32,139 nucleotides of DNA from Deferribacteraceae bacterium (GTDB lineage Bacteria > Chrysiogenota > Deferribacteres > Deferribacterales > JAISNW01). The notes below the pieces were generated by a model, which had not been told where the DNA came from, made no database searches, and was given only the letters and a program-made list of their open reading frames with translations. This document shows, one piece after another, positions 1-32,139 of the stretch. The translations under genes and the position numbers were made by a program. Position 1 is the first letter of the stretch. The number at the start of each line of letters is the position of its first letter. The stretch is from contig JAIRQX010000009.1 of assembly GCA_031256375.1 (NCBI GenBank), positions 1 to 32,139 of the forward strand. Reading direction: 5' to 3'.

Positions 1-1143
1 GCCAGAGATGAAATGGCAAGGTCTATCGGCGTAAAAGTCAATAATATGCTGAAAGATTTTACTCAGGTAACCGGCATAGGCAATGACGCTGTGGTGGATA
101 AGGTTACCTCTTCCGTTTCCCAGCAGGTTGCAAGTCAGACACTGCAAGGCTCTGTTCAGAAAGGTTCATGGGTATCCCCCTGTAACGAGCTTTATGTACT
201 GATGGCTTTAGACGCGGCGGTTGTGCAGGCGGCGGTTAAACAGCAGGTTAATTCAAGCTATAAGAATGAAAAAGCTCTTTGGCAGCAGTTTCAGGCTCAA
301 AAAGCTCAGGACGAACTTGCCTCAGCCATAGAAAAAGAATTTTCGCCGACGCCTCAGCCAGTTGCGCCTGTTCCGGCGGTTGTTATACCTGTGGCTCAGC
401 CTTCTACGCCCGCCAATATGGTTTGGGTAGAGGGCGGTACGTTTACTATGGGCGATGATAATTTGGGTATAGGGGGTCCTAAACACAGCGTGACTGTCAG
501 CGGTTTTTACATGGGTAAATATACGGTTACACAGAAAGAGTACAAAGAGATAATGGGGAATAATCCCAGTAATTTCATAGGCGATAATCTTCCTGTGGAG
601 AAGGTAAGCTGGTATGACGCTGTTGAGTACTGCAATAAACGCAGTATAAAAGAGGGATTAACCCCGGCATATGCTTTGATTGGCGCCAAGGAGACCTGGG
701 ATAAGGAGGATGGCGTAAAATTAAATAATGGGTCTAACGGATATAGACTGCCAACTGAGGCTGAGTGGGAATACGCTGCCCGCGCGGGTACGACCACAGC
801 TTTTAGTGTAGGTGAGTTTATTAAAACCGACCAAGCCAATTTTGCTGACCCTCATGGGGTATATCGTAAAAAAACGACTCCGGTTGGCGCTTTTGCTCCA
901 AACGCATGGGGGTTATACGATATGCACGGTAACGTTTGGGAGTGGTGCTGGGACAGATATGGCTTTTATACAACTAACGCGCAGACAAATCCTCTTGGAG
1001 TGCCTCTAACCACTCTCCGCGTGATTCGCGGCGGCAGTTGGGCAGACCCTGATGCACAGGTGCGTTCGTATAACAGAGGACAGAACCCACCGGCGGAAAG
1101 ACATCACAACGTCGGTTTCCGTGTGGTACGTCCCAAGTCATAA
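1..1143 (+). CDS. LPP20-like / FGE-sulfatase domain envelope protein, 5'-truncated by window edge (paralog 1)
   Basis: The reading frame is open from the first base, and the first residues (ARDEMARSI) match the interior of the third paralog, so the true start and lipoprotein signal lie upstream of the window. The visible part holds the second half of an LPP20-like domain (about residues 1-110), a short Pro/Ala/Val linker, then a full FGE-sulfatase/SUMF1-type domain starting at MVWVEGGTFTMG. Family motifs seen are NGYRLPTEAEWEYAARAG, LYDMHGNVWEW, RGGSW and the terminal VGFRVVR. The Cys pair that aerobic formylglycine-generating enzymes carry shortly after RGGS is absent (RGGSWADPDAQVRSYNRG), so sulfatase activation is unlikely; a structural or ligand-binding use of the C-type-lectin-like fold is my inference. 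Two paralogs follow directly on the same strand. Confidence 0.85.
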   Translation, partial: ARDEMARSIGVKVNNMLKDFTQVTGIGNDAVVDKVTSSVSQQVASQTLQGSVQKGSWVSPCNELYVLMALDAAVVQAAVKQQVNSSYKNEKALWQQFQAQKAQDELASAIEKEFSPTPQPVAPVPAVVIPVAQPSTPANMVWVEGGTFTMGDDNLGIGGPKHSVTVSGFYMGKYTVTQKEYKEIMGNNPSNFIGDNLPVEKVSWYDAVEYCNKRSIKEGLTPAYALIGAKETWDKEDGVKLNNGSNGYRLPTEAEWEYAARAGTTTAFSVGEFIKTDQANFADPHGVYRKKTTPVGAFAPNAWGLYDMHGNVWEWCWDRYGFYTTNAQTNPLGVPLTTLRVIRGGSWADPDAQVRSYNRGQNPPAERHHNVGFRVVRPKS

Positions 1144-1166
1144 TTGTGATAAAAAAAGAGGATTTT

Positions 1167-2735
1167 GTGAGAACAGTTTTTAGTTTTGTTGTTTTGGCAA
1201 TGTTATTTGCTATTTTTGGCTGCGGCGGTAAAAGCGCGGAAGCGCCAAAAGCGCCTGTAAACCAGTGTTTGGTCGGCGCTCCTGATTGGGTTGTTTCGGG
1301 CGGCGGTGAGGCGGGCAGTTTTTCAGCATCCGGTTCCGCAAAAATTTCCGCGGCGGGTATGTCGTTTGCCCGCACAGCGGCGTTAGGTAACGCCCGAGAC
1401 GAGATGGCAAGAGGGCTCAGCGTTAAGGTAAATAATATGCTGAAAGATTTTACGCAGGTTACGGGCATAGGGGATGCCGCTGTAGTTGATAAAGTAACCT
1501 CTTCTGTTTCCCGGCAGGTTGCAAGCCAAACATTGCAGGGTACTGCACAGAAAGCGACATGGACTTCTCCTTGCAACGATTTGTGGGTTTTGGCGGTAAT
1601 TGACGCAACGGCAGTACAGGCGGCTGTGAAACAATCTGTCAACTCAAGTTACAAGAATGAAAACGCTCTTTGGCAGCAGTTTCAGTCTCAAAAGGCTCAG
1701 GGTGAACTTTCTGCCGCTATAACGAAGGAATTTTCACAAACTGCTCTGCCAGTTGCGCCCCCCGCGGCAGTCGCTGTTCCGGCGGCTCCCCCGCCTCCTG
1801 CGCTGGCTCCGCTAGTTGTAACTCCCGCTCCTCAGCCTACTGTAACCATACCTCAGTCTGTGATACCCGACAATATGGTTTGGGTGGAAGGCGGCGCGTT
1901 TATGATGGGCAGCCCCTCAAGTGAAATAGGCCGCGGTCGCTACAGTATTGAAGGACCTCAGCATAAAGTCACTGTCAGCGGTTTTTACATGAGTAAATAT
2001 GAGATAACGCGAGCTGAGTATGAGGAGTTAATGGGCAGCAATCCTTTATATTTTCAAAAAGGCTGGTCTCATGATGAGGCTGAGATTATTTACGAGAGGC
2101 ATATTGGGAAGAAGGTCGCTGGCAGCTTTCCTGTGACTTATGTAAGTTGGTTTGACGCAATCGAGTATTGTAACAAACGCAGTATTAAAGAAGGATTAAC
2201 GCCTGTTTACACTATTGACGGCTTTAATGTGAAATGGAATAGGGGAGCTAATGGTTACAGATTGCCTACGGAGGCGGAATGGGAGTATGCCGCTAAGGGG
2301 GGGAACAAAGATAAAAAAACGTTTCTTTATTCCGGAAGCAATAACCTAGACGAAGTAGCGTGGCACAGCGGCAACGCCATTACAACCATCGCTAACCCTG
2401 TGGGTCTCAAAGCTCCCAATAGTCTTGGTCTATATGATATGAGCGGCAATGTTGCGGAGTGGTGCTGGGATTGGATGGATTATGATTATTATAAAGTTTC
2501 GCCTGATACTAACCCTGTCGGACCGGATACCGGTTCGGGAACTTACGATTCGCGCGTGTTGCGCGGCGGACAAGTTACTGAAGGAATAAGCTGGAAGACG
2601 GTTTCTGAGTATAATAAATTATTCAAAACGACTGATAAAGACTTGTGGGATCAGTTTCGTTCTTCAAGCAGAAGTAGCTTGTATCCAGGTCAGCAAAACA
2701 ACCGCGCCGTAGGTTTTCGGGTTGTGCGCAACTAA
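1167..2735 (+). CDS. LPP20-like / FGE-sulfatase domain lipoprotein (paralog 2)
   Basis: I place the start at GTG 1167, giving MRTVFSFVVLAMLFAIFGC, because an AAAGAGGA Shine-Dalgarno lies 4-5 bases upstream and the lipobox (IFGC) then sits at a normal position; GTG 1146 is an in-frame alternative. The protein is about 522 residues. After the lipidated Cys comes an LPP20-like domain (about 25-160: APDWV, NARDEMARGLSVKVNN), then a long Pro/Ala/Val linker (about 180-220), then an FGE-sulfatase domain beginning MVWVEGGAFMMG with NGYRLPTEAEWEYAAKGG, LYDMSGNVAEWCWD and a final VGFRVVRN. It differs from its neighbours by an insertion between RGG and the terminal GFR motif and again lacks the FGE catalytic Cys pair. 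Only 23 bases separate it from paralog 1, so the two are probably cotranscribed. It is likely anchored to the envelope by lipid; its role is unknown. Confidence 0.88.
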   Translation: MRTVFSFVVLAMLFAIFGCGGKSAEAPKAPVNQCLVGAPDWVVSGGGEAGSFSASGSAKISAAGMSFARTAALGNARDEMARGLSVKVNNMLKDFTQVTGIGDAAVVDKVTSSVSRQVASQTLQGTAQKATWTSPCNDLWVLAVIDATAVQAAVKQSVNSSYKNENALWQQFQSQKAQGELSAAITKEFSQTALPVAPPAAVAVPAAPPPPALAPLVVTPAPQPTVTIPQSVIPDNMVWVEGGAFMMGSPSSEIGRGRYSIEGPQHKVTVSGFYMSKYEITRAEYEELMGSNPLYFQKGWSHDEAEIIYERHIGKKVAGSFPVTYVSWFDAIEYCNKRSIKEGLTPVYTIDGFNVKWNRGANGYRLPTEAEWEYAAKGGNKDKKTFLYSGSNNLDEVAWHSGNAITTIANPVGLKAPNSLGLYDMSGNVAEWCWDWMDYDYYKVSPDTNPVGPDTGSGTYDSRVLRGGQVTEGISWKTVSEYNKLFKTTDKDLWDQFRSSSRSSLYPGQQNNRAVGFRVVRN

Positions 2736-2778
2736 TTTTTTACTGTTTAAAAGGAGCGTTTATTATTTGTCAGTCGCT

Positions 2779-2807
2779 TTGCCACTCATAAGCGAAACTG
2801 GTATAAC
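2779..2807 (+). promoter_or_regulatory. Sigma70-type promoter for third LPP20/FGE paralog
   Basis: TTGCCA (2779-2784) and TATAAC (2802-2807) are separated by exactly 17 bases, each one mismatch from consensus, and lie about 38 bases before ATG 2845. An inverted repeat TCGCTT-N10-AAGCGA (2774-2779 with 2790-2795) overlaps the -35 and spacer and could be an operator. No terminator is visible between paralogs 2 and 3, so readthrough is also possible. Confidence 0.5.
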
Positions 2808-2844
2808 ATAGACGGTATTTAAAAATAAAACTTAAGGTGAGACT

Positions 2845-4215
2845 ATGAAAAAGTTATTTTGGATTGCCATGACAATGTTAATCGCAGTGGTTGGCTGCGG
2901 CGGTAAAAGCGCGGAAGCGCCCAAAGCGCCCGTTAACCAGTGTATGGTTGGCGCTCCGGGTTGGGTAACAGGCAACTCGGATGGCGGCGTCACATCAATA
3001 GGCACAGCGACAATAGGGAACGCCGGAATGTCAATGGCGCGCACAATGGCGCTGGGTAACGCCAGAGATGAAATGGCAAGGTCTATCAGTGTGAAAGTCA
3101 ATAATATGCTGAAAGATTTTACTCAGGTAACCGGCATAGGTGATGCCGCTGTAGTTGATAAAGTAACCTCTTCCGTTTCTCAGCAGGTTGCAAGTCAGAC
3201 ACTGCAAGGCTCTTTTCAGAAAGGTTCATGGGTATCCCCCTGTAACGAGCTTTATGTACTGATGGCTTTAGACGCGGCGGTTGTACAGGCGGCGGTTAAA
3301 CAGCAGGTCAACTCAAGCTATAAGAATGAAAAAGCTCTTTGGCAGCAGTTTCAGGCTCAAAAAGCTCAGGATGAACTTTCCTCAGCCATAGAAAAAGAGT
3401 TTTCACCGGCTCCGCAACCGGCGGTTCAGCCGGTTGCGCCGCAAGTTGCCCCCATTCCGGCGGTTGTTATACCGGCGGCTCAACCTTCCGCGTCCAACAA
3501 CATGGTTTGGGTTGAAGGCGGCGCGTTTATGATGGGAAACCCTGACGCTAAGATAGGAATAAATTTTCATGAAGGTCCGCAGCATCAGGTGACTGTGAGC
3601 GGTTTTTGGATAGGTAAATATCCTGTAACGCAGGCTGAGTATGAAAAAATTATGGGTACAAACCCTAGTAATTTTAAGGGCGGCAACCTGCCTGTGGAGC
3701 AGGTGACTTGGTTTGACGCTATAGAATATTGCAACAAGCTGAGTCAGAAGGAGGGCTTAACTCCCGTTTATAAGAGAAGCGGCAATAACGTCACAGCGGA
3801 TTGGAAAGCCAACGGCTATCGTTTGCTTACTGAGTCTGAGTGGGAATATGCTGCCAGAGGAGGCAAAGCCAATTCCGCTTATAAATATTCCGGAGGGAAT
3901 AATGTTGACGATGTCTGTTGGTATAAGAACAACAGCGGCGGAAAAACTAACCCCGTTGGCGTCAAGAAAGCTAATGAACTTGGAATACATGATATGTGCG
4001 GCAATGTATGGGAATGGGTATGGGATTTGTATGATCTTTATAGCGCCAGCGCGAAGAGTGATCCCCGCGGTCCCGGTAAAGGCACAACCCGTGTGAGACG
4101 CGGCGCTGATTGGGACGAGGATCTTGAGCGTGATAATTTGCGTCCGGCTAGCCGGAGTACCAGTAAACCATCAGAGCGGTACAACTGGATCGGATTTAGA
4201 GTGGCTCACCCATAA
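2845..4215 (+). CDS. LPP20-like / FGE-sulfatase domain lipoprotein (paralog 3)
   Basis: This 456-residue protein starts at ATG 2845 with AAGGTGAG just upstream. Its signal MKKLFWIAMTMLIAVVGC ends in a good lipobox (VVGC). It has an LPP20-like domain (about 25-150), a Pro/Ala/Gln linker (about 175-210), and an FGE-sulfatase domain from MVWVEGGAFMMG to IGFRVAHP, with NGYRLLTESEWEYAARGG and IHDMCGNVWEWVWD. The RGADW segment has no FGE-type Cys pair. DNA from 3061 to about 3410 is almost identical to bases 1-350 of paralog 1, but a 32-base patch (3142-3173) is identical instead to paralog 2, which suggests recent gene conversion. The C-terminal ends of the three paralogs are the most divergent part. 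Confidence 0.9.
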   Translation: MKKLFWIAMTMLIAVVGCGGKSAEAPKAPVNQCMVGAPGWVTGNSDGGVTSIGTATIGNAGMSMARTMALGNARDEMARSISVKVNNMLKDFTQVTGIGDAAVVDKVTSSVSQQVASQTLQGSFQKGSWVSPCNELYVLMALDAAVVQAAVKQQVNSSYKNEKALWQQFQAQKAQDELSSAIEKEFSPAPQPAVQPVAPQVAPIPAVVIPAAQPSASNNMVWVEGGAFMMGNPDAKIGINFHEGPQHQVTVSGFWIGKYPVTQAEYEKIMGTNPSNFKGGNLPVEQVTWFDAIEYCNKLSQKEGLTPVYKRSGNNVTADWKANGYRLLTESEWEYAARGGKANSAYKYSGGNNVDDVCWYKNNSGGKTNPVGVKKANELGIHDMCGNVWEWVWDLYDLYSASAKSDPRGPGKGTTRVRRGADWDEDLERDNLRPASRSTSKPSERYNWIGFRVAHP

Positions 4216-4258
4216 AGTTTTGTGGCGAGCATAACCCTTGGCTCCCGAGTTGTGCGAT

Positions 4259-4377
4259 TATAGCAGTTCCACTTGTCTTTGCGAGGAACGTAGTGACGAA
4301 GCAATCCAGAATAAACAATCTGGATTGCCGCGCCTAAGGTGCGGCAATAATGGTCAATATAAAGTGGAACAGCTATA
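4259..4377. repeat. MITE/REP-like palindromic intergenic repeat, copy 1
   Basis: The element begins TATAGCAGTTCCACT and ends with its inverted copy AGTGGAACAGCTATA (one mismatch). Inside, GAGGAACGTAGTGACGAAGC is followed by a perfect hairpin of 10-base arms (4301-4310 and 4319-4328). A second near-identical element lies at 19324-19460. A further partial end, TATAGCAGTTC, overlaps the right edge (4374-4384). It carries no ORF and no transposase, so any movement would need help in trans. Confidence 0.8.
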
Positions 4378-4425
4378 GCAGTTCGCGTTAGTCCGCTCTA
4401 AGTCATGGGTAAAAAGAGGAATGCA

Positions 4426-5139
4426 ATGAAATTGTTATTTATTTTGGTTTTTGTTTTTTTAAACGCGCATCTTTCATTGGCGCAGGAACTTAACTTTCCT
4501 CAAGAAATAAACCTTTTCCAATACTCTAAATCAGTATCGGAACGCCCGCTTTTTATGAATCGCAACGCCAGGATATGGGGCTGGTCAAATAGCGGTAAAG
4601 TCGCATATTCTATCGAAACGGCAGTTGACGGAAGAGGCGGACAGATAATTGATTTCGCTGTTTTAGACTTAATTTCTGATAAACCAATTTTCAAACTGAA
4701 AATGGACTCCTTTGATCACAATGACGCTACAGATGAAGCCTTATATAATCTATTTAAAGCTAATATATTTGACGCTCTGAAAACACATAGCATTATAGGG
4801 CAAATGACAGAGTTTTCAAAGTTTCCGATCAGAAAAAACGATATGACGTACAACGGTCAGATTACTAATATTGATTATAAAAAGGATAAAGACGGGTATT
4901 TAGGCTATGATACTGTGACAAAATATACGGTAGTAGCTACAGCGGATAACAAAAGAAAAATAATCGGAGATTTTACTCCTGTAAATGCCACAACTGGATA
5001 TATATACGTTTGCGGTTATTTTTTAAGTCCGTTTGAGAACAGAGCCTTGGTAGTTGTTGCAGAAGAACATTTTGGGCACGAAGGAACAGAACTGACTTAC
5101 AGATTAAGCGGTTGTCATTTAGGTACAGGTTTTAAATAA
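4426..5139 (+). CDS. Secreted protein of unknown function
   Basis: I choose ATG 4426 because AAAGAGGA lies 5-6 bases upstream and the N-terminus then reads as a classic signal peptide, MKLLFILVFVFLNAHLSLAQ, with a likely SLA/Q cleavage site; ATG 4405 would put charged residues in front and lose the Shine-Dalgarno. The protein has 237 residues. I do not recognise a family. The mature part is mixed alpha/beta in appearance, with YDTVTKYTVVATADNKRK and several short beta-like stretches near the C-terminus, and only two Cys residues there (YVCGYF, SGCHLG). It is most likely periplasmic or outer-membrane associated. The gene follows the palindromic repeat and is 25 bases upstream of the LprI-like gene, so the two are probably cotranscribed. 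Confidence 0.75.
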   Translation: MKLLFILVFVFLNAHLSLAQELNFPQEINLFQYSKSVSERPLFMNRNARIWGWSNSGKVAYSIETAVDGRGGQIIDFAVLDLISDKPIFKLKMDSFDHNDATDEALYNLFKANIFDALKTHSIIGQMTEFSKFPIRKNDMTYNGQITNIDYKKDKDGYLGYDTVTKYTVVATADNKRKIIGDFTPVNATTGYIYVCGYFLSPFENRALVVVAEEHFGHEGTELTYRLSGCHLGTGFK

Positions 5140-5164
5140 GACAATAGGAGATACCGGAGGATAT

Positions 5165-6088
5165 ATGTGTAAATATGCCGTCTGCTTATGCTGTTTTTTT
5201 CTTATTCTCTTTATACCGCAACTTTCTTTTTCGGCAAATGCCGCTATCTCAAAAGCGGAATGGGCTGAATTGATGCAGGATCAGGAGTTCAAAACGGCTG
5301 ATCAAAAACTTGGAGAAGCTTACAAGCAAACTATGTCGGCGTTGTCTGACGCGGGTAAACAGAAGCTACTTACAGAACAACGCGCTTGGGGCGCAAAAAG
5401 AGAACAGGAAGCTTTTGCGAAATTCGGCAAAGGTACGCCCAATTATAAGCGTTTTCTTATTGATAAGGCATACGCGCGTATTACTGAGCTTCAATCTTAT
5501 ACCAATAATAAAGCTGGTCTGGCAAAGGAGTCAAAAACTGATCGCACCGTAGAATTCAAAAATGAAAAAATCCCTATGACTGTTTATGTTACCTACGATG
5601 CTGATGAACAGGAAATTTTAAACAGGTTGGTCTTTAACTACAAAGGCATAAAACATACAGTGCCGCTTACCAATTTTGAGGAACCGCTCCAATGTTGGAC
5701 AGATATATCCGCCGCCGATTATAATTTTGATAATTGTATGGATATTGCCATTGATGTAAGCTGCGGATCATATAACCTCTCGCAGAAGATTTTTCTATAC
5801 GATCCCCAAACAAAAAAATATGAATATCACAAAGAACTTTCCGAAATTCTGGGCGTATGGGTAGACAGCGAAACGAAAACAATAAAATCTCATGCAAAGG
5901 GCGGACATGCAGGTTTGATCTATTATTTCAGCGAATATAGCTGGAAAAGCGGAAAATTAACGCTAATCCAAAAGGAAAGTCAGGATTATGATGATAATTT
6001 AGGCATATATATCCGTATCACCCGGACTTTGCAAAACGGAGTATGGAAAGAAAAGACAGAAAAGTTTAAAGAAGCGGATTTAATGTGA
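5165..6088 (+). CDS. Secreted LprI-like (DUF1311) protein with C-terminal XAC2610-like domain
   Basis: ATG 5165 follows CCGGAGG at 4 bases. The 307-residue product starts with a signal peptide (MCKYAVCLCCFFLILFIPQL, then SFSANA). Residues about 28-115 fit the LprI/DUF1311 pattern: MQDQEFKTADQKLGEAYKQ, then LLTEQRAWGAKREQEAF. DUF1311 proteins are known as periplasmic factors and include lysozyme inhibitors. The C-terminal part (about 130-300) has a DYNFDNCMDIAI motif of the Asp-rich loop type seen in XAC2610-like beta-propeller-fragment proteins, followed by FLYDPQTKKYEYHKELSEI. The LprI assignment is fairly firm; the C-terminal one is by pattern only. A role in protection of the cell wall or against competitors is inference. 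Confidence 0.7.
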   Translation: MCKYAVCLCCFFLILFIPQLSFSANAAISKAEWAELMQDQEFKTADQKLGEAYKQTMSALSDAGKQKLLTEQRAWGAKREQEAFAKFGKGTPNYKRFLIDKAYARITELQSYTNNKAGLAKESKTDRTVEFKNEKIPMTVYVTYDADEQEILNRLVFNYKGIKHTVPLTNFEEPLQCWTDISAADYNFDNCMDIAIDVSCGSYNLSQKIFLYDPQTKKYEYHKELSEILGVWVDSETKTIKSHAKGGHAGLIYYFSEYSWKSGKLTLIQKESQDYDDNLGIYIRITRTLQNGVWKEKTEKFKEADLM

Positions 6089-6402
6089 AGTGAAGAGAAA
6101 AATCAAGAGTGTTATAAATACGGTATCTCCTAGTTTAACAAAGCCAAAGTATAAGTTTTTGCTTGAGAAGAAACGCTTATTTGTCTTGGCGCAGGAGATA
6201 TAACATACGGCAAAGCCAAAGGTTATGAGTTTATGAGTAAGGTTCATAACGGTAGTAGTGGTGAAATGCGTCTCGGTCTCATAAGAAACGGGCGTATTGC
6301 AAATCCTCATAAGACTTGATAATGTTTTAAATGCCACTATAATAAAACTTTTTAAGTATAAAGATGATAAGGCGGGAAAATATCAGACGGCGGATATGAG
6401 GA
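6089..6402. other. Intergenic region with degenerate repeats and the feo promoter
   Basis: I see no convincing gene in these 314 bases. They hold an internal direct repeat, CAAAGCCAAAG (at about 6141 and 6213), several CATAA-rich motifs, and an 18-base sequence (6278-6295) whose exact reverse complement recurs at 32023-32040. The last 90 bases contain the feoAB promoter. An 85-codon minus-strand ORF (6080-6337) runs through it but has no Shine-Dalgarno and no recognisable family. Confidence 0.55.
6316..6343 (+). promoter_or_regulatory. Sigma70 promoter for feoAB
   Basis: TTGATA (6316-6321) and a perfect TATAAT (6338-6343) are 16 bases apart, about 60 bases before the feoA ATG. The transcript would have a leader of about 53 bases. 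GATAAT overlaps the -35, which resembles one half of a Fur site, but a complete Fur box is not visible. Confidence 0.6.
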
Positions 6403-6633
6403 ATGACTTTAAAGGATTTAACTATTGGAAAGAGCGGTCGCGTTCTGTCAGTTTACGGTGAAAAACCGCTCAGGAGACGGCTTTTAGAAATGGGGATTAC
6501 GCCCAGCACGGTTATAACGGTAAAAAAAGCGGCGCCGATGGGTGATCCGATTGAATTATTGCTCAGGGGATATGTTTTGACATTACGCCTGAAAGATGCG
6601 GGAATGATTACGGTTGAAGAGGTCACTGAATGA
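6403..6633 (+). CDS. feoA: FeoA, ferrous iron transport accessory protein
   Basis: This 76-residue cytoplasmic protein has the usual FeoA length and its SH3-like signature: an early basic RRRLLEMGITPST segment, then PMGDPIELLLRGYVLTLRLKDA. FeoA is known to support FeoB-dependent Fe(II) import. ATG 6403 is preceded very closely by GAGG, an unusually short spacing, but no better in-frame start exists. The stop overlaps the feoB start as ATGA, so translation is probably coupled. Confidence 0.93.
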   Translation: MTLKDLTIGKSGRVLSVYGEKPLRRRLLEMGITPSTVITVKKAAPMGDPIELLLRGYVLTLRLKDAGMITVEEVTE

Positions 6634-8633
6634 TATTTGCACTTGCCGGTAATCAGAATTGCGGCAAAACAACGCTGTTTAATCAGCTTACAGGCTCAAA
6701 CCAGCATGTCGGGAACTTCCCCGGACTGACTGTAGAGCAAAAGACAGGACATTTAACAGACCGCAATGATATATCTATAGTTGATCTGCCCGGCATATAT
6801 TCCCTTTCCCCCTATACAAATGAGGAGATCGTTACCCGCGATTTCCTTCTGAAACAAAAGCCGGACGTTATTATCAATATAGCGGACGCCACCAATATTG
6901 AGCGTAACCTCTACCTGACCCTTCAGTTGGTAGAGCTGCAAATACCTATGATTTTGGCGCTTAATATGATGGATGAAGTTCTGGCTAACCACGGAAGCGT
7001 TGATATTCAACTTATGAGAGATGCGCTTGGCATACCTGTGGTGCCTATATCCGCGGTAAAAAAACAGGGGTTGCCTGAACTTTTGGAACAAGCCATAGAT
7101 ACGGCGCAAAACCGGAAAAAGCCGGAACGGATAGATTTCTGTTCCGGCGCAGTGCATAGGGCTATTCACGCAATTACGCACCTTATTGAGGATCACACCC
7201 AAAAACACGGTATCCCCGCACGTTTTGCCGCAACAAAACTCGTCGAGGGGGATGAACCTATCCTCAAATATCTGATGCTTACGGAAAATGAAATTGAAAC
7301 AGTGGAACACGCTGTCCGTGAAATGGAAACAGAATCAGGCACAGACAGGGAAGCTGCCCTTGCGGATATGCGTTACCGTTTTATTGAGAATATTTGCAGG
7401 GAGTGTGTTGCAAAAGCGAAAGAAAGCCGTGAATACCGGCGCAGCGTCAGATTTGATTTTATACTGACACACAAAATATGGGCATTCCCGGCTTTTTTGG
7501 GGATAATGTTCACAGTTTTTTGGCTGACATTTGGCGTTATAGGAAACAGATTAAGCGGTTTGCTTATATTGGGGCTTGACGCTTTAAGCGGTATCGCGTG
7601 CAACGCTTTAATCAGTTACGGTCTGAATCCGATTGCCAGATCCCTTGTTATTGACGGCATATTTTCCGGCGTCAGCGCGGTTTTAAGCTTTGTTCCCATA
7701 ATCATAACGCTCTTTTTCTTCTTGTCCATACTGGAAGACAGCGGCTATATGGCAAGGGTCGCCTACGTAATGGATAAGCCGCTACGCGAAATCGGGCTTT
7801 CGGGGCGCAGTTTTGTGCCTATGCTTTTCGGGCTGGGCTGCACGGTCCCGGCGATCATGGCTACACGGACATTGTCAAGTGAACGTGACAGAAAAATGAC
7901 TATTTTGCTGACTCCTTTTATGAGCTGCAGCGCGAAACTTCCTGTATATGCCTTGTTTACCGCAGTTTTTTTTCAAAAATATCAGGCATTTGTAATGATC
8001 GTTGTCTACATGATCGGCATATTTCTAGGTATTCTTTCAGGATTCATAATGAAAAAAACTGCTTTTCAGGGAGCGCCCGTTCCGTTTGTAATGGAACTTC
8101 CGAACTACCGGTTACCGTCCGTCAAAACCGTATTGCTGCTTTTGTGGAATAAAACAAAAGATTTTATTCGCAGGGCATTTACAATTATCTTTTTGGCTGT
8201 TGTTATAATCTGGTTTTTGCAATCGTTTGACATACGCCTGAATCATGTTGCAAACAGCGCGGACAGTACGCTTGCTGTTATCGGGCAGTTTATAAGCCCT
8301 GTGTTTGCGCCGCTCGGTTTTTCTGACTGGTGTGTTTCAACAGCGCTGATTACTGGTTTTGTAGCGAAAGAGGCTGTTATCGGGACATTAGCGGTATTAA
8401 CCGGCGTTACGCTCACAGAGCTTGACGGGGCGTTGCATTCGTTATTTTCTCCGCTCGCCGCATTCAGTTTTTTAATATTTACGCTGCTATACACGCCGTG
8501 TGTCGCTACCGTGTCCATTGTAAGACGCGAACTCGGCAACCTAAGGGGGACGGTTTTTATCATACTTTACCAGACAGGGTTGGCTTGGCTGATCGCCGCC
8601 TTAATCTATCAAACAGGGTTATTACTTCTGTAA
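6630..8633 (+). CDS. feoB: FeoB, GTP-dependent ferrous iron transporter
   Basis: The 667-residue protein has an N-terminal G domain with G1 GNQNCGKTT (residues 7-15), G2/switch VGNFPGLTVE, G3 DLPGIYS, G4 NMMD and an ISAVKKQG G5-like segment, then a helical regulatory part and a polytopic membrane domain from about residue 285. The membrane part carries both conserved Cys motifs, LFGLGCTVPAIMATRT and LTPFMSCSAKLPVYA, thought to line the Fe(II) path in the inner membrane. The P-loop has Gln where most FeoB have Pro (GNPNCGKT). It overlaps feoA by 4 bases. Length is at the short end of the family and no C-terminal FeoC-like or Cys-rich tail is present. It ends 4 bases from the convergent motB stop, and no terminator is visible between them. 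Confidence 0.96.
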   Translation: MIFALAGNQNCGKTTLFNQLTGSNQHVGNFPGLTVEQKTGHLTDRNDISIVDLPGIYSLSPYTNEEIVTRDFLLKQKPDVIINIADATNIERNLYLTLQLVELQIPMILALNMMDEVLANHGSVDIQLMRDALGIPVVPISAVKKQGLPELLEQAIDTAQNRKKPERIDFCSGAVHRAIHAITHLIEDHTQKHGIPARFAATKLVEGDEPILKYLMLTENEIETVEHAVREMETESGTDREAALADMRYRFIENICRECVAKAKESREYRRSVRFDFILTHKIWAFPAFLGIMFTVFWLTFGVIGNRLSGLLILGLDALSGIACNALISYGLNPIARSLVIDGIFSGVSAVLSFVPIIITLFFFLSILEDSGYMARVAYVMDKPLREIGLSGRSFVPMLFGLGCTVPAIMATRTLSSERDRKMTILLTPFMSCSAKLPVYALFTAVFFQKYQAFVMIVVYMIGIFLGILSGFIMKKTAFQGAPVPFVMELPNYRLPSVKTVLLLLWNKTKDFIRRAFTIIFLAVVIIWFLQSFDIRLNHVANSADSTLAVIGQFISPVFAPLGFSDWCVSTALITGFVAKEAVIGTLAVLTGVTLTELDGALHSLFSPLAAFSFLIFTLLYTPCVATVSIVRRELGNLRGTVFIILYQTGLAWLIAALIYQTGLLLL

Positions 8634-8637
8634 AAAT

Positions 8638-9369
8638 TTATTTTATTTCAGTATCCATACTGCTTTCAAAAAATTCAGGGCTTACGAAATTTATCTCAAC
8701 GCGGCGGTTTTTAGCCCTATTTTCCTGAGTTATATTGGGCAGATACGGGTGGTATTCCCCGAAACCTGTAGCTGAAAGTTTATTCGGAGGCATCCCTCCC
8801 TTATACATATATTTTAAAACAGACAATGCTCTGTTGGCGGACAAATCCCAGTTTGACGCGGCATACTGCCCCGAAGGCATATCATCGGTATGCCCGTCTA
8901 TATTAATATAAAAAGGGGATGTTACGGCAATGGAGACAATCCTGTCTAAAACGGGGAAGGCTGCGGGGAGAATAGTATAGCTGCCGGGCTGAAACAGCAC
9001 GACATCCATAATGCGTACTGTAAACCCTTTGTCTGTTTGGATGATGGAGACCATCTGCTGCAAATTTTGCGCTTCAACATAGCTTTGCAGCGCCTTTTCA
9101 GCCTGTTGCTTGATCTGAGCGGATGATGAGGCTGAAGATTGTTTTGAAGTAATTAATTGCTGGCGTGCGCTTTCATCGCTGTCCCTTGTATTCAGAACCC
9201 CTTTAGATCCTGCAAGGAGACTGTCCATAAACCCCATTACAACTATTTTATCAAAGGAAGCCATAGCGATAAGGAGAACAAAAAAGGTAAGCAAAAGGCT
9301 GTTCAGATCAGAGAAAGTTGTCATCCACTTTGGCACTGACGGACATTCAGGGCATTTCTGCTTTGCCAT
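8638..9369 (-). CDS. motB: MotB, flagellar stator protein
   Basis: The 243-residue protein begins with a CPECP segment, then one transmembrane helix containing the plug motif MTTFSDLNSLLLTFFVLLIA; Asp21 is the expected ion-carrying residue. A linker follows, and then a C-terminal OmpA-like peptidoglycan-binding domain (about 130-235) with DGHTDDMPSG, NWDLSANRALSVLKYM, GFGEYHPYLPN and NRRVEI. In the family, MotB anchors the stator to the cell wall and conducts H+ or Na+ with MotA. It lies 16 bases downstream of motA in the same operon. The ion used cannot be decided from this sequence alone. Confidence 0.95.
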   Translation of the reverse strand: MAKQKCPECPSVPKWMTTFSDLNSLLLTFFVLLIAMASFDKIVVMGFMDSLLAGSKGVLNTRDSDESARQQLITSKQSSASSSAQIKQQAEKALQSYVEAQNLQQMVSIIQTDKGFTVRIMDVVLFQPGSYTILPAAFPVLDRIVSIAVTSPFYINIDGHTDDMPSGQYAASNWDLSANRALSVLKYMYKGGMPPNKLSATGFGEYHPYLPNITQENRAKNRRVEINFVSPEFFESSMDTEIK

Positions 9370-9385
9370 AATATATAATCCTTAT

Positions 9386-10150
9386 TTAGTCAAACTGTGA
9401 CTTTCTAAGAGAAGGCGGTAAAAATGCGTTCAGTTTCTGTTCAACAACGCGGGGGTTATCTCCCGCCTGTATGGACATAATTCCCGCCAGCATAATCTGT
9501 CTTGATTTCTGTTCTTCCGCTGATCTGATCTTAAGACGGGTAGCAATAGGAGTTGTAGTGAGGTTTGCAATTATCGCTCCGTACATAGTGGTTATCAGAG
9601 CAACCGCCATTGCGGGACCGATTGCGGAGGGGTCATCCATGTTTTGTAACATCGCAACAAGACCTATCAGCGTTCCCACCATCCCCATCGCCGGAGCCAA
9701 ATCTGTAGCTGAACCGTACATAGCTACGTTCTCTGAATGGCGCCCCGCCATATTTTCCAGATCGGCTTCAAGGATCGCCTGTATTGTCGCGGGTTCAGTG
9801 CCGTCCACCGCTAGGCGTATCCCTTTGCGCAGAAATTCATCTTTCATATCCTCTTCAACGGATTCAAGGGACAGGATACCATCGCGCCGCGCCCTCACTG
9901 CAAAGTCCACAAGCTGAAGAATCAGCTCCGCCTGCGACTGAGGTGAGTAAATAAACGCTTTCATACCGGCTCTTAAACTGGTCATAAGAATTTTCGGAGG
10001 ATAGGCTCCTATAATAATGCCTATAGTCCCTACAACAACGATCAGAAAGGAAGGGAAATCAATATAAATGCCGATGGTGGCGCTCAGCATCATACCTAAG
10101 ATCACCATTGCATATGCCAGACCAATACCGATAATTGAACCAATATCCAT
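9386..10150 (-). CDS. motA: MotA/PomA, flagellar stator ion-channel protein
   Basis: This 254-residue inner-membrane protein has four transmembrane segments: two N-terminal (about 5-50) and two around APAMGMVGTLIGLVAMLQ and AMAVALITTMYGAIIANL. The cytoplasmic loop has ARRDGILSLESVEED, which carries the charged face that meets FliG in known stators. The PomA-like wording (MGMVGTLIGLV, NMDDPSAIGPAMA) resembles the Na+-type or MotA of non-enteric lineages. GAGG lies before ATG 10150, and a good promoter lies 45-75 bases upstream. No other flagellar genes are in the window. Confidence 0.95.
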   Translation of the reverse strand: MDIGSIIGIGLAYAMVILGMMLSATIGIYIDFPSFLIVVVGTIGIIIGAYPPKILMTSLRAGMKAFIYSPQSQAELILQLVDFAVRARRDGILSLESVEEDMKDEFLRKGIRLAVDGTEPATIQAILEADLENMAGRHSENVAMYGSATDLAPAMGMVGTLIGLVAMLQNMDDPSAIGPAMAVALITTMYGAIIANLTTTPIATRLKIRSAEEQKSRQIMLAGIMSIQAGDNPRVVEQKLNAFLPPSLRKSQFD

Positions 10151-10194
10151 TGACTGCCTCAGACCCCAAACATTAGTTTAAAAAAAGCCATGAG

Positions 10195-10223
10195 AATATA
10201 CCAATATTACTTAATATAATCAA
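10195..10223 (-). promoter_or_regulatory. Sigma70-type promoter for motAB
   Basis: Read on the minus strand, TTGATT (10218-10223) and TATATT (10195-10200) are separated by exactly 17 bases, about 45 bases before the motA ATG. It looks like a housekeeping promoter rather than a sigma28 or sigma54 one. Confidence 0.5.
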
Positions 10224-10249
10224 TACTTTTTATTTTCCGGCGCCAGTAT

Positions 10250-10298
10250 GAAAAAAATACATAAGGGGAACGGGGGTGCGTGACCACCCCGTTCCCTT
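10250..10298 (-). terminator. Rho-independent terminator of the argS-to-10371 gene run
   Basis: On the minus strand a GC-rich hairpin (arms 10285-10298 and 10263-10278, core GGGAACGGGGTG pairing with CACCCCCGTTCCC, one bulged base, 6-base loop) is followed after a few bases by a T-run (complement of 10251-10257). It is about 70 bases past the stop at 10371. Confidence 0.75.
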
Positions 10299-10370
10299 CA
10301 TATGACCTCTCAGGTCCTTTCAAGACTTAACCCTTATCGGCATTAATGAGCAAAAACTTTAGAAGTTTTT

Positions 10371-10649
10371 TTATAGCGCTTGCGAGGTCATATCCTCGTC
10401 CTCTCTCAATTCCAGAAAATCCCTGAGTTTCGGGGAGATAAAAAAGCCCGAAAGGTCAAAAGATTTCAGCGCTCCGGCAATAATACCCGTTTTAAAATCA
10501 TCTGAAGATTTTGGGTCAATTATTATTTTATATGTTCCATGATGCAGACAGAGACCGCCTCTGGCAGACGTTTTCTCATACCTGACACGAATACCGAGCT
10601 GTTTCGCCAAATCTTCAAGACTGTGCAAAAGCTGTTTTTTGGGGGACAT
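10371..10649 (-). CDS. Small conserved protein of unknown function
   Basis: The 92-residue product is basic at its N-terminus and acidic at its C-terminus. It carries the line LAKQLGIRVRYEKTSARGGLCLHHGTYKII, interrupted in feel by a likely beta hairpin around ARGGLC, and then FDLSGFFISPKLRDFLELRE. Similar small proteins with an ARGGxC motif are, as I recall, found as uncharacterised neighbours of housekeeping genes, but I cannot name a function. There is no signal peptide, so it is presumably cytoplasmic. It starts 3 bases after the desulfurase stop with GGGGAG upstream, so it is the last gene of that operon, just before the terminator. Confidence 0.75.
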   Translation of the reverse strand: MSPKKQLLHSLEDLAKQLGIRVRYEKTSARGGLCLHHGTYKIIIDPKSSDDFKTGIIAGALKSFDLSGFFISPKLRDFLELREDEDMTSQAL

Positions 10650-10652
10650 CAG

Positions 10653-11876
10653 TTAACCGCTCCCCGCCTGTTGATTATATATCGGAGATATCTGTCTCAG
10701 CTTTTCAACCCCCGCCTTGAGAAGATCAACCGCCCTGTTTACCTCTTCCTCGGTATTAAAACGACCAAAACTAAAACGTATTGTACCGCGGATATCCACA
10801 GGATCAAGTTTCATGGCGGTCAGTACATGAGACGCCATTTCCTGATCAGAAGCGCAGGCGCTGCCGAGGGAACAGCAAATCTGCGGCAAATAACCTATAA
10901 CAGATTCCGCGTCTATATATTTGAACGTTATACTGGATATGGACGGCACGCGAAGCTCAGGATCGCCGTTTGCAACAGTAAACGGTATTTCGTTCAGAAC
11001 CCTTTTTTCAAAAAGATTGCGTAACGACCTTATTCGTGTGTTTTCATCGTATCCGTCCTCCATAATCAGCTCCGCGGCTTTAGCAATACCGATTATATAC
11101 GGCGCGTTTTCAGTTCCAGCCCGCAACCCGTCCTCCTGCGCGCCGCCGTGCATAAACGGGGTCAGCCTCTCTTTAAGTTCCTTACGGACAAATAACACAC
11201 CTATCCCTTTCGGCGCGTATATCTTATGACCGGAAACCGAAAGCATATCAACGCCAAGATCGTCTGTGTCTATTTTTATTTTTCCGACAGCCTGTACAGC
11301 GTCTGTGTGGAAGAGAATATTACGCTCTTTAGCTATACAGGCGGCTTCTTTTATAGGGAAAAGAGAACCCACTTCATTATTTGCCATCATCAGGCTTATT
11401 AATATAGTATCAGGGCGTATGGCGCGTTTCAGATCATAAAGGGAGATCATTCCTTTGCCGTTCACGGGGAGATATGTAATATAGCATCCCTGTTTTTCAA
11501 GGAAATGACACGTTTCAAGTATAGCTTTATGTTCAATGGCGGAAGTAATTATATGTCTGCCTTTACCTTTAAACAGTTCAGCGGTCTGAATAAGGGCGAA
11601 GTTATCCGCCTCTGTACCGCAGCCCATAAATATAATCTCATGCGGGGCGCAGTTAATCAATTTTGCCACTGTCTGCCGCGCTTTGTCAAGGCAGCCGTGC
11701 ATTTCCCGCCCTAAAACGTGCGCGCTGGACGGATTTCCGTAAATCTGTGTGAAATATGGTATCATAGCTTCCGCAACTCTGCTGTCCACTCTGGTTGTCG
11801 CGCTGTTATCAAAATATATAACATCTTTATTATTATCAGTTATGTTGCCGTTTAAGCCGATACCGTTCACCGACAT
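10653..11876 (-). CDS. Cysteine desulfurase (NifS/IscS family)
   Basis: This PLP enzyme takes sulfur from cysteine as a persulfide for Fe-S clusters and tRNA thiolation. Seen are YFDNSATT near the N-terminus, the HTDAVQAVGK region, the PLP-lysine motif SGHKIYAPKG, and the catalytic-Cys loop GSACASDQ. I choose ATG 11876 (MSVNGIG, 407 residues), with GGAGG 11 bases upstream; the longer frame opens only with TTG at 11936 and has a hydrophobic, unlikely start. No IscU, IscA or IscR gene is adjacent, so I leave the choice between nifS and iscS open. It follows the ComFB-like gene and precedes the small ORF 3 bases away. Confidence 0.93.
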   Translation of the reverse strand: MSVNGIGLNGNITDNNKDVIYFDNSATTRVDSRVAEAMIPYFTQIYGNPSSAHVLGREMHGCLDKARQTVAKLINCAPHEIIFMGCGTEADNFALIQTAELFKGKGRHIITSAIEHKAILETCHFLEKQGCYITYLPVNGKGMISLYDLKRAIRPDTILISLMMANNEVGSLFPIKEAACIAKERNILFHTDAVQAVGKIKIDTDDLGVDMLSVSGHKIYAPKGIGVLFVRKELKERLTPFMHGGAQEDGLRAGTENAPYIIGIAKAAELIMEDGYDENTRIRSLRNLFEKRVLNEIPFTVANGDPELRVPSISSITFKYIDAESVIGYLPQICCSLGSACASDQEMASHVLTAMKLDPVDIRGTIRFSFGRFNTEEEVNRAVDLLKAGVEKLRQISPIYNQQAGSG

Positions 11877-11939
11877 ATTGTAGTTATCCTCCGTCTGTTT
11901 ATATACCCCATTTTTTAAGAAAAATAAAACATACAATAT

Positions 11940-12218
11940 TTAATGGTGCGGCGTTTTTTCTACCACAATCATGGCTTTTTTCAACTGTTCAAATATTTCA
12001 GTATCAGATATTTTTTCCTGCGCAGCTACCATATTTTCTTCACACATATAATGCGCGGGAATACTGTTAAGCGTGATCGCGGCGACATCCATCAGGCATA
12101 TTGAACAGGTACAAATATCGTTTATGTTATTGTCGTCCACATATTCGGCAAGCATACTCCAAACGCGTTTTTCATTTACATTCTTTAAATCGTTTATGTA
12201 GTGGTAAAGATTTAGCAT
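11940..12218 (-). CDS. ComFB-family protein
   Basis: The 92-residue protein carries the ComFB signature: CTCSICLMDVAAITLNSI followed by PAHY, i.e. a closely spaced Cys cluster, then Asp-x-x-Ala-x-x-Leu-Asn and Pro-x-x-Tyr. ComFB proteins are named from a Bacillus competence operon, and some members bind zinc and cyclic dinucleotides. A regulatory role is therefore possible here but not shown by the sequence. It sits between ahcY and the cysteine desulfurase, about 20 bases after ahcY, and likely shares their transcript. The Shine-Dalgarno (AAAGAGAT) is modest. Confidence 0.8.
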   Translation of the reverse strand: MLNLYHYINDLKNVNEKRVWSMLAEYVDDNNINDICTCSICLMDVAAITLNSIPAHYMCEENMVAAQEKISDTEIFEQLKKAMIVVEKTPHH

Positions 12219-12239
12219 TTTTATCTCTTTTTGTATAAT

Positions 12240-13499
12240 TTATGTTCCTACCTCCCATGAAGTGAGGTACTTATGCTGTTCTTCCGTCAGGGTATCTATA
12301 TTAAACCCCATTGACGCCAGTTTTGTTGCGGCAATCTCGGTTTCAAGCGCTTCCGGAAGCAAATAAACTTTATTTTGCAGCTTACCTTTGTTTTTAACAA
12401 CATATTCGCAGGACAGGGCTTGAGTTGCAAAGCTCATATCCATAACAGACGCGGGGTGTCCCTCTGCCGCGGCAAGATTAATAAGTCTGCCTTCGCCAAG
12501 CAGATAAATAACCCTGCCATCATTCATATAGTATGCGTTTACAAAATTGCGTATATTTTTTTCCACTTTTGAAGAGGCTTTTTGCAGAGCATCCAGATTT
12601 ATTTCCACGTCAAAGTGTCCGCTGTTGCATATATAGCAGGAATCTTTCATAACTTTAAAATGATGAGCGTCAAGCACATTTGTGTTCCCTGTTACTGTGC
12701 ATATAATTTCCGCCTCTTTAACGGCATCCAGCATAGGCATAACGCGGAAGCCGTCCATGGCAGCCTCTATCGCTTTTATATAGTTTATTTCAGTCACGAT
12801 AACATTGGCGCCGAGACCGCGGGCGCGGTCTGCCAGCCCCCTGCCGCACCATCCGTAACCTGCCACTACAAAAGTCTTGCCCGCCAAAAGTACGCCTGAA
12901 GCCCTGATTATACCGTCAATAGTTGACTGACCGGTGCCGTAACGGTTATCAAACATATGTTTTGTCTGCGCGTCATTTACGGCGATAACGGGAAATTTAA
13001 GAATATTATCTTTTTCCATCGCCTTCAGGCGGATAACGCCCGTTGTTGTTTCTTCCATACTGGCAAGTATCTGTTTGTGCAGTTCAGGGTGCTTTTTTAG
13101 TATTTCGCTTACCAGATCGGCGCCGTCATCCATAGTTATATGAGGGCTGTGGGCGATACCGGACTCTATATGGCTGTAGTATGTCTTGTTATCCTCACCT
13201 TTTATTGCAAAAACGGGAATTTTATAATCTATTACAAGGCTTGCGGCAATATCATCCTGTGTAGAAAGCGGATTTGACGCAACAAGCGCTACTTCCGCGC
13301 CGCCCGCCTGAAGTGCGCGGACAAGGTTTGCCGTTTCAGCGGTAACATGTAGACAGCACGACATACGAAGCCCTGCAAACGGTTTCTCCTTTGCAAACCG
13401 TTCACGTATAGCCGCCAACACAGGCATATCTCTGTCTGCCCATAATATGCGTTTTTTCCCGGCGGGGGCGAGTTTTTCATCTTTGATATCAAATTTCAT
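12240..13499 (-). CDS. ahcY: S-adenosylhomocysteine hydrolase
   Basis: The enzyme splits S-adenosylhomocysteine into homocysteine and adenosine, removing the product of SAM-dependent methylation. The 419-residue length and the C-terminus ending YLTSWEVGT fit the shorter form known from thermophiles and archaea rather than the longer form ending in a KPDHYRY-like tail. Seen are [14 protein letters not shown], the [18 protein letters not shown] substrate region, the NAD fold [20 protein letters not shown], and [15 protein letters not shown] lies before ATG 13499. It is immediately downstream of metK, with 2 bases between, so SAM synthesis and recycling are coupled. Confidence 0.96.
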
Positions 13500-13501
13500 A
13501 A

Positions 13502-14656
13502 TTATGCTCCTAATTTTCCTGCAAGTTCACGGATAGCGCTTGCTTTATTGGCGCTTTCCCACGGAAATCCGTCTCTTCCGAAATGCCCGTAAGCCGCTGT
13601 TTTTTTATACAAAGGTTTTCTCAGCCCAAGTTCGTCAATAATCCCTTTTGGCGTCAGATCAAAAAGTTTTTTTACGATTTTTTCAATTTCGCCTGAAGGG
13701 ATAACCCCTGTATTAAAAGTATCTATAAATATAGATACCGGTTCGGCAACGCCTATGGCGTAGGCAAGCTGAATTTCGCACCGCTTTGCAATGCCTGCGG
13801 CAATAATGTTTTTGGCAACCCATCTTGCGGCATAAGTGGCTGATCGGTCAACCTTTGTAGCGTCTTTTCCGCTGAAAGCTCCTCCACCGTGGCGTCCCAT
13901 ACCGCCATAAGTATCAACAATAATTTTACGCCCTGTCAGACCGCAGTCTCCCATAGGACCGCCCACAACAAAACGCCCCGTAGGATTGATATGACAGATA
14001 ATATCTTTGCCGCCTCTCAATTCGTCAGAAATTACGGTGTTTATAACATGACGTATTATGTCCCCGCGGATATTTTCCATACTCACAGAAGCTGAATGCT
14101 GGCTTGATACGACTACAGTATGAACACGCACAGGTTTGCCTTCACAGTATTCAACAGTTACCTGTGTTTTGCCGTCAGGACGGAGATATGGCATCACCCC
14201 GCTTTTGCGTACTTCTGAAAGACGCATTCCCAGTTTATGGGCAAGAGTAATCGGAAGCGGCATAAGCTCAACCGTTTCATCGCAGGCGAAACCGAACATA
14301 AGTCCCTGATCTCCCGCGCCGCCGGTATCAACCCCCATTGCAATATCCGGAGACTGTTTGTTGAGTGATGTCATAATGGCGCACGTTTCACTGTCAAACC
14401 CGTATTTTGCGCGGGTATATCCTATCTCCCTGATCGTTTTTCTCACTATTGACGGGATATCCATATTGGCTCTGGTGGTAATCTCGCCTGAAACTATACA
14501 CACTCCTGTTGTAAGCAATGTTTCACAAGCGACGCGGCTGAACGGGTCCTGTTCAATCGCCGAATCCAAAACAGCGTCTGAAATCTGATCCGCCATCTTG
14601 TCCGGATGACCTTCAGTTACTGATTCAGATGTAAACAGATAACTATTTTTTCCCAT
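13502..14656 (-). CDS. metK: S-adenosylmethionine synthetase
   Basis: MetK makes SAM from methionine and ATP. The 384-residue length is normal. Motifs seen are [20 protein letters not shown] (ATP/methionine site), [13 protein letters not shown] (the GAGDQG signature), [20 protein letters not shown] and [17 protein letters not shown] (phosphate-binding loop). AGGAG precedes ATG 14656. Only 23 bases separate it from rimI, so there is no room for a SAM riboswitch directly upstream. Confidence 0.97.
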
Positions 14657-14679
14657 AAGCTGTACTCCTGATTATTTTA

Positions 14680-15105
14680 TTATATATTCTGACATTTCAT
14701 TTGCAGCGCGTCTTTATTTTGTCCGTAATAATTTTTTATAACCCTCATCTTATGAAATTTATATTTTTCATATAAATTAATGGCTAAAATATTATCTGTA
14801 GCTACTTCAAGGTACCATTCCCTTATATTGCCGTGTATTCTGAAAATATAAGCGAGCAACTCGGAAGCTATCCCCTGATTGCGGAACCCTTTGTTTACCG
14901 CAAGAGAAACTACCTCCCCCTCGCTCTGCATCGCCCATATTATCAGATAGGCTACCAGTTGTTTATCTTTTACATACACATATATTTCAGTATGCTCCTT
15001 CAAAAATTCCGCCTCAAATGAAGCGGCCGACCATGTTACATCAAACGAACGCTGGCATATCGCGAGCATCACAGGCATATCATTTATATCTGCTTTTCTT
15101 ATCAA
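14680..15105 (-). CDS. rimI: RimI, ribosomal protein alanine N-acetyltransferase (GNAT)
   Basis: The 141-residue protein is a single GNAT domain. The acetyl-CoA loop is FRNQGIASELLAY, the YLEVATDNILAINLYEKYKF stretch contains the typical N..A..LY motif, and NYYGQNKDALQMK matches the RimI C-terminal signature. I accept a TTG start at 15105 because GGCGGAG lies 7 bases upstream; the next in-frame ATG would remove the first beta strand. It overlaps the tsaB 3' end by 26 bases, the usual tsaB-rimI pairing. Confidence 0.9.
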   Translation of the reverse strand: MIRKADINDMPVMLAICQRSFDVTWSAASFEAEFLKEHTEIYVYVKDKQLVAYLIIWAMQSEGEVVSLAVNKGFRNQGIASELLAYIFRIHGNIREWYLEVATDNILAINLYEKYKFHKMRVIKNYYGQNKDALQMKCQNI

Positions 15106-15670
15106 AGTTAATCTCCGCCTCTGAGCATTTTACATATAAAGGCGAGGCTTCCTGTATAAATATTTCGGAGCGTATGTCTGCGGCTGATTCAGCAAGATTC
15201 ATAGCGGAATCCGCCATAAACGCATCTTCCGGTAACCCGTCAGATGTTACAACTGAGAGAACGGAATACACTGACGAGATAAAATTATATGTTCTTAAAA
15301 CATATTCATCAAGTTTAAGTTTTGCCGCTACAGTAAGAATCGTTTTCCCCGAAATCAAAGCGGCGGCGTCAAGGGCGGAAATCCCTGAAAGTTTTTTCCC
15401 TAAAGCGGCGCAAATTCCGCTTAGCCCCGCCATACCTATCCTTATGCCTGTGAATGAACCCGGACCGGTTATTACCACCCATCTATCTATATCGCAAACA
15501 GTCAAGCGGTTTTCTTTAAAGAAACGCTCAACAGCAGGGAAAAAAATCTCGTTCACCCTCCCCCGGGCAGGATAAGACCCCGCCCCCAGAAGAACCCTTT
15601 TACCGGAATCTTCCGCCGCTAAAGCATATGTAAAAAACGCTCCTGAACTGTCTGCGCAAAAGATCAGCAT
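15080..15670 (-). CDS. tsaB: TsaB, tRNA t6A37 threonylcarbamoyl transfer complex protein
   Basis: TsaB is the partner of TsaD in making N6-threonylcarbamoyladenosine at position 37 of tRNAs. The ASKHA-fold N-terminus MLIFCADSSG and the family signature GPGSFTGIRIGMAGLSGICA are clear. I start it at ATG 15670; the frame also opens at TTG 15676. There is no visible Shine-Dalgarno, but a near-consensus promoter ends only 5 bases before this ATG, so the mRNA may be leaderless. The C-terminal half is diverged, as is common in the family. It overlaps rimI. tsaD, tsaC and tsaE are not in the window. Confidence 0.92.
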   Translation of the reverse strand: MLIFCADSSGAFFTYALAAEDSGKRVLLGAGSYPARGRVNEIFFPAVERFFKENRLTVCDIDRWVVITGPGSFTGIRIGMAGLSGICAALGKKLSGISALDAAALISGKTILTVAAKLKLDEYVLRTYNFISSVYSVLSVVTSDGLPEDAFMADSAMNLAESAADIRSEIFIQEASPLYVKCSEAEINFDKKSRYK

Positions 15671-15675
15671 ACACA

Positions 15676-15704
15676 AATATAAGTTATGAAAAATTTCCGG
15701 TCAA
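15676..15704 (-). promoter_or_regulatory. Putative promoter directly in front of tsaB
   Basis: On the minus strand TTGACC (15699-15704), a 17-base spacer and TATATT (15676-15681) sit with the -10 only 5 bases before ATG 15670. Transcription would begin at or next to the start codon. The other contents of 15671-15797 show no gene I trust. Confidence 0.4.
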
Positions 15705-15797
15705 TCATTAAATCACTTGAATCCGATTTGCCCTACATAAAGCGTGCCAGAGCAATTTGCAAATGAGGCGGCGCTATATAATTACAGCAGTGTTAAA

Positions 15798-16964
15798 TCA
15801 CCTGCAAACGGGCATCATATCGCTTGGTTTGTTCACCGGCAACTGCACAAAACTAATCCCGCCCGCTCTTTTCAGCCGCGCGCATAACAGCCTAAGATCT
15901 TCCGCGCTCACTGCGGTGCGGTTATTGTCAAACAGTCTGACCTGAATCTTAAATACAGTCCCAGCATTATTTTTTGCGGCTGATATACTGTGCCTGCCCA
16001 ACCTTTCCGCAAAATCAAGGAACTCCGTCTTCGTCAGTCCCATCTCTTTTATAATCTGTTCCTGATACATCATAACGGCGAAGTAGTCTATCCCCGCGCC
16101 CCGCAGCATATTCATATCCTGAGCATACCATGAAAGCCCTTTTTCCGGGTAAACGGGGGTTTCATAATAAATATTCACCGCCCATTTCTGTCGCGGGTTT
16201 ATAAGCCTAGCCCCGTAACGTATTTCATATAATAAATCGCTCAGTTTTTCTGATTTCCACTTTATCCATGTCTGATATGCCGCTGTACGGGCGCCGAAAA
16301 CCGGTTTCCTGTCCGGTCCTGCAAAAGATGAGGCAAAAAAAGTATCCGCTGTGCAAGCTATCCCCGTCTCTTTTGTAAACGCGGCGCACGCGCGGGAGTC
16401 AGCCCCTTCATTATACTTTATTATAAAATCATCCTGAATAAGTATTCCGTCCGCACTGCTCGCCGCCAGATCAAAAAAGAGTTTTTTTATGGTTCCCCTG
16501 ACTTCAGGGTTAAATATATTCGCACCGTAACCCGCTACTGTCCCCCCCCCCGGAGAGAAACTCCGGGACAGCGTCACCTCTTTTTTCAGGAAAGAAAGGG
16601 AACGTGTCGCCATCCACGCATATACTTTAATACCGTTAGCGTGTCCCGCCGCAACGGCGTCTTTCAGGATATCCGCTACCACACAGACGTTTTTGCTCGC
16701 AAAATAAACCCCGCCGTCCGGACATGGGTTGGCAAGCCCAAGATGCACACGGTCATTTACATTGTGAAACACACGGAGATAAACAGTATCTGCGCCGCGC
16801 TCTTTAAGCTCTCTGAAAAAGCGGTTTAAATCCCCGTTATATGCGGGGTCTAATACAAAAATCTGCGCTCCGTAAACCGGAGTCTGTTGTTTTTCAACTA
16901 TCTCAACGGCATATACTGTTGCGGGTAAAAACAGCGTCAGCAAAAGCAACGCAATATGCCGCAT
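15798..16964 (-). CDS. Secreted GHL13/PgaB C-domain-like glycoside hydrolase, with G10 tract
   Basis: The 388-residue product has a signal peptide (MRHIALLLLTLFLPATVYA) and then a TIM-barrel-like domain resembling the hydrolase half (GHL13) of PgaB, which cleaves partly deacetylated poly-N-acetylglucosamine. Supporting segments are GADTVYLRVF (about 57-66), ANGIKVYAWMATRSL, ADGILIQDDFIIKYNEG with an acidic pair, the WKSEKLSDLLYEIR region, and YDYFAVMMYQE-like DYFAVMMYQEQI. There is no NodB deacetylase domain. On the coding strand ten consecutive G (complement of 16542-16551) encode Pro138-Gly141. Loss of one G gives TAG after five codons, and gain of one gives TAA about eight codons after the tract, so the gene could switch on and off. 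It lies 7 bases after the SPOR gene. No pga synthesis genes are seen. Confidence 0.75.
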   Translation of the reverse strand: MRHIALLLLTLFLPATVYAVEIVEKQQTPVYGAQIFVLDPAYNGDLNRFFRELKERGADTVYLRVFHNVNDRVHLGLANPCPDGGVYFASKNVCVVADILKDAVAAGHANGIKVYAWMATRSLSFLKKEVTLSRSFSPGGGTVAGYGANIFNPEVRGTIKKLFFDLAASSADGILIQDDFIIKYNEGADSRACAAFTKETGIACTADTFFASSFAGPDRKPVFGARTAAYQTWIKWKSEKLSDLLYEIRYGARLINPRQKWAVNIYYETPVYPEKGLSWYAQDMNMLRGAGIDYFAVMMYQEQIIKEMGLTKTEFLDFAERLGRHSISAAKNNAGTVFKIQVRLFDNNRTAVSAEDLRLLCARLKRAGGISFVQLPVNKPSDMMPVCR

Positions 16965-16971
16965 CGCCGGG

Positions 16972-17634
16972 TTACTCGGCTTTAACTACATTAGGTTTTA
17001 ATGACTTGAATTTTTGTTCCATAGCAGATTTTATTTCCTCAGCCTCCTCTTTTGTTTCAGCGCTGCAACAGCGGGCGCGGAACCAAACCCCTTGTGCGCC
17101 CAGATTAGCGCGCATAACAAATATATCAGGGTACTGCGTCTTATACTTTTTAGCTTCGCTTTTGGCTTTGTTTTCGTCTTTCAATGCAAATAGCTGAATC
17201 TGATATTTCCCTTTTGACGGAGATACAGACGGGATATCATCTTTTGATGTTTTTTGCGTTTGCTGCGCAGGCGCCGGCTGTGCGGATGGTTTAGGAGCTG
17301 GCGTGGATGTTTGTGGTTTCGGCGTTGGCAAAGGCGCCGGCTGTACGGGCGGCTCTACCGGCGGCGGAGCTACCGTAACTGGTTGATCCGCCGAAGGTTC
17401 AGGATCATCGTTTATGTCGTCAGTGTTATTGTCTATGCTGAACCGCACCATACTGTCGTTGTCCGTATCATCCTGAGTTGCGGTTGACGTAAAAACGTTG
17501 CCGCCCAAAAGAAAATTTGTTAGATACACTATACCCGCAACTGTTAACCCGAATGCCAGTACAACAGCCACAATTATCATAATTATCTCTTTTTTTGTTG
17601 TTTTCCCTTTAACTTCTTTATCGTTGTTTTCCAT
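16972..17634 (-). CDS. SPOR-domain membrane protein
   Basis: The 220-residue protein is bitopic: a short charged cytoplasmic N-terminus, one transmembrane helix (about 17-43, IIMIIVAVVLAFGLTVAGI), a long Pro/Thr/Ala/Gln linker (about 75-140), and a C-terminal SPOR domain (about 143-215, KYQIQLFALKDENKAKSEAK, then WFRARCCSAETKEEAEE). SPOR domains bind peptidoglycan strands bare of stem peptides, usually at the division site. CGGAGAT precedes ATG 17634. It lies 23 bases after argS, the kind of neighbour pair seen in several lineages. Confidence 0.88.
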   Translation of the reverse strand: MENNDKEVKGKTTKKEIIMIIVAVVLAFGLTVAGIVYLTNFLLGGNVFTSTATQDDTDNDSMVRFSIDNNTDDINDDPEPSADQPVTVAPPPVEPPVQPAPLPTPKPQTSTPAPKPSAQPAPAQQTQKTSKDDIPSVSPSKGKYQIQLFALKDENKAKSEAKKYKTQYPDIFVMRANLGAQGVWFRARCCSAETKEEAEEIKSAMEQKFKSLKPNVVKAE

Positions 17635-17657
17635 ACTTATATCTCCGAATTTATTTT

Positions 17658-19298
17658 TTACATTTTTTCCGGCGCAGATACGCCCAGCAATCCTAACCCA
17701 AACTTTATATTTTTAGCAACTCCCATACACAAATTAAGCCTAGCGTTTGTGCGCTGAAGGTCTTTGTCGTTCAGAATAACAGTATTATAATAATAGCCAT
17801 GGAACTCTCCCGCAAGCTCCTGTAAAAAATATGCAACACTGTGCGGTTCATTATACGCCGCTGCAGTTTCAAGCACATAGCGGAAATCCATCATTTTTTT
17901 AATTATTTTTTTCTCCGCAGGAAGTGTAAGCAACTCAATATTTTCCCCCTGTACCGCCTTTAAACCGCGTTGCGCCGCGGTTGCAAGTATGCTGCACACC
18001 CTTGCATACGCATACTGTACATAATAAACAGGGTTATCAGTACTTTGAGTCTTAGCCAAATCTATATCAAACTCAAACTGCGAGTTTGCTCCACGCATAT
18101 TATAGAAAAAACGCGCCGCGTCAACCCCTGTTTCATCAAGAAGCCAGTCTAAGGTAACAAATTGTCCCGCGCGCGTGGACATAACCAGCCGCTCCCCCCC
18201 TTTTTTCAGACTCACCATCTGCACAAGCGCAACATCAAAACTGCCTTCGCAGCCTAACATATTCAGGGCGCATTCCATTCGTTTTACATATCCGTGGTGA
18301 TCCGCCCCCCACACATCTACAAGAAGATCAAATCCGCGCCTGTACTTGTTGCGGTGGTAAGCTATGTCGGGGGCTAAATATGTATATGAACCGTCCGATT
18401 TTTGTAGCACACGGTCCTCATCATCTCCCATACGTTTTGTTGACAGCCACAGCGCCCCGTCATGAGAGTACACGGCGTTACGCTTATTCAGATCGTTCAG
18501 CGTTTCTTCCAACTCTCCGCCAGTGTAAATAGATGTTTCCTGAAAATAGTTATCCAAATTCACACGGAAACGTTTGAGCGTTTTATCAATATCGGCGAGG
18601 ATTAATTTAATACCCTCTTTTTTGCAGATTTTAACAGCGTCCCCCTCTTCTATTCTGAGAAGTTCGTCTTTATGAGTTTTGCGCAGCTCTTCCGCAATTT
18701 TGGTAATATACTCTCCGTAATAACCATCTCCGGGAAACGGATATTTTTTGCCGTAAAGTTCAAAATATCTGCTGAGTATGCTTGCTGCCAGATTGTTCAT
18801 CTGGTTTCCGGCGTCATTTACATAATACTCTCTATATACACTATACCCGCAGGCTTCCAAAATAGCGGCAATGCTGTCGCCCAGCGCGGCGCCTCTGCCA
18901 TGCCCTACGTGCAGCGGACCTGTAGGATTGGCGCTGACAAATTCCACCATAATTTTTTTCCCTTTGCCTATTTCGCTTTTAAGAGAAGAGTCCGATTTCA
19001 GAAGCTCCGAAAGCCATCGGTGAAAAGCGCTGTCGTTAATAAAAAAGTTCATGAAGCCAGGACCGGCTATTTCAATATGTTTAATATCTTCATGGATAAT
19101 AGTCTCAGCCAGTGATTCCGCAATAGTTTTAGGATTTTTTTTTAAGGTTTTGGCAAGCTGCATAGCCACATTGGTAGCATAATCCCCATGTTCGGGGTTA
19201 TCTGACGGACTTACCGTAAAAGCAAGCTCTTCCTCTTTTATTCCTGAGAACTGTTTATTTACAACCTCAGTTATTATATTCCGTAAATCTGTTTTCAT
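17658..19298 (-). CDS. argS: Arginyl-tRNA synthetase
   Basis: The 546-residue class I enzyme charges tRNA-Arg. The N-terminal Add-1 type domain (about 1-100) is followed by the HIGH-like motif HVGHGRGAALGDS within FVSANPTGPLHVGHGRG. The DVWGADHHGYVKR segment and the KMSK-equivalent VMSTRAGQFVTL follow, and a C-terminal anticodon-binding DALR domain ends the protein (FLQELAGEFHGYYY, ARLNLCMGVAKNIKFGLGLLG). AGGAAAATT precedes ATG 19298. It is the first gene of the minus-strand housekeeping run, and the palindromic repeat copy 2 lies 26 bases upstream. Confidence 0.97.
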   Translation of the reverse strand: MKTDLRNIITEVVNKQFSGIKEEELAFTVSPSDNPEHGDYATNVAMQLAKTLKKNPKTIAESLAETIIHEDIKHIEIAGPGFMNFFINDSAFHRWLSELLKSDSSLKSEIGKGKKIMVEFVSANPTGPLHVGHGRGAALGDSIAAILEACGYSVYREYYVNDAGNQMNNLAASILSRYFELYGKKYPFPGDGYYGEYITKIAEELRKTHKDELLRIEEGDAVKICKKEGIKLILADIDKTLKRFRVNLDNYFQETSIYTGGELEETLNDLNKRNAVYSHDGALWLSTKRMGDDEDRVLQKSDGSYTYLAPDIAYHRNKYRRGFDLLVDVWGADHHGYVKRMECALNMLGCEGSFDVALVQMVSLKKGGERLVMSTRAGQFVTLDWLLDETGVDAARFFYNMRGANSQFEFDIDLAKTQSTDNPVYYVQYAYARVCSILATAAQRGLKAVQGENIELLTLPAEKKIIKKMMDFRYVLETAAAYNEPHSVAYFLQELAGEFHGYYYNTVILNDKDLQRTNARLNLCMGVAKNIKFGLGLLGVSAPEKM

Positions 19299-19323
19299 AT
19301 TAATTTTCCTGTATAGCTGATCT

Positions 19324-19460
19324 TATAGCAGTTCCACTCATCATTGAGAGGAACGCAGTGATGAAGCAATCCAGTTAGAGCTTTTACCTGCATATATTGC
19401 CGCGCTTCATATAAAACATTTCGCTCGCAAAGACGGTTAATGTAAAGTGGAACTGCTATA
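19324..19460. repeat. MITE/REP-like palindromic intergenic repeat, copy 2
   Basis: Perfect 15-base terminal inverted repeats, TATAGCAGTTCCACT (19324-19338) and AGTGGAACTGCTATA (19446-19460), enclose a core with GAGGAACGCAGTGATGAAGC and then AATCCAG, very close to copy 1 at 4259-4377. The right half again contains a TTTGCGAG-like motif in inverted orientation. It fills the gap between the dCache kinase 3' end and argS, where the hairpin could also stop transcription from the kinase operon. Confidence 0.85.
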
Positions 19461-19466
19461 GAGCGT

Positions 19467-22400
19467 TTAAATTGCATATTTTTTTATGCAGGCGGAAAGC
19501 GCTTTAGGGTTAAAAGGTTTTGTAACGTAGTCCTCAGCCCCCATCAAGCGTATATTTTCTTCATCCATAGTTTCAGTCAGCTCCTTAAGGAAGATTACCG
19601 GGATATCTTTTGTTTCCGGTTTTGATTTTAATATTTTTATCGCCTCATACCCGTCCATTTCCGGCATATTAATGTCCATAAGGATCAGAATCGGTCGGTT
19701 ATTTTCCAAAAGGCTGAAAAGCTTTTTAGCGGACGGAGCGGTGGCAACTGTGTATTCATCTGACATAATGTTCTTTCCGATACGGAGGTTCGCAGGGTTA
19801 TCATCTACCAATATAATACATTTTTTTTCACTTTCTATATCTTTTTCATCTGTAAGGTTTTTCTGTGAATCAATCCCGCTGTCAGGCGCTGTTTGCCCTA
19901 AAGCGGCGCGGATATCTTTTATCAGCACAGACAAACACTCTGTGAAAACCGGCAGATTTTCCTGTATAAACGGCATATCTCCTGATTTTCCCGCGGCTTC
20001 AAGCTGTGCTGCCTTTGCAGAGGCATTCGCCGCGCCGATAGACGCCGATGCGCTTTTAATAGCGTGAACCTGAATGGTAAAGTTGTGAAGCTCTGTTTTA
20101 TCAGGTATTTTTTGTATCGCGGCAAGTCTTTCTTCCACATCTTTGCGAAATATTGCCAGCACCATACGGTAACCGTCAACAGTCCCGCCTGTCAGGGCTA
20201 TGCCCTGCTTTGCGTTAACGTTTGGTATAGAAAGAATTTGCGGTTTAAGGGGCGGGGCGGACGGGGCTACAGCCACTTTTTTCTCCGGAGCTTCTGACAC
20301 CTTTTTGCCTCCTCTTTTCCCTTTCGGTATCCATTTTATTAAAATTTCGTCCAGTTTGTAAAGATCTATCGGTTTTGGCAGGAAATCGTTAAACCCTTTT
20401 GATATAAACATTTCACGCATCCCAGTTACAGCGTTGGCAGTGAGTGAAATAATCGGCATATCTTTAAAACGCTTCCCGTTCAGCGCTCTGATAGCTGCGG
20501 TTGTTTCAATGCCATCCATTCCGGGCATCATGTGATCCATAAACACCAGATCATAATGTCTGCTTCTTACCATCTCTATTGCCTTCATACCGCTCTGGCA
20601 GGTATCTACCGCTGCGTTATACGGAGCAAGAAGCCCCTCCGCCACTTTCAGGTTTGTGGCAATGTCATCCACCACCAGAAGCCGCGCATTAGGCAGAGAA
20701 ATATGTACCGCGCCGCTGCAGCCGGAATCTTTTGTAAAATTCATACCGGTTGTTTTATCGTTGAGAACATTGGCTATTGACAGGGTGTTAGCCGGCAGTG
20801 ACAAAAAACGCACATCCGGTATTAATAATTCAAATTCCGGTTCCACCATCAGAACCAGAGAGGGTTTTTTGCCTCCCGAAAAAGCTCTATCAGGGCGCTC
20901 CATTAAAGGGCTAATTTTTTCATAAAGTCCGGGACTGGCAAACACAAAAGCCCACTCATTTTTGAACAGCGCTCCATAAAACGCCGCATTGTCACTGACA
21001 GCGGCGTGGGGCGTCTTTAAACTTTTAAGTGACCATAACGCCGACTGAGCATAAAAGGGACGGTCCTCATAAAGCAATACGCTCTTTTTATCCGGTTCGT
21101 CCACTGCCGCGAACGGTTTTTCATCACTTATAACCTGAGGGATAAGAATTGTAAAGGCGCTGCCTTTACCGTATTCGCTTTCCACGGTAATATCCCCGCC
21201 CATAGCGACACAGAGGCGTTTGGCTATAGCAAGCCCCAATCCTGTGTTTTTACTCCCCTTGCGCTTATTCATATCTATCTGAAAAAAATCACCGAACAGT
21301 TTTTTCAGATCATCATCATTAATACCGCATCCTGTGTCGGCAACCGTTATCCTGAGCCAAATTTTTTCTTTTTCACGCCTTTCTGTAATAATTGTCAGTG
21401 TAATATGCCCGTTTTCAGTGAACTTTACCGCATTGGACAGAAGATTGGTCAGTATCTGCCTCATACGCACTTCATCACCGGTAAGGCTGTTCGGGATATT
21501 TGAATCAATATTGGTGAATAATTTGACTGATTTGTCTATAAGCCACGTTTTTACAACGCTTACGGTATCATTTATGAATGATGTAAACAGATATTTGGCG
21601 GGAATGATTTCCATTTTCCCCGCCTCTATTTTGGAAAAATCCAGAAGATCGTTAATAATTGAAAGAAGGTTTGATGACGCCTGTTTTAGATCCATAACAT
21701 AGTTTTTGGATCTGCCCGGAAGCTCACCGCGAAGCAGCAGTTCAGTCATACCGGTAATAGCATTCATGGGGGTGCGTATCTCATGGCTCATACGCGCCAG
21801 AAATGATGATTTAGCTTTGCTTTCCTCGTCAGAGCGCATCCTGTTAGTAGAAAAACGCAGAAGTATAAAACAAAGAGGCAGTGAAAGGGCGAGACCTAAA
21901 AGAAACAGAATCAAAGCGGAAAAATACAGATCCCTGTAAAATTGTGAACGGGGGGTAACACTTCCCACATACCAGCCGTTAAATATCTTTTTGAAAAAAA
22001 CTATGACATCCTTTCCGTCTGAATCCAGTATTCTGAGGGCAGACACATTTTCACCGCTTCGCAAAATACGGGCTATATCTCCGTAAGAACCGCCTAACTC
22101 CTGAAGCTGACTGCCCAAAAAGTTTTTATCCGGATGTGACATAAGCGTCATATTCTGACTCAGGAGCATTCCGTAGCCTCCGGCGGCAAGTGCAAAGGAA
22201 GTTACATACTGCTCAAGCCAGCCGATATTAATGTCAACTGAAATAACCCCCGCTTTGCTGCCGTCAGCGTTATCTATGGTGCGGACTGAGGAAATGACGG
22301 TTTGTCCGCTGAGCGAGTCTTTATACGGCGCGGTATATGCCACAGAGCTGCCGCTGCGTATTGCTGTCTGATACCACGGACGTTTCTGAGGGATAAAATC

Positions 22401-22793
22401 GGAATCCGGACTAAATCCTATACCATCGTAAAATTCCCCGTTAATATATCCGTATATCCCGTAAAATCCGAATAGTCCCTGATCCTTGCGGCGCATCCAT
22501 TCTGTGGTAAAGATCAGGTAATCAAGTATCTCCTGTTTAGAGGCATTCCGATATAACATACCCTCTAAAATATAGCAGGAGTTAAGGAGCGTTGTCTCCG
22601 CTTCAGAAAGACCGGCTTTGGCATTTGCCTCAACGGAGGTAAGTATCGCCTCCGCGCCTGCCAAAAGACGATACCTCAAAATATGCCCAATAAAAAGGTA
22701 GGCTGCCAGCGCCATAATCGCAAAAGCCGCAATCACAAAGATAAGTTCGCGGTAATTACGGCGCAGCGCCATACTCAGTTTATTTTTATTCAT
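19467..22793 (-). CDS. dCache hybrid histidine kinase (HisKA-HATPase-REC-HPt-REC)
   Basis: The 1108-residue inner-membrane kinase has transmembrane helices at about 16-38 and 290-313 with a periplasmic dCache ligand domain between them (RPWYQTAIRSGSSVAYTAPY, GVISVDI). Then come HisKA with His337 (SHEIRTPMN), HATPase_c (N box RQILTNLLSNAVKFT, DTGCGI, GLGLAIAKRL), a receiver-like block lacking a clear phospho-Asp (about 570-680), REC1 with Asp753 (FMDHMMPGMDG), HPt with His910 (HAIKSAS) and REC2 with Asp1040 (LMDINMPEMDG). The chain His-Asp-His-Asp is complete in one protein. No output domain or DNA-binding response regulator is nearby. The start overlaps the BMP1 gene end by 8 bases. The kinase core is paralogous to that of the FIST kinase at 25105-28395. 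Confidence 0.93.
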   Translation of the reverse strand: MNKNKLSMALRRNYRELIFVIAAFAIMALAAYLFIGHILRYRLLAGAEAILTSVEANAKAGLSEAETTLLNSCYILEGMLYRNASKQEILDYLIFTTEWMRRKDQGLFGFYGIYGYINGEFYDGIGFSPDSDFIPQKRPWYQTAIRSGSSVAYTAPYKDSLSGQTVISSVRTIDNADGSKAGVISVDINIGWLEQYVTSFALAAGGYGMLLSQNMTLMSHPDKNFLGSQLQELGGSYGDIARILRSGENVSALRILDSDGKDVIVFFKKIFNGWYVGSVTPRSQFYRDLYFSALILFLLGLALSLPLCFILLRFSTNRMRSDEESKAKSSFLARMSHEIRTPMNAITGMTELLLRGELPGRSKNYVMDLKQASSNLLSIINDLLDFSKIEAGKMEIIPAKYLFTSFINDTVSVVKTWLIDKSVKLFTNIDSNIPNSLTGDEVRMRQILTNLLSNAVKFTENGHITLTIITERREKEKIWLRITVADTGCGINDDDLKKLFGDFFQIDMNKRKGSKNTGLGLAIAKRLCVAMGGDITVESEYGKGSAFTILIPQVISDEKPFAAVDEPDKKSVLLYEDRPFYAQSALWSLKSLKTPHAAVSDNAAFYGALFKNEWAFVFASPGLYEKISPLMERPDRAFSGGKKPSLVLMVEPEFELLIPDVRFLSLPANTLSIANVLNDKTTGMNFTKDSGCSGAVHISLPNARLLVVDDIATNLKVAEGLLAPYNAAVDTCQSGMKAIEMVRSRHYDLVFMDHMMPGMDGIETTAAIRALNGKRFKDMPIISLTANAVTGMREMFISKGFNDFLPKPIDLYKLDEILIKWIPKGKRGGKKVSEAPEKKVAVAPSAPPLKPQILSIPNVNAKQGIALTGGTVDGYRMVLAIFRKDVEERLAAIQKIPDKTELHNFTIQVHAIKSASASIGAANASAKAAQLEAAGKSGDMPFIQENLPVFTECLSVLIKDIRAALGQTAPDSGIDSQKNLTDEKDIESEKKCIILVDDNPANLRIGKNIMSDEYTVATAPSAKKLFSLLENNRPILILMDINMPEMDGYEAIKILKSKPETKDIPVIFLKELTETMDEENIRLMGAEDYVTKPFNPKALSACIKKYAI

Positions 22794-23949
22794 TATTTTT
22801 TAACTCTATAACATTTACGTAATACCAGTCAATGCCACTGAGAATAAGATCATCAGGCATATTTTTCCCTGTCTCCCCCACAACCCTGCCGTCATTAGTT
22901 TTCATAACTCCGTAGAATACATCTGATTCCCCCGATTTTATGCGCTCCCGTTCATTATCAAGCATAGTAAGGGCGTCAGTTTCCCATAAGAGATCTTTGT
23001 TCAGCGGGGAGATATCCACAATACCGTTTTTTAGTGAACCTAACCACGGATTGGAGGTGTAAGAGCCGGTTATAATGCTTTTTATGAGTGATGTGTAATA
23101 CACCCCCCAGCGCCACATAACAGAAGTGAGAAGCGTTGAGGAATATCCGGCGCTTGTATCGCTGTTGTAGCCTATCCCCCATACCCCCGCTTTTTCCGCC
23201 TCTACTTGAGGAACAGTTGTATCACAGTGCTGGGCGATAACATCACAGCCTGCGGCGATTAACTCTTTTGCAGCCAAGGTTTCCTCAATGGGATCAATCC
23301 AACTGTAGGTAACTTTGACATATATCTTTGCTTCGGGGTTTATCTTTTCCGCCCCGAGAGCAAAAGCGTTTATCCCACCGGTTACTTCACTGTTTTCTTT
23401 CCCCATTGCCGCAACATAGCCGATCTTACCGGTTTTGGTCTGCGCCCCGGCAACAATGCCTGAAAGGTAACGCGCCTGATATACCCTGCCAAAATAATTG
23501 GTAAAGTTGGTATTATTATATTTTGTGCCGGAGGCGTGGGCAAAAACTACCGAAGGGAATTCTGCCGCCAGTTTTTCGCAAGTGTCCATATAACCCCATG
23601 TTGTAGCGATAATAACATTTGCGCCTTCGGCTATGCAGTCCCGCATCGCGCCTTCAGCCGCCGCCGCGTCACCGTAAAATACATCAAATTTTAAAATAAT
23701 CTGTGAATCCGCAAGACCTAAATTCTTCTGCATCTCTTTTAGCCCGTTGTAATGAGCTTTATCATAAAGCGAATCATCGCCGGAACCGGATGAGAAAATA
23801 ACGCCTATCTTTATCTTTGTTTTTTGGAAAGGTTTTCCGAGTTTCCATGTTACATCCTTTTTGCAGCCTATGATACAAAAAAGGGATATTATGACAAGTA
23901 GCGATAACAAACCGTGTAAAAATGCGTATGTGTGTATTTTTTTCCCCAT
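22786..23949 (-). CDS. BMP/PnrA-like substrate-binding lipoprotein 1
   Basis: The 387-residue protein has a lipoprotein signal with lipobox IIGC and then a periplasmic BMP-family fold (KIGVIFSSGSGDDSLYD, AEGANVIIATTWGYMD, FAHASGTKYNNTNFTNYFGR, GVWGIGYNSDTSAGYSS, GVMKTNDGRVVGETGKNM). Known BMP/PnrA members bind nucleosides or related small molecules for ABC importers. Here no ABC ATPase or permease is adjacent; the gene instead overlaps the dCache kinase gene, so it may deliver ligand to that sensor. AGGGG lies before ATG 23949. It is strongly similar to BMP2 over its whole length. Confidence 0.92.
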   Translation of the reverse strand: MGKKIHTYAFLHGLLSLLVIISLFCIIGCKKDVTWKLGKPFQKTKIKIGVIFSSGSGDDSLYDKAHYNGLKEMQKNLGLADSQIILKFDVFYGDAAAAEGAMRDCIAEGANVIIATTWGYMDTCEKLAAEFPSVVFAHASGTKYNNTNFTNYFGRVYQARYLSGIVAGAQTKTGKIGYVAAMGKENSEVTGGINAFALGAEKINPEAKIYVKVTYSWIDPIEETLAAKELIAAGCDVIAQHCDTTVPQVEAEKAGVWGIGYNSDTSAGYSSTLLTSVMWRWGVYYTSLIKSIITGSYTSNPWLGSLKNGIVDISPLNKDLLWETDALTMLDNERERIKSGESDVFYGVMKTNDGRVVGETGKNMPDDLILSGIDWYYVNVIELKNNE

Positions 23950-23965
23950 AATACAACCCCTGTTA

Positions 23966-25102
23966 TTACATCTCTGTTACTGTACGGTAATACCAGTTAA
24001 TGCCGCTTCTTATTTCGTTATCTGAAAGGTTTTTCCCCGTCTTGCCGATACGGCGGCCGTCATTGGTTTCCATAACCCCGAAAAATACATCATGCGCCCC
24101 CGATTCGATGCGGTCGCTTTCCTCTTTAATTGTTAGAAGGACATCCGTTTTCCAGCGGGTGTTTTTGTTAAACGGAGACAGCCCCACAATACCGTCTTTC
24201 AGGGAACCGAACCATGGAACGGAGGTAAAGGTGCCGTTCACAATACTTTCAGCAAGGGCTGTATAATATACCCCCCAGCGCCATATTACCGAAGTAAGAA
24301 CCGCGGCGGGCGCATCGGAAGTCATATCGCTGTTGTAGCCTATCCCCCACACCCCCGCCTTTTCCGCTTCTATTTGAGGGGTTGGGGTATCACAATGCTG
24401 GGCGATAATATCACAGCCTTCGGCAATTAACTCTCTTGCAGCCGAGGCTTCACCAATGGGATCAAACCAACTGTAAGTGACTTTGACATAGATTTGCGCG
24501 CCGGGATTTACTTTTTCCACTCCAAGAGCAAAAGCGTTTATTCCTCCGGTAACTTCGCTGTTGTCTTTCCCCATTGCCGCCACATAACCGATTTTGCCGG
24601 TTTCAGTCTGCGCCCCGGCGGCGATGCCGGAAAGATAGCGAGCCTGATATACCCTGCCAAAGTAGTTGGTAAAATTGGTATCGTTATTTTTTATACCGGA
24701 GGCGTGGGCAAAAATCACCGAAGGGAATTCTGCCGCCAGTTTTTCACAAACGTCCATATACTTCCAGCTTGTAGCGATAATGACGTTTACTTTTTGAGCG
24801 ATAAGCTCCCGCATCGCGTTTTCCGCCTGTATAGGATCAGCATCGTCTATATCTGTTTTGTAGATGAGCTGATTGTCCGCCAGATTTAACTTCTTTTTCA
24901 TCTCCTGAATGCCGGTTTCATGGGTATAGGCATAGCCTGATTTTTCAGTAAACGGGTTGGAGATATGGACAACCCCTATCTTAAGTTTATCCTTTGACAT
25001 AGGCGTTCCCGGTTTCCAGTCCGTTCTTTTACAGGCGGTAAAGGCAAATGTCATAATAATGACAAAAATAACCGTATTAAGTAAATTTTTGTGCGTAGCC
25101 AT
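23966..25102 (-). CDS. BMP/PnrA-like substrate-binding lipoprotein 2
   Basis: The 378-residue paralog of BMP1 has the signal VIFVIIMTFAFTAC with a TAC lipobox. Core blocks are nearly the same as in BMP1 (FPSVIFAHASGIKNNDTNFT, YVAAMGKDNSEVTGGINAFA, GCDIIAQHCDTPTPQ, SVIWRWGVYYTALAES). Differences concentrate in the N-terminal lobe (VVHISNPFTEKSGYAYTHET against VIFSSGSGDDSLYDKAHYNG), where ligand contacts are likely, so the two may bind different ligands. AAGGGAGA at the end of the FIST kinase gene serves its ATG, which lies 2 bases past that stop, so translation is probably coupled. Confidence 0.92.
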   Translation of the reverse strand: MATHKNLLNTVIFVIIMTFAFTACKRTDWKPGTPMSKDKLKIGVVHISNPFTEKSGYAYTHETGIQEMKKKLNLADNQLIYKTDIDDADPIQAENAMRELIAQKVNVIIATSWKYMDVCEKLAAEFPSVIFAHASGIKNNDTNFTNYFGRVYQARYLSGIAAGAQTETGKIGYVAAMGKDNSEVTGGINAFALGVEKVNPGAQIYVKVTYSWFDPIGEASAARELIAEGCDIIAQHCDTPTPQIEAEKAGVWGIGYNSDMTSDAPAAVLTSVIWRWGVYYTALAESIVNGTFTSVPWFGSLKDGIVGLSPFNKNTRWKTDVLLTIKEESDRIESGAHDVFFGVMETNDGRRIGKTGKNLSDNEIRSGINWYYRTVTEM

Positions 25103-25104
25103 AA

Positions 25105-28100
25105 CTATTCTCCCTTATTGTTTATTATGTCGCCGATAATCTCCTCGGCGCTTTCAAATTCCGTCATAAGTATATAATCGGAAATCCGCTCTAACTGTTC
25201 TTTGATTTTTGAATCCAGCGGTTTTTTGTTAAGCTCGTCCAGCGCGTGGTCTATATCCGCGGTTTTTTGCAGTTTAAGCGCCGCGGCAAGTTCATTAAAA
25301 AGAGGAAGGTAAACGGAAGCGCCCTGTTTAACATCTGCGCCTTGAATAACAGAAACGGAAACAGGGTCAGCCCCGCTTTTTTTTGCCCCTTCTGAAACTC
25401 CCTCCTGCGCCCTTTTCTCTTTGCGTATCCATCGGGTCAGGATGTTATCCAATTTGGTTATATCTATAGGTTTAGCCAGAAAGTCATTAAACCCATTCTC
25501 AATAAACATTTCCCGCACTCCGGATACAGCGTTGGCTGTGAGGGCAATGATAGGAACGGTCTTGAAACGGTCGTCCTCCAGCGCGCGTATCGCCGCCGCC
25601 GTCTGAACGCCGTCCATCTCCGGCATCATGTGGTCCATAAATATAATATCATAGTCGTTTACTTTCACCAGATCTATGGATTCCTTCCCGCTCAGGCAAC
25701 TGTCCACCTTTATGTGATATGGGGTTATGAGACCTTCGGCTACCTTCAGATTGGTAAGGATATCATCTACAACAAGGACCCGGGCGTTACTGAAGTTATA
25801 GCGAACTGTCCCGGTATCCGCCGGGGTTTCAAAAAAATCCGATTTGTCCGTTTTACCGTTTAGAATGTTGGCTATAGATAATGATTGCGTCGGAACTGAC
25901 AAAAAACGTACATTTTGGATGTATAATTCCTTTCCCCATTCCACAAGTAAACCAATAAGCGGTTTTTTGCCGCCGGGGAAATGCGTTTCAGGACGGTTCA
26001 TTACAGGCTCAATAGTATCATAGCGATCATAACCGGTAAACACGTAGAACCATTCCTCTTCGAACAGAGTTTTAACAAAAGCGTTAAAATTTTCAGTCAC
26101 GGTATATGGGACTTTCATATTCTCCAGCGACCAGCTTATTGACTGGAGATATACGGAGCGCCGCTCATAAATTAAAACTTTTTTCCGCTCCGGTTTATCC
26201 ACTGAAGCGAACGGTTTTTCATCGTGAATACCCTGAGGGATAATAACCGAAAAGGTACTGCCTTTACCATATTCGCTCCGGAAGGAGATATCTCCGCCCA
26301 TTGCATTACAAAGCCGTTTTGTGATCGCAAGACCCAAACCAGTACCCTCAATCCCTCTGTGTTTCTTTATGTCTAACTGAATAAACTCTCCAAAAAGTTT
26401 TGCCTGATCCTCCGGTTTTATGCCGTAACCTGTATCCTCCACGGATATATTCAGCCACACGCGCCCCTTTTCCCGTTTCTCCTCTTTAATGGAAAGTCCT
26501 ATGTGACCTTGTTTTGTGTACTTTACCGCATTGGAAAGAATGTTGAGAAGTATCTGACGCAAACGCACCTCGTCTCCTATCAGACCGCTGGGGGTGTTTG
26601 CTTCTATGTTTGTGAACATACATACCGGCTTATCCATTAACCTCATTCTGATTATGCTTATAGCATCGCTGACAAGGGATGCCAGAAGGTATTTTCCCGT
26701 GATAATATCCAGTTTACCCGCCTCAATTTTGGAAAAATCCAGCAGATCGTTGATGATGGCGATAAGATTTGTCGCCGCCTGTTTAATGTCACCGGCATAA
26801 CCCCGCATTTCTTCTGACAGCCCTCCGCGAAGCATCAGTTCCGCCATACCGGTTATCGCGTTCATGGGGGTGCGTATCTCATGGCTCATACTGGCAAGAA
26901 AGTTACTCTTAGACAGGTTCGCTGTCTCCGCCGCCTCTTTTAGTTCGTAGAGCCTCCGGTTCTGAAGCCTTATCTCGTCAACTATGCTGAACACATACTC
27001 CCCTGTTTTCTCAACATTGTTCTGATAAACAACAAGCATTTTCTCTATATCCTCTTTGGATACATTTGACTGATTTATCATCGCTTCCATGCTTTTCATA
27101 ATGAACTCATAGTTTTCTATGCCGGTCTTGCCGGATGCCGCGTCAACGCTTCCTTTGAGATAAGAGATAGTGATATTCAGAAGTTCGCTGCGGTTTATAA
27201 TATCAAATACAAGCGATTTAAACTTACTGTTTGTGTAGTGAAAAAGCCTCTTGGTTTTGTAAGGATCAGCTACGCCTTCATCTAACGGCTTGCCAAAAAA
27301 TACTGCCGTCAGCGTTTGGTTATGATGGATAAACAGTTCCTCACCGTAAGTGTTAAAACCGATCATAGGATACTTGCTGAATACACTGTTAAATGCGTCC
27401 AGCTTATCTAGCTCTTTAAGTTCAAGGTAACGCAGGACGCAGTTAAAAAGAAGGCATCCCTGTATGCTGGGGAGGAATTGTTCCGCGGCTTCAAGACTTT
27501 TCTCAGCGTGCGAAATAATATCACCCTGATTGAGAAGATGTACTCTTGCGCCCGCCTCAATAGAACAGTAAAATTGAAGCCCGGCGCCGTCTATCACCGC
27601 GTTGGGGCTGCGAACATATACACTGTTGCCGATCTTTAACCCTAACGGATGTTTGGCAAACATCTCCGCATTCAGTTTGGTTATATCATCAACGCCAATC
27701 TGTTTTGCGTAAAATATTGCAGCGGGTTCCCCGTCTATCTCCCAAGCTATCCTCCTAATAGTTTCCACGCGGGTAATAATAAAAGAGGTTTCAGTGGGAA
27801 TGTAGTGTACATAGTGGCTAAAGAAGAATGGTATCTTCATCTTGAGGATCACCGCGGCAAGCGCGTCGCCTGAAATATTTTCGCCGGAACAGATTAATGT
27901 TTTTTTAAATTCAAGCCTGTCAGCCGCAGCCCCTCCGACAAAAGCCATGTTAAGTTCCTGTTCCAGAGAGAACTCTTTTATTATAAGCTCTCCCAGACAG
28001 AGGCCGTCAAAAAATATAAGCCCAAGATATTCGTCCGGGTTGATATTTTCACCCGCGGTTTTATCTTTCAGCTCGGATATGGCTGCCCTTGCGGCTTTAA

Positions 28101-28395
28101 CCGGATTGGTCTTAACCCCTTCCTGAAATGATACATACACATCCGCTACTTCGTCTGAGGAGAGAGACATTGCCGTTATACCCGTTTCAAGCGCGCCTTG
28201 CGCAGACCATCCGCCAATCATTGACGCGCCGATACATTTTGCCTCAGGAAAGGCTTTTGTGAAAGACTTCTGTATTTCATCCGTCTCAAATTCAGGGGAG
28301 AAGAAATATAGAACGATCTTGATATCAGGCTGGTTTAACTCACTGATTATCTCATTTACAGTGTATCTTTGACAGGTTGCAACCTTTATTGCCAT
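25105..28395 (-). CDS. FIST-domain hybrid histidine kinase
   Basis: The 1096-residue protein has no signal peptide or transmembrane helix, so it is a cytoplasmic sensor. FIST N (about 25-220, CIGASMIGGWSAQGA, YLGLIFFDGLCLGE, MAFVGGAAADRLEFKK) and FIST C (about 225-365, HPLGLKIGNSVYVRSPNAVI, MIGFNTYGEELFIHHNQTL) are followed by a helical linker (about 420-490), HisKA with His505 (SHEIRTPMN), HATPase_c (DTGYGI, GTGLGLAITKRL), a receiver-like block without an evident phospho-Asp (about 738-848), and a REC with Asp921 (FMDHMMPEMDG). The tail (1020-1096) has no HPt-type His, unlike its paralog. FIST domains are proposed to sense small molecules such as amino acids. AAGGA precedes ATG 28395; it is the first gene of the operon. 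Confidence 0.93.
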   Translation of the reverse strand: MAIKVATCQRYTVNEIISELNQPDIKIVLYFFSPEFETDEIQKSFTKAFPEAKCIGASMIGGWSAQGALETGITAMSLSSDEVADVYVSFQEGVKTNPVKAARAAISELKDKTAGENINPDEYLGLIFFDGLCLGELIIKEFSLEQELNMAFVGGAAADRLEFKKTLICSGENISGDALAAVILKMKIPFFFSHYVHYIPTETSFIITRVETIRRIAWEIDGEPAAIFYAKQIGVDDITKLNAEMFAKHPLGLKIGNSVYVRSPNAVIDGAGLQFYCSIEAGARVHLLNQGDIISHAEKSLEAAEQFLPSIQGCLLFNCVLRYLELKELDKLDAFNSVFSKYPMIGFNTYGEELFIHHNQTLTAVFFGKPLDEGVADPYKTKRLFHYTNSKFKSLVFDIINRSELLNITISYLKGSVDAASGKTGIENYEFIMKSMEAMINQSNVSKEDIEKMLVVYQNNVEKTGEYVFSIVDEIRLQNRRLYELKEAAETANLSKSNFLASMSHEIRTPMNAITGMAELMLRGGLSEEMRGYAGDIKQAATNLIAIINDLLDFSKIEAGKLDIITGKYLLASLVSDAISIIRMRLMDKPVCMFTNIEANTPSGLIGDEVRLRQILLNILSNAVKYTKQGHIGLSIKEEKREKGRVWLNISVEDTGYGIKPEDQAKLFGEFIQLDIKKHRGIEGTGLGLAITKRLCNAMGGDISFRSEYGKGSTFSVIIPQGIHDEKPFASVDKPERKKVLIYERRSVYLQSISWSLENMKVPYTVTENFNAFVKTLFEEEWFYVFTGYDRYDTIEPVMNRPETHFPGGKKPLIGLLVEWGKELYIQNVRFLSVPTQSLSIANILNGKTDKSDFFETPADTGTVRYNFSNARVLVVDDILTNLKVAEGLITPYHIKVDSCLSGKESIDLVKVNDYDIIFMDHMMPEMDGVQTAAAIRALEDDRFKTVPIIALTANAVSGVREMFIENGFNDFLAKPIDITKLDNILTRWIRKEKRAQEGVSEGAKKSGADPVSVSVIQGADVKQGASVYLPLFNELAAALKLQKTADIDHALDELNKKPLDSKIKEQLERISDYILMTEFESAEEIIGDIINNKGE

Positions 28396-28508
28396 ACAGA
28401 GTTCCTTTTTTTTATTATCTATGAAAATTTATTAAATAATGCTACAGTATGATATATTTTATAATACCATATTACAATCCTGATTTGGTATAAAAAAGAG
28501 GCTTGGTG
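28396..28508. promoter_or_regulatory. Divergent promoter region between FIST-kinase operon and InlB/GLUG gene
   Basis: This very A/T-rich 113-base gap separates two divergent genes. On the minus strand TTGTAA (28472-28477) and TATCAT (28449-28454) are 17 bases apart and fit a promoter for the FIST operon. On the plus strand a perfect TATAAT (28460-28465) lies about 44 bases before ATG 28509 but has no good -35. The two candidates overlap, so mutual interference is possible. Confidence 0.4.
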
Positions 28509-30356
28509 ATGAAAAAACTGATATATTCAATGTTTTTGGGTATAATTGTTTTATTGCTTTCCGCCTGCTCTTTTATGGTTGGAGAAGGGAAGACGGTTAC
28601 GTTCTATGACGGAAATCACCTTGTCCTTGAGCTTAGAGAAACGGTCAGTAGCGGAACGCAGATTACCCTGCCCGATATATCAAAAACCGGATATGAATTT
28701 GACGGTTGGCTGCAAAACGGTATGGGAACACCTTTAAAGGGGCAGTTTACCGTTACGGATGATACAATTTTCCGCGCCAAATGGACGCCTCTTAAATGCA
28801 AGCTTAAATTTTTTGAAGACAACGGGGATATTATTGATGAACTGACTCAGATACGCGATTACAATGAGGTATTTACTCTACCGGAAAGATTAAAAAAAGA
28901 TATGAATTTTGACGGCTGGCTGTTAAACAATACAGGAGCACCTATAAAAGGGTCGTTTACTGTTAAGGGTGAAACCGAATTTTACGCCAAATGGTCAGAT
29001 ATTGAGTACACTGTAACTTTTTATGATAGAGGACAGATTGTTGATAAGCTGACAGTTTATAATAATACACAGATTACCCTGCCGGATAGGGAGAGAGCGG
29101 ATTACTATTTTAACGGCTGGCTGTTGAACAATACAGTTGAACCTTTGAAAGGGGAATACGTTGTTAATGATAATACTACTTTTTACGCTCAATGGTCAGG
29201 GTACTGCGATATAAGATTTTTTGATGACGCAAAACAACTTTTAAGCGCTTTAACCCTAAGAGTTCCGAACGGAACAATAATTGATTTACCTGACAGTTCA
29301 GAAACGGGTTTTGATTGTGACTGGCAGATAAAAGGTGAGGGAAAATTTTTATACGGCAAGTATACGGTTAACGGCAGCGTAGATTTTTACGCGGCAAGTG
29401 TGATTGCTATCACTAACTTTACCGGACTTGACAATATCAGAAATAATCTTTCGGGAAATTACAGATTAACGGCTGATATTTCAGCGCCCGCGGGAAATTG
29501 GGTTCCGTTAGGTTCACCCGGCGCGTATTTTAAAGGGAAATTAAACGGCGACGGACATGTAATAAGAAACTTAAGAGTTACCGGCGCGGCAATGTATTCA
29601 GGTTTGTTCGGTTATATTGATAACGCTACGGTAATAAACCTTGGTCTGGAAAACGCTGATATTAACGGCGTGCAATACGCCGGAGGTATAGCGGGATATG
29701 TAAATAACGGCACAATAACAAACTGTTACAGCGCGGGTAATCTTTCTTCCGTTTCAGTATCTTCTGATTCCTACGCTGGCGGTATAGCGGGATATGTAAA
29801 CAACGGCACAGTAACAAACTGTTACAGCACAGTCAATATTACTTCTTCTGCAGGTTCCGCAAGCTATGCTTACGCAGGCGGTATAGCGGGGGCGATATCA
29901 GCGGCTGAATTTCCATATCGTTCTGTAAGCGAAATAACCAACTGTTACAGCACAGGAAATATTACTTCAACTTCCTCAGTTACTAACAATAATTACGCAG
30001 GCGGTATAGTAGGGAAAGTAGTATATAGGGAAACGGTAAAAAACTGTGTAGCTATAAATCCACCAATAATCACTTCAAATTATGGGCGCATAGTAGGTCA
30101 TACCGTCTTTGTACCTGAAATATCTAATAATTTTGCGTTAAACACTATGCCGGTTCCGCCAAAGTCAAATGAGTTTTGGTATAAAGTTACGGTTAAAACA
30201 GATGCACAGTTAAAGACATTTAACACATACTCCGCCCCCATAAACGGTGACGGTTTGGGCGGGCTTGGCTGGAGTTTCGGCAATAACGACAACAGTCCGT
30301 GGAAGATGCCCGCCGCGGGCGGATACCCGATTCTATATTGGCAGACGGAGCCATGA
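28509..30356 (+). CDS. Surface lipoprotein with InlB B-repeats and GLUG repeats
   Basis: I start at ATG 28509 (GAGG 7 bases upstream) rather than TTG 28503. The 615-residue product has a lipoprotein signal (MKKLIYSMFLGIIVLLLSAC). Residues about 28-295 are four Listeria-Bacteroides/InlB B-type repeats of about 65 residues, each with a VTFYD-like first strand, an FDGWL motif and a final FYAKW-like strand; the fourth is diverged. A GLUG/right-handed beta-helix region follows (about 300-530, YAGGIAGYVNNGTITNCYS repeated four times), then a short unrecognised C-terminal part (WKMPAAGGYPILYWQ). Such architectures are typical of cell-surface adhesins or scaffolds. The downstream beta-barrel gene starts 8 bases after the stop. 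Confidence 0.9.
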   Translation: MKKLIYSMFLGIIVLLLSACSFMVGEGKTVTFYDGNHLVLELRETVSSGTQITLPDISKTGYEFDGWLQNGMGTPLKGQFTVTDDTIFRAKWTPLKCKLKFFEDNGDIIDELTQIRDYNEVFTLPERLKKDMNFDGWLLNNTGAPIKGSFTVKGETEFYAKWSDIEYTVTFYDRGQIVDKLTVYNNTQITLPDRERADYYFNGWLLNNTVEPLKGEYVVNDNTTFYAQWSGYCDIRFFDDAKQLLSALTLRVPNGTIIDLPDSSETGFDCDWQIKGEGKFLYGKYTVNGSVDFYAASVIAITNFTGLDNIRNNLSGNYRLTADISAPAGNWVPLGSPGAYFKGKLNGDGHVIRNLRVTGAAMYSGLFGYIDNATVINLGLENADINGVQYAGGIAGYVNNGTITNCYSAGNLSSVSVSSDSYAGGIAGYVNNGTVTNCYSTVNITSSAGSASYAYAGGIAGAISAAEFPYRSVSEITNCYSTGNITSTSSVTNNNYAGGIVGKVVYRETVKNCVAINPPIITSNYGRIVGHTVFVPEISNNFALNTMPVPPKSNEFWYKVTVKTDAQLKTFNTYSAPINGDGLGGLGWSFGNNDNSPWKMPAAGGYPILYWQTEP

Positions 30357-30364
30357 GATAGGCA

Positions 30365-31924
30365 ATGGAATATATAAAGAAGCTGTTTTTATTTATGACG
30401 GTTGTAATCTTCTTTACTCAGACCGCTGTGGCGCAGGATGGTATAGCGCAGAGGGTTACGGGGTACGGCAAAACAAGGCGGGAAGCGTTAAAGGACGCTT
30501 ACGCTTATGCGGTGCAGTCGGTTGTGGGCGCTTTTATATCCGCGGATGTTTATATAGCAAACGGTGAACTGATTGATGATAAAATTATTTCACACTCGGA
30601 AGGGTATATAGAACGGTACAGTGTAATTTCGGACTATGACGGGGAAAGTATCACAATAGAAGCTGTGATACGGACAAAAACCCTTAACGATGAACTTGTT
30701 TTGTACACAAAAACAAAGACGGATGAAACAGGAAAAGTAATCAAAACAGAATTTGACGGCACATCTATACTTGCTAAATTTGACAGCCAAGCCAGCAGAT
30801 TGAAGAGCGGAATAGAGCTTCTGGAAAAAAAAGGGGAAGAATATTTTAACGAACTTCTGATGACGCGTAATTATCTTATGATAGACAGCGGGCATAGGAA
30901 ACCTTATGATAATCTTGATCTTTATCAATTTGATATAACGACCAACCCAAGCATTAATAAGATACGATACGCGTCTGTTATCGGGAAGTTCGGCAGATTA
31001 TTCGCCGAAGTGGGCGCTGACATTCAGGAATGGGATAAAACAAAACGCCTTCCATCGGATACCGTAGTTCTGATGATTGATAATTCATCAAAATCTTATA
31101 CTTTTGACAAAGAGATGTTTAAAGGGGTACATGAACTGTTTTATAAATTCCGGGCATTAAATAATATCAAGGCTGCCAAAATTAATTTTAAAACGGAAGA
31201 CGGAACAATTGTACACAGTGAAAATTATAAAGTAGCCGGTACATATTTCACAGAAATTGATTCAATGTATCCGAATTCTTTTATTATAGCTAATGTTACT
31301 ACAGACACCGCCTCTACGGTTACAGTCAAGGTAACGCGAAATGTTTTGGAGCAAATGAAAATTTTGGTGTTGGACTACCCTGATAAAGAGTTAAACAAAC
31401 AGATTCAGGACACAAAAGACAGGATAGTCTATGAAACCAAATTCAGCAAATACGGTTATAACTTTTTTTCGGTTAAAGTAGGGCTTGTGTCTGTGGTTGA
31501 TCAGCGGGACGTGGACAGGGCATCGGGAGGCGGTCTGGAGTTCAGCAAATACTACAATGATTTCCCATACATCGGCGTTGGGGTGGAATTTTCCAAAAAT
31601 GAGAATTCAAACAGCAATAATACATATAAAAGACGGAAAGATAATATCAAAGTAACCGATCTCTGTCTGAAAGGGATTGCTAGATATCCGGTAAATCCGT
31701 TTGAAGCGTATGCCGCCGCAGGCGTTTCTTATATAATGATTGATGTACAGATAGGCGATAATCAGTATGAAAACTCGTTTTTCAACGCCAATGTTGAAAC
31801 AGGGATTAATGTATTTTTCCGGAAATCTATGTTCGCGGGATTAAAGTATAAATACTACCAGCCTTTTACCGATAAATACTCATTTATGGATAAGATTGAG
31901 GGTTATGTGGGGATGGGATTCTGA
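30365..31924 (+). CDS. Secreted LPP20/FlgT-like N-domain protein with C-terminal outer-membrane barrel
   Basis: The 519-residue protein has a signal peptide (MEYIKKLFLFMTVVIFFTQT, cleavage near AVAQ/DG). Residues about 24-115 resemble the LPP20/FlgT-N type (RVTGYGKTRREALKDAYAYA, VQSVVGAFISADVYI, HSEGYIERYSVISDYD). A middle segment (about 115-350) is mixed helix/strand with no family I know. The last about 150 residues alternate short amphipathic strands and end in YVGMGF, the terminal Phe expected of BAM-inserted OMPs, so an 8-strand barrel is likely. Coupling a periplasmic domain at the N-terminus to a barrel at the C-terminus is unusual. It is translated just after the InlB/GLUG lipoprotein, so the two may act together at the cell surface. 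The Shine-Dalgarno is weak. Confidence 0.75.
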   Translation: MEYIKKLFLFMTVVIFFTQTAVAQDGIAQRVTGYGKTRREALKDAYAYAVQSVVGAFISADVYIANGELIDDKIISHSEGYIERYSVISDYDGESITIEAVIRTKTLNDELVLYTKTKTDETGKVIKTEFDGTSILAKFDSQASRLKSGIELLEKKGEEYFNELLMTRNYLMIDSGHRKPYDNLDLYQFDITTNPSINKIRYASVIGKFGRLFAEVGADIQEWDKTKRLPSDTVVLMIDNSSKSYTFDKEMFKGVHELFYKFRALNNIKAAKINFKTEDGTIVHSENYKVAGTYFTEIDSMYPNSFIIANVTTDTASTVTVKVTRNVLEQMKILVLDYPDKELNKQIQDTKDRIVYETKFSKYGYNFFSVKVGLVSVVDQRDVDRASGGGLEFSKYYNDFPYIGVGVEFSKNENSNSNNTYKRRKDNIKVTDLCLKGIARYPVNPFEAYAAAGVSYIMIDVQIGDNQYENSFFNANVETGINVFFRKSMFAGLKYKYYQPFTDKYSFMDKIEGYVGMGF

Positions 31925-31928
31925 TTAC

Positions 31929-31939
31929 TATAGCAGTTC
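31929..31939. repeat. Partial terminal repeat of the MITE/REP-like family
   Basis: TATAGCAGTTC, the first 11 bases of the palindromic element at 4259 and 19324, occurs 5 bases after the barrel gene stop without a matching right end in the window. Confidence 0.5.
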
Positions 31940-32054
31940 TTATGTGCCCTTTTGTCAAGCATAAAATATCTAAAATGTTCATTTTCTCCATTAATCGTTT
32001 ATTCCTTACGAGTGCACACCCCACGCCCGTTTCTTATGAGTCCTTTTGTCAAGC
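31937..32054. repeat. Direct-repeat pair in the 3' flanking DNA
   Basis: Bases 31937-31960 and 32031-32054 share 22 of 24 positions (TTCTTATG, then CCTTTTGTCAAGC-like sequence). Bases 32023-32040 (ACGCCCGTTTCTTATGAG) are the exact reverse complement of 6278-6295. No gene is visible from 31925 to the window end. Confidence 0.65.
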
Positions 32055-32139
32055 GCTAAATGCTTTATTTTCATAAATAATCAACATATTTGTGTTTTTT
32101 CTTTGCTCACTTCAGGCAACAATTCACCATCTCGCGTAG

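Follow-up and report, generated by a model that had tools for sequence, protein, structure and literature searches.

The G10 tract and its host gene

The window analysed here, a stretch of 32,139 nucleotides from an insect-gut Deferribacterota genome (family JAISNW01/Termitispirillaceae), contains a run of ten G residues within a gene of the GHL13 glycosidase family. The features that bear on this run, its reading frame and the gene neighbourhood are the following:

15798..16964, minus strand: intact coding sequence of a 388-aa GHL13 (PF14883) protein with a PgaB C-terminal domain fold, GH153-like
16908..16964, minus strand: hydrophobic N-terminus MRHIALLLLTLFLPATVYA, a probable signal peptide, read from the sequence by eye
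16542..16551, plus strand: C10 run, corresponding to G10 on the coding (minus) strand
16535..16537, minus strand: TAG stop met upon loss of one base (codon 143)
16510..16512, minus strand: TAA stop met upon gain of one base (codon 152)
16428..16433, minus strand: Asp178-Asp179, invariant in 12 homologues and lost in either frameshift product
16972..17634, minus strand: gene for a SPOR-domain protein, immediately upstream of the GHL13 gene
17658..19298, minus strand: argS (arginyl-tRNA synthetase), the upstream gene of a conserved block

The ten G residues encode Pro138 (CCG) and Gly139-Gly140-Gly141 (GGG GGG GGG) of the open reading frame 15798-16964, exactly where a sequence-only reading of the window had placed them. 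The same reading had predicted a TAG within five codons of a one-base loss and a TAA about a dozen codons after a one-base gain, and the computed frames indeed terminate at codons 143 and 152, respectively. Both shifts abolish the full-length product and remove everything from about residue 143-151 onward, including Asp178-Asp179, while changes of three bases in either direction retain the frame. The tract is a homopolymer long enough to slip and located in a coding frame. It also stands alone, as had been noted, since G/C runs elsewhere in the window reach 7 bases at most; the longest other run of any base is T9, and further tandem repeats in the window are short and weak. Chance alone would place a G/C run of at least 10 in 1-3% of equally long windows.

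The assignment to a GHL13-like family is borne out by a PF14883 match (64.3 bits vs a cut-off of 27) and by the fold. An AlphaFold2 model of the 388-aa product (mean pLDDT 88.5, pTM 0.86) matches best the C-terminal domain of PgaB (4p7q, E 1.1e-21, TM about 0.7); the top eight fold matches are 4p7q and other PgaB structures, 6au1 among them, and the PDB relatives found by sequence are E. coli PgaB structures only. The PgaB C-terminal domain is the founding member of GH153, a hydrolase of deacetylated poly-N-acetylglucosamine (PNAG), and D474 is the proposed catalytic Asp of the Bordetella bronchiseptica enzyme (PMC5933820). Asp178-Asp179 lines up with the HDD segment of the E. coli protein and may include the counterpart of D474. 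Secretion, also proposed beforehand, agrees with the likely signal peptide, a stretch where model confidence is low (residues 8-24). The product is thus probably a secreted glycan enzyme, with activity and substrate predicted from homology. In the model, the residues encoded by the tract form a turn between strands 132-136 and 142-148.

The gene is widespread among relatives, as it was found in 34 of 40 genomes, with near-full-length matches of 33-53% identity, and the order argS-SPOR-GHL13 is kept in Mucispirillaceae loci. At the position of the tract, none of the 29 relatives' orthologues aligned there carries the run; the corresponding loops vary in sequence and length (e.g., SPDGGT or SAEGED), and the orthologues align in frame on either side. 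Among the relatives searched, none belongs to the genus of the window organism. The absence of the tract from orthologues is compatible with a chance origin and a recently arisen switch alike. A GHL13 match was not found in the same-family genomes G001 (76% complete) and G002 (87% complete), and hence, the gene may be dispensable there and cells in an OFF state could live.

Transcription can slip on long G runs, and in principle G10 might act on expression without any change in the DNA, setting the enzyme level through programmed frameshifting, transcriptional slippage or a pause site. We regard this as highly improbable, since both shifted frames terminate within about a dozen codons and the run is not conserved. 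Scans for terminator-like and promoter-like elements around the gene revealed nothing at the tract, and for promoters the outcome was close to that of shuffled sequences (7 vs 5.4).

G/C runs across the genome

The genome is available as a draft assembly of 1,946,024 bases in 128 contigs, in which a pattern search identified 28 G/C runs of at least 8, 8 of at least 9, 4 of at least 10 and 1 of 11 bases. Expectations were derived from four null models (Markov orders 1-3 and a synonymous-codon shuffle) built on about 299 kb of sampled contigs; this sample includes the window, itself picked for having the tract, and the genome-wide counts are independent of the sample. The nulls predict 16-31 runs of at least 8, 3.4-7.7 of at least 9 and 0.75-1.9 of at least 10. 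At the two shorter thresholds the observed counts are in line with every null but Markov order 2, and runs of at least 10 are mildly high (Poisson P 0.007-0.13 across the nulls). A genome-wide count of poly-G runs of at least 8, which the sequence-only reading had suggested as a check, hence favours a special role of the tract through the mild excess at 10 and speaks against it at 8 and 9, where numbers are near chance. The G10 tract is locally rare, and its genome-wide excess is mild at most.

Runs of at least 9 within genes affect a TauE/SafE permease, a DUF2229 protein, the GHL13 protein and an XRE-S24 repressor-like gene. Of the remainder, one directly precedes a HAMP-domain receptor gene, one lies at a CdsA/Dxr junction and two are intergenic, one of these between convergent genes; no glycosyltransferase or outer-membrane switch is among the runs of at least 9 in this genome. 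Runs of 8 are found, among others, in genes coding for SHMT, ribonucleotide reductase, L13, EPSP synthase, RibD, Nuo51, exonuclease VII, thiamine phosphate synthase and FapA, and in a few envelope genes (STT3/PglB, LPG synthase-like, OmpA and NlpC/P60). An enrichment of runs of at least 8 in envelope genes, anticipated for a contingency system, did not emerge: by inspection, housekeeping genes prevail and there is no surface repertoire. Judged in this way, the placement is what incidental runs look like. The view that G10 bears the hallmark of contingency loci accordingly lacks support in this genome, given run counts near chance and runs in housekeeping genes, and the window genome gives no sign of a selected phase-variation repertoire containing G10.

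As a separate observation, the STT3/PglB-type oligosaccharyl transferase gene with a G8 run (L105:898-2970) hints at N-glycosylation in this organism.

Homopolymers are error-prone, and in a draft assembly of 128 contigs the recorded length might be a sequencing or assembly error, the true number of G residues being different. This explanation is very unlikely. The frame stays open for all 388 codons and agrees with orthologues on either side of the run, which needs a length of 10 (or 7 or 13), so that no assembly error is evident in the consensus length, modulo 3; moreover, all four tracts of at least 9 inside single genes (GHL13, TauE, DUF2229 and the XRE-S24 protein) lie in open frames.

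Poly-G tracts in related genomes

The window organism falls into the order that holds Mucispirillum. Within its family, genome G004 agrees in gene and coordinates with record JAISNW010000177 (Deferribacteraceae bacterium Iy174_bin14), and the Iy174_bin14 MAG is placed in GTDB family JAISNW01, an insect-gut clade named Termitispirillaceae (PMC12887300).

Another genome of this family, G001, contains 59 G/C tracts of at least 10 vs about 0.4 expected, with lengths of 10-42 and few runs at 8-9. Many of these tracts (loci L121-L164) reside within or next to genes coding for sulfatase-family proteins, GT92/GT2 glycosyltransferases, B12-radical SAM proteins, FkbM methyltransferase, acyltransferase, GtrII, the restriction system GmrSD and flagellin, and several of the genes are split off-frame. 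Among acyltransferase paralogues with near-identical flanks, the G10 copy is open (L144:3001-3010) and two G11 copies are frameshifted (L146:8525-8535 and L155:3000-3010). The tracts of G001 look like a contingency-locus repertoire. The genome has 14 flagellin matches and resembles that of the protist ectosymbiont Termitispirillum reticulitermitis, for which 15 flagellin copies are reported (PMC12887300); G001 is a probable protist ectosymbiont and may represent this species.

Two further observations concern G001. Members of an 11-member protein family, mostly of about 700-760 aa and with no Pfam match in those scanned, have G/C tracts directly ahead of the gene or close to its start (L137, L140, L146, L151, L152, L153 and L164); this is possibly a phase-variable surface family. 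In addition, L134:2020-4664 and 10255-12899 are identical inverted copies, each made up of an amidase gene and a capsular-synthesis-like gene that carries a G10 tract.

In the Mucispirillaceae, six genomes bear 29-64 tracts of at least 9 each, with a sharp G9 class. G016 (31% GC, single contig) has 43 such tracts, and the 30 loci fetched from it (L194-L223) yield 13 runs of 5, none of 6, 2 of 7, none of 8, 29 of 9 and 5 of 10; as these loci were picked for tracts of at least 9, it is the gap at 6-8 that is informative. The genes concerned include those for MBOAT, GT2, GT9 and GtrII proteins, histidine kinases and an M66 peptidase. Hence, relatives including the Mucispirillaceae, the family of the mouse-gut Mucispirillum, and the probable protist ectosymbiont probably carry large on/off sets of the contingency type, akin to the poly-G repertoires of Campylobacter.

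The same-family genome G003 was rejected as a further case, as several of its tracts of at least 10 are located at the ends of contigs and those assignable to a gene touch ParB or precede an SRP54-type gene. Loss of mismatch repair was likewise discarded as the cause of the tract differences, with MutS-family matches in 16 of 17 genomes, G000 and G001 included. Phase variation is not mentioned in PMC12887300, and the literature searched contained nothing relevant on the topic in Mucispirillum or Deferribacterota.

Incidental run or phase switch

We favour, with moderate confidence, the reading that G10 is a real but mostly incidental, slippage-prone homopolymer. Three GGG glycine codons would have come to lie side by side behind a CCG proline codon by happenstance, in a variable β-hairpin turn; the GHL13 gene is in the ON frame, and polymerase slippage, presumed here together with its rate, would give rise to occasional null alleles by the computed frame effect. 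This reading is preferred over a selected switch because the genome does not behave like a poly-G switch repertoire: run counts are near the nulls, and runs sit in housekeeping genes, unlike dispensable switches. The lack of the run in all 29 orthologues, the variable loop, the position in a turn between strands and the conserved block after argS and the SPOR gene point in the same direction. Against an incidental origin stand the mildly high number of runs of at least 10 and the failure to find GHL13 in two same-family genomes. By analogy, the poly-G tracts of this length class that G001 and the Mucispirillaceae appear to employ also count against it, and so does the product, since a probable secreted glycan enzyme belongs to the usual target class.

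Alternatively, G10 might be a true contingency locus, where slipped-strand mispairing toggles a secreted PgaB-like hydrolase and thereby varies exopolysaccharide processing or attachment. Either single-base shift stops translation before the invariant Asp178-Asp179, the enzyme is probably secreted and runs of at least 10 are in mild excess; the contingency-type repertoires of G001 and of the sister family Mucispirillaceae keep this possibility alive at the level of the order. Yet, runs of 8-9 are about as frequent as chance predicts and often fall into genes of essential type, the orthologues are devoid of the run and the runs of at least 9 include no glycosyltransferase or outer-membrane switch, and therefore, we consider a contingency locus rather unlikely. 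Taken by itself, G10 is a plausible candidate for a switch in one gene. Doubtful as well is the broader, speculative proposal that gut Deferribacterota (Mucispirillaceae and JAISNW01/Termitispirillaceae) share a poly-G phase-variation strategy, with G10 as a young or relict member in a switch-poor lineage; the literature searched holds no report of such a shared strategy.

A lone long G run is best judged against the run spectrum of its own genome. If length variation proved true, simple-sequence phase variation would extend to the phylum Deferribacterota and would help explain why surfaces vary in gut species and in those attached to protists.

Among known systems, PgaB and the GH153 family (PMC5933820; 4p7q, 6au1) resemble the product in fold, in the GHL13 Pfam family and in the Asp pair at the E. 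coli HDD segment. In contrast to PgaB, the protein is a stand-alone domain without the deacetylase half, is about 20% identical, adjoins argS and the SPOR gene and has a predicted substrate only. The poly-G/C contingency loci of Campylobacter and Helicobacter, described, for instance, in PMC8355987 and PMC2823697, share with the window an in-frame G run, truncation upon gain or loss of one base and a probable secreted, glycan-related product; in contrast to these loci, the present tract is known from one consensus sequence, the run count is about that of chance and the placement is that of housekeeping genes. The closest counterpart by descent is the G001 repertoire, which belongs to the same family, uses the same base and overlaps in run length, but differs from the window genome by its 59 tracts of at least 10, lengths of up to 42, the location of many tracts at surface-modification genes, some off-frame splits and no detected GHL13 gene.
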